Shown here: positions 1 to 64,000 of the stretch, in pieces
Numbering within the stretch: the first letter of the stretch is position 1
Layout of the letters: the number at the start of each line of letters is the position of its first letter
NCBI RefSeq assembly: GCF_002217655.1
Contig: NZ_NEWK01000001.1
Span: 754,001 to 818,000, forward strand
Source of the DNA: Geobacillus thermocatenulatus
GTDB taxonomy: Bacteria; Bacillota; Bacilli; Bacillales; Anoxybacillaceae
Direction of reading: 5' to 3'
Length of the DNA: 64,000 nucleotides
The notes under the pieces: generated by a model
What the model was told of the DNA's origin: nothing
The model's input: only the letters and a program-made list of their open reading frames with translations
The model's database searches: none
Translations under genes and position numbers: made by a program

Positions 1-717
1 GGCGGCAAGCGGCGGGCAGCGCCGCAGTTCATCGGGAATGGCAAACGTCCGTACAAGGCGGCCCGGACGCGGCGAAAGCAAGAAAATGCGGTCGCTCATG
101 GCGATGGCTTCCTCGATGTCATGGGTGACCAAGATGGCTGTTTTTTCATATTGTTGCAGCGTCGTCCAGACGAGCTCCTCGAGCTTCAGCTTCGTTTGCT
201 GATCCAAGGCGGAAAACGGCTCATCGAGCAAAAGCAGCTTCGGGTCGGTCGCGAGCGTGCGCACAAGCGCCGCGCGCTGGCGCATGCCGCCGGAAAGCTG
301 GCTCGGGTAATACGATTCGACGCCGCCAAGGCCGATCTCGGCCAGCAGGGCGAGCGCCCGCTTTTTCGTTTCTGGCGTCAACGTTCCCGTGATGTTGAGT
401 CCGAGCAAAATGTTTTCCTCGATCGTTTTCCAAGGGAATAGATAGTCTTGCTGAAGCATATAGCCGACCGCGCGCCGCGAAGCCCGGGCGTCTGTTCCGC
501 CTGTCCAGAGCGGTTCGCCTTCCATGAGCACCGTCCCTTCCGTCGGTTCGATCAATCCGGCGATGATCGACAGCAGCGTCGTTTTGCCGCAGCCGCTTGG
601 GCCGAGAAAGGAGACGAACTCCCCTTTCTCGACGGACAGCGACACATCAGCGAGCGCGGTGACGGCGGTCGTTTTTGTCAAATACGTGTGCGAGAGGCGG
701 TCGATCGAAAGAAACAT
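1..717 (-). CDS. ytlC: ABC transporter ATP-binding protein, NitT/TauT type (YtlC-like), 3' end outside window
   Basis: Energises uptake of a small solute at the inner face of the membrane; the substrate is not evident from sequence. The minus-strand reading frame starts at 717 and runs off the left edge, so the gene is partial. Visible motifs are Walker A GPSGCGKTTLLS, the signature LSGGMRQRAALVR, Walker B LLLLDEPFSALD and the switch His in VTHDIEEA. The layout resembles SsuB/TauB/ThiZ-type ATPases. It lies 15 bp downstream of the lipoprotein gene at 733-1740, so the two are co-transcribed, and the permease is expected just beyond the edge. B. subtilis ytlACD is the syntenic counterpart. Family assignment is secure; substrate (sulfonate, thiamine precursor or other) is open. 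Confidence 0.9.
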   Translation of the reverse strand, partial: MFLSIDRLSHTYLTKTTAVTALADVSLSVEKGEFVSFLGPSGCGKTTLLSIIAGLIEPTEGTVLMEGEPLWTGGTDARASRRAVGYMLQQDYLFPWKTIEENILLGLNITGTLTPETKKRALALLAEIGLGGVESYYPSQLSGGMRQRAALVRTLATDPKLLLLDEPFSALDQQTKLKLEELVWTTLQQYEKTAILVTHDIEEAIAMSDRIFLLSPRPGRLVRTFAIPDELRRCPPLAA

Positions 718-732
718 TCCGTTCACCCGCTT

Positions 733-1740
733 TCATTGCGTGTTCATCGCGTTTTTGGCAAACGACGAATCGACAAGCGTGTTTAGATTGATGCGCTTCG
801 GCAGCTCGCCAGCTTCGGCCATAATGTCTTGCAAGTGGTTCCACTCTTCTTCATCTAAAATCGGATCGGTCGCGTACGTGTTTTGGCTTTTGTACCGGTC
901 GACGACTTTTTCGATCAAGGCCAAATCGGTGTCTTTGAAATATGGCTGGATGGCTTTCGCCACCTCAGCGGCGCTGTGCGATTCGACCCATTGCTGCGCT
1001 TTGTAGAGGGCTCTTGTGAATTTTTCAATCACGTCTTTATGCTCTTTCATATAGCTTTGTTTCGCCATGTACGATGTGTACGGGACGCGTCCGGACTCCG
1101 TGCCGAACGAAGCAACGATATAGCCTTTCCCTTCTTGTTCGAAAAGGCTCGCCGTCGGCTCAAACAGCTGGACGAAATCGCCCGTCCCGCTCGCAAAGGC
1201 GTTGGCGATGTTGGCGAAATCGACGTTTTGGATCAGCTTCAAATCTTGATGCGGGTCAATGCCGTGCTTTTTCAGCACATACTCGCCGACCATCTGCGGC
1301 ATGCCGCCTTTCCGTTGGCCGAGGAACGTGCTTCCTTTCAGCATCTCCCACGTAAAGTGGTCGATTTTTTTGCGGGAAACGAGAAACGTTCCATCGGTTT
1401 GGGTGAGCTGCGCGAAATTGATGACCGGATCGTCCGTCCCTTGTGCATACACATAAATGGATGTTTCCGAACCGACCAGTGCGATGTCCGCACCGCCGGA
1501 AAGAAGCGTCGTCATCGTTTTGTCGCCGCCCCATGTCGTCGTCAGCTCGACATCGAGCCCTTCTTCCTTGAAGAACCCTTTCGCCAAGGCGACGTACTGC
1601 GGCGCGTAAAAAATCGAGCGCGTCACTTCGGCGAGGCGAACGGTTTTAAGCGGTTTTTTTCCTTGATCGGCGCCGTTGCTGCAGGCAGCGAGCGGCAAAA
1701 GGAGAAGAAGCGAACACAACCATGCGATCCATTTTTTCAT
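733..1740 (-). CDS. ytlA: ABC transporter substrate-binding lipoprotein, NMT1/THI5-like (YtlA-like)
   Basis: Extracytoplasmic solute receptor for the ATPase encoded next to it. The N-terminus has a positively charged start, a hydrophobic stretch and the lipobox LAACS, giving a diacylglycerol-anchored lipoprotein of about 335 residues. The body shows typical NMT1/SsuA-like features (APQYVALAKGFFKEEGLDVEL, GGADIALVGSET). I chose the ATG at 1740 over an upstream start at 1764 because a GGGGGT Shine-Dalgarno lies 7-8 nt before it and the signal peptide begins there. Family members bind thiamine precursors, taurine or aliphatic sulfonates; nothing here decides which. First gene of the operon; transcription diverges from ytmA. 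Confidence 0.9.
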   Translation of the reverse strand: MKKWIAWLCSLLLLLPLAACSNGADQGKKPLKTVRLAEVTRSIFYAPQYVALAKGFFKEEGLDVELTTTWGGDKTMTTLLSGGADIALVGSETSIYVYAQGTDDPVINFAQLTQTDGTFLVSRKKIDHFTWEMLKGSTFLGQRKGGMPQMVGEYVLKKHGIDPHQDLKLIQNVDFANIANAFASGTGDFVQLFEPTASLFEQEGKGYIVASFGTESGRVPYTSYMAKQSYMKEHKDVIEKFTRALYKAQQWVESHSAAEVAKAIQPYFKDTDLALIEKVVDRYKSQNTYATDPILDEEEWNHLQDIMAEAGELPKRINLNTLVDSSFAKNAMNTQ

Positions 1741-1890
1741 GCGGCCTACCCCCTTTTCGTCCACGTGCGGTGAACATTGGTTTCACCTTATCGTATGCAC
1801 GCAGCAAAAATGTGTGAATGCCTAAAAAAATAGGCGGCCGGTCGAGAACGGGCAACAAATCCATTCGTACAGCGGGAAGGAGGCGGGCGT

Positions 1891-2679
1891 ATGAACGGGG
1901 ACATCATCGACCAATACCGGTTTCCGTCACCGCACCCGGGCATCGAGGTGTTCGTTGTCACCTATATGTCCCAAGGGCTGAAGGTGAAAGGGTTTTTCGC
2001 GGCGCCGAAAGGAAACGGCGTGTACGACGGGTTTTTGTATTTGCGCGGCGGGATCAAAAACGTCGGGCAGGTGCGAGTGCCGCGCCTCATTGAGTTCGCA
2101 TCGCGCGGATTTGCCGTCTTCGCCCCGCTTTACCGCGGCAACGGAGGCGGGGAAGGGAACGAAGATTTCGCCGGCGACGACCGCTATGATGCGTTTGCCG
2201 GGTTTGAGCTTCTTCGCCGCCATCCGCTCGTCCACCCAGGGCGCGTCCATCTGTTCGGCTTCTCGCGCGGCGGGGCGATGGCGCTCCATGCCGCCCTTAT
2301 GGCGGAAAAGGTCTGTTCGGTGGCGGTTTGGGGCGGGGTGACGGATATGGAGCTGACGTACTGGGAGCGACCCGACTTGCGGCGGATGATGAAGCGCGTC
2401 ATCGGCGGGACGCCGAACAGATGCCCAGAGCGCTACCGGCACCGCACGCCGCTCTACCATTTGGAGCGGCTCAAGGCCCCGGTGCTCATCATCCACGGCG
2501 GACGTGATGAGAACGTATCGATTGAGCACGCTTGGCGGCTGGAACGGCGGTTGAAGCAGCTCGGCAAACCGGTGACCTCATGGTACTTCCCTGCGTTCAC
2601 CCACTATTTCCCGCCGCCAGCCAACCGCGAGATCGTGCAAAGGCTTACACAATGGATGCAACAACAGCCGACGGTGTGA
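1891..2679 (+). CDS. ytmA: alpha/beta-hydrolase, prolyl-oligopeptidase/dienelactone hydrolase-like (YtmA)
   Basis: Cytosolic serine hydrolase of 262 residues. The nucleophile elbow GFSRGGA (Ser near residue 126) and a late Asp (HGGRDENVS) and His (FPAFTHYF) complete a plausible catalytic triad; the oxyanion-type region APLYRGNGGGEG precedes them. The substrate is unknown; homologues are annotated as peptidase- or esterase-like. The start is backed by AAGGAGGC 7 nt upstream. It is followed 68 nt later by ytmB, as in B. subtilis, and the pair ends at a terminator near 3047-3088. Confidence 0.85.
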   Translation: MNGDIIDQYRFPSPHPGIEVFVVTYMSQGLKVKGFFAAPKGNGVYDGFLYLRGGIKNVGQVRVPRLIEFASRGFAVFAPLYRGNGGGEGNEDFAGDDRYDAFAGFELLRRHPLVHPGRVHLFGFSRGGAMALHAALMAEKVCSVAVWGGVTDMELTYWERPDLRRMMKRVIGGTPNRCPERYRHRTPLYHLERLKAPVLIIHGGRDENVSIEHAWRLERRLKQLGKPVTSWYFPAFTHYFPPPANREIVQRLTQWMQQQPTV

Positions 2680-2747
2680 TACGATACGAGTAGAAAGGCG
2701 GCGCGGCCGCCAACGAATCAATGGGCAGCCAAGGAGGTTGAAAGGAT

Positions 2748-2990
2748 ATGGGCATGCCGATGGAGCTGCAGACGGTCATTGTGACCAAAGGAAACGAACA
2801 GCGCATTCAAGGCAATACGTTTGTGTTGAAAAAAGACGGCTACCGCTTATACCCGCTCGATGTGCCGCTTGAAGTGCGCCGCACACTGCAAAGCGAAGCG
2901 AGCGGCATCGCGGTCGTGAAAAAGCTCGAGTGGGAAGACAGCCGAACGACGGTGACGTACGAGCTTGTCAGCCTGTATTCGACAAATTGA
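2748..2990 (+). CDS. ytmB: YtmB-family small protein (DUF2584)
   Basis: An 80-residue soluble protein of unknown function, conserved in Bacillaceae next to ytmA. It has no transmembrane segment or signal peptide; the sequence is a mixture of beta-prone stretches (QTVIVTKGNEQRI, TTVTYELVSLY). A strong AAGGAGG ribosome site precedes the ATG at 2748; in-frame ATGs at 2754 and 2760 are also possible. Function cannot be inferred beyond the conserved neighbourhood. Confidence 0.8.
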   Translation: MGMPMELQTVIVTKGNEQRIQGNTFVLKKDGYRLYPLDVPLEVRRTLQSEASGIAVVKKLEWEDSRTTVTYELVSLYSTN

Positions 2991-3046
2991 ATATGGCTGT
3001 CTACAGGGAGGGCCTGATCAGTGCGGAACGGATCCATTTGGCACGG

Positions 3047-3088
3047 GCGCAAACGGAAAAACGGTTTGCGCTCTTTGTTTTGGTTTTT
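3047..3088 (+). terminator. Rho-independent terminator of ytmAB
   Basis: Inverted repeat GCGCAAAC (3047-3054) / GTTTGCGC (3064-3071) with a 9-nt loop, followed by a T-rich tail. It lies about 60 bp after the ytmB stop. Confidence 0.85.
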
Positions 3089-3279
3089 GCCGTCTATTTT
3101 CACTTGTGGCGTCAGGACGACTCAGACAAGCATAAACAATAGTCTTTGCTTGAGGATTTCCTGTAGAATGGAAAGCGACGTTTCATAATACCTATAGAAA
3201 AAGTAGGGGGGAAGAGAAGGAGTTTGGTTGTGGAGAGAGAATATAATACGATGAATTCAATGTCGCAAGGAGGGGAAAC

Positions 3280-4194
3280 GTGGCCAAACAGCGAATCGAT
3301 CATGACCGGTTGTTCAAAGAGTTGTTGTCCACATTTTTTGAGGAGTTTTTGCTTCTTTTCTTTCCAGACGTGTACGAGCACATCGACGTTCACCATTTCT
3401 CTTTCCTCTCCGAGGAACTGTTCACCGATGTGACGGCCGGAGAGAAGCACCGCGTCGACTTGTTGGTCGAAACAAAGGTAAAAGGGGAAGACGGGCTCGT
3501 CATTGTTCATGTCGAGCATCAAAGCTACACCCAGCGGACCTTCCCTGAGCGAATGTTTCTCTACTTCAGCCGCTTGTTTCAAAAATACCGCCGCCGCATT
3601 CTCCCGATCGCCATCTTCAGCTATGACGAACAATACGATGAACCTTCCTCATTGGTCATCCAGTTTCCGTTTTTGACCGTTCTCGACTTCCGCTTTTTAA
3701 CGGTGGAGCTCTGCAAACTGCCGTGGCGCGCGTACATCCGCCATGCCAACCCTGTCGCCGCTGCTTTGCTAAGCAAAATGGGGTATAATGAAGATGAGAA
3801 AGTCGAAGTGAAAAAGGAATTTTTGCGCATGCTCGTCCGCCTCGAGTTGGATGAAGCGAAACAGCGGCTGTTGTTCGGTTTTTTTGAGACGTATTTGCGG
3901 CTATCCGAAGAGGAGGAAGCCAAACTGCGAAATGAGGTGAGCCAAATGGAAACGAAGGAAGCGAAGCGTGTGATGGAGCTCATCGTCTCATACGAACAGC
4001 GGGGGATGGAAAAGGGAATCCAACAAGGAATCGAACAGGGGATAAAGCAAGGGATGAAGCAAGGACGCCAACAAGGGATCGAGGAAGGGAAGCTCGACGT
4101 GGTGAAGAGAATGCTGGCGAAAGGGTACGATGTCGACACGATTCACGAACTGACCGGGCTGCCCATTGAGAAGATTGAAAGGCTGAAGGGGTAA
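3280..4194 (+). CDS. Rpn-family recombination-promoting nuclease / PD-(D/E)XK putative transposase
   Basis: A 304-residue protein of the Rpn/YhgA-like family, endonucleases with a PD-(D/E)XK fold that promote RecA-independent recombination in E. coli. The nuclease core is in the first 150 residues: an acidic HRVDLLVETKV strand followed by VIVHVEHQS fits the D...ExQ pattern. Residues about 235-285 form a repetitive tail of GI(Q/E/K)QG units rich in Gln, Lys and Glu, typical of the family and probably helical, followed by a short helical end (MLAKGYDVDTIHELTGL). The start is GTG at 3280 with AGGAGGGG 6-7 nt upstream. These genes are frequent, multi-copy and horizontally mobile; it marks the left edge of the accessory segment. 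Confidence 0.85.
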   Translation: MAKQRIDHDRLFKELLSTFFEEFLLLFFPDVYEHIDVHHFSFLSEELFTDVTAGEKHRVDLLVETKVKGEDGLVIVHVEHQSYTQRTFPERMFLYFSRLFQKYRRRILPIAIFSYDEQYDEPSSLVIQFPFLTVLDFRFLTVELCKLPWRAYIRHANPVAAALLSKMGYNEDEKVEVKKEFLRMLVRLELDEAKQRLLFGFFETYLRLSEEEEAKLRNEVSQMETKEAKRVMELIVSYEQRGMEKGIQQGIEQGIKQGMKQGRQQGIEEGKLDVVKRMLAKGYDVDTIHELTGLPIEKIERLKG

Positions 4195-4219
4195 GCGCAC
4201 CTTCGCCGTCAAGCCTCAC

Positions 4220-4269
4220 ATTGTCGTCGACCCCCAATCGTGCAAAAACCCCGGGGGATCGACGACAAT
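4220..4269. repeat. long near-perfect inverted repeat downstream of the Rpn gene
   Basis: Left arm 4220-4235 (ATTGTCGTCGACCCCC) and right arm 4253-4269 (GGGGGATCGACGACAAT) pair over 16 bp with one bulged base around a 17-nt loop containing AAAAACC. There is no T-tract on either side, so it is not a typical terminator. It looks like a dispersed extragenic palindrome, but copy number cannot be seen in this window. Confidence 0.6.
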
Positions 4270-4370
4270 CATTTTATGCGTTCGAACCTTACGGCCATCG
4301 AGGATAAAGTCTATTGACAGAATTTGTCGGTGACGTTCATCGTCCCGATTGGCGTTTTTATCCTACCTGA

Positions 4371-4413
4371 AAAGGGCAGGAGCGCAAACAACCCTTCGTT
4401 TTGCGCTCTGCCA
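4371..4413 (-). terminator. terminator of the MFS exporter gene
   Basis: On the minus strand, GGCAG-AGCGCAAAAC pairs with GTTTGCGCT-CCTGCC and is followed by CTTTTC. It is placed 67 nt after the stop of the gene at 4480-5727. Confidence 0.7.
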
Positions 4414-4479
4414 TATGATGAAGCAAGACTGATTCCTTTGTTTTGCTCTGAAATAAAGCGATCATTTACAAGAAGGAGG

Positions 4480-5727
4480 TCACAAAATAGTCCCAGTGAT
4501 TTCTCCTTTTTGGCTCTCCTTATAACTCCAGATTTTCCGCTGACGATAACTGATCCAACCGCTGATGAAAAAGCAGCAAACAGACAAATAAAACGAAAAG
4601 CGAATCCCGTAAACATCGGCTATAAAGCTCATCAATAAGGCGGAAATCCCGAACGTTACGGAACTAATGACTCCCTGCACGGAAAAAACATGAGGCAGAG
4701 CGTCCATCCGGGCATTTTTTTGCAAAATCGTCTGAAGGCAAATCACCTTCCATTGTTCGATGATCCCATACAGGGCGGAATACAGAAGCGCCAGCGCACC
4801 GTGCGTCGTTGTACCAAACAAAAGCGTTACAGCAGCGATACAAAACGGGCCAAACAATACAAAAAATTGCTGATTTTTTTCAACCGATTGACTAAACGTA
4901 ACGCTTAACAATCCCCCTATCACCATGCCGCCAAAGAAAACAGAGTTAATATATCCCCACCATTCCTCCCCTACATGTAATTGTTCTTTCACATACATAT
5001 AAAGGATGGCCGAAATCCAGACGCCATTTCCGATTCCTTCAAAAAATGACATGAAGCTAATCGATTTTGCGTGCACATTTCTCCACGTGTATTCCCATCC
5101 TAGACGGATCGAAAGGAGAAAGTTCTTTAGGCCTTTGTCTTGGACCGTATTCTTCTTTGTATGTTCTTGTATAGGCAACAGAAACATGAGAATGCTTGAA
5201 ACGATATAGAACAATAAGGTGATATGGATTAAAAGGAACGGCGATCCCGCACTGACAATCAAACTCCCGATCGGCCATGCGCTAAGTTTGATGAATTGGT
5301 CTAACGTGTTTAAAAAACTGTTGGCTTTCAAGATTTCCTCCTTGGAAACTATAAAAGGAACGAGGGAGTTTTTAATCGGATTATTGATCCCGTCTAAAAA
5401 AGCGATCAATGATACAAAAACGTAAACGATCGCAATGTGATGTTCCGCACCCCATTGCAAAAACAGCGAGAGAAAAAGCAGCAGAAATGTTTTACACAGT
5501 TGTCCGTAGGACAATAACGTTTTTAGTTTATATTTTTCGAAAAATATCGGTGCGACGATTCCGCTAATAAATAACGACAATGTAACGAAAAAAGGGACTA
5601 ATGCGGCAGCCATGGCTTTCGATGTCAAATGATATAGGTAAGAGACAACGGAAACAATGTAGAACACATCTCCGAAATTCGCGAAAGATTGTCCGATCCA
5701 AAGGAAATGAAATGGTTTCTTTTTCAT
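4480..5727 (-). CDS. MFS transporter, macrolide-efflux/DitE-like (candidate peptide exporter)
   Basis: Integral membrane protein of 415 residues with about 10-12 hydrophobic segments and no large soluble domain. The early part (FHFLWIGQSFANFGDVFYIV) is characteristic of the MFS_3 group of Gram-positive drug and macrolide exporters. I place the start at 5727 because AGAGAGGA lies 8 nt before it; an upstream in-frame ATG at 5751 has no ribosome site. The DNA is much more AT-rich than the flanking chromosome and uses A/T-ending codons, suggesting acquisition. It is divergent from the peptide gene at 6083 and the HExxH enzyme gene at 6538; an exporter role for a modified peptide is inference from that context only. 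Confidence 0.8.
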   Translation of the reverse strand: MKKKPFHFLWIGQSFANFGDVFYIVSVVSYLYHLTSKAMAAALVPFFVTLSLFISGIVAPIFFEKYKLKTLLSYGQLCKTFLLLFLSLFLQWGAEHHIAIVYVFVSLIAFLDGINNPIKNSLVPFIVSKEEILKANSFLNTLDQFIKLSAWPIGSLIVSAGSPFLLIHITLLFYIVSSILMFLLPIQEHTKKNTVQDKGLKNFLLSIRLGWEYTWRNVHAKSISFMSFFEGIGNGVWISAILYMYVKEQLHVGEEWWGYINSVFFGGMVIGGLLSVTFSQSVEKNQQFFVLFGPFCIAAVTLLFGTTTHGALALLYSALYGIIEQWKVICLQTILQKNARMDALPHVFSVQGVISSVTFGISALLMSFIADVYGIRFSFYLSVCCFFISGWISYRQRKIWSYKESQKGEITGTIL

Positions 5728-5952
5728 GAGCTCAATCCTCTCTTTGATCATCGAAACGACTGGTGATGGAATAGTCAAAATGAACCAAAAATCAGATCTT
5801 CAGTCTTTGATGAAACTGGCTTTTTGCCACGCCCCAAAACGATGGAGCGAAGGAAAACGGGTTGATTTTCAACAATCTGCTAAAGGTAAATGGATATACT
5901 GAAGCAATGGAAGCCTCCCCCTTATTCTGTTAGAGTCCATTTTTATTTCTAT

Positions 5953-5986
5953 GGTGCTGGTTGAGCGTCAGCGCTCAACTAGCACC
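5953..5986 (+). repeat. stem-loop 1, related to the stem-loop at 6223-6256
   Basis: GGTGCTGGTTGAGCG (5953-5967) pairs with CGCTCAACTAGCACC (5972-5986) around a 4-nt loop; the one non-Watson-Crick position is a G-U wobble only when read as plus-strand RNA. It shares the core GCT(A/G)GTTGA...TCAACTAGC with a second palindrome on the other side of the peptide gene. Confidence 0.75.
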
Positions 5987-6018
5987 ACGGGTATAGAATA
6001 ATTTTATTTTTTTGATTG

Positions 6019-6048
6019 TTGTAATTATACATTTTTTTTTGTTAAAAT
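6019..6048 (+). promoter_or_regulatory. sigma-A-like promoter of the 38-residue peptide gene
   Basis: TTGTAA at 6019-6024 and TAAAAT at 6043-6048 with an 18-nt, T-rich spacer. The start codon follows 35 nt downstream. Confidence 0.5.
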
Positions 6049-6082
6049 AGCAATTAATACAAATAGAAGGAGGTGTTATTCC

Positions 6083-6199
6083 ATGAATAAAAAGCATGTC
6101 GAAAATATTAAACGTTATGTTGAACATTATTTAAAAAGTAATGCACAAATGTCTCTTGTAGTACAACCACTTAGAATGCAAATTCATTTGACAAAGTAG
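6083..6199 (+). CDS. 38-residue peptide, candidate RiPP precursor
   Basis: Short reading frame with an unusually strong ribosome site (AGAAGGAGGTG, 7 nt before ATG) and its own promoter-like sequence, so translation is credible. The product begins with a charged, helix-prone stretch (MNKKHVENIKRYVEHYLKS) that could act as a leader, and ends with a less charged segment SLVVQPLRMQIHLTK that could be the core. There is no signal peptide and no Cys, so a lanthipeptide or sactipeptide is unlikely. It lies 338 bp upstream of a HExxH-type putative peptide-modification enzyme in the same orientation. I recognise no family for it; the precursor role is inference. Confidence 0.5.
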   Translation: MNKKHVENIKRYVEHYLKSNAQMSLVVQPLRMQIHLTK

Positions 6200-6537
6200 T
6201 TTGTTCAATTTATGAAAAAAATGGGGCTAGTTGATCGCTAAAACTCAACTAGCTCCAGGAACATCGCGAAAAGTCCAACCTCGACGGTTACGACCCATGG
6301 GAAGGGGAGCGCTCCTTCACCCGTGGGACATCACCCAAGAGCCTAAAATGGCCTCAAAACTGTCGAACTCGGGTGAAAGATGTACTTGACTTTTAGGAAC
6401 AAACATGATATTGACCCTCCCGGTTGAACAAAATAACAAAAAATGGAAATTGATCTTTTTGACGTTATGAAAAACGTTTTTTGTCAAGTGTATTTTGTGG
6501 TGAAGAGCCATAAATATACCGTGAATAGGGGAGTAGT
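6200..6537. other. intergenic region with two stem-loops and a GC-richer fragment
   Basis: Contains stem-loop 2 (6223-6256) and a second imperfect hairpin at 6295-6326 (CCATGGG / CCCGTGG with a complementary interior). Bases about 6257-6420 are GC-richer than the surroundings and encode a short open stretch without a start codon (around DGYDPWEGERSF), probably debris of another gene. Upstream of 6538 the sequence is AT-rich again and presumably carries the promoter of the HExxH gene. Confidence 0.45.
6223..6256 (+). repeat. stem-loop 2 after the peptide gene
   Basis: GGGGCTAGTTGA (6223-6234) pairs with TCAACTAGCTCC (6245-6256) around a 10-nt loop, again with a G-U pair in plus-strand RNA. 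Position 24 bp after the peptide stop suits a processing or read-through element between a precursor gene and its modification gene; no T-tract follows. Confidence 0.7.
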
Positions 6538-7419
6538 ATGTCAAGTATAGTTCAGACAGAATCAAAAATCTTTTTACCATTTCTGCATAAATCACACATT
6601 ATCGAGAATATCGAGATTCTAAAAAATTATGTCGAGCAGGAAAGTGGAAAGAAATTCCCATTAGGTGTCACGTTAAAAGAGAAATATTTTGAAGCCATAA
6701 ATTATATTCAAGATGTTCCTGTTCCATACTCAAACGAAAAAATACATGTTACATATTTTGATAAAACATTGCAAAATAAATTACTTAGTTTGGGTATGAT
6801 TGACAAAGAGGATTTGGAAAACGATAAACACATTTATTCACAACAAGAGCAAGAAGTAATTACTGATAGAATTGAAAAAGCATTAAAGTTGATCAAAGTA
6901 TTGCATAATGATTTGTATGATTTAATTAATACACTTATTGGTACCTTTTTGATTTTAAAAAAAGATTTGTTTGGTGGAGGATCAGTGTCCAATGTTATGG
7001 GATTAGTATGGTTAAACCCTCAATCTGATTGGTCAATCATTGAATATGCAGAGGCCATTTATCATGAGTTTATCCACCAAAGTATCTTCTTGGATGATAT
7101 GATTAACTGTATGTTTCCTAATGCTAATGAATGTGCAAAAGAAGAAGCTCTAGTTACATCAACCATCTTGAAAATCAAAAGGCCTTTAGACAGAGCATAT
7201 CATGCTGCTGGAGTTTCTATAGGAATTATGCATCTTTATCACTTGTTTAATGATTCTAAAAATTCTGAGAAGTATATGGATGATTTGCGGAAAACAGTTG
7301 AAGAAATAGAGGCAAGAACACAATTCTTGGGGGAACAGGGAGTAAAAACTTTAGAAATCATGCGCAAGTTCATTAATCATCCATCTTTTGATGACATTAC
7401 GTATTCCTTACAGAACTAA
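6538..7419 (+). CDS. HExxH-motif putative peptide-modification enzyme (mod_HExxH / aKG-HExxH-like)
   Basis: A 293-residue soluble protein. The segment AIYHEFIHQSIFLDD carries His176-Glu177-x-x-His180, and about 40 residues later RPLDRAYHAAGVSIGIMHL provides a third candidate metal ligand (His222) with nearby Arg215/Arg219. HExxH plus this distal Arg-Pro...His-x-x-Gly element is how I recall the family annotated as HEXXH-motif putative peptide modification proteins, some of which act as iron/2-oxoglutarate peptide beta-hydroxylases rather than proteases. ATG 6538 has AGGGGA upstream. DNA is strongly AT-rich, unlike pckA next door. A metalloprotease is the main alternative. Family call moderately sure; peptide hydroxylation is inference. 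Confidence 0.6.
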   Translation: MSSIVQTESKIFLPFLHKSHIIENIEILKNYVEQESGKKFPLGVTLKEKYFEAINYIQDVPVPYSNEKIHVTYFDKTLQNKLLSLGMIDKEDLENDKHIYSQQEQEVITDRIEKALKLIKVLHNDLYDLINTLIGTFLILKKDLFGGGSVSNVMGLVWLNPQSDWSIIEYAEAIYHEFIHQSIFLDDMINCMFPNANECAKEEALVTSTILKIKRPLDRAYHAAGVSIGIMHLYHLFNDSKNSEKYMDDLRKTVEEIEARTQFLGEQGVKTLEIMRKFINHPSFDDITYSLQN

Positions 7420-7555
7420 TGGCCATTGCGACAAATGAAAACACAGAAGCCCATTGCGTTTGATCGAGTCCGGTTGTTTTGAGGTTGTTTGAGGCGAATG
7501 AAACGGATCGACGTACAGAAATGCTTCAGGATTCAGTGTCGGAGACGAAAGCAGA

Positions 7556-7603
7556 GGAAAGAACAGAAAAACCGGCCGAACAGGATGTTCCCTGTCCAGC
7601 CGG
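7556..7603 (-). terminator. terminator of pckA
   Basis: Reading the minus strand, CGGCTGGACAGG pairs with CCTGTTCGGCCG and is followed by TTTTTCTGTTCTTT. It begins about 8 nt after the pckA stop. Confidence 0.85.
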
Positions 7604-7610
7604 GTTCTTG

Positions 7611-9197
7611 TTACACGAGCGGTCCGCCGAGTTTTTCGATGGACGGATTGATGTGGGCGAATTTTTGGAAGTTGGCGCGGAATTTTTGCGCCAGCTCTTT
7701 TGCTTTTTGTTCGTATGCTTGTTTGTCGGCCCATGTGTTTTGCGGCTGCAGGACGTCATCCGGCACGCCCGGGACGTGCGCCGGGATGGCGAGTCCGAAA
7801 ATCGGGTCTTTGACCGTTTCGACGTTGTCGAGCTCCCCTTCGACGGCGGCTTGCACCATCGCGCGGGTGTAGACGAGCTTCATGCGGCTGCCGACGCCGT
7901 ACGGCCCCCCTGTCCAGCCGGTGTTGACCAAAAAGACGCGGACGTTGTGTTCGGCGATTTTTTGCCCGAGCATTTCCGCGTATTCAACGGCCGGGCGCGG
8001 CAAAAACGGTGCGCCAAAGCACGTTGAGAACGTTGCTTCCGGTTCGGTGACGCCGCGTTCGGTGCCGGCGAGCTTGCTTGTGTAGCCGCTTAAGAAATGG
8101 TACATCGCCTGTTCGCGCGTCAGCTTGCTGATCGGCGGCAGGACGCCGAACGCATCGGCTGTCAAAAACACGATCGTGGACGGATGGCCGGCGACGCTCG
8201 GGTCGATGATGTTTTGGATCGCCTGAAGCGGGTAGGCGGCGCGTGTGTTTTCCGTCAGCGTGCCGTCGTCGTAATTCGGCACCCGCGTCGCGTCATCGAG
8301 AACGACGTTTTCGAGCACCGCGCCGAAGCCGATGGCGTCAAAAATTTGCGGCTCTTTCTCGCGCGATAGGTTGATGCATTTCGCATAGCAGCCGCCTTCG
8401 ATGTTGAAAATGCCGCGGCTTGACCAACCGTGTTCGTCATCGCCGATCAAGCGGCGGTTCGGGTCGGTCGAGAGCGTCGTTTTTCCCGTTCCCGACAAGC
8501 CGAAAAAGAGGGCGACGTCGCCTTCCTGCCCGACGTTGGCCGAGCAGTGCATCGGCAGGATGCCTTGTTCCGGCAGCACATAGTTCATGACCGAGAAAAT
8601 CGATTTTTTCATTTCGCCGGCATACTCGGTGCCGCCGATCAACACGGTGCGCCGTTCAAACGAGATGATGATGAACGCTTCCGAGCGCGTCCCGTCCACC
8701 TTCGGGTCGGCTTTAAAGTTCGGCGCGCAAATGACGGTGAATTGCGGCTCGTGCGCGGCGAGCTCCTCGGCGTTCGGCCGGATGAACAGCTGATGGACGA
8801 ACAAGTTATGCCAGGCGAATTCGTTGACGACTTGAATCGGCAGCCGGTATTTCGGATCGGCGCCGGCAAAGCCTTTAAACACGAACAGCTCATCTTTCTT
8901 CATTAAATAATCGAGCACTTTGTCGTACAGTTTGTCAAACGTTTCTGGAGACATCGGCTGGTTGACGGCTCCCCAGTCGATCGTTTGCTTCGTGGACGGT
9001 TCTTCGACGATGTATTTGTCTTTCGGCGACCGTCCGGTGTACTTGCCGGTCGTGACGGCGACTGCCCCGGTGTGGGTCAGCCGTCCTTCGTTCCGCTGCA
9101 GCACTTTCTCGACGAGCTCGGCGACGGACAGCTGATGGCGGACGTATGGTTTTTGCAGCAATACATCCAGTTTATTCGTCATATTTGCGATCCCCAT
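7611..9197 (-). CDS. pckA: phosphoenolpyruvate carboxykinase (ATP)
   Basis: Converts oxaloacetate and ATP to phosphoenolpyruvate, CO2 and ADP, the entry step of gluconeogenesis; cytosolic. The 528-residue protein shows the PEPCK kinase-1 loop [11 protein letters not shown], the kinase-2 motif LIGDDEHGW, the substrate-binding [13 protein letters not shown] and MHCSANVG. Start set at ATG 9197 (GGCAGG 8 nt upstream); a TTG two codons earlier (9203) and an ATG at 9182 are alternatives. The promoter contains a CcpN-type operator overlapping the -10, fitting repression under glycolytic conditions. Divergent from metK. Confidence 0.97.
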
Positions 9198-9238
9198 ATT
9201 CAAAACCTGCCTTTTTTATTGTAATCACTCTTGAAAAT

Positions 9239-9249
9239 AGTATAACACA
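9239..9249 (-). promoter_or_regulatory. candidate CcpN operator overlapping the pckA -10
   Basis: On the minus strand TGTGTTATACT matches the CcpN consensus TRTGHYATAYW at all 11 positions. Its TATACT is the likely -10 of pckA, with TGGACT about 16 nt upstream as a weak -35. CcpN represses pckA and gapB in B. subtilis; conservation here is inference from the match. Confidence 0.6.
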
Positions 9250-9369
9250 TTTTTATTAATAGTCCATACTAATTGTGTGGGTTTTTCAAACTTTATTTTG
9301 TCCAATGTGTTGATTTCCTTGAGGAAAGAATTTTCGCGGCTGGAAATGATAAAAAATGAATTTTGATAG

Positions 9370-9399
9370 TTGACTTTGCCGATTCCATTGCGATAAGAT
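9370..9399 (+). promoter_or_regulatory. sigma-A promoter of metK
   Basis: TTGACT (9370-9375), 18-nt spacer, TAAGAT (9394-9399). The SAM riboswitch begins 17 nt further on. Confidence 0.75.
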
Positions 9400-9415
9400 A
9401 AGTCATTGAACGGAT

Positions 9416-9532
9416 ACTCTTATCCCGAGCCGGTGGAGGGACAGGCCCGATGAAGCCCAGCAACCGTCACAACTGTACATGTGTGAAATGGTGCTAACCT
9501 GTGGCAAGGCGCAGTCCTTGAACGATAAGAGT
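9416..9532 (+). ncRNA. SAM-I (S-box) riboswitch of metK
   Basis: P1 is formed by ACTCTTATC (9416-9424) and GATAAGAGT (9524-9532). Between them are the hallmark S-box elements GAGCCGGTGGAGGGA, GATGAAGCCCAGCAACC and GGTGCTAACCTGTGGCAAGGC. Binding of S-adenosylmethionine should stabilise P1 and let the terminator at 9558-9591 form, shutting off metK, the gene that makes the ligand. Confidence 0.97.
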
Positions 9533-9557
9533 GAAAGGAGCAATACGATTGCCATGG

Positions 9558-9591
9558 CCTTTCCTCAGCCGTTACAGGAAAGGTTTTTTAT
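9558..9591 (+). terminator. riboswitch-controlled terminator upstream of metK
   Basis: CCTTTCCT (9558-9565) pairs with AGGAAAGG (9576-9583), followed by six T. It is the expression platform of the S-box. Confidence 0.92.
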
Positions 9592-9659
9592 ATTGCGAAG
9601 GGAAAAAGGGAAATGAGTTCCGTGTCGCCACATTATGCCAAGAGGAGGAAACAAACCGA

Positions 9660-10865
9660 ATGTCAGCCAAACGCCGCTTGTTTACGTCAGAGTCTGTGAC
9701 GGAAGGACATCCGGATAAAATTTGCGATCAAATTTCTGATGCCATTTTGGATGCCATTTTGGAAAAAGATCCGAACGCCCGCGTCGCTTGCGAAACGAGC
9801 GTGACGACCGGGCTGGTGCTTGTGAGCGGGGAAATCACGACGTCAACGTACGTGGACATTCCGCGCATCGTCCGCGATACGGTTCGGGAGATCGGCTACA
9901 CGCGCGCCAAATACGGATTTGACGCCGATACGTGCGCGGTGCTGACGTCGATTGACGAACAGTCGCCGGACATTGCGATGGGGGTTGACCGGGCGCTCGA
10001 GGCGCGCGAAGGTCAGATGACTGACGAGGAAATTGAAGCGATCGGCGCCGGCGACCAAGGATTGATGTTTGGGTTCGCTTGCAATGAGACAGAAGAATTG
10101 ATGCCGTTGCCGATTTCGCTTGCGCACCGCCTGGCGCGCCGATTGGCGGAAGTGCGCAAAACGGACGTCTTGCCGTACTTGCGGCCGGACGGAAAAACGC
10201 AAGTGACGATCGAATACGATGAAAACGGCAAACCGGTGCGCGTCGATACGATCGTCGTGTCCGCGCAGCACCATCCAGAAATTACCCAAGAGCAAATCCA
10301 GCGCGACATTAAGGAACATGTCATCAAGCCGGTCGTGCCGGCGGAGCTGCTTGATGAGAACACGAACTATTTCATCAACCCGACAGGACGATTTGTCATC
10401 GGCGGTCCGCAAGGGGATGCCGGGTTGACGGGGCGGAAAATCATCGTCGATACGTACGGCGGCTACGCCCGTCACGGGGGCGGCGCGTTCTCGGGCAAAG
10501 ATCCGACGAAAGTCGACCGTTCGGCGGCGTATGCGGCCCGCTATGTCGCGAAAAACATCGTCGCGGCAGGGCTTGCCGACAAATGCGAAGTGCAGCTTGC
10601 CTACGCGATCGGCGTCGCCCGCCCGGTTTCGATTTCGATCGATACGTTCGGCACCGGCAAAGTGTCGGAAGACATTTTGATTGAAGTCGTGCGCAACAAC
10701 TTCGATCTCCGCCCGGCGGGCATTATCAAAATGCTCGATCTTCGCCGCCCGATTTACAAACAGACGGCCGCTTACGGGCATTTCGGGCGCACGGATATCG
10801 ACCTGCCGTGGGAGCGCACCGATAAAGCGGCGACGCTGAGAGAACAAGCGCTGGCGAACAAGTAA
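9660..10865 (+). CDS. metK: S-adenosylmethionine synthetase
   Basis: Condenses methionine and ATP to S-adenosylmethionine with release of phosphate and pyrophosphate; cytosolic tetramer. The 401-residue protein has the three-domain MetK layout with signatures [17 protein letters not shown] at the N-terminus, [10 protein letters not shown] and [22 protein letters not shown] 9660 follows AGAGGAGG; the longer open frame back to 9531 overlaps the riboswitch and terminator and is not coding. Regulated by the SAM-I riboswitch; ends in a terminator shared with the opposing ytoA gene. Confidence 0.98.
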
Positions 10866-10921
10866 GGCCGGACGGCGCGGATGCGCGAGTCGTTTCGGGC
10901 GTCGGCAAACGCAACAGCACA

Positions 10922-10950
10922 AGAGCTGCCGGATCACGGCAGCTCTTTTT
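10922..10950. terminator. bidirectional terminator between metK and ytoA
   Basis: AGAGCTGCCG (10922-10931) / CGGCAGCTCT (10937-10946) with T-run; it overlaps the ytoA stop codon at 10934. Confidence 0.85.
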
Positions 10951-11476
10951 CGTGAGGACGCGCGGCTTGCTGCAGCGCCTTGTAATACTGCCCTTTCTCG
11001 ACATATTCACGGCGGATGCGCTCCATTTCGCGGATGTCGTCTTCCGTCAGTTCGCGGACGACTTTCGCCGGCCGGCCGAGGGCGAGCGTGTTGGGCGGAA
11101 TGTTTTTGCCCGGCGGCACTAAACTGCCGGCGCCGATAAACGCGCCTTCCCCGATTTCTGCGCGGTCCAAAATGATCGAGCCCATGCCGATGAGCGCGTT
11201 TTTGCGAACGATGGCGCTGTGCAAAATGACTTGATGGCCGACGGTTACACCGTCTTCAATGATAAGCGGATTGTTTGGACTTTGATGCAAAATTGAGTTA
11301 TCTTGAATATTGACCCGGTTGCCGATCACCGTCGGCGCCACGTCGCCGCGAATGACGGTATTGAACCAAATGCTCGTCTCTTCGCCGATCACGACATCGC
11401 CGGTGATCGTCACATAGTCGGCGATAAAGGCGGATGCGGCAATTTGCGGCGTTTTGCCTTTGTATGGGTAAATCAT
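10934..11476 (-). CDS. ytoA: gamma-carbonic anhydrase-like hexapeptide-repeat protein (YtoA)
   Basis: A 180-residue left-handed beta-helix protein: repeated (I/V)G-x-x-(S/T/A) hexapeptides run from about residue 20 to 140 (VTITGDVVIGEETSIW, IGEGAFIGAGSLV), followed by a C-terminal helix. The zinc-type histidines expected for gamma-class carbonic anhydrases are present in ILHQSPN and GHQVILHSAIV. Activity is unproven for the YtoA branch; the fold is secure. Start ATG 11476 has AAAGGA 10 nt upstream; the longer frame upstream lacks a ribosome site. Confidence 0.88.
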   Translation of the reverse strand: MIYPYKGKTPQIAASAFIADYVTITGDVVIGEETSIWFNTVIRGDVAPTVIGNRVNIQDNSILHQSPNNPLIIEDGVTVGHQVILHSAIVRKNALIGMGSIILDRAEIGEGAFIGAGSLVPPGKNIPPNTLALGRPAKVVRELTEDDIREMERIRREYVEKGQYYKALQQAARPHEKELP

Positions 11477-11815
11477 GGGCGTTCGTTCCTTTCTATGGCA
11501 AAATCGATCGTTCACCATGTATTGTACAACGAGGCGTCCAAATCGCCAACGAAAGCGAACGCGCCTAATCGAGATTGGTGAAAAACGTTTCGTTTCGCCT
11601 GATGAGGGGTTGGGATCGGGAAAGAAGATCCGATTCCACAAAGCTTCTCAACATGGGAAGAACCGTTGTTGAGCGGCTTTTTCATTTCATCGCCGCCCCT
11701 TTTATGGGTTTGCCCCGGCTGCATTGATGGCAATACTGAAAGACGAGATCGCAGGCTGTTCAGACGGGAACCGATTTTGGTTGCCGATAAGATGGAAATG
11801 CTAGGAGACGAGACC
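11477..11815. other. intergenic region between divergent ytoA and ytpB with an internal terminator
   Basis: No gene seen. It holds presumed promoters for ytoA (minus) and ytpB (plus) and a terminator-like hairpin at 11641-11683 well upstream of ytpB, suggesting a short leader transcript. Confidence 0.5.
11641..11683 (+). terminator. orphan terminator/attenuator upstream of ytpB
   Basis: AAGCTTCTCAAC (11641-11652) pairs with GTTGAGCGGCTT (11668-11679), then TTTTTC. No plus-strand gene lies between metK's own terminator and this point, so it may end a leader RNA and control ytpB. Confidence 0.55.
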
Positions 11816-12925
11816 ATGGTGTTTGCACCTGAGGTGAGCCGATTGAACATTCCGAAAAACCCCATCGCCTTGATGAAAATGGTGTATCGTGACGTGCTTC
11901 CGCTTGTCCACCGCGAGCTTGCCTATTGGCGGCGCCAGGCCGAGTGCATTCCCGACCCGGAGCTTCGGCGCCAGGCCTTGGCGAGCATCGCGTCGAAAAC
12001 GTTCCATTGCGAAGGCGGCTCCATTTTGGCGCTCTTGGCCGGAGAAAACATGGAGGATTGCATCCGCTTTATCGTGGCTTACCAGACGATCAGCGATTAT
12101 TTGGATAATTTGTGCGACCGCAGCACCTCGCTCGATCCGCTCGACTTTCGCGCCTTGCACGATTCGATGCCGGACGCGTTGACGATCGGCGCGGAGCCGT
12201 CGAACTATTACCGCCATCGCCGCGAGCAGGAAGACGGCGGCTATTTGCCAGCGCTCGTCCGCACGTGCCAAGAGGTGCTCGAGACGGTGCGCCATTATGA
12301 GACGATCGCCCCATTTTTGCATGAATTGGCCGGATATTATTGCGACTTGCAAGTGCATAAACATGTCGAAGCGAGCGAGCGGGTGCCGCGGCTGGTGCAA
12401 TGGTTTACGCAATACAAAGACGCCTTGCCGCCGATGGAATGGTATGAGTTTTCCGCCTGCTCCGGTTCGACGCTCGGTATTTTCTGCCTCGTCGCCTATG
12501 CGTTTGGCGAATCGCTGCCGCCGGAGATGGCGAGACAAGTGCGCGACGGTTATTTTCCATACATTCAAGGGCTGCACATTTTGCTCGACTATTTGATCGA
12601 TCAAGAGGAAGATCGGAACGGCGGCGATTTGAATTTTTGCTTTTACTATCCGAATGAAACGGTGATGCTTGAGCGGCTTTGCCATTTCATCGAAGAGGCC
12701 GACCGCCATGTCGGCGCCCTTCCGCACGGCGAGTTTCACCGCCTCATCCACCGAGGGCTTCTTGGGTTGTATTTGTCGGATGCCAAGGTGAAAAAGCAGC
12801 GCGGGCTGCGCCGGCTGGCGCGCCGGCTCGTCCGCGCTGGCGGGGCGGCGTCGCAGTTTTTCTATTGGAACGGAAAAGCGTACCGCTTTTGGCAGGAGCG
12901 GCAAAAACGGCTGTCCTTTTCGTAA
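11816..12925 (+). CDS. ytpB: tetraprenyl-beta-curcumene synthase (YtpB, DUF2600)
   Basis: Large terpene cyclase of the YtpB family that converts heptaprenyl diphosphate (or analogous polyprenyl diphosphates) to tetraprenyl-beta-curcumene, an early step to C35 sesquarterpenes. At 369 residues it has the family length; acidic motifs (QTISDYLDNLCDRS and LLDYLIDQEEDRNGGDLN) fit Mg-diphosphate binding. The start at 11816 follows AGGAGA by 7 nt; the frame is open further upstream but overlaps the attenuator-like hairpin. Ends at a hairpin shared with the convergent mnmM. Confidence 0.9.
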   Translation: MVFAPEVSRLNIPKNPIALMKMVYRDVLPLVHRELAYWRRQAECIPDPELRRQALASIASKTFHCEGGSILALLAGENMEDCIRFIVAYQTISDYLDNLCDRSTSLDPLDFRALHDSMPDALTIGAEPSNYYRHRREQEDGGYLPALVRTCQEVLETVRHYETIAPFLHELAGYYCDLQVHKHVEASERVPRLVQWFTQYKDALPPMEWYEFSACSGSTLGIFCLVAYAFGESLPPEMARQVRDGYFPYIQGLHILLDYLIDQEEDRNGGDLNFCFYYPNETVMLERLCHFIEEADRHVGALPHGEFHRLIHRGLLGLYLSDAKVKKQRGLRRLARRLVRAGGAASQFFYWNGKAYRFWQERQKRLSFS

Positions 12926-12940
12926 GGGCAGCCGTTTGCT
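12907..12940. terminator. terminator between convergent ytpB and mnmM
   Basis: ACGGCTGTCCTT (12907-12918) / AAGGGCAGCCGT (12924-12935), overlapping the ytpB stop. Confidence 0.75.
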
Positions 12941-12973
12941 TGTATCGGCAAAAAGGGACTGGGTTCGATCCAT

Positions 12974-13561
12974 TCAGGCGCCCTGATCTGCCCGGGTTTC
13001 GAGCGCGAGCAAAAACGGCGGGTTGTTTTGCCGATTGATGAATTCGTATTTCAAGACATGGATGCGCCGTTGATCAAGAGAGCGGACGTAATCAAGGAGC
13101 GCGTCGCGTTCGCGCTTTCCTTCCGGATGGCCTTGGTAGACGACAAGAACGATGACGCCGCCCGGCTTTAGGATGGAAAGAAGCTGATCGACTGCTTTGA
13201 TCGTCGATTCCGGCTTGGTGGCGATTTGCTTATTGCCGCCCGGCAAATAGCCGAGGTTGAACACGGCGCCGGAGATGCGTCCGTGTACAGCGGCGGGAAG
13301 CGTGTCAAGCAGTTCGCTATGGCTTCGTTCGAACAACGTCGCCCGCCCGCATAGCCCATGTTCCGCGAGGCGGGCGGAAGCGGCGGTGATGGCCTCAGGC
13401 TGAATGTCAAATCCGAACACATGGCCTGTCTCCCCGACGCGTTCGGCCAAATACACCGTGTCGTGCCCGTTGCCAACCGTCGCATCGACGGCGATGTCGC
13501 CTTCGTTGACTGCTTGATCAAGCAAAAAGCGGGCGAACGGCAAAATGTTCAGTAAAGCCAT
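12974..13561 (-). CDS. mnmM: class I SAM-dependent tRNA methyltransferase MnmM (YtqB)
   Basis: A 195-residue Rossmann methyltransferase. Motif I is VDATVGNGHDT; further motifs are FGFDIQPEAI and FNLGYLPGGNK. YtqB orthologues in Gram-positive bacteria methylate 5-aminomethyl-2-thiouridine at the tRNA wobble position to mnm5s2U. Start ATG 13561 has AAGGAGGGG 8 nt upstream. In B. subtilis the neighbour is ytqA; here that gene is absent on the upstream side. Confidence 0.87.
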   Translation of the reverse strand: MALLNILPFARFLLDQAVNEGDIAVDATVGNGHDTVYLAERVGETGHVFGFDIQPEAITAASARLAEHGLCGRATLFERSHSELLDTLPAAVHGRISGAVFNLGYLPGGNKQIATKPESTIKAVDQLLSILKPGGVIVLVVYQGHPEGKRERDALLDYVRSLDQRRIHVLKYEFINRQNNPPFLLALETRADQGA

Positions 13562-13676
13562 CAGTTGGCCCCTCCTTGTGATCGTTTCATCGTTTATGTT
13601 GGCAGGCGTGGTGCTGCGCCAAAGATGTCGGATGCCCTCGCTTTTTCCCTAAAGCCTCGCCATCCTCTGCGCCGGC

Positions 13677-13793
13677 GTGACAGAAAACCTTGAGCTGACC
13701 GACATCGGCCTGATCGAGCTGAACGAAGATCCTCACGTCGGCATTGTAACAAAAACTTCATGGAAAATCGACCGCTGCCAATCATTGGCGTGA
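13677..13793 (+). pseudogene. possible gene remnant, 38 codons
   Basis: An open stretch from GTG 13677 to TGA 13793 reads like coding sequence (VTENLELTDIGLIEL, then DPHVGIVTKTSW) and is surrounded by non-coding DNA, but it has no ribosome site. It may be debris of a deleted gene. I do not recognise the parent. Confidence 0.25.
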
Positions 13794-13854
13794 TACGGCC
13801 GGCCGATGCGGCGCATAGTAAACATGAGGGAATATCACGAAACGAGGTGAGCGC

Positions 13855-14118
13855 ATGGCGACAAGACAATCCGTTGAGGAATTTTTGCAGCGGTGTGAAG
13901 ATGTGATCCGCTACGCGAAAGAGCAATATACGGAAGCGCAAAAGCAGGAGCATTACAACATCACCGAATACACCAACGCCCAGCAGATGCTCGAGCAGAC
14001 GGTCATCGACCTAGCGCACTTGGCGCGAAGCTGCAACGCCCAGCAGCGCGAGCAGCTGCATCGGATGCGGCTTCAGCTCGAGCAATTGCAAAACGACATG
14101 ATTTTGCTTGACCGCTAA
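13855..14118 (+). CDS. ytzC: YtzC-family small protein (DUF2524)
   Basis: An 87-residue, mostly helical and Gln-rich soluble protein (FLQRCEDVIRYAKEQY, QLHRMRLQLEQLQNDM), matching the YtzC family of unknown function in Bacillaceae. ATG at 13855 with GAGGTGAG upstream. No catalytic motifs. Likely acts as a short coiled-coil; the role is unknown. Confidence 0.8.
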   Translation: MATRQSVEEFLQRCEDVIRYAKEQYTEAQKQEHYNITEYTNAQQMLEQTVIDLAHLARSCNAQQREQLHRMRLQLEQLQNDMILLDR

Positions 14119-14197
14119 AACGGGAAGCGGCCGCATGGCGATCATGTTGCCAAGCGGCATCTGTTCGCTTGACTGATGAAACGAGGAGGAACACGGC

Positions 14198-14362
14198 ATG
14201 AAGCGACGCCTGAAACAAACGAATCCAGAACAAAAAACACCTAGCGGTCAAAACAATAACGATCTTGAGCTTGGCCAAGACTTTGACCCGGTGAAGCTGG
14301 CGAAAAAGCAATACGAGAAAACGGGCGGCCAACCGATCCGCTCCAAGCAGCGGAACGGGTGA
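14198..14362 (+). CDS. 54-residue hydrophilic basic protein
   Basis: Short reading frame with a strong ribosome site (GAGGAGGAACACGGC before ATG) and its own terminator right after the stop. The product is rich in Lys, Arg, Gln and Asn (MKRRLKQTNPEQKT at the start, FDPVKLAKKQYEKTGG later) and has no hydrophobic segment. Composition resembles small spore-associated proteins of Bacillaceae, but no specific family is recognised. Confidence 0.6.
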   Translation: MKRRLKQTNPEQKTPSGQNNNDLELGQDFDPVKLAKKQYEKTGGQPIRSKQRNG

Positions 14363-14366
14363 CGAT

Positions 14367-14406
14367 AAGCCAAAGGGGCGGAAGCCGCTTTGGCTTGTTC
14401 TTCTTT
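14367..14406 (+). terminator. terminator after the 54-residue protein gene
   Basis: AAGCCAAAG / CTTTGGCTT (14367-14396) with inner GCGG/CCGC pairs, followed by TTCTTCTTTT. Confidence 0.8.
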
Positions 14407-14572
14407 TCGCGCAGGAGCCCCGCTTCAAAAGCCATTGTTTCCGTGGGGAGTCAGTTTGGCAAAAAAGTGGCGGAGGCATCGGAACGCTCCGCCTTTTTGA
14501 TTGCATTTTTTCCTGTTTTCCCCTACAATTATTTCGGAACTCAAAATAAAAGTCAGAAAAGGATGATAACCG

Positions 14573-15772
14573 ATGCCCCGCGCTCTTTGGTGGCTGCTTG
14601 TCGGCATGGCGCTCAATGTGACAGGGGCGTCGTTTCTATGGCCGCTAAACACGATCTATTTGCATGAACAGCTCGGTCAGCCGCTCGCTGTCGCTGGTGT
14701 CGTGCTCATGCTCAACTCTGGGGGAAGCGTCATTGGCAGCTTGGCCGGCGGCTTTTTGTTTGACCGGATCGGCGGGTTTCGCGTTTTGTTGGCCGGGGCG
14801 TGCTTGACGATAGCCGCGCTCGGCGGCTTAAGCGTTTGGCATGGTTGGCCGCATTATGCCGTGTTTTTGGCGTTTGTCGGCGTTGGCAGCGGCGTCGTCT
14901 TTCCGGCGGCGTCGGCGTACGCTGGAACGATTTGGCCGGAAGGGGGGCGGCGGGCGTTCAACGCCTTGTATGTCGCGCAAAACATCGGCGTCGCCGTCGG
15001 TTCGGCGCTTGGCGGGCTTGTCGCTTCATATTCGTTCTCGCTCGTTTTTTTCGCCAACCTTTTGTTGTATGCCGTGTTTTTGTTTACGGTTGTGGCTGGG
15101 CTGCGCCGCGTTCCGTTGCCGCCGCGGCGGAAAAAAGAGCGAGAGGGCCGGACGGGGGACGAGGCGTCCCGGGCACACATCCGCGCCCTCGTCCTTCTTT
15201 GTGTCGGCTATGGACTGTGCTGGTTGAGCTATGTCCAATGGTCGACGACGATCGCCGCCTATACGCGCGAGCTCGGGATACCGGTCGGGCAGTACAGCTT
15301 GCTTTGGACGATCAACGGCGCGTTGATCGTCTTGGCCCAGCCGCTGTTGTCAGCGCTCATCCGCCGCTTCATGCCGACGTTGAAGCGGCAAATCGTGATC
15401 GGTTTTTTGATTTTCGCCGTTTCGTTTGCTATGCTGTTGGGGGCGCATTCGTTTGCCGAGTTTGCTGCGTCCATGATGGTGCTCACGATCGCCGAGATGA
15501 TCGTCTGGCCGGCGATTCCGGCCGCGGTGAATGAATGGGCGCCGCCGGGGAAGGCCGGGTTGTACCAAGGAATTGTCAACGGAACGGCCACGGTCGGACG
15601 GATGATCGGACCGGTCATCGGCGGCTCGGTCGCCGATCTGTTTGGAATGAAGCTGCTCATCATGATGTTAGCATTGTTTGCCTTATTGGCGGTGCTGGCC
15701 GCGCTTTTGCATGATCGTCATCTCCCGAAGCGGACGGAGAACGCGGATGAAAAAACCGCGGCTTCCGTATAG
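14573..15772 (+). CDS. yttB: MFS transporter (YttB-like)
   Basis: A 399-residue membrane protein with 12 predicted hydrophobic helices and a basic central loop (RRKKEREGRTGDE). The segment FDRIGG between helices 2 and 3 is the usual MFS signature. Synteny with leuS supports YttB, a multidrug-type facilitator of unknown substrate. ATG 14573 follows AAAGGATG. Ends 90 bp before the leuS control region. Confidence 0.85.
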   Translation: MPRALWWLLVGMALNVTGASFLWPLNTIYLHEQLGQPLAVAGVVLMLNSGGSVIGSLAGGFLFDRIGGFRVLLAGACLTIAALGGLSVWHGWPHYAVFLAFVGVGSGVVFPAASAYAGTIWPEGGRRAFNALYVAQNIGVAVGSALGGLVASYSFSLVFFANLLLYAVFLFTVVAGLRRVPLPPRRKKEREGRTGDEASRAHIRALVLLCVGYGLCWLSYVQWSTTIAAYTRELGIPVGQYSLLWTINGALIVLAQPLLSALIRRFMPTLKRQIVIGFLIFAVSFAMLLGAHSFAEFAASMMVLTIAEMIVWPAIPAAVNEWAPPGKAGLYQGIVNGTATVGRMIGPVIGGSVADLFGMKLLIMMLALFALLAVLAALLHDRHLPKRTENADEKTAASV

Positions 15773-15786
15773 ATTTCGACTTGCAA

Positions 15787-15824
15787 TTGATCGACAAATT
15801 TTTTAAAATAATAATAAATTTGTC
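15787..15824 (+). promoter_or_regulatory. leuS promoter region with an AT-rich inverted repeat
   Basis: TTGATC (15787-15792), 16 nt, TAATAA (15809-15814) is the likely promoter. It is overlapped by a perfect inverted repeat GACAAATTT (15793-15801) / AAATTTGTC (15816-15824), which could be an operator or a terminator for yttB. Confidence 0.45.
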
Positions 15825-15861
15825 ATTCTGTCCACTCATCGGTCGATTCATGTGCGAATAA

Positions 15862-16107
15862 GGCGAATAACGATGAAGAGGAGCAGTAGCGGGCCCGACG
15901 GACGGCAGAGAGTTGACGGATGGTGCGAGTCAACCGAAGTCGGCCCGTGAACTCGCCTCGGAGTTGCCGGCGCGAACGATCCCCGACAGCGCCGGCCGTC
16001 GATCCGCGTTAAGGAAGAAAGCGGGTGCGCCGTTTGGCGCGCCAAAAAGGGTGGTACCGCGGGAAGCGCGCCTCTCGTCCCTTTGCGTGGGGATGGGGGG
16101 TTTTTTT
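15862..16107 (+). ncRNA. T-box leader of leuS (Leu, CUC specifier)
   Basis: The conserved AGGGTGGTACCGCG is at 16048-16061; the AGUA loop motif is at 15885-15888 and the specifier CUC (Leu) follows GAA at 15952-15954. A GC-rich hairpin (16071-16100) with seven T is the terminator. Uncharged tRNA-Leu should base-pair with both specifier and T-box sequences and allow read-through into leuS. Confidence 0.95.
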
Positions 16108-16159
16108 GTACATATTTTCGTCCATGATGCAAGTAGAACTGGATAGGAGGAGTGCTGCG

Positions 16160-18577
16160 ATGAGCTTCAACCACCGCGAAATTGAACAAAAATGGCAGGA
16201 CTATTGGGAGAAACACAAAACGTTCCGCACGCCCGATGATGATGACAAGCCGAAGTTTTACGTTCTCGACATGTTCCCGTATCCATCTGGCGCCGGTTTG
16301 CACGTCGGCCATCCGGAAGGATATACGGCGACGGATATTTTGGCGCGCATGAAGCGGATGCAAGGGTACAACGTCCTTCACCCGATGGGCTGGGACGCGT
16401 TCGGGCTGCCGGCTGAGCAATATGCGCTCGATACCGGCAACGACCCGGCGGAGTTTACGCAAAAAAACATCGACAATTTCCGCCGGCAAATCAAGTCGCT
16501 TGGCTTTTCGTACGACTGGGATCGGGAGATCAATACGACCGACCCGAACTATTACAAATGGACGCAATGGATTTTCTTGAAGCTGTACGAAAAAGGGCTC
16601 GCCTACATGGATGAAGTGCCGGTCAACTGGTGCCCGGCGCTCGGCACGGTGCTGGCCAACGAGGAAGTCATCAACGGCCGGAGCGAGCGCGGCGGGCATC
16701 CGGTCATCCGCAAGCCGATGCGGCAATGGATGCTGAAAATCACCGCCTACGCCGACCGCCTGCTTGAAGATTTGGAAGAGCTCGATTGGCCGGAAAGCAT
16801 TAAGGAGATGCAGCGCAACTGGATCGGCCGTTCGGAAGGAGCGGAAATCGAGTTTGCCGTCGACGGCCATGACGAAACATTCACTGTGTTCACGACGCGT
16901 CCGGATACGCTCTTTGGCGCGACGTACACCGTCTTGGCGCCGGAGCATCCGCTCGTTGAGAAAATCACGACGCCGGAGCAAAAGCCAGCCGTTGACGCCT
17001 ACTTAAAGGAAATTCAAAGCAAAAGCGACCTTGAGCGCACCGATTTGGCGAAAGAAAAAACGGGCGTGTTCACCGGCGCGTACGCCATTCACCCGGTCAC
17101 CGGCGAGCGGCTTCCGATTTGGATCGCCGACTACGTCTTGATGAGCTACGGCACCGGAGCGATCATGGCCGTGCCGGCGCACGATGAGCGCGACTACGAG
17201 TTTGCGAAAACATTCCACTTGCCGATGAAAGAAGTCGTCGCCGGCGGCGATATCGAAAAGGAACCGTACACTGGAGATGGTGAGCATATCAACTCCGAGT
17301 TTTTGAACGGCTTGAACAAGCAGGAAGCGATCGACAAAATGATCGCCTGGCTTGAGGAGCATGGCAAAGGGCGGAAAAAAGTGTCGTACCGGCTGCGCGA
17401 CTGGCTGTTCAGCCGCCAGCGCTACTGGGGAGAGCCGATTCCGATCATCCATTGGGAAGACGGCACGATGACGCCGGTGCCGGAAGACGAACTGCCGCTT
17501 GTGCTGCCGAAAACGGATGAAATCCGTCCGTCGGGAACGGGCGAATCGCCGCTCGCCAACATCGAAGAATGGGTCAATGTTGTCGACCCGAAAACTGGGA
17601 AAAAAGGGCGGCGCGAAACGAACACGATGCCGCAATGGGCCGGAAGCTGCTGGTATTATTTGCGCTACATCGACCCGCACAACGACAAGCAGCTCGCCGA
17701 TCCGGAAAAGCTGAAAAAGTGGCTGCCGGTCGACGTCTACATCGGCGGGGCGGAGCACGCGGTCTTGCATTTGCTTTATGCCCGCTTCTGGCATAAGTTT
17801 CTTTATGACCTTGGCATCGTGCCGACGAAAGAACCGTTCCAAAAGCTGTTCAACCAAGGAATGATTTTAGGCGAAAACAACGAAAAAATGAGCAAATCCA
17901 AAGGCAACGTCGTCAACCCGGACGACATCATCGAAAGCCATGGGGCCGACACGCTGCGGCTGTATGAAATGTTCATGGGGCCGCTTGAGGCGTCGATCGC
18001 TTGGTCGACGAAAGGGCTTGACGGGGCGCGGCGCTTCCTCGACCGCGTCTGGAGACTCTTTGTCACCGAGAATGGCGAACTGAACCCGAACATTGTCGAC
18101 GAACCGGAGAGCGACACGCTCGAGCGCGTCTATCATCAAACGGTGAAAAAAGTGACGGAAGACTATGAAGGCTTGCGCTTTAACACCGCCATTTCGCAGC
18201 TGATGGTGTTCATCAACGAAGCGTACAAAGCGGAGCAAATGAAAAAAGAATACATGGAAGGCTTCGTCAAGCTCTTGTCGCCGGTCTGCCCGCACATCGG
18301 CGAGGAGCTGTGGCAAAAGCTTGGCCACACGGACACGATCGCCTATGAACCGTGGCCGACGTATGATGAAACGAAGCTTGTCGAGGACGTCGTGGAAATC
18401 GTCGTGCAAATCAACGGCAAAGTGCGGTCGCGTTTGCACGTGCCCGTTGACTTGCCAAAAGAAGCGCTCGAGGAGCGGGCGCTCGCCGATGAAAAAATCA
18501 AAGAGCAGCTTGAGGGCAAAACCGTGCGCAAAGTGATCGCCGTCCCCGGCAAGCTCGTCAATATCGTCGCCAAGTGA
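16160..18577 (+). CDS. leuS: leucyl-tRNA synthetase
   Basis: Charges tRNA-Leu with leucine; cytosolic class I synthetase of 805 residues. The HIGH-type motif is [17 protein letters not shown] (residues about 39-55), the CP1 editing domain includes [12 protein letters not shown] and the universally conserved editing Asp in [11 protein letters not shown], and the KMSKS motif is [10 protein letters not shown]. Length equals B. subtilis LeuS. ATG 16160 follows AGGAGGAGTGCTGCG. Expression is controlled by the Leu T-box. The upstream extension of the frame lies in the leader and is not coding. Confidence 0.98.
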
Positions 18578-18634
18578 TGATGAGGGCGGGCTTCGGCCCG
18601 CTCCTGATCCACCAACGAAAGGGGTCGATCTGCC

Positions 18635-18949
18635 ATGGAAGAGATCAAGGAAATCACGCCGGCTGAAGTGAAAGAAAAGCTTGAGCGCGGCGAAAAGCTG
18701 AATATTGTCGATGTGCGCGAAGACGAGGAAGTCGCGCTCGGCATGATTCCGGGCGCGAAGCATATCAAAATGGGCGACATCCCCAATCGGCTTGAGGAAT
18801 TCGACCGCAACGAAGAATATATTTTCGTCTGCCGCTCCGGACGGCGGAGCGAAAACGTCTGCCGCTACTTGCAGGAGCTCGGCTATCGCGTCCGCAACAT
18901 GACGGGCGGCATGCTCGAGTGGGAAGGCGAAACGACGCCGAAGCGATAA
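18635..18949 (+). CDS. ytwF: rhodanese-domain protein (YtwF)
   Basis: A single rhodanese domain of 104 residues. The active-site loop is CRSGRRS with catalytic Cys66, the substrate-shaping motif is VDVREDEEV. Such proteins shuttle sulfane sulfur; the acceptor is unknown. AACGAAAGGGG lies upstream of ATG 18635. It follows leuS by 57 bp, as in B. subtilis, and may be co-transcribed with it. Confidence 0.92.
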   Translation: MEEIKEITPAEVKEKLERGEKLNIVDVREDEEVALGMIPGAKHIKMGDIPNRLEEFDRNEEYIFVCRSGRRSENVCRYLQELGYRVRNMTGGMLEWEGETTPKR

Positions 18950-19354
18950 GCGCTTTCCGTTCAAAGAACAGGACATGGCGGCGGGCTGTCATCCAAGTGC
19001 TCCCATTTTTGTCGAGACCAAAACGACAGAACGTATCAGCGGATGGAACAGCCCCGCTCGGTCAAGAGGAATGGCTTGCTGGCGCCGGCCTTTTCATGCG
19101 TCCGGCGGCTTGCGCGTCTTCGGTCGGCGTATAGTGGGGAGTCGGGCGGTTCCGCGTTTCTCAACGGTGAATATTGTTCTTCCCGCACGGTCCAATGGTT
19201 GTTTGCCGCTGGTCTTGCATGAGCGAAAAAGCGTCCCAGCTTTTTGGGGCGCTTTTTCCATTTTGTTTTAGTACCAAAGTGTGATGCAAGAAAAAAAAGG
19301 AAAGGATATAATTTTCGGTAAAATCAGACACTTGTTCGAAGGAGGAGCTCTCTA
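18950..19354. other. intergenic region between ytwF and the protease activator
   Basis: No gene with a ribosome site was found in 18950-19220. A terminator lies at 19226-19262 and a clear TATAAT at 19307-19312, 43 nt before the activator start, with no good -35. Confidence 0.55.
19226..19262 (+). terminator. terminator upstream of the activator gene
   Basis: AAAAAGCG-CCC (from 19226) pairs with GGGGCGCTTTTT (to 19257), followed by CCATTTTG. Confidence 0.8.
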
Positions 19355-20629
19355 TTGAAACTCGGCGACCGCTTGAAATTCGCCCGTTTGATGAAAGGCC
19401 TGACCCAAGAAGAAACGGCTGAAGGCATTATTTCGGTGTCTTATTTGTCGAAAATTGAGAATAACCAAGTCATCCCGAGCCAAGAGGTGCTCGAATGCTT
19501 GTTTCGTCGGCTGGACATCCGGCCGGGTGGAAACGAAACAATGCCTTCATGGTTCGAATGGGTGATGTCGTGGTATAAGGCGATGACGAACCGTGATGTG
19601 CCTGCCGCGCGGGAACTGTATAAAACGGTCAAAGAACGATGCGAGCAGTCTGGGGATGCCGAAGCCATGATTTATTTTCAGCTGATGCGAATCCGGTATT
19701 GGCTGCTTCTTGGCGACAAAAAGGGGGCGGAAACGGCGGCGCAAAGCGTGCGGGACTGGTATGGGTCGTTGAGTGATGACATGCGCTATTATTATTGGAA
19801 GTTTTTTGGGCTTTTATATTATTGTCAAGAAAAATATGACGATGCCTTGCATTGTTATCAAAAGGCAGAAGAGTTGTTGAAGGGAGAATGGAAAACGAGC
19901 AGGGAGGAGGCTGATTTGGCTTACTTGTCGGCGCTTGCTTCTAGCCGTCTGTGGAAATGGTTCCAATGCCTTCAATACGCCGAGCGAGCGCTGGCGCTCA
20001 GCCAGGCGGAATACGACTTGCGGCGGAGCGCCGAATGCCATGTGCTGTTGGCGATTTGCCATCGGCGCTGCGGGGAGATCGACAAAGCGGTTGACCATTG
20101 TCTGCTGGCCCAAAAGGCGGCGAGGATGGTCGAGGATCGACGGCTTCTTGGGATTGTGGAACACAATCTCGGCCACTTGAAAGGAATGAAACGTCAATAC
20201 CGCGAGGCGGTGCAACATTATGAGAACAGTTTGATCTATAAAGAGGACGCCCCGCTGGATGCTCGGCTCATCACGCTTTTGTCGCTTGTTCGCGTGCATT
20301 GTGATGCCAAGCATTATCGCAAAGCGTCGATGGCTGTCGAGGAAGGGTGGAAACAGCTCGAACAAGCCCCTAACGGCGCGTCCGAGCATTATGAGTATTA
20401 TTTGCATTTTTCCATTTACCGGCTGCTTTTGAGCGCAGACGATGAACGGTTAGAGCGGCTGCTCAAACAGGAGGCGATTCCCTATTTCCAAAAAAAGAAG
20501 GAGTATGACGACGCGTCGTTGTATGCCGAATATTTGGCGGATTGTTATATGCGGAGGCGCCAATACAAGCAGGCGGCCCAATATTATCAGCTAAGCTGCG
20601 CCCTCTTGCGGACGCAAACCGGCGTTTGA
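19355..20629 (+). CDS. nprA: RNPP-type transcriptional activator of the neutral protease (NprA, NprR-like)
   Basis: A 424-residue regulator: an N-terminal Xre helix-turn-helix (residues about 5-60, FARLMKGLTQEETAEG...SYLSKIENNQVIPS) followed by tandem TPR-like helices to the C-terminus (DALHCYQKAEELLKG, AVDHCLLAQKAARM, QAAQYYQLSCALL). This is the Rap/NprR/PlcR architecture that binds a short secreted peptide. Start is TTG 19355 after AAGGAGGAG. An activator gene of this type directly precedes the neutral protease gene in B. stearothermophilus (nprA-nprS). A candidate signalling-peptide gene begins 15 nt after its stop. Confidence 0.92.
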   Translation: MKLGDRLKFARLMKGLTQEETAEGIISVSYLSKIENNQVIPSQEVLECLFRRLDIRPGGNETMPSWFEWVMSWYKAMTNRDVPAARELYKTVKERCEQSGDAEAMIYFQLMRIRYWLLLGDKKGAETAAQSVRDWYGSLSDDMRYYYWKFFGLLYYCQEKYDDALHCYQKAEELLKGEWKTSREEADLAYLSALASSRLWKWFQCLQYAERALALSQAEYDLRRSAECHVLLAICHRRCGEIDKAVDHCLLAQKAARMVEDRRLLGIVEHNLGHLKGMKRQYREAVQHYENSLIYKEDAPLDARLITLLSLVRVHCDAKHYRKASMAVEEGWKQLEQAPNGASEHYEYYLHFSIYRLLLSADDERLERLLKQEAIPYFQKKKEYDDASLYAEYLADCYMRRRQYKQAAQYYQLSCALLRTQTGV

Positions 20630-20644
20630 AAGGAGGTGAAGCTC

Positions 20645-20773
20645 GTGAAAAAGCGGGTCATCGTGATCGTCGCTCTCGCCGTCCTTGGCCTCGCTTCGGC
20701 CTTTGGCCAAGGCATCGGGGTGAAAGAGGCGGCAAAAGATGAGCATCCACCGCCGACCGTGATCGCCCGATAA
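20645..20773 (+). CDS. 42-residue pre-pro-peptide, candidate NprX-type signalling peptide
   Basis: GTG start with AAAGGAGGTGAAGCTC just upstream, 15 nt after nprA. The product has a short basic N-terminus (MKKR), a hydrophobic core (VIVIVALAVLGLASAFG) typical of a Sec signal, and a polar tail ending DEHPPPTVIAR. Secreted pre-pro-peptides encoded right behind an RNPP regulator are the rule (NprX, PapR, Phr); the mature signal is usually a C-terminal 5-8-mer. The gene is followed by a strong terminator. The pheromone role is inference from position and architecture. Confidence 0.75.
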   Translation: MKKRVIVIVALAVLGLASAFGQGIGVKEAAKDEHPPPTVIAR

Positions 20774-20821
20774 AAGAAGCGGCCGGATTGGCGCTTTGCC
20801 TGTCTGTGTGGATCTTCTTCG

Positions 20822-20882
20822 AACCGATCCGTCTCCTGTTTTCGCCACGGTGCGAAAGCGGGGGATGAGTCGGTTTTTTTGT
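20822..20882 (+). terminator. terminator of the nprA-peptide operon
   Basis: A long hairpin from AACCGATCCGTC to GAGTCGGTT with inner TTTTCGC / GCGAAAG, followed by seven or more T. Confidence 0.88.
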
Positions 20883-21093
20883 TTCGTCCGTCAAAGCACG
20901 TTCTGTGGAAATCCGTTGGCTCCAGTGAAAAAGATCAATCGTTTTTTTTGCTTGGCTGCTTCGCTGTCGGTCGTGTTTCACTTTGGCCGTTTTGTCGCAG
21001 GCGGAAAGCCGCAAAGAGGGAAAAACGGAAAATAGGCTGCCGGATCAGCCCGCATGTCGCCCGATCATTTTCCCAATACCCAATCAAAATATA

Positions 21094-21122
21094 TTGTAAT
21101 AAAATTTTATCTAGAATAAATA
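21094..21122 (+). promoter_or_regulatory. nprS promoter with palindromic spacer
   Basis: TTGTAA (21094-21099), 17-nt spacer, TAAATA (21117-21122). The spacer contains the perfect palindrome ATAAAATTTTAT (21099-21110). A weak promoter is expected for an activator-dependent gene. Confidence 0.5.
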
Positions 21123-21151
21123 ATCCAAAAAATAAGAAAGGGGTAAAGGGA

Positions 21152-22792
21152 ATGAACAAACGGGCGATGCTTGGCGCGATTGGGTTGGCGGTTGGATTGA
21201 TGGCTTGGCCGCTCGGCGCTTCGGCGAAGGAAAAATCAATAGTATGGAACGAACAGTGGAAGACGCCATCGTTCGTTTCGGGTTCGCTGTTAAAAGGCGA
21301 GGAAGCTCCGGAACAATTGGTTTACCGTTATCTTGATCAAGAGAAGAATACGTTCCAGCTTGGTGGACAAGCCCGTGAACGGCTGAGCTTGATTGGCAAA
21401 CAAGTGGATGAACTCGGCCATACGGTCATGCGTTTTGAACAGCGCTATCACGGCATCCCCGTGTATGGCGCCGTGCTTGTTGCCCATGTCAACGATGGCG
21501 AATTGTCCTCTTTGTCGGGCGCGCTCATTCCGAATTTGGACAAACAAACGTTGAAAACAAAAGCCGCCATTTCCGTTCAACAAGCGGAAAGGATCGCGAA
21601 ACAAGATGTGGTGGATGCAGTGACGAACGAATGGCCGGCTTTCGAAGTGGGAAAATCAACGCGGCTTGTCATCTATCCGGATGGGGAGGACGCACGCCTC
21701 GCTTATGAAGTCAATGTCCGCTTTTTAACCCCTGTGCCAGGCAACTGGATCTACATGGTTGATGCTACAGACGGAAGAGTGTTAGATAAATGGAACCAAA
21801 TGGACGAGGCAAAGCCGGACGGCGGGCAGCCGGTCGCCGGTACGTCGACAGTCGGCGTGGGCCGCGGTGTGTTGGGCGATCAGAAATATATCAATACGAC
21901 GTACTCTTCGTATGACGGTTATTACTATTTGCAAGACAATACACGCGGCAGCGGCATTTTTACGTATGACGGACGAAACCGCACTACACTGCCCGGCAGC
22001 TTATGGGCCGATAGCGACAACCAATTTTTCGCCAGCTATGACACGGCGGCGGTGGACGCCCATTATTACGCCGGCGTCGTGTATGATTATTACAAAAATG
22101 TACACGGCCGGCTGAGCTATGACGGCAGCAACGCCGCCATCCGTTCGACCGTTCATTACGGCCGCGGCTATAACAACGCGTTTTGGAACGGTTCGCAAAT
22201 GGTGTACGGCGATGGAGATGGACAGACGTTTTTGCCGTTTTCCGGAGGCATTGATGTCGTCGCTCATGAGTTGACCCACGCCGTGACCGATTATACCGCC
22301 GGGTTGGTGTACCAAAACGAGTCCGGTGCGATCAATGAAGCGATGTCCGATATTTTCGGCACGCTCGTGGAGTTCTACGCCAACCGCAACCCGGACTGGG
22401 AGATCGGCGAAGACATTTACACGCCTGGGATCGCCGGCGATGCGCTCCGCTCGATGTCCGACCCGGCGAAATACGGCGATCCGGATCATTATTCGAAACG
22501 GTACACCGGCACGCAAGACAACGGCGGCGTCCATACAAACAGCGGCATCATCAATAAAGCGGCGTACTTGCTCAGCCAAGGAGGCGTCCATTACGGCGTG
22601 AGCGTCACCGGCATCGGCCGCGACAAAATGGGGAAAATTTTCTACCGGGCGCTTGTCTACTATTTGACGCCGACGTCGAACTTCAGCCAGCTGCGCGCCG
22701 CCTGCGTGCAAGCGGCCGCTGATTTGTACGGGTCGACAAGCCAAGAAGTCAACTCGGTGAAACAGGCGTTCAATGCGGTTGGCGTGTATTAA
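21152..22792 (+). CDS. nprS: thermolysin-like neutral protease (bacillolysin, M4)
   Basis: Secreted zinc metalloendopeptidase made as a 546-residue pre-pro-enzyme: Sec signal peptide ([16 protein letters not shown]...GASA), FTP and PepSY pro-domain to about residue 227, then a mature enzyme of about 319 residues starting near [10 protein letters not shown]. The zinc motif is [13 protein letters not shown] with the third ligand Glu in GAINEAMSD; the proton-donor His is in [12 protein letters not shown]; Ca-binding acidic residues follow. The sequence is of the stearolysin (NprT/NprS) type rather than NprM. ATG 21152 follows AAAGGGGTAAAGGG. Controlled by the adjacent activator. Confidence 0.97.
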
Positions 22793-22808
22793 GACGAATG
22801 AAGTTTCT

Positions 22809-22850
22809 GACGTCACGCGTCCCGCTGTTCGGGGGCGCGTGACGCCTTTT
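22809..22850 (+). terminator. terminator of nprS
   Basis: CGTCACGCGTCCC / GGGGGCGCGTGACG with trailing CCTTTTG. Confidence 0.85.
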
Positions 22851-22907
22851 GTGGGCAGGATTTTCCCTAAATGCGTGGAAAAGGAAAAAGAAAACGGGGG
22901 AATGGCG

Positions 22908-23087
22908 ATGTACAAAGTGAAAGTGTTTGATAAAGAGCATGAAAAAGATTTGGAAGCGGCGGTCAATGATTTTTTAGCCCGATTGAAAGACGGACAGTTG
23001 ATCGATGTCAAGTACAGCGTGGCGGCGATGGAATCGGAAGGCGAGCAAATCTACTGTTTTTCCGCCATGGTCATTTACCGGACTTGA
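22908..23087 (+). CDS. cse60: sporulation protein Cse60 family
   Basis: A 59-residue soluble protein matching Cse60 (YteV), a sigma-E-dependent sporulation protein of unknown function. The beta-alpha pattern (YKVKVFDKEHEKDLEAAVNDFL, LIDVKYSVAAM, YCFSAMVIYR) is characteristic. ATG 22908 is preferred over ATG 22902 because GGGGGA lies 7 nt before it. It has no visible terminator of its own. Confidence 0.82.
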   Translation: MYKVKVFDKEHEKDLEAAVNDFLARLKDGQLIDVKYSVAAMESEGEQIYCFSAMVIYRT

Positions 23088-23279
23088 CACTTCACACGGC
23101 TCCAGACTGCGGGATTCTTTGGCCGTTTTCGTGCTGATCCCCCCAAAGCGGGCGACGCTTTTTTCGTTGCGGCATTTCCATTTCAGGCGGCGACATTTTG
23201 CGATCGCTCGCCTTGAAGACGGGCGTTGTCGGAATGTCAGCGGACGCCCCCGAGCGCCCGAGGGGCATGAGGACGGCGG

Positions 23280-24590
23280 TCAATTCGTTGCTGTCTGCTC
23301 CGCGGAGCCGTTCGCCCCGTTTTTTTCCGCCAATGCATAGCGGGCGGCGTTCACGCCGGCGAGCCGCCCGGTGACAAGGGCGGCGGTGATGTTGTAGCCG
23401 CCCGTGTAGCCGTGAATGTCCAAAATTTCCCCGCAAAAGTAAAGGCCGGCCATGCATTTGGAGGCCATCGTTTTCGGCTCAATTTCTTTGACCGACACGC
23501 CGCCGCCGGTGACGAATGCTTTCTCAAGCGGCAGCGTGCCGTGGACGTAAAAGGTAAATTGTTTGCACTGTCGGACAAACGCCCGCAGCGCCTCATGGCC
23601 GACCGTGCCGGCAGAGGCGTGCGGGTCGATGCCGGCCCGCTCGAGCAAAAAGACGGCGTACCGCTCGGGAAGCACCGTTTTGGCGATCGTTTTCATCGCC
23701 TTTTTCGGCTCCTCTTTGCACAGCTTGGCGAAATGTTGGAACAGCTCTTCCTGCGTCACGTCCGGAAGCGCGTCGATGCTCATTTCGACCGCGCCGTCCG
23801 CCGCTTTTTTCAATGCCTTAACGACAAACTGGCTGCAACGGAGAGCAGCTGGGCCGGAAATGCCGAAGTGCGTAAACAGCATATCCATCCGGTGGGTGAT
23901 GATCGGTTTGCCATTCGGCTTTAAGACGCTTAACGCGACGTCGCGCAACGACAAGCCTTGCAGCGTCCGCTCTTGGATGAACGGCTCATGCGAGACGATC
24001 GGAACTTCGGTTGGAAACAATTCGGTCACCGTGTGGCCCGCTTTTTCCGCCCACGGATAGCCGTCGCCCGTTGAACCGGTTTGCGGCACCGATTTGCCGC
24101 CGACGGCGACGACAACCGCACGGGCGTGGATCGTCTCCCCGCTTTTCAGCGTGACACCGACTGTTTTCCCTTGTTCATACAGCACGTCCGCCACTGGCGA
24201 TTCAAGCCGAACATCGACGCCAAGGCGCGACAATTCGCGAACAAGCGCGTCGACGACCGACTGGGCGCTGTCGCTTTTGGGAAACATGCGACCGTGGTCT
24301 TCCTCCTTGAGCGGCACGCCGAGCCGTTCAAAAAAGCGGATGATGTCTTCGTTATTGAAAACGGAAAAGGCGCTGTATAAAAAGCGGCCGTTGCCGGGAA
24401 TATGGCGGACCATTTCATCCACCGGCAGCCGATTCGTCACATTGCAGCGTCCGCCGCCGGAGATGGCGAGCTTGCGCCCGAGCTTTGTTCCTTTTTCCAA
24501 CAAGAGCACCTTCGCCCCTTCTTCGCCGGCGCCGATGGCCGCCATGAGCCCGGACGGACCGCCGCCGATGATGATGACGTCGTATCCCAT
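23280..24590 (-). CDS. ytfP: HI0933-family FAD-dependent oxidoreductase (YtfP)
   Basis: A 436-residue flavoprotein with the dinucleotide-binding motif [19 protein letters not shown] at the N-terminus, the second motif [25 protein letters not shown] typical of the HI0933/YhiN family, and a C-terminal FAD contact [16 protein letters not shown]. The substrate is unknown. Start chosen at ATG 24590 (spacing from GGGTGG) rather than 24596. Divergent from murJ with about 110 bp between start codons. Confidence 0.9.
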
Positions 24591-24702
24591 GTTCATTCCA
24601 CCCTTTCTTTCTGCGCGTGGCCGATATTTTTCGTTCCATTGACAACTATGGTAAAATAAATATGTTGTCATTTTCAACGTCCATGGCTAGGGAAGGGGTC
24701 AT

Positions 24703-26328
24703 ATGTCAACATCGAAACTGCTGCGCGGCACGTTTATTTTAACGGCTGGCGTGATGATTTCTCGCCTTCTTGGTTTATTTTACGTCATCCCGTTTTACCA
24801 TCTTGTCGGCGAGCGCGGCGGGGCGCTGTACGGATACGGCTATGTGCCGTACCAAATTTTTTTGAGCTTGGCGACCGGCGGGCTGCCGGTGGCGGTGTCA
24901 AAGTTTGTGTCGAAATACAACGCGCTTGGGGAATACGGCGTCGGCTATCGGCTCTTTCGCTCTGGCCTTGTCTTGATGATCGCAAGCGGCATCGCCTCAT
25001 GGCTCATTTTGTACGCCCTGGCGCCCATCTTGGCGCCGCACGTCATCGACGCGAAAACGAACGTCAACTCGGTCGACGACGTCACGGCCGTCATCCGCGC
25101 GGTCAGCTTTGCGCTCCTCATCGTGCCGGTGATGAGCTTGATCCGCGGATTTTTCCAAGGACATGAGTCGATGGGCCCGACGGCGCTGTCGCAAGTCGTC
25201 GAACAAATCGCGCGCATCGCGTTTTTGCTTGGGGCGTGCTACGTCATTTTGCGCCTGATGGACGGCTCGATCGTCTCCGCTGTGAGCGCGGCGACGTTTG
25301 CTGCGTTTGTCGGGGCGGCGGCGGGGCTTTTGGTGCTGCTTGTCTATTGGTGGAAGCGGCGTCCGTATTTGCAGTCGCTGCTTGCGCGTGACCGCGGCGA
25401 AGCGGACGTGTCTCTTTTGGCGATGTATAAAGAGCTGCTTCTTTCTTCGATTCCGTTTGTTTTTGTCGGCTTGTCGATGTCGTTGTACCAGCTCGTCGAT
25501 CAGTTTACGTTCAATCACGCGATGGCGGCGGCGGGCCGCGGGAACATCTCCGAGCACGCGTATTCCGTGTTCAACATGTGGGCGCAAAAGCTCGTCATCA
25601 TCCCCGTGACGCTCGCGACCTCGTTCAGCTTGGCGCTCATCCCGACGATTACGAAAGCGTATGTCGCGCAAGACCGGAAAGCGCTGCGGCAATATTTGAA
25701 CCAGACGTTTCAAGTGCTCATGTTTTTAACGCTCCCGGCGGTGATTGGCATGGCGGTGCTGGCAGGGCCGGTGTACAGCTCGTTTTACAGCTATGATCCG
25801 CTTGGTGAACAAGTGTTGCGCTGGTACGCGCCGGCGGCGATTTTGTACGCGTTGTTTTCCGTGACGGCGGCGATCATGCAAGGCATCAACGAGCAGCGGT
25901 TTACGGTCGTCAGTTTGACAGCCGGCTTGCTTGTGAAGCTTCTGCTCAACACGCCGCTCATTATGAAATGGTCGGCCGTCGGGGCCATTGTGGCCACGAT
26001 GGCGGGCTATTTCGTCTCGGTGGCGTTCAACTTATGGGTCATTCAGCGCCGCACGCGCTACCGCTATCGGTTTGTCGCCCGCCGGACAGCGTTTATGGCC
26101 ATCTTGACGGCGGCGATGTCAGCGGCGGTTATGGGGGTCGAGGCTCTGGCGGCCCGATGGATCGATTACCGCGACAGCACTGCCCAATCGGTGAGCGCTG
26201 TTGCCATCGGCGCAGCGGTCGGGGCGGCCGTCTATTTGTTTCTCAGCATCCGCTCCGGATTGTTTTCCGTGCTGTTTGGCGACCGGTTTGCGTTTTGGCG
26301 CCGGAAAGAGAAAAAGGCGGTATCGTAG
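24703..26328 (+). CDS. murJ: lipid II flippase MurJ / polysaccharide biosynthesis family (YtgP)
   Basis: Polytopic membrane protein of 541 residues with about 14 transmembrane segments and the MOP-superfamily start (LLRGTFILTAGVMISRLLGLFYVIPF). YtgP of B. subtilis is a MurJ that moves lipid II across the membrane for peptidoglycan synthesis. Conserved basic residues line the N-terminal half (RGFFQGHESMGPTALSQ). Starts at ATG 24703 after GGAAGGGG. Related spore-wall flippases (SpoVB) are possible alternatives but the synteny favours YtgP. Confidence 0.9.
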   Translation: MSTSKLLRGTFILTAGVMISRLLGLFYVIPFYHLVGERGGALYGYGYVPYQIFLSLATGGLPVAVSKFVSKYNALGEYGVGYRLFRSGLVLMIASGIASWLILYALAPILAPHVIDAKTNVNSVDDVTAVIRAVSFALLIVPVMSLIRGFFQGHESMGPTALSQVVEQIARIAFLLGACYVILRLMDGSIVSAVSAATFAAFVGAAAGLLVLLVYWWKRRPYLQSLLARDRGEADVSLLAMYKELLLSSIPFVFVGLSMSLYQLVDQFTFNHAMAAAGRGNISEHAYSVFNMWAQKLVIIPVTLATSFSLALIPTITKAYVAQDRKALRQYLNQTFQVLMFLTLPAVIGMAVLAGPVYSSFYSYDPLGEQVLRWYAPAAILYALFSVTAAIMQGINEQRFTVVSLTAGLLVKLLLNTPLIMKWSAVGAIVATMAGYFVSVAFNLWVIQRRTRYRYRFVARRTAFMAILTAAMSAAVMGVEALAARWIDYRDSTAQSVSAVAIGAAVGAAVYLFLSIRSGLFSVLFGDRFAFWRRKEKKAVS

Positions 26329-26500
26329 GTGAGGATGTATGGGGATCGGCTGTTGACCGGACGGCCGTTTCCTAGAAGCGGCTCGTTTAGGCGGGGAGCC
26401 AGGCGGACGGCGCTTCTTGCGAACATCGCGGCGCCCTAGCGAAAGGGTTCGACGACGGCTGTTTTTCACCATCCTCCATGCCGTTCGGCTTGCGGCAAAA

Positions 26501-26530
26501 AAGAAGGCGGTCGTCCCCGCCTTCTTTCTC
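26501..26530 (-). terminator. terminator of the coiled-coil protein gene
   Basis: AAGAAGGCGG / CCGCCTTCTT (26501-26526); the T-tract is on the minus strand (TTTTTTGCC). Confidence 0.85.
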
Positions 26531-26538
26531 GATATCGC

Positions 26539-26751
26539 TTACGACAGGCCGAGCCGGCGTTCGATGCGATCGAGGCGGCTTTCCACCCGGTCGAGCCGGC
26601 GGTCGAGCCGTTCGACGGCCCGCTCAAGCCGTTCGATGCGCCGCGCCCAGTTGGCGAATGGACCTCCCGGGTATCCGGGCCAAAGCTGGCCGGCTGGCGG
26701 CTGTTGACGGTAATCCTCCAATGTCGGGACATAATAGTAATATTCGTTCAT
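26539..26751 (-). CDS. 70-residue coiled-coil protein
   Basis: Begins with an aromatic segment (MNEYYYYVPTLEDYRQ), then Pro/Gly-rich QPPAGQLWPGYPGGP, then a heptad-like Arg/Leu/Glu repeat (RIERLERAVERLDRRLDRV) that should form a basic coiled coil. AAGGGGG lies 9 nt before ATG 26751 and a terminator follows, so it is a real gene. No family is recognised; the composition is reminiscent of small spore-coat-associated proteins. Confidence 0.7.
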   Translation of the reverse strand: MNEYYYYVPTLEDYRQQPPAGQLWPGYPGGPFANWARRIERLERAVERLDRRLDRVESRLDRIERRLGLS

Positions 26752-26856
26752 CAGTAAATCCCCCTTCTCGATGTTTCCTTCACAGTGTATGGGGGGAAGG
26801 CGGAAGCGGACTAGATGAATGCCTAATGAAGGAGATATTTTTAGGGAGGGAGATTG

Positions 26857-27603
26857 GTGGAGCTGCGCATTGACAAGCTGCTCGCCCATATGGGATATGG
26901 GACGAGGAAGGAAGTGAAAAAGCTGCTCAAGTCCGGGGCGGTGAAAGTGGACGGCGCGCCGGTCCGTGATGCGAAAACGAAAGTGCGGCCGGATGAGCAA
27001 ATCGTGACCGTGTGGGGAGAAACGGTCGAGTACAAGCCGTTCATTTACTTGATGATGAATAAGCCTTCGGGGGTCGTTTCCGCGACGGAAGATGCCGTGG
27101 AAGAGACGGTCGTCGATTTGCTTGAAGAGGAAGACCGGGCATTTTCCCCGTTTCCGGTCGGCCGGCTTGACAAAGATACGGAAGGTCTGCTGCTCTTGAC
27201 GAATGACGGCCAGCTCGCCCATCAGCTGTTGTCGCCGAAAAAACACGTGCCGAAAACGTATTTTGCCGTCGTGGACGGGGAAGTGACGGAAGCGGATGTC
27301 GCAGCGTTTCGGCGCGGCGTCGTCCTTGATGACGGCTATGAAACAAAGCCGGCCAAGCTCGTCGTGCTGAAATCCGGCCTTCGTTCCGATGTCGAGGTGA
27401 CGATCACGGAAGGGAAGTTTCATCAAGTGAAGCGGATGTTTCAAGCGGTCGGCAAGCGGGTCGTCTATTTAAAACGAATGCAAATGGGGCCGCTCGCCCT
27501 TGACCCGGATTTGGCCGTCGGCGAGTATCGGGAATTGACGGACGAAGAGGTGGACATGTTGAAACAATACCGGCCAGAGATGAACGAAAAAAAAGGAACC
27601 TGA
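26857..27603 (+). CDS. ytzG: RsuA/RluB-type rRNA pseudouridine synthase
   Basis: Isomerises a uridine in ribosomal RNA. An N-terminal S4 domain (RIDKLLAHMGYGTRKEVKKLL) precedes the synthase domain with the catalytic motif VGRLDKDTEGLLLLTNDG (Asp near residue 105) and GKFHQVKRMFQAVGKRV. At 248 residues it fits the RsuA group, which modifies 16S U516. GTG 26857 is spaced best from AGGGAGGG; TTG 26854 is an alternative. Confidence 0.88.
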   Translation: MELRIDKLLAHMGYGTRKEVKKLLKSGAVKVDGAPVRDAKTKVRPDEQIVTVWGETVEYKPFIYLMMNKPSGVVSATEDAVEETVVDLLEEEDRAFSPFPVGRLDKDTEGLLLLTNDGQLAHQLLSPKKHVPKTYFAVVDGEVTEADVAAFRRGVVLDDGYETKPAKLVVLKSGLRSDVEVTITEGKFHQVKRMFQAVGKRVVYLKRMQMGPLALDPDLAVGEYRELTDEEVDMLKQYRPEMNEKKGT

Positions 27604-27618
27604 TGCGGTTCCTTTTTT
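27588..27618. terminator. bidirectional terminator
   Basis: AAAAAAGGAACC / GGTTCCTTTTTT with loop TGATGC at the end of the pseudouridine synthase gene. Confidence 0.9.
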
Positions 27619-27698
27619 ATGGAAAAATAGTGGATATTCATCTGTGGAAAAATGGTTCGCGTTCATCTCTCATCTTGCCTACCCTATTGGCACCGGGT

Positions 27699-27920
27699 TT
27701 ACGAAGAGATGCGCACTTTTTTGTTTGTGGTCGTCCATTTGCCCTTGCTTGGGCTGCGAACGAGATCGTTGTACATAAGCACGTTTAAGTCGCGCTGGAT
27801 CGTTCGTGGGGTGGTGCCGAACTCATCAACAAGCTCTTGGGTCGTAACCGTTCCTTTTTCGCTAATGTACATATACACGGATTTGATGCGGGTAAGCATC
27901 CGATGTGTTGAAGGTTTCAA
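27699..27920 (-). CDS. ytzE: DeoR-type winged-helix regulator, HTH domain only (YtzE)
   Basis: A 73-residue protein that consists of the DeoR helix-turn-helix alone (TRIKSVYMYISEKGTVTTQELVDEFGTTPRTIQRDLNVL) with no effector domain. I place the start at TTG 27920, preceded by AGGGAG, which gives a natural N-terminus at KPSTHRML; the longer frame upstream lacks a ribosome site. Targets unknown. B. subtilis YtzE is the same size and location. Confidence 0.85.
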   Translation of the reverse strand: MKPSTHRMLTRIKSVYMYISEKGTVTTQELVDEFGTTPRTIQRDLNVLMYNDLVRSPSKGKWTTTNKKVRISS

Positions 27921-28170
27921 AAGACCACTCCCTATCTTAGCATCATTCGCATGGCACAACCGACCGCTAGCAGATGAGAGATGTCTTTGTCTGTTTACTA
28001 CCATTGTACACGAAATGAGAGGGAAAATGCTACCCGGTTGCTTCTATTCACGAAAAATTTCAACACTTTGTCATGAAACGGAAATCGATTTGCAACGAAT
28101 GAAACATTTTGACTTCCTGTTTTTGATATGATACGTTGGCAACAAAGGGTGTTGAATAAGGAAAGGAAGA

Positions 28171-29586
28171 ATGGCGTTGAACATCAACTGGATGAACGAA
28201 GCGAAGAAACGAAAAGACGATCTTGTCCGCGACGTGCAAGCGCTTGTCCGCATTCCGAGCGTCCGCGATGATCGGCAGGCGCAGCCGGGTGCGCCGTTTG
28301 GGCCCAAGGTAGCCGAGGCGCTTGAGCATATGCTTCGCCGCGGCGGGGAGGAAGGGTTTCGCGTCAAAAATGTGGACGGGTTTGCTGGGCACATCGAAAT
28401 GGGGCAAGGGGAGAAATTGGTCGGCGTGCTCGGCCATATCGATGTCGTGCCGCCCGGGGACGGCTGGACGATGGATCCGTTTGCCGCTGAGGTGCGCGGC
28501 GGCCGCCTTTACGGGCGCGGCGCGATCGATGACAAAGGGCCGACCGTCGCGGCGTTTTACGCGATGAAAATCGTCCGTGATCTCGGGCTGCCGCTTGCCA
28601 AGCGGGTGCGGCTCATCATCGGGGGCGATGAGGAAAGCGATTGGCGGTGTGTGGAGCATTATTTCCGTCATGAAGAAATGCCGGAGGTCGGATTTGCACC
28701 GGATGCGGATTTCCCGATCATTCATGCGGAAAAAGGGATCATCGACGCCGATTTGGCGTACTGTCCCTCTGAATCAGAGAGGGCAGAGGGGCTGGCGCTT
28801 GCCTCGTTCGAATCCGGGCGTCGCTACAATATGGTGCCGGATGCAGCCGAAGCGGTGGTGGAAGGCGTTCGGGAGGCGGAAGATTGGCAGGAGCGATACG
28901 AATCGTTTTGCCGGGAGTGCGGCGTAAAGGGGAGTATGAGGCAAAGCGAAGAGGCCGTCGTCTTTCAATTGGAAGGAGTGTCCGCTCATGGCGCCGAGCC
29001 GGAGCGCGGCAAAAACGCTGGCGTCTATTTGGCGCAGTTTTTGGCTTCGCTTCCCCTCGATGGCCGAAGCCGGCCGTTCATTCAGTTCATCGCCTCCGCC
29101 TTTTTCGGCGATGCTCGCGGCCGGCGGCTTGGCCTTGCGTATCGGGACGAACAAAGCGGCGACTTGACGGTCAACGTCGGGGTGCTGTCGTATGACCGGC
29201 AGCATGGCGGAACGATTGGGCTGAACATCCGCTATCCGGTGACGGCCGACGGCGAGGCGATCCGCCGGACGCTCGCCGGCGCCGCGGCTGAACATGGATT
29301 CGCGCTGAGCCGGTTTAGTGATGCGAAGCCGCATTACATCGACCCGAACCACGAGCTTATCCGCACGCTTCAGCGCGTCTACGAAGAGCAGACGGGAGAG
29401 CCGGCCCGGCTTTTGGCCATCGGCGGCGGCACATACGCTCGCGCCTTGGCCGCCGGGGTGGCGTTTGGCGCGTTGTTTCCAGGCCGTCCCGATGTCGCCC
29501 ACCAAAAAGATGAGTATATCGAAATCGATGATTTGGTGAAAGCCACTGCCATTTACGCGCAGGCCATTTACGAGCTGGCGAAATAG
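28171..29586 (+). CDS. pepV: dipeptidase PepV (M20)
   Basis: Zinc-dependent cytosolic dipeptidase of 471 residues. Metal-ligand motifs are [13 protein letters not shown] and [11 protein letters not shown], the catalytic base Glu is in GGDEESDW, later ligands occur in [15 protein letters not shown] and [13 protein letters not shown] lid domain lies between about residues 185 and 380. ATG 28171 follows AAGGAAAG. Known as YtjP in B. subtilis. Confidence 0.93.
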
Positions 29587-29656
29587 GCGGCTCGCCGCCC
29601 CGGCGAAACAAGAGAGAGGGGCGGATGTTGTGTTAACGAAAAAAAGGGGGGGCGGG

Positions 29657-30847
29657 ATGGAAGCGACGTTCAAACGGGAGGCGACGGTGCGAAAACAGGT
29701 GTTTCCTCTCTTTTATTTTCTCATCTTTTTTGCGTTTGGCGCGTTGTTTCCGCTTTTGTCTGTCTATTTGCAGGAAGAGGCGCAGTTGCCGGGAGCGGCG
29801 ATCGGTTGGATCATGTCGCTTGTTTCGATTGTGGCGATGGCTGCTCAGCCGCTGTGGGGCGCGGCCGCCGATTATACGCGCAAACCGGTCGAACTGTTGA
29901 CGGTGGCGCTTGGGGTGGCAGCGCTGTTTGGGCTTCTTTATTCGCTGGCTGGAAGCTACCGGGTGTTCGTCGCCCTGACCGTGTTGTTGTCGGCGGTGCA
30001 AAGCGCGATCGTTCCGCTTTCCGACAGCCTCGCCCTTCGCCACGTGCACGAACAGGGAGGAAACTACGGGGCGATTCGGCTTTGGGGATCGATCGGGTTT
30101 GCCGCGGCCGTGTTGGTTGTCGGATGGCTGTCCGATCATGTCGCGTTTGCGGTCATTTTTTACGCCTTTTCGTTGGCGCTGTTGGCCGCGTTGGTTTTGG
30201 CCGCCCGCCTGCCTCGCTATCAGGCGGCGCCGGGGCGGTTGACATGGCTTGACGTCCGCGGGCTTCTTTCCGTTCGCCCGTTTTGCCTGCTGCTTGTGGC
30301 GTCCTTTTTGCTGTTTGGTCCGATTTATGCCAACAATTCTTATTTCGGGCTGTTGATTCACGAGCTTGGCGGCACGCTGACCGGCATCGGCTTCGCCTTT
30401 TGGCTGGCTGCCGGAAGCGAAGCGCCGTTTATGAAAACGGCCGACCGGCTCATCCGCCGGTTCGGCATGACGCGCCTGCTCGTGTTGGCTGCGCTCGTGT
30501 CGGCCGCCCGCTGGTGGTCGTATGTCGCTGATCCGCCGCTTTGGTTTGTCTATATCACAGCGATCGTTCAAGGATGTTCGGTCGGGCTGGCGATTCCAAC
30601 CGCCTTGCAGTATGTGCGCCGTTTAGCGCCCGATGGGGTGCAGGCGACGGCCGTCTCTCTTTACGCGGCGACAAGCAGCGGGCTTGGTGCGTGGTTTTGC
30701 ACGTTGGCGGGCGGATATTTGCTTGAGCGTTGGCAGATCGGCGCTGTCTACGTGTTTTTTGGCGTTTGCACTATTGCGGGCGCGTTGGTGCTCATTTGGT
30801 TGGGAAAAGTGGAGAAAACGACCGAATCGGCAGGTGAGAAAGGATGA
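29657..30847 (+). CDS. MFS transporter, LacY/nucleoside-permease-like (MFS_1_like)
   Basis: Membrane protein of 396 residues with 12 hydrophobic segments; FFAFGALFPLLSVYLQ and GAIRLWGSIGFAAA are typical of the sugar/nucleoside symporter branch. ATG 29657 has a GGGGGG run just upstream; a GTG at 29630 with GAGAGGGG is possible. Its stop overlaps the thpR start by 4 bp (ATGA), implying translational coupling. Substrate unknown. Confidence 0.82.
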   Translation: MEATFKREATVRKQVFPLFYFLIFFAFGALFPLLSVYLQEEAQLPGAAIGWIMSLVSIVAMAAQPLWGAAADYTRKPVELLTVALGVAALFGLLYSLAGSYRVFVALTVLLSAVQSAIVPLSDSLALRHVHEQGGNYGAIRLWGSIGFAAAVLVVGWLSDHVAFAVIFYAFSLALLAALVLAARLPRYQAAPGRLTWLDVRGLLSVRPFCLLLVASFLLFGPIYANNSYFGLLIHELGGTLTGIGFAFWLAAGSEAPFMKTADRLIRRFGMTRLLVLAALVSAARWWSYVADPPLWFVYITAIVQGCSVGLAIPTALQYVRRLAPDGVQATAVSLYAATSSGLGAWFCTLAGGYLLERWQIGAVYVFFGVCTIAGALVLIWLGKVEKTTESAGEKG

Positions 30848-31422
30848 AACGGAATCATTATTTCATCGCCGTTCCGTTGACAGCGGAAGTGAAGCAAGCC
30901 ATCGCCCGTTTTTCGAACGAAGCGGCGCCGTCGCTTCCGTTTCGCACATGGGTGCATGAACAGGACTATCATATCACCCTCGCATTTTTAGGCGATGTGC
31001 CTCTAGAGAAAATGGCGCCGCTAGGCGAGGCCATGACTGCCGTGGCCGCCCGCTGCGCCCCGTTTTCCCTCGCGCTTGCCGGGCTGGGGACGTTCGGGGA
31101 GCGGACGTCGCCGCGCATTTTTTGGCAAGGAGTCGAAACGGAAGCACAGTTGCATGCCCTGCGGCGCGACGTGTATGAAGCGTGCATGAAGCTTGGATTT
31201 TCCTTGGACCGCCGGCCGTTTGCCCCGCATATCACGATCGCTCGCAAATGGCAAGGAACCGAACCGTTTCACCCGGATCGCCTCCGTTCGCTTGCCGCGG
31301 CCAAGGCGGTGTTTTCGGTGCGTGAGATGGTGCTGTATCGGACGAATATGGAACGGACGCCGAAGTACGAAGCGATCGCCGTGTTCCCGTTGCTTGGCGC
31401 GCCGATGAATGGCTGGAACTAA
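30844..31422 (+). CDS. thpR: RNA 2',3'-cyclic phosphodiesterase ThpR (YtlP)
   Basis: 2H phosphoesterase of 192 residues. The two catalytic HxT motifs are HITLAFLG and HITIARKW. Members open 2',3'-cyclic phosphates on RNA; the physiological substrate in bacilli is unclear. Coupled to the MFS gene by a 4-bp overlap and followed 11 bp later by the NERD-type gene. Confidence 0.92.
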   Translation: MKRNHYFIAVPLTAEVKQAIARFSNEAAPSLPFRTWVHEQDYHITLAFLGDVPLEKMAPLGEAMTAVAARCAPFSLALAGLGTFGERTSPRIFWQGVETEAQLHALRRDVYEACMKLGFSLDRRPFAPHITIARKWQGTEPFHPDRLRSLAAAKAVFSVREMVLYRTNMERTPKYEAIAVFPLLGAPMNGWN

Positions 31423-31433
31423 CAGGTGAAACA

Positions 31434-32372
31434 ATGGGTCAGCTCGTGAAACTCATGGATTGCATTTCCCGCTACGAAACCGATGTGTACTATTATGTGC
31501 CGGAATTCATTCGGCTGAAGCAGCGGCAATGGGAGCAGGCAAAAGCGCGGTGGCAAGCGGAACGGACGGCTGAGGCGAGCGGTTGGCTTGAAACGGGCGA
31601 GACGTGGGATGGTTGGCTTGACAAACCGTCATGGTGGGAGCGGCTGACGAAACGATGGCGCCGCCGTGCCGCGCTTACGGAAGAAGAGCCGTTTTCTTTT
31701 GCGCCGATGGCTCGTCCGGCGGCGACTCTAGAGGAATTGAAACAGCAGTTTTTGGATGAGTTGTTCGAGTTGCAGCTGAAATGGGCGAGCTCCACGATGA
31801 TGTACGTTTCCTCCCTCGATGAGGCGGTGTATGGCGATGAGACGTTGAAATATTTTTTGCAGCGGTTTCCGGATACGCATTTATGCTTTTACCGGCCCGT
31901 GGCGATGGTCGGCAAGGCGCCGGTGGAGCTGGAGACGATGGTGTTGACGCCATCTGCGATCTGGTGCATTGCCTTTGTCGAAGGAAGGTCGGACAACATC
32001 GTCATGGCGTCAACTGGCCGGTTTTGGGTGGAACGGGCGGGAACGAGCGAAACGAGGCGGGTCAACCCAGTCGTGTCGCTGCGGCGGACGGAGCAGATCG
32101 TTTCAGACATTTTTCGCAACCATGCGGTTGATTGGCCGATCCATCTCGTGCTGTTAAACCGCTATGGCTACATTGACAGCGGCGGTCTTTTTCCGTTTGT
32201 CCGCTATATCGATAAGCGGAACTATGAAGAGTGGTTTTCCCGTCTGCGCCGCTCCGCTCTCCCACTTCGGCATGGGCAGCTGAAAGCGGCGGAGGCGCTG
32301 CTTCGCCATTGCGCCAGCTTTTACGACCGCCGGCAAGACGAGAATATGAGCGGCGAGGAAGGGCAACAATAG
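31434..32372 (+). CDS. ytlQ: NERD-domain-like protein (YtlQ)
   Basis: A 312-residue cytosolic protein without signal peptide. The N-terminal part is Trp-rich and charged (SGWLETGETWDGWLDKPSWWERL); the middle (PVELETMVLTPSAIWCIAFVEG...IVMASTGRFWVERAG) looks like a NERD/restriction-endonuclease-like beta-core. Position after thpR matches YtlQ. Nuclease activity is not demonstrated and the catalytic residues are not obvious to me. Confidence 0.75.
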   Translation: MGQLVKLMDCISRYETDVYYYVPEFIRLKQRQWEQAKARWQAERTAEASGWLETGETWDGWLDKPSWWERLTKRWRRRAALTEEEPFSFAPMARPAATLEELKQQFLDELFELQLKWASSTMMYVSSLDEAVYGDETLKYFLQRFPDTHLCFYRPVAMVGKAPVELETMVLTPSAIWCIAFVEGRSDNIVMASTGRFWVERAGTSETRRVNPVVSLRRTEQIVSDIFRNHAVDWPIHLVLLNRYGYIDSGGLFPFVRYIDKRNYEEWFSRLRRSALPLRHGQLKAAEALLRHCASFYDRRQDENMSGEEGQQ

Positions 32373-32390
32373 AAACATCTGTGCATCGAT

Positions 32391-32430
32391 AGGGCGACCG
32401 GCCGATGAGTTGGCACCGCCCTTTTTCTTT
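32391..32430 (+). terminator. terminator after ytlQ
   Basis: AGGGCG (32391-32396) / CGCCCT (32417-32422), then TTTTTCTTTT. Confidence 0.7.
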
Positions 32431-32475
32431 TACGTATGATAGTATTGACGGGAGGCAAGAAAGGGGTGAACGAAC

Positions 32476-34632
32476 ATGCTTCACATCAGCCGAACGTTTG
32501 CCGCCTATTTGGACGAGATGGATCAAATCGTTGTGCTTGCGCCGAAATCGCTCGGCTTTGATGGGATGGCGCCGTTGACGCTTGTAGCGCCGAGCGGCGA
32601 GGAGATTCCGCTGTCCGTGCAGCACGTCGAGGATTGCGGGGAGACGGTGAAATATGTGTGCCGGTTTGCATCCGCGTTCGAGTTTGGAGCGACATACTGG
32701 GTGCGTTCTTGCCGCGGGGAGGAGACCGATGTTCAAATCGGCGCCGTTGTGCGCACTCCTGCATTTGATGATCGGTTTTTCTATGATGGGCCGTTAGGCG
32801 TGGAGTATTCCAAAGAACAGGCGGTATTTCGCGTATGGGCGCCGACTGCCACCGCGGTCAACGTCAAGCTTGTTCATCCGCATCTCGGCGAGATCCGCTG
32901 CGTGCCGCTTGAGCGCGGCGAGTGCGGCGTATGGTCAGCCGCCGTCCCCGGCGATTGGGAACGAGCGTGTTACACGTATATCGCCTGCATCAACCGCGTA
33001 TGGCGCGAGGCGGTGGACCCGTATGCAACTGCTGTGTCGATCAATGGCGAGTTCGGCGTCGTGATCGACTGGGAGAAAACGAAGCTGACGCCGCCCTCTT
33101 CGCCGCTTCCGCCGCTCTGTTCGCCGACGGATGCCATCCTTTATGAACTGAGCATCCGCGACTTTACAAGCCATCCGGACAGCGGCGCCGTCCATAAAGG
33201 GAAGTATCTCGGGTTGGCTGAAACGAACACAAGCGGGCCAAACGGGACGGCCACTGGGCTTTCGTATGTCAAAGAGCTGGGCGTCACCCATGTGCAGCTC
33301 ATGCCGTTTATGGACTTTGCAGGCGTTGATGAGCGCGACCCACAAGCAGCATACAACTGGGGATACAATCCCCTTCATCTATATGCGCCGGAAGGGAGTT
33401 ATGCGACCGATCCAGCGGATCCATACGCACGCATTGTAGAATTGAAGCAGGCGATCCACACGCTGCACGAAAATGGATTGCGCGTCGTGATGGATGCGGT
33501 CTACAACCATGTCTACGATCGGGAGCAATCGCCGCTTGAGAAGCTCGTTCCCGGCTATTACTTCCGCTACGACGCCTATGGCCAACCGGCCAACGGCACA
33601 GGCGTCGGCAACGACATCGCTTCGGAGCGGCGGATGGCGCGCCGTTGGATCGTCGATTCGGTTGTGTTTTGGGCGAAAGAATACGGCCTTGATGGGTTCC
33701 GCTTTGATTTGATGGGCGTGCACGATATCGAGACGATGAAGGCGGTGCGCGATGCCCTCGACACCATCGATCCATCGATCCTTGTGTATGGGGAAGGGTG
33801 GGACTTGCCGACACCCCTTCCGCCGGAACAAAAGGCGACGATGGCCAACGCCAATCAGTTGCCGCGCTTCGCGTATTTTAATGACCGGTTTCGCGATGCG
33901 GTGAAAGGGAGCACCTTTCATTTGCCGGATCGGGGATTCGCCCTCGGCAACCCAGGCGGGCGAGAACAGGTGAAGCTCGCCATTGCCGGGAGCTTGCGAG
34001 CGCTCGGCGGGCTGTTTTGCCACCCGCGTCAGTCGATCAATTACGTCGAATGCCATGACAACCATACGTTTTGGGATAAGATGGAGGCGGCCAACCATGA
34101 TGAGCCGGAATGGCTCCGGCGGAAGCGGCAAAAGCTGGCGACGGCGATCGTTCTGTTGGCGCAAGGCATTCCGTTTTTGCACAGCGGCCAAGAGTTTTAT
34201 CGGACGAAAGGCGGCGATGGGAACAGCTACCGATCGCCGGATGCGGTCAATCAGCTGGATTGGGGGCGGAAAAGCCGCTATGAAGACGACGTCCGCTACG
34301 TTCAAGGATTGATCGCTCTTCGCCGCGCGCATGGCGCGTTCCGCCTCGCCACGGAAGCGGAAGTGCTGCGCCATTTGACGTTTCTTGAGCCGCTGCCGCC
34401 CTCGGTCATCGCCTACCGATTGCATGATGTCGCCGTCTATGGGCCATGGGATGAGATCATCGTCATTCATCATAACGAAGAAAAAAAAGAGGCCATCCAC
34501 CTTCCAGACGAACGGGAATGGGACATCGTATGCGACGGACAGCGGAGCGGAGCGGCGCCGTTTCGCCGAGTGCGTGGCAGGCTTGAGCTTGACGGCATTG
34601 GCACATGGGTGCTCGTCAAAACGGACGCTTGA
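32476..34632 (+). CDS. amyX: type I pullulanase
   Basis: GH13 debranching enzyme hydrolysing alpha-1,6 bonds of pullulan and starch dextrins. No signal peptide, so intracellular, as for B. subtilis AmyX. 718 residues: N-terminal beta domains (CBM41/48-like, FRVWAPTATAVNVKL), the pullulanase signature YNWGYNP, catalytic nucleophile in DGFRFDLMGVHD, acid/base Glu in LVYGEGWD, third Asp in VECHDNHTFWDK, then a C-terminal beta domain. AAAGGGGTGAACGAAC precedes the ATG. Confidence 0.96.
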   Translation: MLHISRTFAAYLDEMDQIVVLAPKSLGFDGMAPLTLVAPSGEEIPLSVQHVEDCGETVKYVCRFASAFEFGATYWVRSCRGEETDVQIGAVVRTPAFDDRFFYDGPLGVEYSKEQAVFRVWAPTATAVNVKLVHPHLGEIRCVPLERGECGVWSAAVPGDWERACYTYIACINRVWREAVDPYATAVSINGEFGVVIDWEKTKLTPPSSPLPPLCSPTDAILYELSIRDFTSHPDSGAVHKGKYLGLAETNTSGPNGTATGLSYVKELGVTHVQLMPFMDFAGVDERDPQAAYNWGYNPLHLYAPEGSYATDPADPYARIVELKQAIHTLHENGLRVVMDAVYNHVYDREQSPLEKLVPGYYFRYDAYGQPANGTGVGNDIASERRMARRWIVDSVVFWAKEYGLDGFRFDLMGVHDIETMKAVRDALDTIDPSILVYGEGWDLPTPLPPEQKATMANANQLPRFAYFNDRFRDAVKGSTFHLPDRGFALGNPGGREQVKLAIAGSLRALGGLFCHPRQSINYVECHDNHTFWDKMEAANHDEPEWLRRKRQKLATAIVLLAQGIPFLHSGQEFYRTKGGDGNSYRSPDAVNQLDWGRKSRYEDDVRYVQGLIALRRAHGAFRLATEAEVLRHLTFLEPLPPSVIAYRLHDVAVYGPWDEIIVIHHNEEKKEAIHLPDEREWDIVCDGQRSGAAPFRRVRGRLELDGIGTWVLVKTDA

Positions 34633-35088
34633 TGCGGCGAATGAGGCCCCGGCGGCAGACAGTCCATCTCTTCTTTTTTGGCCTTGGCGGGCCAGGGCTG
34701 GAAGCTTTAACATCTTTCCGAAAGAAGTCTCCCACTTCTAAACGAAGTGAAAGTGGGAGATGAATGTCGGTTGGCGTTAGCCAACGAGTATGATAGAATA
34801 TGGCTAGAACGGACACCTTCGGAACGAAGGGAAGCGTAAAGGGTTCTTGTGTGTGGCTTACCGTTCGGCGAACACACACAAGTCGCTTGAAGCCCCCACC
34901 TCTAAGCGAAGCGTAGGTGGTGGGTAGTTCACGCAGCTTGTTTGGCAAGAAAAATGTTTGCATGCCGGAGCGATATTTCAGTATAATACAAGTAAAACGG
35001 ACGGAGGAAGGACGCGGCCTGGCCGTCCTTTTTATTTGGCGCGAGAAGAACGGAGACGTTTCTATTTTTAAGTCGCAGGTGAACACGC
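34633..35088. other. intergenic region between amyX and ytmP
   Basis: Mostly occupied by the IS605-type remnant at 34705-34932. After it, 34970-35085 holds promoter-like AT-rich sequence (CAGTATAATACAAG near 34979) and a hairpin GGACGG-AGGAAGGACGCGGCCTGGCCGTCC for ytmP control. No protein gene seen. Confidence 0.55.
34705..34932 (+). mobile_element. TnpB-less IS200/IS605-type remnant with omega-RNA-like 3' end
   Basis: Left stem-loop TCTCCCACTT (34728-34737) / AAGTGGGAGA (34751-34760); right stem-loop CCCCCACCT / AGGTGGTGGG (about 34893-34924) ending in TTCAC at 34928-34932. Between them are further stems GTTGGC/GCCAAC (34770-34783) and CTTGTGTGT / ACACACAAG near 34845-34883. Subterminal hairpins, absence of terminal inverted repeats or target duplication, and the GAAGCCCCCACCTCTAAGCG end are typical of IS605-group elements of Geobacillus, whose right end is the TnpB guide-RNA scaffold. 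No tnpA or tnpB coding sequence remains. Confidence 0.6.
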
Positions 35089-35871
35089 TTGGAACAGTTA
35101 CTAGGTAAGGAGTGGGAGATCACTCCCGCTGGCGGCGCTACAGGGGATGCGTATTTTGCGGAATATGAAGGAAAGAAATTGTTTTTAAAGCGGAATTCTT
35201 CTCCGTTTCTTGCTGTGCTGTCGGCCGAGGGCATCGTCCCGAAGCTTGTATGGACGAAGCGGCTCGAAAACGGCGATGTATTTACGGCCCAGCAATGGCT
35301 GAACGGCCGGGAGCTGAAGCCGTGGGAGATGGGAAGCGAGCAAGTGGCGGCGCTGCTCAGGAAAATCCATCGTTCCAAAGAGCTGGTGACGATGCTGAAG
35401 CGGCTTGGCAAATCTCCGCTGCGCGCGAAGAAGATGCTCGCTCTCCTAGCCGAGCAGCAGCGGCGTCATCCAGTCGGCGTTTTGGCCGTTGGCCAGGCGC
35501 TCGACTGGCTGGAGCAGCATGTGTCGTCATTGCCAGATGGCGAATATGTTGTCTGCCACTGTGACATCAACCATAACAATTGGCTGCTGGCCGATGATGG
35601 CACGTTGTACTTGATCGACTGGGACGGAGCGATGATCGCTGATCCGGCGATCGACATCGGCATGCTGCTTCATCTGTACATTCCGCGCGCCGAATGGAAG
35701 GCGTGGCTCGACCAGTATGGATGGGCATGGAGCGAAGAGCTTGCCCTCCGCCTGAAGTGGTATACGATCGCTCATACGCTGCACTCGCTGTTTTGGCCGA
35801 AAGGGAAGGACGGCCAAAAAGAAAAGGAGCAGTCGCTTCGGTTATTGGAACGGGTCATCACCGAGCATTGA
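35089..35871 (+). CDS. ytmP: aminoglycoside-phosphotransferase/choline-kinase-fold protein (YtmP)
   Basis: A 260-residue small-molecule kinase-like protein. The Brenner-type catalytic motif CHCDINHNNWLL and the metal-binding LIDWDGAMIADPAIDIG are intact, so phosphotransfer is likely; the acceptor is unknown. TTG start at 35089 with AGGTG 7 nt upstream. B. subtilis ytmP sits in the same place before trmB. Confidence 0.88.
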   Translation: MEQLLGKEWEITPAGGATGDAYFAEYEGKKLFLKRNSSPFLAVLSAEGIVPKLVWTKRLENGDVFTAQQWLNGRELKPWEMGSEQVAALLRKIHRSKELVTMLKRLGKSPLRAKKMLALLAEQQRRHPVGVLAVGQALDWLEQHVSSLPDGEYVVCHCDINHNNWLLADDGTLYLIDWDGAMIADPAIDIGMLLHLYIPRAEWKAWLDQYGWAWSEELALRLKWYTIAHTLHSLFWPKGKDGQKEKEQSLRLLERVITEH

Positions 35872-35973
35872 CAGCGGCCTGCCCCGCTTCTGTCGAAAGG
35901 GGCGAAACGCCGGCGGTCCCGGGTGTTTGGATCATCATCTTTGGCCGGGAAGACGCGGGGCAAGGGGAGAAGG

Positions 35974-36243
35974 TCATTCCAGCTCATTCACCCAATCGGC
36001 GAGCTGGCTTTGGTGAGCGGAAATATGAGCGCTTAAGTCGGCGCTGTATTTCCCGCCTTGGCCGTAAGCGTAGATATGAGGGAGAATTTGCTTGACTCGG
36101 CTGTCCACATCATCGTTGGCGAGCAGCGATTGGACAAGCCGTTCAATTTGTTCGCATTCGGACACCGTCCCGCAGCAATCGAGCTGATGTTCGGATAAAA
36201 TGTCGCGCAGCACGGTCAGTTGATGGCTGTAGTCGAGCGGCAT
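35974..36243 (-). CDS. ytzH: YtzH-family small protein
   Basis: An 89-residue helical protein with the YtzH signature SEHQLDCCGTVSECEQIERLVQSL. Function unknown. ATG 36243 has AAAGGATGG 8 nt upstream and matches the family N-terminus; the ATG at 36255 directly abuts that site and is unlikely. Convergent with ytmP, divergent from trmB. Confidence 0.8.
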   Translation of the reverse strand: MPLDYSHQLTVLRDILSEHQLDCCGTVSECEQIERLVQSLLANDDVDSRVKQILPHIYAYGQGGKYSADLSAHISAHQSQLADWVNELE

Positions 36244-36658
36244 GCTGGCCACCATCCTTTCGCAAAGGTGTACGGTTTTATCATGCCCGGATTGAGCCGG
36301 GTTTATCATCCCAAACAGAGAAGACCCCCACGAGTGTGAGCGTAAGCGGGAGAGTGTTCAAGTCCGGGCGTTTTTCCGTTTTTGCTTCTTCGTTGCAAGT
36401 ATATATTCATCATCCTTGACGGAAAAGCAGTTTATCCATATTTCGACCGACGGAGGCAAGCTGCAGGCTTCCCCGTCACGCCAAGGCGTGGTGGAAGGCC
36501 GAACAGCCGCCTGCTTCACAAACCTATATATGGGGTCTTTAAGCGGCGTTGTTCGGTCGCCCGACAGTCAATCCAATACTCCGTAAAAGCGGCAAGTGGT
36601 AAAGCTTTCAATAGAGGATCGTCAAACCAACAAACGAAAACGAGGCTGAGGTGTCGAT
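36244..36658. other. structured non-coding region upstream of trmB
   Basis: Contains a stem-loop at 36468-36497 (CACGCC AA GGCGTG extended by CTTC/GAAG), enclosed by GCAGGC (36463-36468) / GCCTGC (36509-36514), and a minus-strand hairpin at about 36321-36360 that resembles an IS605 right end. No convincing protein gene; the open frame across it has no ribosome site. Confidence 0.45.
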
Positions 36659-37312
36659 ATGCGTTTGCGCAACAAACCGTGGGCGAAAGACAAAATCGCC
36701 GCGTATCCGCAATATGTCATCCCCGATCCCGAAACAAAGCGCGGGCGATGGCGAGAGCTGTTCGGCCGAGACCGGCCGCTCCATGTCGAGATCGGGACGG
36801 GGAAAGGGAAATTTATCACCGAAATGGGGCGTCTCCATCCGGATGTGAATTTTATCGGCATCGAGCTGTACCCGAGCGTGTTGGTGTCCGCGCTTGACAA
36901 ACTGATCGAAAGCGGGCTCTCAAACGTCAAGCTGTTGAACGCCAACGCGAAAGATCTGACCGCGTTTTTTGCCGATGGAGAAGTGTCGCGCCTTTATTTG
37001 AACTTTTCCGACCCATGGCCGAAAAAACGGCACGAAAAGCGGCGGCTGACGCATCGGGGCTTTTTGGCGCTCTATGACCGCATTTTGGCGGAAGACGGGG
37101 ACATCCATTTGAAAACAGACAATCAATCGTTTTTCGAATACTCGCTTGTCAGTTTGTCGCAATATGGGTTTGTGCTCGCATCGGTCCAGCTCGACTTGCA
37201 TCAAAGCGGCATTGCGGACAATGTCATGACGGAGTATGAAGAAAAATTTTCCGCCAAAGGAAACCGCATTTACCGCTGCGAGGCGGTGCGTCCGTTGCGG
37301 CAGTCGTCATAG
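36659..37312 (+). CDS. trmB: tRNA (guanine-46-N7)-methyltransferase
   Basis: Methylates N7 of G46 in the tRNA variable loop using SAM. The 217-residue protein has the SAM motif VEIGTGKGKFI, the substrate motif LNFSDPWPKKRHEKRRLT and the C-terminal TEYEEKF typical of TrmB. ATG 36659 follows GAGGTG. Length equals the family norm. Confidence 0.97.
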   Translation: MRLRNKPWAKDKIAAYPQYVIPDPETKRGRWRELFGRDRPLHVEIGTGKGKFITEMGRLHPDVNFIGIELYPSVLVSALDKLIESGLSNVKLLNANAKDLTAFFADGEVSRLYLNFSDPWPKKRHEKRRLTHRGFLALYDRILAEDGDIHLKTDNQSFFEYSLVSLSQYGFVLASVQLDLHQSGIADNVMTEYEEKFSAKGNRIYRCEAVRPLRQSS

Positions 37313-37345
37313 GCCCGAACCGATTGGTCGGGTCTTTTTCTATTT
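37311..37345 (+). terminator. terminator of trmB
   Basis: GGCCCGA / TCGGGTC arms with TTTTTC tail right after the stop codon. Confidence 0.75.
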
Positions 37346-37392
37346 CCGATTGATGGAGAAAATGGTACACTAGTGGAGGGGGGAGAGAGGAA

Positions 37393-38241
37393 ATGGAACA
37401 GTTGCGAATTGGACAAGTCACCTTGACATGGCTTCGGGGCGGCGTCACTCATCTGGATGGCGGAGCGATGTTTGGCGTTGTGCCGAAGCCGCTTTGGTCG
37501 AAAAAATATCCGCCGAATGACCACAATCAAATTGAGCTGCGCACCGATCCGATTTTGATCGAGGCAGGCGGCACAAGGCTGCTCCTTGAATCGGGAATCG
37601 GCAACGGCAAGCTGACCGACAAGCAAAAGCGCAACTTCGGCGTCACGGAAGAATCGGCGCTCGATGAATCGCTCGCCGAGCTCGGGCTGACGCGGCGCGA
37701 CATCGACATCGTCCTTATGACCCATTTGCATTTTGACCATGCGTGCGGATTGACCGTTTGGGAAGACGGACGGCTTGTGCCGGCGTTTCCGCGCGCAAAG
37801 GTCATCGTGTCGGATGTCGAGTGGGAGGAAATGCGAAACCCGAACATCCGATCACGCAATACGTATTGGAAAGAAAATTGGGAGCCCATTGCGGATCAAG
37901 TCGTTCCATTTGCAAAGGAAACGGAAGTCGTTTCGGGCATCCGCCTTATCCATACCGGCGGGCATAGCGCCGGGCATGCGATCGTGATCATCGAATCAGA
38001 TGGGGAGATGGCCATTCACCTTGGCGATTTGCTTGGCACGCACGCTCATCAAAACGTCCTCTGGGTGATGGCGTACGACGATTATCCGATGGATTCGATT
38101 TTTGCCAAACAGCGCTGGCTTCCGTACGGCATGGAACGAAACGCGTGGTTTACGTTTTATCACGACGCCTATTACCGGGCAGTCCAATGGCGGACCGATG
38201 GAACGGTGGAAGCTGCCGTGAAGCGGGAGCGGCCGCTATGA
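37393..38241 (+). CDS. ytnP: metallo-beta-lactamase-fold lactonase (YtnP)
   Basis: A 282-residue zinc hydrolase. The metal motif is [11 protein letters not shown], later ligands are in [11 protein letters not shown] and [12 protein letters not shown]. YtnP of B. subtilis degrades signalling lactones (quorum quenching); the same activity is plausible here but unproven. GGGGGGAGAGAGG precedes ATG 37393. Convergent with ytzB, whose stop overlaps its 3' end by a few bases. Confidence 0.88.
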
Positions 38242-38535
38242 CAGCGGCCTAGCGTCCACGATGGCTCCCGTGTAGGCGTTGACGAAAAATTCGTCATCCT
38301 CATCGCCGCGGCAGACACCGCCGCGGTATACGGTGTACGTCCATCCGTCCTTTTCATACCGCTGTGGGGCGGATTGAATCCAAAAACCGCGGATGCCCCC
38401 TTGGCCACCAAGCGCGCGTTTGGCCATGGCCAGCGCTTGTTCCGGAGCAAGGAGCGCTGGTTTGGAAGCGGAGCGGATGGCATAGACGACGGCCGCACCG
38501 ACGGCGGCCGCGGCGAGCCACTGTTTCCAAGCCAT
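38236..38535 (-). CDS. ytzB: PepSY-domain membrane-anchored protein (YtzB)
   Basis: A 99-residue protein with an uncleaved N-terminal hydrophobic anchor ([15 protein letters not shown]) and an extracytoplasmic PepSY-like domain ([30 protein letters not shown]). PepSY domains often inhibit peptidases; no partner is indicated. AAGGAGGAACGAAAC precedes ATG 38535. The stop overlaps the end of ytnP by 6 bp. Confidence 0.8.
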
Positions 38536-38652
38536 GTTTCGTTCCTCCTTCTCGCTTTGATACGGTTTAGTATAGCCGATTTTGGCGGAACATGTAAGAA
38601 GGTCGGAAAGGAAACAGAATGGTGAAATCGAACACAGAAAGGAAGACGCGTA

Positions 38653-39729
38653 ATGAATGAGGACACGCTGCAATTGTTCCAAACGTTGACCGAGCTCCCA
38701 GGTGCACCGGGTTATGAACATCCGGTGCGGCAGTTTATGCGCCAAGAGCTCGCGAAATACGCCGATGACATTGTGCAAGACCGCCTCGGCAGCCTTTTCG
38801 GCGTCAAGCGCGGCGAGGAGGCGGGCCCGACGGTGATGGTCGCCGGCCATATGGATGAAGTCGCATTTATGGTGACGGCGATCACCGACAATGGGATGAT
38901 TCGGTTTCAGCCGCTCGGCGGCTGGTGGGATCAAGTGCTCCTTGCCCAGCGCGTGCAAATCATGACGAACGAAGGGCCGATCATCGGCGTGATTGGATCG
39001 ATCCCGCTGCATTTGCTTGATGAGGAACAGCGCAAAAAACCGATGGAGATCAAAAACATGTTGATTGACATCGGAGCGGAAAGCCGCGAAGATGCTGAAC
39101 GGGTCGGCATTCGCCCCGGCCAGCCGATCGTGCCGGTCAGCCCGTTCACGGTGTTGGCCAACGGAAAAACGGTCATGGCAAAAGCGTGGGACAACCGGTT
39201 TGGCTGCGGGTTGGCGATCGAGTTGTTAAAAGAGCTGAACGGCGAAACGGTGCCGAACGTCTTGTACGCTGGGGCGACCGTGCAGGAAGAAGTTGGGCTG
39301 CGGGGGGCGCAGACGGCGGCGGCGATGATCAACCCCGATATCTTTTTTGCCTTGGAAGCCAGCCCAGCGAATGACATGTCCGGCGACAAGCAGGCGTTCG
39401 GCCATATCGGCAAAGGGGCGCTCATCCGCTTGTACGACCGGACGATGGTTACGCACCGCGGCATGCGCGAATTTGTGCTTGATACGGCGGAAACGATTGG
39501 CGTTCCGTACCAGTTTTTCATTTCCCCAGGCGGCGGAACCGACGCCGGGCGGGTGCATATCGCCAACCGCGGTGTTCCGTCGGCGGTGATCGGCATTTGC
39601 GCCCGCTACATTCATACGCATGCGTCGATCATTCATATCGATGATTACGCGGCGGCGAAACAATTGATCGTGGAGCTCGTCAAACGGTGCGACCGGACGA
39701 CGGTCGAGACGATTCGCCAAAACAGCTGA
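38653..39729 (+). CDS. ytoP: M42-family aminopeptidase (YtoP)
   Basis: Cobalt/zinc aminopeptidase or endoglucanase-like M42 enzyme of 358 residues. Metal ligands are found in [29 protein letters not shown] (catalytic Glu pair) and the C-terminal [10 protein letters not shown]. These enzymes form large dodecameric shells that trim peptides in the cytosol. ATG 38653 with AAAGGAAG upstream. Confidence 0.93.
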
Positions 39730-39774
39730 GGAGAAGCGAACGCTTCTCCTTTTCCATGACAGGGAGGGCACTGG

Positions 39775-40305
39775 ATGAAAATTGTTGCGGTCGGAACGAA
39801 CAACGAAGCGAAAATCGCCGCTGTTCGGGCGGTGCTTTCGGAAACGGAATACCGCATTGTATCGCTTGAGGTGCCATCAGGCGTTTCCGCGCAGCCGCTG
39901 TCTGATGAGGAGACGCGGCTGGGCGCCATCGGGCGCGCCAAACGGGTGCTCGAAGCGGCCAAGGCGGACATCGGCATCGGATTGGAAGGCGGCGTGACGA
40001 AGATCGATGGGCAATGGTGGCTGTGCAACTGGGGAGCGCTCGCTGACCGAAACGGCGTGGTGGTGGCCGCCGCCGGCGCCCGTCTCGCCCTCCCGCCGGA
40101 CATCGAGGCCGGCATCGAGGCGGGGCGCGAGCTTGGCGATGTGATGGAAGCGTACACCGGCCGGAGGAACGTTCGGCGGAAAGAAGGCGCGGTCGGTGTG
40201 CTGACGAACGGGCGCGTTGGCCGATCAGCGATGTTTTCCCATATCGTCGAGCTTTTGGCCGGCCAATATGAATGGCTTTGTCAAAACGGGCCGTTCCATG
40301 TATGA
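39775..40305 (+). CDS. DUF84-family inosine/xanthosine triphosphatase
   Basis: A 176-residue NTPase of the YjjX/DUF84 family, which hydrolyses ITP and XTP to protect the nucleotide pool. N-terminal VAVGTNNEAKIAAVRAVL and the later IGLEGGVTKIDGQWWLCNWG and RRKEGAVGVLTNGRVGR are the family motifs. ATG 39775 follows AGGGAGGG. It sits between ytoP and ytpQ, where B. subtilis has the thioredoxin-like ytpP. Confidence 0.85.
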   Translation: MKIVAVGTNNEAKIAAVRAVLSETEYRIVSLEVPSGVSAQPLSDEETRLGAIGRAKRVLEAAKADIGIGLEGGVTKIDGQWWLCNWGALADRNGVVVAAAGARLALPPDIEAGIEAGRELGDVMEAYTGRRNVRRKEGAVGVLTNGRVGRSAMFSHIVELLAGQYEWLCQNGPFHV

Positions 40306-40526
40306 TAAATAACGAACGGTCATGCCGATGATGGCGGCCGGCTGAATGAGCGGGCCGCGTTCCGCCAAGGAGCTGGATCGAGCGGCCGGCAAAGCGCGCG
40401 GCGGCAAACGGGGGAAACGCTGCGCGGGCATGGCCAGGATGGTCAAAGCCGGATGCGCCCTTTTCCAAGCCTCTTCAGAAAGAGACGGAAAAGCGCGGTC
40501 GCCGGCAACATGAAGGAGGAACAAGA

Positions 40527-41324
40527 ATGAACAGCCGGCAAATGTATGAGAAGATGAAAGAGCGCCTCGCCGCCCACCCGCACTGGACGTTTCGCTTTGA
40601 CCCGAAGCAGGATGCGATGCGTGTGGAAGACCGCCGCACGAAAAAAGGGGTGACGATCTCGCTTCCTGGCGTGATCGCCAAATGGCACGAACAAAAAGAC
40701 GAGGCGGTGCGCGAAGTCGTTTATTATGTGGAGCAAACATTGAAAACGATGGAGGGAGACGCGGGGCTTTCTAGTCATGAACGAAACATTTATCCCGTCA
40801 TTCGCTCGGCGTCGTTTCCGGCAGAGACGAAAGAAGGCGTTCCGCTGCTGTTCGACGATCATACAGCCGAAACGCGCATTTACTATGCGCTTGATCTCGG
40901 CAAAACGTATCGCTTGATTGATGAGCGCATGCTGGAGAAAGACAACTGGAGCCGCGAGCGGGTAAAGGAGATCGCCCGTTTCAACGTTCGGTCGCTGCCG
41001 ACGCCGGTGAAAGAGGACCGGGTGGCGGACAACGTGTTTTATTTTGTGAACACCAATGACGGGTATGATGCGAGCCGCATTTTAAACGAATCGTTTTTGG
41101 CCGGCATGCGGGCGCGCGTGGCAGGAACGATGGCTGTTGCGGTTCCGCATCAAGATGTGCTCATCATCGCTGATGTACGCAACGACATCGGTTATGACGT
41201 GCTCGCGCAAATGACAATGAGCTTTTTTGCCGGCGGCCGCGTGCCGATCACGGCGCTGTCGTTTTTATACGAAAATGGGAAACTTGAACCAATTTTCATT
41301 TTAGGAAAAAAACGGAGAACGTAA
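40527..41324 (+). CDS. ytpQ: YtpQ, DUF1444 family
   Basis: A 265-residue soluble protein of unknown function, conserved in Bacillaceae upstream of ytpR. It lacks recognisable catalytic motifs; the C-terminus ([21 protein letters not shown]) is strongly conserved in the family. AAGGAGGAACAAGA precedes the ATG. Followed by ytpR 20 bp later, so co-transcribed. Confidence 0.85.
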
Positions 41325-41344
41325 CCGCAAGGGGGAATGAAGCG

Positions 41345-41950
41345 ATGAACGTGTTTTACAACCGAGAAGGGGTCGGCGACGTGCTGCTTGTGTCGCTGAA
41401 ACCGGCGGCGGATGAGGAACGGACGTTTGTCAGACAAGGTGACGTCGTCCGCATCATGTCCGAACGGACGGGCGAGACGGTCGGCTATAACATTTTTTCC
41501 GCATCTTCATACTATCCGTTTTCCGGCAACGGTCCGCTGGAAGTGAATGAGGAGCTCGTCGGCGTCATCAACGACATCTTGGCGAAAAACGGGTTTGACG
41601 AACCGATCGAAGCTGACTTGTCGCCGAAGTTTGTCGTCGGATATGTGAAAGAGAAAACGAAGCATCCGAACGCCGATCAATTGAGCGTCTGCCAAGTCGA
41701 TGTCGGCGGTGAGGTGCTGCAAATCGTCTGCGGAGCGCCGAACGTCGCCAAAGGGCAAAAAGTCGTCGTCGCCAAAATCGGCGCGGTCATGCCCAACGGC
41801 CTCGTCATTCAAGAAAGCGAGCTGCGCGGCGTCCGGTCATCCGGCATGATTTGTTCGGCCCGCGAGCTTGGGCTGCCAAACGCCCCGCAGGAGAAAGGCA
41901 TTTTGGTGCTGTCCGATGAGTATGAGGTCGGCCAGCCGTTCGTGTTTTGA
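41345..41950 (+). CDS. ytpR: YtpR, tRNA-binding (EMAP/Arc1p-like) protein
   Basis: A 201-residue protein: an N-terminal DUF4479 domain (about 1-90) and a C-terminal OB-fold tRNA-binding domain like that of PheT beta-subunit and MetG (KTKHPNADQLSVCQVDVG, VCGAPNVAKGQKVVVAKIGAVMP, ELRGVRSSGMICSARELGL). Role unknown, presumably RNA binding. Ends at a strong terminator. Confidence 0.9.
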   Translation: MNVFYNREGVGDVLLVSLKPAADEERTFVRQGDVVRIMSERTGETVGYNIFSASSYYPFSGNGPLEVNEELVGVINDILAKNGFDEPIEADLSPKFVVGYVKEKTKHPNADQLSVCQVDVGGEVLQIVCGAPNVAKGQKVVVAKIGAVMPNGLVIQESELRGVRSSGMICSARELGLPNAPQEKGILVLSDEYEVGQPFVF

Positions 41951-41991
41951 CGTTCCGACGGGCGGTGCAGACGGATTCCGACTGTTGTTTC

Positions 41992-42022
41992 GCCACTGGA
42001 ACGACGCCAGTGGCATTTTTTC
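41992..42022 (+). terminator. terminator of ytpQR
   Basis: GCCACTGG (41992-41999) / CCAGTGGC (42007-42014) followed by TTTTTT. Confidence 0.9.
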
Positions 42023-42056
42023 CGACAATGAAGGCAAAGAAAGAGTGACGTGATGG

Positions 42057-44411
42057 ATGAAATTTTGGAAACGATGGCTTCGTTTTCTCACGAGCGACGA
42101 GGAAGAGGAAGGGAACGAGCAGCGAGCGAATTCCCCTTGGTCGGCCGGCACGCCCGAGCGCGGCGCGGTGAATGTCATTTCCCCATATCCACAAGGCCGC
42201 TTTCGCTTTCCGTTGATTCCGGATGACCAGCCGGGTGAAAATCGGGAAAGGCCGAGGCGGGCGAAAAGCGAGGCATCCCGGCCGTTGCCGAGTCGGCGCC
42301 CGTCGGCTGGCGTTTCAAGGGAAATAGAGGAAAAACGACCGTTCCGCCCGTCCGATGTGCCATCCCCGGTTTTTGGATATGATCGGAATCGGGGGAAACA
42401 GCCGCAACGAGCGGATGAAATGGAGTCGGCCGGTGCGGGGGACATAGAGAATTGGAGCGATGAGGCGGTTCGGGAAGAGGCCCTCCGCGGCGAAGCGGCG
42501 CGGCGAGACGCGCGAGAGGGCACAGAAAGCCGGGCGGCTGAACGGCCAAAAGAAGAGGCGCCTTTGGTCAAGCAGGAAGAGGAATGGAACGAAGACGCGA
42601 GCAAAGCGATGCCCGCGGCGGTTATGGAAACAGAAGGAGACGATGAGCTCGCGCCGGCGGCAGGGCAGGAAGAACGTGATGCCGAGGAGGATGAAACCAA
42701 AAGGCAGGAGCTGGACGAACGAGGCGGCGAGCACGGGCCGCACGAGCCGGCCGACGGCTTGGAGAGCGAAGGGCGGGAAGCGCCATCACAGATGGGGAAT
42801 GGAGACGGAGGGAGCGCTTCTTCGACAGAACAGCGGGAGACGACCCAAGATCGCGAAATCCGTCACTCGGCGGCGCCTGTTCGCCGAGAGGAGGCCTCCC
42901 GCCCTGAACGAACGCGCATTCCGTATAATGTGATGATGTTCAAGCAAGATTGGCGCAAACTCGAAGAAAAGGCAGCGAATCGATCGAACGGCAACGCGCT
43001 GCCGCCCTTGGTGCTTCTCGAGCCGCCGGAAAAAGCGGCCGAACGCGACGAGCAGTGGCTTCGCGAGCAATGCCGGCGGTTGGACGAGACGTTTGCGAGT
43101 TTTCAAATCGGCGCGCACGTCGTTGATGTGACGCAAGGGCCGACAGTGACGCGGTTTGAAGTGCAGCCGGATTTAGGAGTGAAAGTGAGCAAGATTACGA
43201 GTTTAATCGATGATATCAAGCTCAGTCTAGCGGCGAAAGATATTCGCATCGAGGCGCCGATCCCAGGAAAGCGGACGATCGGCATTGAAGTGCCAAACCC
43301 GACGAGCCGTCCGGTGCGCATTCGGGAAATTTTAGAAAGCGAAGCGTTCCGCAAAAGCCCATCGCCGCTTACCGTGGCGCTTGGCCTTGACATCAGCGGT
43401 GCGCCGGTTGTGACCGACATCCGAAAGATGCCGCATGGGCTCATTGCTGGAGCGACCGGATCGGGAAAAAGCGTCTGCATGAACGCCATGCTTATCAGCA
43501 TGTTGTATAAAGCAGCGCCGCACGAAGTGAAATGGCTGCTCATCGACCCGAAAATGGTCGAACTGGCGCCGTACAATGGGCTGCCGCATTTGCTCAGCCC
43601 GGTGATCACCGAGGCGAAGGCGGCGGCGGGGGCGCTCAAGTGGGCGGTTGGCGAAATGGAACGGCGGTATGAACAGTTTGTCCACGCCGGCGTGCGCGAT
43701 ATTGAAAAGTATAACGCTCATCTTCGCGAAAGCGGCAGCAGCGAGCCGCCGCTGCCGTACATCGTCATCGTCATTGATGAACTGGCGGACCTGATGATGG
43801 CCGCTCCAGCCGATGTCGAAGAATCGATTTGCCGGCTGGCACAAAAGGCGCGGGCATGCGGCATCCATCTGCTGATCGCCACGCAGCGTCCGTCGGTCGA
43901 TGTCCTCACGGGATTGATCAAGGCGAACATTCCGACCCGCATCGCGTTTTCCGTCTCCTCGCAAGTCGATTCGCGCACCATTTTGGATGTAAATGGGGCG
44001 GAGCGGCTGCTTGGGCGCGGCGATATGCTGTTTTTGGAAAATGGTTCGGCCAAGCCGGTGCGGTTGCAAGGCTGCTTTATTTCCGATGAAGAAATCGAGC
44101 GGGTGGCAGCGCACGTGAAAGAGAAGCAGGGTCCATCCTATCTGTTTGATCCAGACGATTTTCGGCAAACGGCGTCGATGGGCGGCGAGGATGACGAACT
44201 GTTCGAGGAGGCGTGCCGGTTTGTCATCGCCCAAGGAGGAGCGTCGACATCGAGCCTGCAGCGTCATTTTCGCATCGGCTACAACCGCGCCGCCCGGCTG
44301 ATCGAGATGATGGAGCAGCAAGGGTTGATTTCGGAGGCGCGCGGCAGCAAACCGCGCGATGTGCTGATGAGCGAGGACGAGTGGGAGCGCTGGCGCGAGC
44401 AGAACAGCTGA
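42057..44411 (+). CDS. sftA: soluble DNA translocase SftA (YtpS, FtsK family)
   Basis: Septum-associated DNA pump of 784 residues that moves trapped chromosome ends before septum closure. Residues 1 to about 300 are a hydrophilic, Glu/Arg/Pro-rich linker without membrane segments, distinguishing SftA from SpoIIIE. The motor has the FtsK alpha/beta domains with Walker [14 protein letters not shown] and Walker [15 protein letters not shown]; a gamma winged-helix lies at the C-terminus ([25 protein letters not shown]). ATG 42057 has only a weak ribosome site. Confidence 0.93.
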
Positions 44412-44570
44412 AGGCGGACGGCCTCCTTTGGGCGGGCGGTAGTGTTTTGCCTCCTTGCATGCTATAATGAGGAAATGAAATGGATGGTGCCCCGCGATGA
44501 GAGAAATGGCAAAACGAGATGGATATCATATACTGTCTTACAGAGAAGACGATGGTTGGAGGGCTTAACG

Positions 44571-45875
44571 ATGACAGTTTACCATTTTGTAGGCATTAAA
44601 GGCACGGGGATGAGCGCGCTCGCGCAAGTGCTTCATGACCTTGGCTATACGGTGCAAGGGTCGGATGTAGAGAAATGGTTTTTCACGCAAAAGGCGCTTG
44701 AAGAGCGAGGAATCCCGGTGCTGCCTTTTTCGAAAGACAATATTCGCCCAGGTTATACGGTCATCGCCGGCAACGCATTTCCGGATACGCATGAGGAAAT
44801 CGAGGCAGCCCGTCAGCTTGGCGTGCCTGTCATTCGTTACCATCGCTTTTTAGGCCAGCTGGCAGGCAAGTTTACGAGCATCGCGGTGACCGGTTCGCAT
44901 GGAAAGACGACGACGACGGGGCTGCTTGCCCATGTGATGCAAGGAGCCCATCCAACGTCCTATTTGATCGGAGACGGCACGGGAAAAGGAGAGCCAGGAA
45001 GCCAATACTTTGTGTTTGAAGCGTGCGAATACCGCCGTCACTTCCTTTCCTACTTTCCAGATTATGCGATCATGACAAATATTGACTTTGATCACCCGGA
45101 TTATTTTGCCAATGTCGATGATGTGTTTTCCGCTTTCCAGCAAATGGCGAATCAAGTGAAAAAAGCGATCGTCGCCTGCGGGGATGATCCGTATTTGCCG
45201 AACATTCAGGCGAAAGTGCCGATTTTGTTTTATGGATTCGGCGAAGAAAACGATTTTCAGGCGCGCAATATCGTCAAGACGACGGAAGGGATGGCGTTTG
45301 ATGTGTTCGTGCGCAACACCTTTTTCGCTTCGTTTGCCATTCCGCGCTTCGGCGATCATAACGTATTGAATGCTCTCGCCGTCATCGCCCTCTGCCACTA
45401 CGAAGGGGTGGATGCGGGCACGATCGCCAAGCGGCTGCAAACGTTTGAAGGCGTGAAGCGCCGCTTCAGTGAAAAAACGGTCGGGCGCCAAGTGCTGATC
45501 GATGATTACGCGCATCATCCACGCGAAATTACGGCGACATTGGAGGCGGCAAGGCAAAAATATCCGGGGCGCGAAGTGGTGGCGATTTTTCAGCCGCATA
45601 CGTATACACGGACGCAGACGTTTTTGCGCGAGTTTGCTGAAAGTTTGCGCCAGGCGGACCACGTCTATTTGTGCGACATTTTCGGCTCGGCGCGCGAACA
45701 TGAGGGCAAATTGTCGATCTGTGATTTGCAGGCGCAAATCCCGCGTTCCCAGCTGCTTGAGGAGCAAAACGTAGCCGTGTTGAAGCAGCATCAAGACGCG
45801 GTGTTGGTGTTCATGGGCGCTGGCGACATTCAAAAGTTTCAGCACGCTTACGAACGGGCCGTTCTTTCCGCTTGA
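44571..45875 (+). CDS. murC: UDP-N-acetylmuramate-L-alanine ligase
   Basis: Adds L-Ala to UDP-MurNAc in peptidoglycan precursor synthesis; cytosolic. The 434-residue protein has the MurC N-terminal motif [15 protein letters not shown], the ATP-binding [14 protein letters not shown], and the Mur-ligase C-terminal features [11 protein letters not shown] and FQPHTYTRT. Start ATG 44571 follows GGAGGGC; the open frame back to 44442 is not coding. Sits directly after sftA as in B. subtilis. Confidence 0.97.
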
Positions 45876-45885
45876 CGCGGATCAG

Positions 45886-45917
45886 AAAGGCGGGCCATAG
45901 AGATGGTCCGCTTTTTT
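45886..45917 (+). terminator. terminator of murC
   Basis: AAAGGCGGGCCAT / ATGGTCCGCTTT followed by T-run. Confidence 0.88.
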
Positions 45918-45919
45918 CT

Positions 45920-45943
45920 GTTTCAAATCGTTCAAAAGGTGTT
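45920..45943 (+). promoter_or_regulatory. possible sigma-B-type promoter of ytxGHJ
   Basis: GTTTCA (45920-45925), 12 nt, GGTGTT (45938-45943) approximates the sigma-B pattern GTTTAA/GGGTAT. B. subtilis ytxGHJ is a stress operon under sigma-B and sigma-H; the match here is imperfect. Confidence 0.35.
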
Positions 45944-45981
45944 AAAGAATAAAAGACGCAGTAGAGAAGGAGGGAGATGGA

Positions 45982-46425
45982 GTGGAATGGATGCTGTATG
46001 CGAGTGCGGTTATTGCGGCGCTGGCCTTTTTGTTATTGGTGATTTACATAGCCAAGACGCTCGTTGTTTTGCAAGAGACGCTCCGCCGGTTGACGGAGGC
46101 CATTGGGCATACGGACGAGCAGGTGAGGGCGTTGTCTGGAGAGATTCAACAATTGTTTCATACAGCTAACAGCGTTGTCCACGATGTGCAAAAAAAGGTT
46201 GATGCGCTCACTGGGGTAGTGGAAGCGGTCGGAGAAACAGGAGATGCCATCAGGACGATGAACCGGGCGATTCGCCAGACAGCGTCTGCTCTGCTTAGCG
46301 CGACGACCGCTGGGACATCAAAATGGAAAAAAATATTGCGGTGGGCTGATGGTTTTCGCGACGGATGGGAAAAATGGAGAAAAAAGCAGTCTACAAAGGA
46401 GGTTGTCGTCAATGGGAAAAAATAA
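45982..46425 (+). CDS. ytxG: general stress protein YtxG (DUF948)
   Basis: A 147-residue protein with one N-terminal transmembrane segment (MLYASAVIAALAFLLLVIYI) and a long amphipathic helical region with heptads (HTDEQVRALSGEIQQLFHTA). GTG 45982 follows GAAGGAGGGAGATG. The 3' end overlaps the start of ytxH by 14 bp. General stress protein of unknown mechanism. Confidence 0.88.
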   Translation: MEWMLYASAVIAALAFLLLVIYIAKTLVVLQETLRRLTEAIGHTDEQVRALSGEIQQLFHTANSVVHDVQKKVDALTGVVEAVGETGDAIRTMNRAIRQTASALLSATTAGTSKWKKILRWADGFRDGWEKWRKKQSTKEVVVNGKK

Positions 46426-47023
46426 TGGAAATTTTATCATCGGTGCGTTGGTCGGCGGCATTGCCGGCGCAGCCGCTACGCTGTTTTTGACAAGCGGGAA
46501 AGGGCGCAAATGGCTTGAGGAGCAAAAAGTAGATGAGAAATGGGAGACTGTGAAAACGACAACGACGGAGCTGCTGGAAACGGCGAAAGAAAAAACGAGA
46601 GAAGTCGCTGACTACATTCCCATCAAAGCAAGCGAAGTCGCGTCGGGGGTAGGCGTTGCGACGAAGGAGGCAGCGGTCAGCGCCAAACAAGCCATGAAAG
46701 AAGTAGCGGCCAATGTCAAAAACGTGGCGAAAGAAGTGGCGACAAACGTGGAAAACGCCGTCAAAGAGATGATGCCAAAAGCCAATAGCGCAGTAGAAAA
46801 AGCATCTGACAAAACAGGAGAAGTGGTCGAACAGATCGCTTCTCAAACGGAGGAGGTTGTGCAAAACGTATCTTCCAATGTGGAAGAAGCGCTGCAAAAC
46901 CTCAAAGAAACGATCGACAGACAGGAAATCAATCGAGAAACGCTGCAAAAACTGCTAGAAGAAGCCGAGGCAGCGTTTGACGACGCCGAGAAAAAAGCTG
47001 AGGCGAGAAAAGAATCGGAGTGA
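46412..47023 (+). CDS. ytxH: general stress protein YtxH
   Basis: A 203-residue protein: N-terminal glycine-rich membrane segment (FIIGALVGGIAGAAATLFL) followed by a long helical, LEA-like tail built of Ala/Lys/Glu/Val repeats (VKNVAKEVATNVENAVKEM). ATG 46412 lies 9 nt after AAAGGAGG. Longer upstream reading is not coding. Part of the ytxGHJ stress operon. Confidence 0.88.
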   Translation: MGKNNGNFIIGALVGGIAGAAATLFLTSGKGRKWLEEQKVDEKWETVKTTTTELLETAKEKTREVADYIPIKASEVASGVGVATKEAAVSAKQAMKEVAANVKNVAKEVATNVENAVKEMMPKANSAVEKASDKTGEVVEQIASQTEEVVQNVSSNVEEALQNLKETIDRQEINRETLQKLLEEAEAAFDDAEKKAEARKESE

Positions 47024-47032
47024 GAGCCGAGA

Positions 47033-47356
47033 ATGGAGAAGCTGGAGACGATCGAACAGTTTGAGCGCATCAAGAAGGAAACGAACCGTTTTTTGTTCGT
47101 CAAGCATAGCCTCACCTGCCCGATCAGCCGGGCGGCGTTAGGCGAATGCGAGAAATTCGCTGCCGACCATCCAGAGCTTCCTATGTATGGCTTGTACGTT
47201 CAAGAGGCGCGGCCGCTCTCCAACTATATCGCCGAAACGACCGGAGTGAAACACGAGTCGCCGCAAGTGCTGCTGTTTGAAAACGGCCGCGTCGTCTGGC
47301 ATGCGTCCCATTGGGCCATTACGTATGGCGCGCTCTCGGAGCATGTCGGCGTTTGA
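47033..47356 (+). CDS. ytxJ: bacillithiol-system redox-active protein YtxJ
   Basis: A 107-residue thioredoxin-fold monothiol protein. The active-site region is KHSLTCPISRAALGE with the CPxS motif; the cis-Pro region is HESPQVLLFENG. YtxJ is a candidate bacilliredoxin partner in bacillithiol redox control. Last gene of the operon, 9 bp after ytxH. Confidence 0.9.
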   Translation: MEKLETIEQFERIKKETNRFLFVKHSLTCPISRAALGECEKFAADHPELPMYGLYVQEARPLSNYIAETTGVKHESPQVLLFENGRVVWHASHWAITYGALSEHVGV

Positions 47357-47386
47357 CCGTCCGCCTTGACTGCGGGCGGTTTTTTG
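47357..47386 (+). terminator. terminator of ytxGHJ
   Basis: ACCGTCCGCC / GGGCGGT with six T, overlapping the ytxJ stop region. Confidence 0.8.
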
Positions 47387-47439
47387 CACCCTTTTCGCTT
47401 TATTGCTTAAAAGCGTTTAATCAAAAAAGCATTTTTTTC

Positions 47440-47468
47440 GTGACAACGATAGCTCCATCGATTATAAT
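47440..47468 (+). promoter_or_regulatory. sigma-A promoter of aroA
   Basis: GTGACA (47440-47445), 17 nt, TATAAT (47463-47468), about 100 bp before the start codon. Confidence 0.6.
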
Positions 47469-47567
47469 AAACACTAATTACACGATTTCGCTCTCCAAGA
47501 CGGGGGAGCCGCTTGCCAGAAAGCGGCGAAAACAATGCACGACACTTGGCGAAAGGATGAGAAAAGC

Positions 47568-48650
47568 ATGAGCAATGAGAGATTAGACGAACTGCGGGCG
47601 CGAGTCGATGAGATCAACTTGCAGCTGCTCAAGCTGATCAATGAACGGGGGCGGCTCGTTCAGGAGATCGGAAAAATTAAAGAAGCGCAAGGGACGCACC
47701 GCTACGACCCGGTGCGCGAACGGAAAATGTTGGATCTCATTTCCGAGCATAACGATGGGCCGTTTGAAACGTCGACGCTGCAGCACATTTTCAAGGAAAT
47801 TTTTAAAGCAGCGCTCGAGTTGCAGGAAGATGACCATCGGAAAGCGCTCCTTGTCTCGCGGAAAAAGCATCCGGAAAACACAATTGTTGAAGTGAAAGGC
47901 GAGCGAATCGGCGACGGCAACCAATATTTCGTCATGGGCCCGTGCGCGGTCGAAAGCTATGAACAAGTCGCGGCGGTGGCGGAGGCGGTGAAAAAACAAG
48001 GCATCAAGTTGCTGCGCGGCGGCGCCTACAAACCGCGCACATCACCGTACGATTTCCAAGGGCTCGGCGTGGAAGGGCTGAAAATTTTGAAACGGATCGC
48101 CGATGAGTTTGATTTGGCGGTCATCAGCGAAATCGTCACGCCGGCGGACATTGAAATCGCCTTGGACTATATTGATGTCATTCAAATCGGCGCGCGCAAC
48201 ATGCAAAACTTTGAGCTGCTTAAGGCAGCCGGCCAAGTGAACAAGCCGATTTTGCTGAAGCGCGGCTTGGCGGCGACGATCGAAGAATTCATCAACGCCG
48301 CTGAGTACATCATGTCGCAAGGAAACGGGCAAATCATTTTGTGCGAGCGCGGCATCCGCACGTACGAGCGGGCGACGCGCAACACGCTCGACATTTCCGC
48401 TGTGCCGATCTTAAAGAAAGAGACGCACTTGCCGGTGTTCGTCGATGTCACCCACTCAACGGGGCGGCGCGATCTGCTCATCCCATGCGCCAAAGCGGCG
48501 TTGGCGATCGGCGCCGACGGCGTCATGGCCGAAGTGCATCCGGACCCAGCGGTTGCCTTGTCCGATTCGGCCCAGCAAATGGACATCGCTCAATTCAACG
48601 AGTTTATGGAAGAAGTGCGCGCGTTCCAACGTCAGTTTGTTCAGGCGTAA
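47568..48650 (+). CDS. aroA: bifunctional chorismate mutase / DAHP synthase
   Basis: First enzyme of the shikimate pathway fused to chorismate mutase, as AroA of B. subtilis (not EPSP synthase). Residues 1 to about 85 form an AroQ-type chorismate mutase ([33 protein letters not shown]); the rest is a type I-beta KDPG-aldolase-like DAHP synthase with [28 protein letters not shown] and [13 protein letters not shown]. The mutase domain also serves feedback regulation by chorismate/prephenate in relatives. ATG 47568 follows GAAAGGATG. Confidence 0.96.
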
Positions 48651-48654
48651 GACG

Positions 48655-48685
48655 ATCCCCTCGGTTGCGGCCGAGGGGATTTTTT
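48655..48685 (+). terminator. terminator of aroA
   Basis: ATCCCCTCGG / CCGAGGGGAT then TTTTTT. Confidence 0.9.
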
Positions 48686-48722
48686 GATGAGATGGCGAGT
48701 GTTGGGGCAAACTACCCGTGAA

Positions 48723-48740
48723 CGGTTTGTGAACAAACCG
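48723..48740. promoter_or_regulatory. perfect 18-bp palindrome upstream of ccpA
   Basis: CGGTTTGTGAACAAACCG with a 2-nt centre, 20 bp before the ccpA -35. It is not followed by T and is not a cre site by consensus; a dimeric regulator site is possible. Confidence 0.45.
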
Positions 48741-48760
48741 GCAAAATGGTTGCGATTTCG

Positions 48761-48790
48761 TTGCGAGTTGGCGATAATGTATCGTATGAT
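48761..48790 (+). promoter_or_regulatory. sigma-A promoter of ccpA
   Basis: TTGCGA (48761-48766), 18 nt, TATGAT (48785-48790). Confidence 0.6.
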
Positions 48791-48849
48791 AGTTGTACAT
48801 ACATTCGGAATTCACGGGTTACCGGATCGAGTGAAAAGGAGTGAACGCA

Positions 48850-49842
48850 ATGACCGTAACGATTTACGATGTGGCGCGGGAGGCGAACGTCTCGATGGCG
48901 ACCGTCTCGCGCGTCGTCAATGGCAACCCGAACGTCAAACCGTCGACGAGGAAAAAAGTGCTGGAGGCCATCGAACGGCTCGGCTACCGCCCGAACGCCG
49001 TGGCGCGGGGGCTCGCCAGCAAAAAAACGACGACAGTCGGGGTGATCATCCCGGACATCTCAAGCATTTTCTTCGCTGAGCTGGCGCGCGGCATAGAAGA
49101 CATTGCGACAATGTACAAATACAACATTATTTTAAGTAACTCCGACCAAAACAAAGAAAAAGAGCTGCATTTGCTCAATACGATGCTTGCCAAGCAAGTG
49201 GACGGCATTTTGTTTATGGGCGGGACGATCACCGAAGAGCACGTCGCTGAGTTTCAAAAGTCGTCGGTGCCGATCGTGCTTGCGGCGACGATGGGACCGA
49301 ATGAGATTCCTTCGGTCAACATCGACTACGAGCAGGCGGCGTTTGAAGCCGTGACGTATTTGCTGGAAAAAGGAAACCGCCGCATTGTCTATGTGACCGG
49401 CCCGACTGACGATCCGATCAACCAGCGGAAGTTGGCTGGCTACCGGCGCGCGCTTGAGGAACACGGCGCGTCGTATGAGGAAGAGCTCGTCATTGAGGGC
49501 GACAACTCGTACGACTCCGGCTTGGAGGCGTATGAGAAAATCATAGAGCTGGCCGAACGGCCGACGGCGGTGTTTGCCGGCACGGACGAAATGGCGCTCG
49601 GCATCATTCACAGCGCCCAAGACCACGGGGTGCGCGTGCCGGATGAACTGGAAGTCGTCGGTTTTGACAACACAAGGTTGGCGACGATGGTGCGGCCGCG
49701 GCTGACGACCGTCGTGCAGCCGATGTATGACATCGGAGCGGTGGCGATGCGGCTCTTGACGAAGTATATGAACAAAGAGCCAGTGGACCACCATATCGTT
49801 GTCTTGCCGCACCGGCTTGAAGTGCGGGAGTCGACGCGATGA
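48850..49842 (+). CDS. ccpA: catabolite control protein A
   Basis: LacI/GalR-family master regulator of carbon catabolite control; binds cre sites together with HPr-Ser46-P. The 330-residue protein has the [24 protein letters not shown], hinge helix [12 protein letters not shown], and a periplasmic-binding-like core. ATG 48850 follows AAAGGAGTGAACGCA; the GTG at 48841 overlaps that site and is rejected. Downstream motPS, present in B. subtilis, is replaced by a sulfate transport operon. Confidence 0.97.
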
Positions 49843-49846
49843 CCAA

Positions 49847-49892
49847 AAGGGCTGATCGAAGCGCATTGTGCGTTCCGGTCAGCTCTTTTTGT
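49847..49892 (+). terminator. terminator of ccpA
   Basis: AGGGCTGA...TCAGCTCT hairpin with inner GCGCA/TGCGT pairs, then TTTTTGTTTTG. Confidence 0.85.
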
Positions 49893-50021
49893 TTTGACAC
49901 CCACTTTGACGGTTAAACAATGGGACTACTTGCATGAGAGGTCGCCCGTTTTCACGAAAAGGGATAGAATAATGATAAAATTTTCCTTTAATTTCTCGTT
50001 GTCGTGTTCATAAAATCATAC

Positions 50022-50050
50022 TTGACTTATAGGAATAATGTGTATATGAT
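50022..50050 (+). promoter_or_regulatory. sigma-A promoter of the sulfate transport operon
   Basis: TTGACT (50022-50027), 17 nt, TATGAT (50045-50050). The spacer contains ATAGGAATAA, which resembles half of a CymR operator; CymR control is only a suggestion. Confidence 0.65.
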
Positions 50051-50088
50051 GAAAATATCTTCGTCACATTAGTCAATGGAGGAATGAT

Positions 50089-50889
50089 ATGGGACGGATG
50101 TATCAAATCGCACGTCGTTCGGTCGTGTCAGCTTATTTGCTTTTATTAGTGGCATGGCCGATCTCCGCCATTTATATACAAGGGTTTTCTAACGGTTGGA
50201 ATGACTTTTGGAAAGAAATCACAAATATTTTGGCATGGAAGGCCATCATCTTGACGTTAAAGTGCAGTGCCATCGTTACGCTATTTCAAGCAGTGGCAGG
50301 AACATGGGTTGCGTTTGTGCTCGCCCGCTATCACTTTATTGGGCGGTCGTTGCTGAATGCGTTGATTGACTTGCCCTTCTCGCTGCCCACTTCTGTGTCT
50401 GGAGTCATGTTGTTGTCGCTTTTCGGGCCCGGCCATCCCATTGGCCGCTGGCTAAACGAACACGGAATTTCGATTCTTTATCAGCCGTATTCGATTATGG
50501 TAGGCATGTTTTTTGTGACGTTTCCTTTTGTGATTCGCACTGTTCAACCGCTTATGGAGAAGCTGGACCGAGCGGAGGAAGAAGCTAGTTATGTGCTGGG
50601 GGCGGGCAAAGTGTATACGTTTTTCCGCGTTCTTCTTCCTCATGCATTTCCTGGTGTGATAGCGGGGAGCATGCTTGCTTTTTGTAGATCGTTATCTGAA
50701 TTCGGCGCCTTATCGATTATTTCTGGAAATTTGCCTGGGAAAACACAAGTGGCATCTGTTTGGATTTACGGGGAAATTGAAAGCAACAATATCGCAGGGG
50801 CTTCGGCTGTATCGGTTGTTCTGATTACGATTGCATTCGTCGTGCTGTTAGCGGTCAACAGCTGGCAAAAGAGGAGTGATGGATATTGA
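50089..50889 (+). CDS. cysT: sulfate ABC transporter permease CysT (CysU)
   Basis: Membrane permease of 266 residues with six hydrophobic segments and the EAA loop EEEASYVLGAGKVYTFFRVLLP that contacts the ATPase. LPFSLPTSVSGVMLLSLFGP is typical of the sulfate/molybdate family. ATG 50089 follows GGAGGAATGAT. Its stop overlaps the TTG start of cysW. The operon is AT-richer than its surroundings. Confidence 0.92.
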   Translation: MGRMYQIARRSVVSAYLLLLVAWPISAIYIQGFSNGWNDFWKEITNILAWKAIILTLKCSAIVTLFQAVAGTWVAFVLARYHFIGRSLLNALIDLPFSLPTSVSGVMLLSLFGPGHPIGRWLNEHGISILYQPYSIMVGMFFVTFPFVIRTVQPLMEKLDRAEEEASYVLGAGKVYTFFRVLLPHAFPGVIAGSMLAFCRSLSEFGALSIISGNLPGKTQVASVWIYGEIESNNIAGASAVSVVLITIAFVVLLAVNSWQKRSDGY

Positions 50890-51743
50890 GCAGAGCCGTT
50901 ATGATTGCATCAACGGTTGTATGGCTGTTGCTTGTATTGATTCTGCCGTTTTCAGGCGTGGTCACGGCTGCGTTTTCTGAGGGAACGGCTTCTATGGTGA
51001 ATGCCTTAACAAGCAGAGAAGCTACCCACGCATTTACGATAACCGGGATCGTGACGGTGATTGTCGTCTTGTTCAATGGAATAGTTGGAACAATGCTTGC
51101 GTTTGAGTTGGCGAGGGGAAAGCGCCAAACAAAACGATTGTCAGCCGTTCTCCATGCCATTGTGGATCTTCCATTTTCTGTTTCCCCTGTCATCGCAGGG
51201 CTGATGATCTTATTGATATTTGGCCCTTCTACGATGTTGGGAACGTTCTTTGGCCATATAGGGGTCAAGATCGTCTTCGCGTTGCCGGGAATGGTGTTGG
51301 CGACGATTTTTGTGACATTCCCTCTGATGGTGAGGGAAATCGCTCCTGTTTTAACGGCCATCGGAACGACAGCTGAAGAAGCGGCAGCTACGCTTGGAGC
51401 AGGACCGGTTCGCACGTTTTGGACGGTAACTTGGCCGATGATTCGTTGGGCTGTTGGATATGGACTTGTTTTGACAATGGCGCGTTCGGTGGGAGAATTT
51501 GGCGCTGTACTAGTTGTATCAGGCAATATTATGAATCAGACGCAGACCGCGACGACGCTTATCTACCAACATGCCGTTAATAATGAGATGGTGGCAGCTA
51601 ACAGCATCGCTTTTGTGTTGGGAATGTTTTCGGCTTGTGTGTTGCTTGTTTTAGAGTGGATGAAACAGAGAAAGGAAGGGAAAAAAGATGCGCATCGAAG
51701 TGCGGCAGTTGGAAAAGCGATTTGGATCGTTTCAAGCCGTTGA
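50886..51743 (+). CDS. cysW: sulfate ABC transporter permease CysW
   Basis: Second permease of the sulfate importer, 285 residues, with the EAA loop EEAAATLGAGPVRTFWTVTWP and LPFSVSPVIAGLMILLIFGP. TTG start at 50886, coupled to cysT by a 4-bp overlap with GAGGAGTG upstream. The 3' end runs 56 bp into cysA, giving a C-terminal tail (DAHRSAAVGKAIWIV) that is probably functionally irrelevant. Confidence 0.92.
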   Translation: MSRAVMIASTVVWLLLVLILPFSGVVTAAFSEGTASMVNALTSREATHAFTITGIVTVIVVLFNGIVGTMLAFELARGKRQTKRLSAVLHAIVDLPFSVSPVIAGLMILLIFGPSTMLGTFFGHIGVKIVFALPGMVLATIFVTFPLMVREIAPVLTAIGTTAEEAAATLGAGPVRTFWTVTWPMIRWAVGYGLVLTMARSVGEFGAVLVVSGNIMNQTQTATTLIYQHAVNNEMVAANSIAFVLGMFSACVLLVLEWMKQRKEGKKDAHRSAAVGKAIWIVSSR

Positions 51744-52749
51744 CAATGTTAGTTTCTCCATTGAGCAAGGACAATTGGTCGGACTGCTTGGGCCAAGCGG
51801 CGGGGGGAAAACGTCTATTTTGCGCATGTTGGCTGGATTGGAGATGCCGGATCAAGGGGAGATTTTCTTTGATGGGAAGATTGTCAATCCTATCCCTCCT
51901 CAGAAAAGGGGCATCGGATTCGTTTTTCAGCATTATGCCCTCTTTCCACATATGGATGTGTTTGAGAACATCGCCTATGGCTTGAGAGTGCAAAAACGAA
52001 AAAAAGCTGTGATTCGCGAACGCGTTTATGAATTGCTCCATATCGTCGGATTGGAGGGAATGGAGAAGAAATATCCCCATCAACTGTCCGGGGGACAGAA
52101 GCAACGGGTAGCTTTAGCTCGTGCGCTGGCACCCGAGCCAAAATTATTGCTTCTGGATGAGCCGTTTTCTGCTATTGATGCTCAAGTTCGCAAAGAGCTT
52201 CGGCGATGGTTGAGGGGATTGATCGAACAGTTGGGGATGACAACAGTGTTTGTCACCCATGATCAAGAAGAAGCCATTGAACTGGCTGATCAGCTTATCG
52301 TTGTGCGGGAAGGAAAAGTAGAACAGCAAGGTACGCCATGGGACATTTACCGAAATCCTGTTTCTCCGTTTATTGCCTCTTTTGTTGGAGAGACGAACCG
52401 TTGGCAAGGACCTGTCAAGCTCGCCGGTTTCCCAGAGTTGGATCGATTCCATGGTTCACTCTTTATTCGGCCTGAATGGATTCATATGAGGAGGGAGGGA
52501 GGTCCCGGACATGAAAAAGGAATGGTAAAGCAAATCCGATATCAAGGGGGAAGATGGCAAATTGAAGTTGAGTTGGCAAACGGTTTGCATCTGTTGACCT
52601 TTATTCAAGGAGACCATCATATTTTCTCTTTAGGACAGCAGGTCTCGATTTGGATTGAAAGAGCGCTCGGATTTACAGATAAGGAGGTGAGGGCCTTTGA
52701 GTGTGCATCTCCCAAGACAGTGAATGCGCCAGCGCTCTCGTCCGTGTAA
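51688..52749 (+). CDS. cysA: sulfate ABC transporter ATP-binding protein CysA
   Basis: ATPase of 353 residues. Walker A GPSGGGKTS, Q-loop FVFQHYALFPHMDVFENIAYG, signature LSGGQKQRVALARAL, Walker B LLLLDEPFSAID and switch His in VTHDQEEA are intact; a TOBE-type domain follows from about residue 235. AAAGGAAGGG precedes ATG 51688. Couples ATP hydrolysis to sulfate (or thiosulfate) uptake. Confidence 0.93.
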   Translation: MRIEVRQLEKRFGSFQAVDNVSFSIEQGQLVGLLGPSGGGKTSILRMLAGLEMPDQGEIFFDGKIVNPIPPQKRGIGFVFQHYALFPHMDVFENIAYGLRVQKRKKAVIRERVYELLHIVGLEGMEKKYPHQLSGGQKQRVALARALAPEPKLLLLDEPFSAIDAQVRKELRRWLRGLIEQLGMTTVFVTHDQEEAIELADQLIVVREGKVEQQGTPWDIYRNPVSPFIASFVGETNRWQGPVKLAGFPELDRFHGSLFIRPEWIHMRREGGPGHEKGMVKQIRYQGGRWQIEVELANGLHLLTFIQGDHHIFSLGQQVSIWIERALGFTDKEVRAFECASPKTVNAPALSSV

Positions 52750-52950
52750 CGCCATATTTTGAAGATTGAGACAAAATAAATATGGACAGATAAAGAAATT
52801 GGTGCGCGTGAAAGGACAGTCAAAGGGCGTTGCTTCCTCATGATCACAGAGGGGTCGTTCCATCGGTTGCTTGCATTCATGGCGGTGCAGGCATCGCAAA
52901 CATCATAGTCCTTGTTATAGATTGGAGAACTGCTAGGGGAGGAATCGAGC

Positions 52951-54015
52951 ATGAAATGGAAGCAAACCATAATGGGAGCGATAAGCAGTGTGCTCTTAGT
53001 GGGAATGCTGCTTTCAGGGTGCAGTGCATCAGAGGGAAAGAGCGGGGATAAGGAAAATGCTGCCAAGACGGCGGACAAAACGATCACGCTTACGCTTGGA
53101 TGTTATTCCACCATTAAAGATGAAATAGAAGAAATCATCCCCATTTTTCAAAAGCAATGGAAAGAGAAAACAGGGCAAACCGTGCAATTTCATGAATCTT
53201 ATCAAGGCTCAGGCGCTCAGGCGCTCAATGTGATCAATGGATTTGAAGCCGATATTGTGGCACTTTCTTTGGAAGGTGATATTCAGAAGATTGTGAAATC
53301 AGGACTCATTACCCATGATTGGAAAAAAGATCCTTATAAAGGGATTGTAACGAAATCGATTGTTGCTCTAGGGGTAAGGGAAGGAAATCCCAAGCATATT
53401 GATGATTGGTCTGATTTGACAAAAAAAGGGGTGCAAGTGTTGTTCCCTGACCCGAAAACGTCGGGAGGGGCCAAATGGGATATCAACGCTATTTATGGAG
53501 CAGGATTGAAAATCTCTGAGGAAACGAAAGGCCAAAAAGATGAAGTCGCTGCAAAAAATCTGCTCCGCAGTATTTATCAGAATGTTGCTTCACTTGATAA
53601 AAGCGGTGAAGAATCGATGTCCACGTTTGATAAAGGTATAGGAGACGTGATTGTCACTTATGAAAACGAACTGCTGTCCCGCATACAGCAAGGGAAGCAC
53701 TATGAGATCGTCATTCCGCGCTATACAACTTCGATTGAAAATCCTGTCGCTCTTGTCGACAAATATGTTGATCAACATGGGACGAGAAAAGTAGCTGAGG
53801 CATTCTTACAATTTTTGTTTTCGAAAGAAGCCCAAGAAATTTTTGCAAAACACGGATTTCGTCCAGTGGAGCCATCTGTTGCGCAACAATACAAAGAAAA
53901 GTATAAAGAGCCAGAAGGATTGTTTACAACGGATTATCTAGGGGGATGGGAGAAAGTCAATGAAACGATTTATGGTCCAGGAGGAGTATGGGAGCAAGTC
54001 GTTTCTGGAAGATAA
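52951..54015 (+). CDS. sbp: sulfate-binding lipoprotein of the ABC transporter
   Basis: Solute-binding protein of 354 residues with lipoprotein signal (SVLLVGMLLSGCSAS, lipobox LSGC). Family motifs of sulfate-binding proteins are present: QSYQGSGAQA-like ESYQGSGAQALNVINGFEADIVAL, DPKTSGGAKW and the C-terminal FRPVEPSV. ATG 52951 follows GGGGAGGAATCGAGC. It is the last gene, whereas the binding protein usually comes first; the 201-bp gap before it contains a 22-codon frame at 52840-52908 of unknown value. Confidence 0.92.
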   Translation: MKWKQTIMGAISSVLLVGMLLSGCSASEGKSGDKENAAKTADKTITLTLGCYSTIKDEIEEIIPIFQKQWKEKTGQTVQFHESYQGSGAQALNVINGFEADIVALSLEGDIQKIVKSGLITHDWKKDPYKGIVTKSIVALGVREGNPKHIDDWSDLTKKGVQVLFPDPKTSGGAKWDINAIYGAGLKISEETKGQKDEVAAKNLLRSIYQNVASLDKSGEESMSTFDKGIGDVIVTYENELLSRIQQGKHYEIVIPRYTTSIENPVALVDKYVDQHGTRKVAEAFLQFLFSKEAQEIFAKHGFRPVEPSVAQQYKEKYKEPEGLFTTDYLGGWEKVNETIYGPGGVWEQVVSGR

Positions 54016-54139
54016 GAGAAAATTCCCATCCCGCAAAGGCAGAGTGAAGGAAATGGGCTCTGCATGCAACCGCCGTCAAGGGAAATAGGGAAGAATGTCG
54101 ATTAACTAAATGGGACAAAGGGCAGCGCCAAATACGCGT

Positions 54140-54176
54140 CCGCCTCCCTTGGCAGGCAAGGGAGGCGGCGTTTTTT
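54140..54176. terminator. bidirectional terminator between sbp and acuC
   Basis: Perfect 12-bp stem CCGCCTCCCTTG / CAAGGGAGGCGG followed by CGTTTTTT; it reaches the acuC stop codon. Confidence 0.9.
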
Positions 54177-55341
54177 ATGGTTGTCTCGACTTTTGGCTGC
54201 GGATGAAATACAACGCTTTTTCCACCGTCTGGGCGTTTTTTTCGCTGATCTCCGCCTTGCGCGGGATCGGGGGATACAAGTCATCCGGGTCGTCCCACTC
54301 AAGCGGAAGCGCGACAGGTGAAAGCGGTTGCCACCGTTTGCGCCATTCATCCGGCAGCGGGCCGGACACATCGGCTTGTCCCGTCATCTCGAGCCAAAGG
54401 AGCGCCCATGCCCGCGGCACGACGCGCCAGATGTCATAGCCGCCGCCGACGGCGATCCAGCGTCCGCCGCAATATTCATGCGCGATTTCGTGCGCGAGCT
54501 TCGGAATGGCTCGGTACGTTTTCATCGTCACCGACAAATGGGTGAGCGGGTCGTAATAGTGGGCGTCAACGCCGTTTTGCGTCACGATGACGTCTGGGCG
54601 GAAAAAGTCGGCGATCTCTCGCAGCGCGGTCGTATAGGCGGCGATCCATGATTCGTCTTCCGTGAACGCATCAACGGGAATGTTGAACGAATAGCCGTAG
54701 CCCGCGCCTAAGCCGCGCTCGTTGACGTTTCCTGTTCCGGGAAACAAATAGCGTCCTGTTTCATGAATCGAGAACGTGCAGACGTTCGGATCGTCGTAAA
54801 ACGCCCATTGCACCCCGTCGCCATGGTGGGCGTCGGTGTCGACGTACAACACGCGCAGTCCGTATTTCTCCCGGATGTATTGAATGGCGACCGCGCTGTC
54901 GTTGTAGACGCAAAAGCCGGACGCTTTGCCGCGGAAGCCGTGGTGCAGGCCGCCGCCCAAGTTGAGGGCATGCTCAGCCGCTCCGGAAAGAACGGCATCG
55001 ACGGCGGTGAGGGTGCTGCCGACCAAAAGAGCGCTCGCTTCGTGCATGTTCGGGAAAATCGGCGTATCCTCGGTGCCAAGGCCGTAGTTGTGCGCCGCCG
55101 CTTCCGACAGTTCGCCGCGCCCGGCTGCTTTCACCGCCTCGATGTACGAGCGGTCGTGAATGAGCGCGAGCTCGTCGTCCGTTGCCATGCGTGGGGCGAT
55201 GACGTGCCGGTCATCGAGGGCGCCGAGCGTGCAAAGCAAGTCGTATGTCATTTTGACCCGCAGCTGGTTGAACGGATGGTCGTCATGAAATTTGTACTGA
55301 AGAAATTGCTCGCTGTAAACAAATACGCACTTTTCGCTCAT
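54175..55341 (-). CDS. acuC: AcuC, histone-deacetylase-family protein deacetylase
   Basis: Zinc-dependent lysine deacetylase of 388 residues that reactivates acetylated acetyl-CoA synthetase. HDAC-fold motifs: [27 protein letters not shown] (catalytic His pair), [12 protein letters not shown] (zinc Asp/His), [11 protein letters not shown] and [17 protein letters not shown] 55341 follows GGGGG by 7 nt. It overlaps the acuB stop by 4 bp. Last gene of acuABC. Confidence 0.96.
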
Positions 55342-55982
55342 GACGTAACCCCCGGCAAGTTCGGCCATAGCACGCGATAGCCGGCGCTTTGCAAATCGCG
55401 GATCAATGGAAGCGGGTTCATCGTCTGCACGCGGAAAACTAAAATTTTCTCATTCGGATCCGGAGCTGGGTACACCAAGACGCTGGCGATGTTCACATGG
55501 CGCTCGCTGATGATGGCCGCCGCTTTGCTTAACATGCCGGCCTCGTTCGGCACTTTGATCTCGATTTGCGACCCCGGCTGGTGAACGCCAGTCAATTCAA
55601 TGAACGTGCGGAGCAAATCCGTTTGTGTGATGATGCCGACGAGTTTCCCATGGTTGACGATCGGCAGGCAGCCGATTCGGTGTTCGTAAAAGAGCGCCGC
55701 CACCTCCTCAACGAAATCGAGCGGATGGCCGACGATGAGGTCGGTTTTCATCATCGTGCTGACCGGTTTTTGCAAGTCTTCCAAATGTTCATGAAGATGG
55801 AAAATGGACGGGCTCGCGTCGCGCAAATCTTGGCTCGTCACAAGCCCCAGAAGACGTCCTTCCTCGTCGACGACCGGCAGATGGCGGATGCGGTGATGTC
55901 TTAGCAGCTGCAGCGCTTCGGCGATCGTATTCGTGGGACAAAGCGTCACGACCGGCGCTTTCATGATTTGTTCGACAAGCAT
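55338..55982 (-). CDS. acuB: AcuB, CBS-ACT regulatory protein
   Basis: A 214-residue protein with two CBS domains ([24 protein letters not shown] and [24 protein letters not shown]) followed by a C-terminal ACT domain ([29 protein letters not shown]). Thought to sense adenylates and amino acids within acetoin/acetate metabolism; its exact role is unknown. Translationally coupled to acuC. Confidence 0.94.
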
Positions 55983-56074
55983 CGTTCTCCTCTCCCCTTT
56001 GTGCGTGGCATTTCATGCGCACCGCCCGCAACCGGCAAGGCGGGCGCAAACGTCCGGACAGCCGAGAATGTCAG

Positions 56075-56707
56075 CTAGTACATATAGCGGTTCATAAACC
56101 GAAGCCGGTCGAACCGCTGAATGGATTCGGCGTCGACTCGTTTGCCGATGCGGACCATGAGGCAGTTTGCCGGATGGGAGCAAATTTCCGGGTCATCGGT
56201 CGCATACCAGACGAGCCCGCCGGCGTTCATCATTTTCTCCATCACTTTTCGGTACTCCCATACGTTCAGCCCAGTGCCTTTGAGATCCCAATGCCAGTAA
56301 TACTCCGTTGTAATGATGATGTAGTCTTCCATGGCGTCGTCCATCATCGACACGATGAGCAAGTTTTTTCCGACGCCAAACCCGCGGAACTCCGGAATGA
56401 CTTCAATGGCGCCAAGCTCAAGCAAATTTTCCATGTTCCCTTCCGACCAACGCTCAAGCGGATCGGGATACAAAAACGTCACATATCCGACAATCACCTC
56501 GCCGCGGCGGGCGATGATGATCCGCCCTTCCGGCAGCTTGGCGATTTCGATCAACGCTTTGTGCTGTTTGGCAGGCGGGCGGAAGGAAGTGAGGTCATGG
56601 TGGAATCCGTAGCTGGCCAACGCTTCCGGCGTCACCGGCCCTTCGATGAGGAGCGTTCCTTTCGGGGTTTTCAGCTCTTTGGCGTTATACGTTTTTTTAT
56701 GTTCCAT
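56075..56707 (-). CDS. acuA: AcuA, GNAT protein acetyltransferase
   Basis: Acetylates and thereby inactivates acetyl-CoA synthetase. The 210-residue protein has the GNAT core with the acetyl-CoA loop IEVIPEFRGFGVGKNLL. ATG 56707 follows AGGTGGTGG. First gene of acuABC, divergent from its target gene acsA with 174 bp between start codons; 92 bp separate it from acuB. Confidence 0.95.
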   Translation of the reverse strand: MEHKKTYNAKELKTPKGTLLIEGPVTPEALASYGFHHDLTSFRPPAKQHKALIEIAKLPEGRIIIARRGEVIVGYVTFLYPDPLERWSEGNMENLLELGAIEVIPEFRGFGVGKNLLIVSMMDDAMEDYIIITTEYYWHWDLKGTGLNVWEYRKVMEKMMNAGGLVWYATDDPEICSHPANCLMVRIGKRVDAESIQRFDRLRFMNRYMY

Positions 56708-56740
56708 TCGTCCACCACCTGAATTGGTCGTTCTGCTTCC

Positions 56741-56770
56741 ATTATACATAAAAATGGCGCCAGCTGGCGC
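56741..56770 (-). promoter_or_regulatory. acuA promoter region with a GC-rich palindrome
   Basis: On the minus strand TATAAT (56741-56746) is the probable -10; at -35 distance lies the perfect 14-bp palindrome GCGCCAGCTGGCGC (56757-56770), which replaces a normal -35 hexamer. Confidence 0.45.
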
Positions 56771-56817
56771 GGTTCAAAAAAATTTCAAAAAAGCGGGGAC
56801 AAGGAATATTTTAAAAA

Positions 56818-56846
56818 TTGAGAAATGGTTTTCAATGGACTATAAT
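56818..56846 (+). promoter_or_regulatory. sigma-A promoter of acsA with cre-like spacer
   Basis: TTGAGA (56818-56823), 17 nt, TATAAT (56841-56846). TTGAGAAATGGTTTTCAA (56818-56835) is an imperfect palindrome resembling a degenerate cre site, which would place CcpA over the promoter. Confidence 0.5.
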
Positions 56847-56881
56847 AGAAATGTAATCACTTACATAAGGGGGATCGGAGA

Positions 56882-58597
56882 ATGAACACAGAACGGCTTC
56901 CCGTCATACAAGGGGACTACAATTTGAAAAACTACGAAGAAACATATAAACAGTTTCAATGGTCGGAAGTGGAGAAAGAGTTTTCTTGGCATGAAACGGG
57001 CCGAGTCAACATGGCGTATGAGGCGATCGACCGCCATGCTGAGTCGTTCCGTAAAAATAAAGTGGCGCTCTATTACCGCGACGCGGTGCGGAACGAGAAA
57101 TATACGTTCAAAGAAATGAAAGAGATGTCCAATAAAGTGGCGAACGTCTTAAAACAGGCGGCGGACATTCAGAAAGGCGACCGTGTGTTTGTGTTCATGC
57201 CGCGTTCTCCGGAACTGTACTTTGCGGTTTTGGGCATCATCAAAACCGGCGCCATCGTCGGGCCGTTGTTTGAGGCGTTCATGGAAGGAGCGGTGCGCGA
57301 CCGCCTCGAAGACAGCGGGGCGAAAGCGATCATTACGACGCCGGAGCTTCTGCCGCGCGTGCCGGTCGGCGATTTGCCGGAGTTGAAGTGCGTCTTTTTG
57401 GTTGGCGACGGTATTGTCGAGGAAGGGCCGTACATCGATTTGAAAAAGCGGATGAATGAGGCAAGCAAGCACTTCGACATCGAATGGGTCGACCGCCAAG
57501 ACGGCTTGATTTTGCATTACACATCCGGTTCGACCGGCAAGCCGAAAGGCGTTTTGCACGTCCATAACGCGATGATTCAGCACTATCAAACGGCGAAATG
57601 GGTGCTCGACTTAAAAGAAGATGACATTTACTGGTGCACGGCTGACCCGGGGTGGGTGACCGGGACGTCGTACGGCATCTTCGGCCCGTGGCTGTGCGGA
57701 GCGTCAAGCGTCATCGTCGGCGGCCGCTTCAGCCCGGATGCTTGGTATCAAACGATCCAAGATTTCGGCGTCACCGTCTGGTACAGCGCGCCGACGGCGT
57801 TCCGCATGCTGATGGGCGCCGGCGATGAAGTCGTGAAAAAATATGATTTAAGCTCGCTCCGCCACATTTTAAGCGTCGGCGAGCCGCTCAACCCGGAAGT
57901 CATCCGCTGGGGGATGAAAGTGTTCGGCCGCCGCATCCATGATACGTGGTGGATGACGGAAACAGGCGGGCATCTCATTTGCAACTACCCGTGCATGGAA
58001 ATCAAGCCGGGATCGATGGGGAAACCGATCCCAGGCGTCGAGGCGGCGATCATTGATGACCAAGGAAACGTCCTGCCGCCGTACCGGATGGGCAACTTGG
58101 CCATCAAAAAAGGCTGGCCGTCGATGATGAAAACGATTTGGAACAACCCGCAAAAATATGAATCGTACTTTATCGGCGACTGGTACGTATCCGGCGATTC
58201 GGCCTACATGGATGAAGACGGCTACTTCTGGTTCCAAGGCCGTGTTGACGATGTCATCAACACATCCGGCGAGCGCGTTGGGCCGTTTGAAGTGGAGAGC
58301 AAGCTCGTCGAGCATCCGGCCGTTGCCGAAGCCGGCGTCATCGGCAAGCCGGATCCGGTGCGCGGGGAAATCATCAAAGCGTTCATCGCGCTTCGCGAAG
58401 GGTACGAGCCGTCCGAGGAACTGAAAGAAGACATCCGCCAGTTCGTCAAAAAAGGGCTCGCCGCTCATGCCGCGCCGCGTGAGATCGAGTTCCGCGACAA
58501 ACTGCCGAAAACGCGGAGCGGGAAAATCATGCGCCGCGTCTTAAAAGCGTGGGAGCTCAACTTGCCGACCGGCGATTTGTCGACGATGGAAGACTGA
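56882..58597 (+). CDS. acsA: acetyl-CoA synthetase
   Basis: Activates acetate to acetyl-CoA via acetyl-AMP. ANL-superfamily enzyme of 571 residues with the A3 loop LHYTSGSTGKPKGVLHVH, WMTETGGH, the hinge motif YFWFQGRVDDVINTSGERVGPFEVE and the C-terminal PKTRSGKIMRR, whose Lys548 is the site acetylated by AcuA and deacetylated by AcuC in B. subtilis. AGGGGGATCGGAGA precedes the ATG. Divergent from acuABC. Confidence 0.97.
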   Translation: MNTERLPVIQGDYNLKNYEETYKQFQWSEVEKEFSWHETGRVNMAYEAIDRHAESFRKNKVALYYRDAVRNEKYTFKEMKEMSNKVANVLKQAADIQKGDRVFVFMPRSPELYFAVLGIIKTGAIVGPLFEAFMEGAVRDRLEDSGAKAIITTPELLPRVPVGDLPELKCVFLVGDGIVEEGPYIDLKKRMNEASKHFDIEWVDRQDGLILHYTSGSTGKPKGVLHVHNAMIQHYQTAKWVLDLKEDDIYWCTADPGWVTGTSYGIFGPWLCGASSVIVGGRFSPDAWYQTIQDFGVTVWYSAPTAFRMLMGAGDEVVKKYDLSSLRHILSVGEPLNPEVIRWGMKVFGRRIHDTWWMTETGGHLICNYPCMEIKPGSMGKPIPGVEAAIIDDQGNVLPPYRMGNLAIKKGWPSMMKTIWNNPQKYESYFIGDWYVSGDSAYMDEDGYFWFQGRVDDVINTSGERVGPFEVESKLVEHPAVAEAGVIGKPDPVRGEIIKAFIALREGYEPSEELKEDIRQFVKKGLAAHAAPREIEFRDKLPKTRSGKIMRRVLKAWELNLPTGDLSTMED

Positions 58598-58606
58598 TGA
58601 GCGAAA

Positions 58607-58648
58607 AGCGTCTGGAACATCCGCTGTTCCAGGCGCTGTTGTTCTTTT
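58607..58648 (+). terminator. terminator of acsA
   Basis: AGCGTCTGGAACA / TGTTCCAGGCGCT followed by GTTGTTCTTTT. Confidence 0.85.
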
Positions 58649-58817
58649 CCGGCGAAAGCCGAAGCGGGGCGGCTGCAAAGACGGTGATGGAACGGAAAAC
58701 GCGGCCAACAGCGTGATTTCTCCATTTGAAAAACCTGATAAATGCCCGTTTCCTCTTCGCTTAAGAACCATCCATTTGGCGAAAATCGTTGTGCTTTCCC
58801 CATCTTCACAAAACAAG

Positions 58818-58852
58818 AAAGGGTGTCCCAACAAGGATCGGGACACCCTTTT
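58818..58852. terminator. terminator of the PBP gene
   Basis: AAGGGTGTCCC (58819-58829) / GGGACACCCTT (58840-58850); on the minus strand it follows the PBP stop by about 100 nt. Confidence 0.8.
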
Positions 58853-58950
58853 CGATCACCATATATACGCGCCAACTCTTTGTTCAAAACGAATGGCATC
58901 TTCTAAAGAAAGCCAATCAAAGAAAGACAATCTTTTGGGTCAGCTCCTTG

Positions 58951-61701
58951 TCACTCCACGTCACCCGACGGCGGGGGAGAAGACGGCTCGCCGCTCTTTT
59001 GATGACCGGAATTGGGCGGCGAGGCGGACGGCAACGAAACGGGGTTCGACGGCGCCGATTCCTGTCCGGCGATGTCCACAGCAGTGACGCAGTACGCGGC
59101 GCCCGGCTGCAGCGGCGAAAACGAGGCTGCCTCGTCCGCTTTAACAGCGGCGGCGAGGCGTCGTTCCCCCGTTTCGTTCACTAGATAGACGCGGTAGCCG
59201 ATGACATCCGGCTCGTTATGGCGATTCCAGACGAGCTTGCCCCCTGCAAGCCGAGCGGCGGGTGGAGCCGGTGGACGGCCGTTTTCCTTTAATGTGGAGA
59301 CGAGCGATGCATCGCCCGCCTGCCCTTCGCCGTTGATCCCCCAATCGGCGAGAAGCTTCGGATTCACGATCACTTCGCGAGTGACAAACTCTTCCGGCGT
59401 CGTCTCAAGCGCCATATAGCGGCGTCCGCCGATGACGACGACCCGGCTTTCCATCACTTCCTCGCCGCTTCCTTCCTGCGGCGCAAACTTCGTATTGTAC
59501 AAATCGTAGCGGACGAGCCCGGCTTTTTCGCACGCGGCCGACGGACTGAAGCCGCTTGCGGCGCAGTAAGCGCGGCGGACGATGCCGCCCGGCATGAGAA
59601 ACCGCTCCGGCGGAGCGATGAGCTTCGGATTTTGGTCATAAGCCGCATTCATCAGCCGCGCCCATAACAGCTGGGTGCGCCGGCTGTAGGAAAGCCCTTT
59701 GTAGCGCGATTCAAGCGGCGCCGGCCGGTCATAGCCGATCCAAACGCCGAACGTGACGTTCGGATTGACGGCGACAAACCACGAATCGCGATTGTCTTGC
59801 GATGTCCCTGTTTTGCCGGCCCAGTCCGCGGAAAATTTCAAGTAGTGCGGCACCGATGAGGCCGTTCCACCGTGAAGCACGTCGCGCATCATATCGATCA
59901 TCAAGTACGACGTTTGCGGCGAAAACACCGGGACGGGTTTGCTTTGATGTTCGTAAACGATCTTTCCGTTCTTGTCCACAATCTTCTCAATCATGTAGGC
60001 GTCCACGAACGAGCCGTAATTGGCGAACGTCGCGTAGGCGTTGACGTTTTCCTCAACCGTGACACCGATGTGCGTCCCGCCGATCGCCAAAGCCGGATTG
60101 GCCTCTTCTTGTTTGGCGACGCTCGTGATCCCCATTTTATGCAAATAGTCGATCGGATGGCGGGATCGAATTCTCATATACGTCCGAACGGCCGGAATGT
60201 TGAACGATTGCTGCAAGGCATAGCGCGCCGTGACGAGCCCGTGCGTTTTTCCGTCCGCGTTTTTCGGCGCGTATGAGCCGATCGAAAGCGGCAAGTCGGG
60301 AATGATCGTCGCTGGCTGGATGACGCCCATCTCCATCGCCGGCGCGTACACCAAGAGCGGCTTCATCGTGGAGCCGTTCGAGCGGTGCGCTTGGGTGGCG
60401 TGGTTCAACTGCTCGCGCCCATAATCGCGGCCGCCGACGAAGCTGATGATTTTTCCCGTTTTGTTTTCGATGAGCATCGCCCCGACTTCGACCGGTTGGC
60501 GATGAGCGACCGTTTTTCCGGTTTTGTTGTCTTTGGTGTAATAGACGTTGTCGTTTCCGTAATACGGGTAGCGGGCGGCGATGCGCTGCATTTGTTCATA
60601 AATCTTTTTGTCGATTGTCGTATAAATCCGATATCCGCCTTGGCGCAGCGCTTTTTCCGCTTCGCCGAGATAGCGGCGGAAACGAGCGGGGTCGCGCTTC
60701 ACCTCTTCTGGCTTATAGCCGTCGCGCTTGGCGAACGTCTCGGCGAGCACCTCTTTCGCCCGCCGCTCAATCTCCATCGTCAAAAACGGATATTGTTCAA
60801 ACGGCGACGGCTTTGGGGCGGCCAAATGCTTCGCCACATCATAGGAAAGCGCTTCCTTATACTGCTTTTCCGAAATATAGCCGGCCCGCTTCATCCGGTA
60901 CAGCACCGTTTTCATCCGTTTCAATCCCGGTGAGAGGTCCGATTTGACGCTGCCGTCAGCGGCGAACGGGGTGTAGACGAACGGGTTTTGCGGCAGCCCG
61001 GCCAAAAACGCCGCTTGAGCGAGATTCAACTCTTTGGCGTTGACGCCAAAGACGCCTTGGGCCGCGGCTTGGATGCCGGCGATGTTGCGCCCTGAAGAAT
61101 TGCGGCCGAACGGAACGACGTTTAAATACGCCTCTAAAATGTCTTCTTTGGAAAAAAATTTCTCCAGACGAAGCGAAAGCAGCATTTCTTTCGCCTTTCG
61201 CTCAAACGACACCTCGTTCGTCAACATCTGGTTTTTGACAAGCTGTTGCGTAAGCGTGCTCCCGCCGCTTTTGACCGGCGAGTTGGTCAGCTCTTGAAAC
61301 ATGGCGCGGATGACGGCCTTCGGAACGACGCCGTGATGTTCATAAAAATGTTCGTCTTCCGTCGCGATGATGGCTTGCACGACGTGCGGAGACACGTCGG
61401 ACAGGCGCACCGCCTCGCGGTCGAGGTCAGACCGGAACCGGCCTAAATACACCCCGTTGGCAAAGTACATATGGCTCGTTTCGCCGTAATGGTAAATCTC
61501 CTTTTTCATCTCGTCGGGCGAGGGAACGGGCATATCTTTGACCAAAAAGGCAAAATAGCCGGCGCCGGCGCCGATGGAAAAGCAAATGAGGCAGAGCGCG
61601 GCGATGAGCAAAATGAAGATGACGTTCCAAACCACATCGTATGTAAGGGAAAAATAATGCCACGCTTTTTCAAGAGAAATGGAAAATTGGTTTCGCTTCA
61701 T
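58951..61701 (-). CDS. class A penicillin-binding protein (bifunctional transglycosylase/transpeptidase)
   Basis: Membrane-anchored peptidoglycan synthase of 916 residues. One transmembrane helix (VIFILLIAALCLICFSIGAG), a GT51 domain with IIATEDEHFYEHHGV and GGSTLTQQLVKN, and a transpeptidase domain with SNGSTMKP (SxxK-type Ser), a later SxN-type motif and KTGTSQDNRD. The last about 150 residues contain a fibronectin-III-like domain (PAPPAARLAGGKLVWNRHNE...) and a Pro/Ser-rich tail. ATG 61701 follows AGGGGGG; the further upstream frame is not coding. Closest in layout to PBP1A/PbpG-type enzymes. Confidence 0.93.
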   Translation of the reverse strand: MKRNQFSISLEKAWHYFSLTYDVVWNVIFILLIAALCLICFSIGAGAGYFAFLVKDMPVPSPDEMKKEIYHYGETSHMYFANGVYLGRFRSDLDREAVRLSDVSPHVVQAIIATEDEHFYEHHGVVPKAVIRAMFQELTNSPVKSGGSTLTQQLVKNQMLTNEVSFERKAKEMLLSLRLEKFFSKEDILEAYLNVVPFGRNSSGRNIAGIQAAAQGVFGVNAKELNLAQAAFLAGLPQNPFVYTPFAADGSVKSDLSPGLKRMKTVLYRMKRAGYISEKQYKEALSYDVAKHLAAPKPSPFEQYPFLTMEIERRAKEVLAETFAKRDGYKPEEVKRDPARFRRYLGEAEKALRQGGYRIYTTIDKKIYEQMQRIAARYPYYGNDNVYYTKDNKTGKTVAHRQPVEVGAMLIENKTGKIISFVGGRDYGREQLNHATQAHRSNGSTMKPLLVYAPAMEMGVIQPATIIPDLPLSIGSYAPKNADGKTHGLVTARYALQQSFNIPAVRTYMRIRSRHPIDYLHKMGITSVAKQEEANPALAIGGTHIGVTVEENVNAYATFANYGSFVDAYMIEKIVDKNGKIVYEHQSKPVPVFSPQTSYLMIDMMRDVLHGGTASSVPHYLKFSADWAGKTGTSQDNRDSWFVAVNPNVTFGVWIGYDRPAPLESRYKGLSYSRRTQLLWARLMNAAYDQNPKLIAPPERFLMPGGIVRRAYCAASGFSPSAACEKAGLVRYDLYNTKFAPQEGSGEEVMESRVVVIGGRRYMALETTPEEFVTREVIVNPKLLADWGINGEGQAGDASLVSTLKENGRPPAPPAARLAGGKLVWNRHNEPDVIGYRVYLVNETGERRLAAAVKADEAASFSPLQPGAAYCVTAVDIAGQESAPSNPVSLPSASPPNSGHQKSGEPSSPPPSGDVE

Positions 61702-61807
61702 GCCAGCCCCCCTATGCGGCAAGTCATTATGTATAAGTATACCATAGGAAGGGGAGGCATTGTGGAATTTTGCCGATTTTTCGCCGTTTATGCGAAAAAC
61801 GTTAAGG

Positions 61808-61837
61808 TTGACAGCGAGTGCATCGCTATGGTAATAA
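61808..61837 (+). promoter_or_regulatory. sigma-A promoter of tyrS
   Basis: TTGACA (61808-61813), 18 nt, TAATAA (61832-61837), in front of the T-box leader. Confidence 0.65.
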
Positions 61838-61859
61838 GAATGTATATATTTCATATGAG

Positions 61860-63387
<1,528 letters not shown>

Positions 63388-63388
63388 G

Positions 63389-63428
63389 AAAAAAGATCCG
63401 AAATGCCGATGCATTTCGGATCTTTTTT
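63389..63428. terminator. bidirectional terminator between tyrS and rpsD
   Basis: AAAAAAGATCCGAAATGC / GCATTTCGGATCTTTTTT, an 18-bp perfect stem serving both convergent genes. Confidence 0.92.
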
Positions 63429-63433
63429 GCGCC

Positions 63434-64000
63434 TTAACGCGAGTAGAACTCGACGATGAGCGCTTCGTTGATTTCCGCCGGCAGTTCGGAACGCTCCGGC
63501 AAGCGGGTGTACGTCCCTTCCATTTTTTCCGGATTGAACGTCAAGTAATCTGGAATGTAGTTGTTCGCTTCGATCGCTTCTTTAATCACTTGCAAGTTGC
63601 GCGATTTTTCGCGAACAGCGATCGTTTGTCCCGGTTTGACGCGGTACGACGGGATGTTGACGCGGCTGCCGTCGACCAAAATGTGGCCGTGCGTCACGAG
63701 CTGGCGGGCTTGACGGCGCGTGCGGGCCAACCCTAAGCGATAGACGAGGTTGTCTAGGCGCGATTCCAACAAAATCATGAAGTTTTCGCCGTGTTTGCCC
63801 GGCATTTTGCCTGCTTCTTCAAACGTTTTGCGGAATTGGCGTTCGTTCACGCCGTACATATGGCGCAGCTTTTGTTTTTCTTGCAGCTGCAAGCCATATT
63901 CCGACAATTTCCGCCGTTGCCCCGGACCGTGTTGGCCAGGCGGATACGGACGTTTTTGCAGTTCTTTCCCCGTGCCGCTCAACGAGATGCCGAGGCGGCG
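63434..64000 (-). CDS. rpsD: 30S ribosomal protein S4 (5' end outside window)
   Basis: Primary 16S rRNA-binding protein of the small subunit. The 188 or so residues present begin at [14 protein letters not shown]; about a dozen N-terminal residues lie beyond the right edge. The S4 RNA-binding domain is visible ([31 protein letters not shown]). In bacilli S4 represses its own gene through an mRNA leader, which would lie outside the window. Confidence 0.97.

Follow-up and report, generated by a model that had tools for sequence, protein, structure and literature searches.

An AT-rich block of the Geobacillus chromosome carries a gene of 38 codons behind a strong ribosome site, a gene for an enzyme of the aKG-HExxH family (TIGR04267) and a divergent MFS gene, raising the question of whether the three belong together and what they would make. 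We conclude, with good confidence, that these genes form a minimal RiPP-type cluster of a precursor peptide, an HExxH 2-oxoglutarate oxygenase and an MFS exporter. The observations behind this reading are the conservation of the peptide, its co-occurrence and co-loss with the enzyme, the enzyme's family membership and, in one relative, a core that is repeated. Within the window, the whole stretch of 64,000 nucleotides analyzed here, we mapped the following features:

4480–5727, minus strand: MFS transporter, which probably exports the modified peptide; the ORF runs on to a TTG at 5778
5952–5987, no strand: 36-bp palindrome 5' of the peptide gene, resembling 6222–6257
6067–6075, plus strand: ribosome binding site AAGGAGGTG of the peptide gene, read from the sequence; similar sites precede the other precursors
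6083–6199, plus strand: putative precursor peptide gene of 38 codons, MNKKHVENIKRYVEHYLKSNAQMSLVVQPLRMQIHLTK, called on conservation, selection and co-occurrence
6104–6133, plus strand: leader-like element NIKRYVEHYL, residues 8–17; [NR]-I-x-x-[FY] occurs in all ten aligned single-core precursors
6167–6187, plus strand: conserved core PLRMQIH, residues 29–35 (Met32 at 6176–6178, His35 at 6185–6187)
6222–6377, no strand: dispersed-repeat pieces in the peptide–enzyme gap, found elsewhere in the genome
6538–7419, plus strand: aKG-HExxH-type peptide-modifying enzyme, 293 residues (TIGR04267, 42.9 bits; curated cut-off 40)
7063–7077, plus strand: HEFIH metal-binding motif, residues 176–180, from the alignment of relatives
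7180–7203, plus strand: R215-P216-x5-H222 element, from the same alignment

GC falls to 0.30–0.45 in the block, against 0.50–0.65 in most of the flanks, as a sequence-only reading of this DNA had claimed; its coordinates for the peptide, enzyme and divergent MFS ORFs (the last 4480–5778, minus strand) proved correct when the sequence was re-read, as did the 38-codon gene with its strong ribosome site. The strong promoter that it assigned to the peptide gene did not hold up, a scan of 4200–7700 giving seven promoter-like sites versus 8.3 in shuffles, no better than chance. Terminator predictions were likewise not above shuffles, an Rfam search of 4000–7700 returned no match, and PHROGs and PADLOC searches found none. 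The peptide and enzyme genes are separated by 338 bp in the window versus 60–76 bp in six relatives. Parts of 6200–6500 have 20 further matches within the same genome, and further copies of 6224–6257 are also present; we do not think that either the repeat pieces or the palindrome is part of the system.

The enzyme assignment rests on family membership and on invariant residues. The profile search scored the 6538–7419 product above the TIGR04267 cut-off, and all 11 members of each of two sets of relatives (A2 and A6) match the same model. All 11 aligned sequences, including distant ones, have His176, Glu177 and His180 of the HEFIH motif as well as R215, P216 and H222, so that both the HEFIH and the distal Arg/His element previously noted are in place; we presume that the latter supplies the Arg that binds 2-oxoglutarate and another active-site His. 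A profile of the relatives aligned with ChlH (PDB 8s5f) at E 1e-3, spanning the HExxH and RP...H stretches. An AlphaFold2 model built from three sequences had a mean pLDDT of 55 and gave no Foldseek matches at E 0.001. One candidate relative, from Sulfurimonadaceae (L014), was discarded because the ORF at the match lacks HExxH.

To compare neighborhoods, we inspected 15 loci in each of which a close enzyme (at least 41% identical) survives, if only in its N-terminal part, leaving out the matching Staphylococcus warneri record NZ_CP053471.1 and a second Acinetobacter record, NZ_CP127894.1. All 15 carry a peptide sequence like that of the window next to the enzyme, in one case with a discontinuous frame, which bears out the expectation of a recurring short gene. 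On enzyme family, neighboring short gene and peptide conservation, the checks that the earlier reading had set for its own refutation came out on the side of a RiPP. Among 41 family genomes, a QPLRMQIH coding pattern occurs once in each of five, the same five whose enzyme is undeleted (in one of them split over two contigs); the pattern is absent from the other 36, four of which retain enzyme remnants, and a reversed-pattern control gave 0 matches. In three genomes the stretch equivalent to window positions 5936–7165 is gone, the peptide and the enzyme N terminus having been lost together. Beyond the family, the system is spread over scattered bacteria, plasmids and an SPbeta-like phage without the exporter, with the peptide motif common to them. 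In a phylum sample, one of 398 genomes was positive, the window's own; scans of viral_contigs revealed no relatives, and a plasmid search with the window peptide found no match, while a multicore query gave three weak ones (20%–34% identity). We recognized no precursor at the opened locus of a distant enzyme (G712), and the motif is absent from the upstream genes in Nocardia and Streptomyces.

The peptide gene is more than a chance ORF: further genera have kept it, and amino-acid changes are rarer than silent ones between the window and Anoxybacillus peptides (dN 0.12, dS 0.68). Aligning ten single-core precursors revealed two conserved blocks, one leader-like and one forming the core, beside a leaderless eight-core variant in G664. 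Met32 is present in all ten and His35 in nine, M-x-x-H being common to 9/10; neither the SPbetaL1 peptide nor the last of the G664 repeats has a counterpart of His35. Gln33 is found in seven of the ten and Gln28 in four. Of the three modification sites proposed earlier, conservation thus favors His35 (or Leu30, by analogy with PosC) over Gln33 and Gln28.

The MFS protein probably starts at ATG 5727, where the Anoxybacillus homolog begins, and matches Pfam MFS_1 at E 8e-17. Among NCBIfam models it matches the ryptide exporter NF041056 best, with 215 bits, which is below the equivalog cut-off of 575; this model is the top one for all nine MFS proteins tested, each scoring under that cut-off. An MFS gene adjoins the enzyme in 14 of the 15 close loci, and a search of the phage collection gave no MFS homolog. 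The protein is a likely exporter of the product. We found one recognized modifying enzyme in the window, as a minimal single-modification system would have, but certain relatives go beyond this minimum: two HExxH genes lie at the S. aureus plasmid locus, and the G592 and Cytobacillus loci both encode an extra Cys-rich protein (38% identical). The absence of radical SAM genes was upheld, with no such domain among 19 scanned proteins (mainly larger ORFs) of window 1–14 kb; that of peptidases was not, a Peptidase_S9-type hydrolase being encoded at 1891–2679, outside the 4371–7419 interval and with 3280–4194 in between. Some relatives adjoin HTH-TPR regulators with small secreted-looking peptides, a feature of quorum-sensing-controlled RiPPs.

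The oddest variant in the peptide family is the leader-on-enzyme, eight-core form of G664. Its precursor, encoded between the enzyme and MFS genes, is leaderless and consists of eight LRMAI repeats, seven of them followed by His, and its enzyme bears an N-terminal extension resembling the precursor leader. This resemblance was noticed by eye and then tested against 20,000 shuffles, of which 9 reached its HMM score and 61 its PSSM score; the likeness is only moderately significant, and one other enzyme has a PSSM leader score of 5.8 against 7.9 here. Together, the repeats and the extension suggest a peptide substrate with a modular leader and core.

In the mechanism that we propose, the N-terminal half of the 38-residue peptide (NIxxY...HYL) would be a recognition leader and the C-terminal PLRMQIH the core. 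The HExxH protein would act as an Fe(II)/2-oxoglutarate peptide oxygenase, binding the leader and hydroxylating the core, most likely at the β carbon of His35 and next most likely at Leu30, and the MFS protein would export the mature peptide; the substrate role, the +16 Da chemistry, its site and export are what we infer. No leader protease was recognized in the cluster, and the leader would have to be removed by a protease outside it or by the enzyme itself. There are precedents for the chemistry: His, Asp, Phe, Gln and Pro of RiPP precursors are all targets of hydroxylation by enzymes related to this one (PMC13060819).

Several other explanations bear on this chemistry. The enzyme might instead oxidize the α carbon of the residue before Arg-Met (Leu30), cutting the backbone in the manner of PosC and PflC, whose cleavage site lies directly ahead of a conserved ARMD motif (PMC12636437); this would free the core, or divide the G664 polyprotein into its units, with no need of a protease. 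An x-R-M resembling ARMD is present in the core of six of the ten single-core precursors, in the eight G664 repeats and in short genes of G500, G108 and Acinetobacter; the clusters have no recognized protease, and the G664 polyprotein would need cutting. However, PosC is described as cleaving only with small residues (Ala, Gly), Val leading to hydroxylation (PMC12636437), whereas the residue at this position is Leu in 7/10 precursors and never Ala or Gly; moreover, the Arg is missing from four of the ten (S. aureus, Cytobacillus, G512 and SPbetaL1), and in PosC substrates the Arg, Met and Asp of ARMD are each dispensable singly (same source). We consider backbone cleavage unlikely. Equally doubtful is its extension to a protease-free RiPP family, in which the oxygenase would recognize a short leader on the precursor or, in G664, on the enzyme itself, and oxidation at each LRM would both modify the cores and cut the chain; the substrate of the leader-fused G664 enzyme would then be the polyprotein with its eight LRMAI cores and no leader.

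That the HExxH protein is a zinc peptidase merely trimming a small peptide to a signal or bacteriocin would fit the zincin motif and the hydrolysis by PflC when the leader is missing (PMC12636437), but the score above the oxygenase family cut-off and the invariant RP...H element, which aligns with its ChlH counterpart, make this very unlikely. It is also highly improbable that the short protein is an enzyme partner or regulator, with the true substrate elsewhere: a leader-like segment is apparently fused to the G664 enzyme, as a partner domain might be, but the core half is well conserved and repeated eight times without a leader, which is substrate-like, not cofactor-like. Chance, with the peptide a DUF2470 fragment or an unexpressed ORF, has almost no weight; the Pfam match (20.1 bits) is under the gathering cut-off of 22, only one of seven homologous peptides matches DUF2470, and conservation, co-occurrence and selection oppose it as well.

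The hydroxylase cluster that we favor resembles several known systems in part. Ryptide (RaS-RiPP) clusters of streptococci, which use a radical SAM enzyme, resemble it in the top-scoring exporter model, but here an HExxH oxygenase replaces that enzyme, the precursor differs and the MFS protein falls short of the equivalog. The ChlH/ChlBH radical SAM–HExxH fusions share the aligned HExxH and RP...H stretches and hydroxylate Asp and His (PMC12636437), whereas neither a radical SAM domain nor a cyclophane step was recognized in the Geobacillus locus. PflC and PosC of Pseudomonas are aKG-HExxH enzymes too, but in Pfl precursors the leader is nitrile-hydratase-like and consecutive Gln residues precede ARMD (PMC12636437), in contrast to a peptide of only 38 residues in all, and the Pfl cluster adds an MNIO-nitroreductase and a GNAT. 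The nitrilobacillin cluster pes likewise comes from Bacillota, with an aKG-HExxH hydroxylase (PesO) acting on a short precursor and a conserved R(V/T)DN motif near the modified Pro; unlike the Geobacillus locus, it additionally carries genes for an MNIO with its partner, for a nitrile synthetase and for two M16 peptidases (PMC13060819).

Because this peptide, enzyme and exporter kit turns up in scattered bacteria and plasmids and, minus the exporter, in a phage, with a peptide motif common to all, it very probably represents a family of small modified peptides that is RiPP-like and new, built on an enzyme class already known. An enzyme of ~290 residues with a peptide of ~40, found in thermophiles and elsewhere, makes a compact test system, and ten diverse single-core precursors plus one multicore precursor provide a putative natural substrate set, opening to test which core residue is oxidized and whether a leader can act from the enzyme instead of the substrate. 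Engineers build leader-fused enzymes, and the G664 arrangement, if true, would be their natural form. The patchy occurrence of the family, with staphylococcal plasmids and an SPbeta-like phage among its carriers, suggests a useful mobile trait, which may be a bacteriocin or a signal.

The host genome is 3.56 Mb, and the closest named relatives found were Geobacillus icigianus and G. zalihae. We confirmed the open reading frames (ORFs) that the sequence-only reading had placed in an AT-rich block, and the dip itself was measurable, with a GC content of 0.30–0.45 over ~4.4–7.5 kb versus 0.50–0.65 in most of the flanks. The relevant features of the window are:

1891-2679, Peptidase_S9-type hydrolase gene, outside the cluster, further out
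3280-4194, Transposase_31-like gene, one flank of the locus
4480-5778, MFS ORF
6083-6199, peptide ORF
6538-7419, enzyme ORF
7611-9203, minus strand, phosphoenolpyruvate carboxykinase gene, the other flank

Inspection by eye of the ORF lists for the Anoxybacillus and Exiguobacterium loci showed no Peptidase_S9-type hydrolase gene. The gap between the peptide and enzyme genes includes pieces that recur in the genome. Two similar palindromes (5952-5987 and 6222-6257) lie on either side of the peptide gene; additional copies of the second occur elsewhere in the genome, and the first lies near the start of a deletion common to three relatives.

The enzyme had been linked from its sequence to the HExxH peptide-modification family, and the profile search agreed: against TIGR04267 (aKG-HExxH-type peptide beta-hydroxylase) it scored 42.9 bits, above the curated cut-off of 40. 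It had no Pfam match up to E 1. A profile of 11 relatives (alignment A2, which takes in four members with only 17–24% identity) matched ChlH (8s5f) at E 0.001, aligning the HExxH and RP...H stretches; its remaining matches up to E 1 were two Spartan chains (E 0.66–0.67). Residues A115, G155, H176, E177, H180, R215, P216, H222 and V226 are invariant in A2. In public records, enzymes of this kind already carry the name "HEXXH motif-containing putative peptide modification protein". For the window MFS protein the nearest NCBIfam match, far under its cut-off, was the ryptide exporter model, which was also the best match for 8/8 MFS proteins tested from related loci.

Close enzymes, with 41–99% identity to that of the window, are rare across the sampled genomes. 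They occur in Geobacillus, Anoxybacillus, Exiguobacterium and four further genomes (G083, G512, G592 and G664), and on plasmids of Staphylococcus warneri, S. aureus and Cytobacillus; among 50,697 phage records, the SPbeta-like SPbetaL1 was the sole match. The enzyme was found in 9 of 41 genomes of the host's family (four of the nine being remnants), 8 of 397 sampled evenly across the order (at least one distant and one a remnant), 8 of 398 in the class (G500 distant, G748 a remnant) and 1 of 398 in the phylum sample, the window itself. Elsewhere, it was present in 1/19 genomes of the genus of G686, 2/26 of the genus of G592, 3/39 of the order of G592 (G712 distant) and 1/81 of the genus of G748, a remnant.

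To compare neighborhoods, we opened 15 non-redundant loci, each retaining a close enzyme or, at minimum, its N-terminal portion: the window, G010, G001 (G. icigianus, where two contigs share the gene), G015, G020 (A. pushchinoensis K1, the same DNA as locus L009), Exiguobacterium RIT594 (L010, enzyme identical to that of G686), G083, S. warneri 2023.05, S. warneri 16A (a break in the recorded peptide frame, and an enzyme truncated beside an IS257 transposase gene), S. aureus pPH1-1, Cytobacillus BNO1 (both the enzyme gene and the MFS gene in pieces), G512, G592, G664 and SPbetaL1. A like peptide sequence lies beside the enzyme in all 15, as core repeats only in G664, so the proposed recurrence of a similar short gene held throughout. 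An MFS gene is present in 14/15; none was seen beside the SPbetaL1 pair (L056:5783-6867, core Lys replacing His), and the MFS query matched no phage record. The distance from peptide stop to enzyme is 60–76 bp in six loci (L009, L010, L020, L021, L025 and L050), 5 bp in SPbetaL1 and ~349 bp in G592 with an enzyme start chosen in our analysis; three Geobacillus loci have gaps of 338, 340 and 583 bp. The S. aureus plasmid (L021:4971-6804) carries one peptide gene followed by two HExxH genes in tandem, and G108 (L026) likewise has a second HExxH gene, its short gene being duplicated.

Ten precursors are continuous and single-core (window, Anoxybacillus, Exiguobacterium, G083, S. warneri, S. aureus, Cytobacillus, G512, G592 and SPbetaL1), and all have in common an [NR]-I-x-x-[FY] element in the N-terminal part and a core in the C-terminal part. 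Among distant-enzyme loci, short upstream genes carry, close to their ends, PLRMFATD (G500), VRRMFATD (G108) or PLRMIAYED (Acinetobacter); the core motif is absent from the upstream genes of Nocardia and Streptomyces enzymes, and no precursor was recognized at the opened G712 locus. The expected conservation of the peptide gene in relatives was found, with fewer amino-acid than silent changes between the window and Anoxybacillus (dN 0.123, dS 0.676); the Exiguobacterium comparison (30 codons) gave pN 0.235 and pS 0.82, and the G010 peptide differs by one silent and zero amino-acid changes.

Peptide and enzyme also co-occur. Searching the same 41 family genomes for DNA coding QPLRMQIH, we found it once in each of five genomes, exactly those with an undeleted enzyme, with no match in the other 36 and zero matches to a reversed-pattern control. 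G007, G009 and G011 lack the counterpart of window 5936-7165, and with it the peptide gene plus the N-terminal end of the enzyme, but retain the MFS gene and the last 74–85 enzyme codons; G013 has no match to the window from ~3.2 kb to 6954.

We infer that the peptide is the substrate: in the likeliest scheme, an Fe(II)/2-oxoglutarate enzyme, guided by the leader, would oxidize the core, and the peptide would then be exported. Known activities include hydroxylation of Asp and His by a radical SAM-HExxH fusion, Gln hydroxylation plus cleavage before ARMD by PosC and PflC (both PMC12636437), and Pro hydroxylation by PesO (PMC13060819). Within the core (PLRMQIH, residues 29-35), Met32 is conserved in 10/10 single-core precursors, His35 in 9/10 (Lys in SPbetaL1), Leu30 in 7/10, Arg31 in 6/10 and Pro29 in 5/10. 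This conservation favors His35 as the putative modified residue; of the sites earlier suggested, Gln33 (7/10) and Gln28 (4/10) are weaker candidates than had been supposed. Leu30 is a second candidate by analogy, because PosC attacks the residue before Arg-Met-Asp, larger side chains giving beta-hydroxylation without cleavage; Arg, Met and Asp were each individually dispensable in that work, so the Arg-Met argument calls for caution (PMC12636437).

G664 departs from this architecture. Its repeat gene (L052:7352-7729, GGAGG site), between the divergent enzyme and MFS genes, encodes MYMENVKGD followed by eight LRMAI units, with His after seven and Gly-Pro before seven, and without a leader-like segment. 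The repeats differ mainly by silent and spacer changes, LRMAIH being kept in 7/8. The enzyme, with a start codon chosen, as for G592, in our analysis, has ~40 extra N-terminal residues including NMLRFMKNHLN, unique among the 11 aligned close enzymes. We spotted the leader likeness by eye and scored it afterwards: a 60-residue stretch around this segment reached 10.2 bits against a ten-leader profile, a score attained by 9/20,000 shuffles (HMMER reported 16,611 of the 20,000, the best at 16.1 bits). With a simple PSSM it scored 7.9, attained by 61/20,000 shuffles; values for the other eight enzymes ran from -6.6 to 5.8. The leader probably moved from substrate to enzyme in this lineage.

Additional genes accompany some clusters. 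Cys-rich proteins of no known family (L022:3619-4530, Cytobacillus; L051:4300-5157, G592) share 38% identity over 281 residues at differing positions; Pfam offered a single lead, DUF3109, which one of the pair matched below threshold. HTH-TPR proteins adjoin the cluster in Exiguobacterium, G083 and G108, each beside a small ORF resembling a secreted pheromone precursor (a repeated SEQDYPGAG unit in Exiguobacterium):

L010:107-484 and 614-1927, HTH-TPR regulator and small peptide ORF pair
L025:656-793 and 800-2050, likewise
L026:9442-9570 and 9713-11011, likewise

These pairs, which we take to be RRNPP-type quorum-sensing systems, suggest quorum-sensing control of the cluster in three lineages; the scanned window proteins included no HTH-TPR protein.

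We found no description of the peptide family in open-licence PubMed Central papers, including passages of PMC12707348, PMC13252029 and PMC13381572, and the strings PLRMQIH, PLRMAIH, RMQIH and QPLRM did not occur in those searched. The finding is real, and the proposal of an undescribed RiPP locus is well supported as to the RiPP reading, the enzyme class being already known. Together, within the open-licence literature searched, these loci form a new family of precursors paired with an established class of enzyme, and one variant has a strikingly different architecture.
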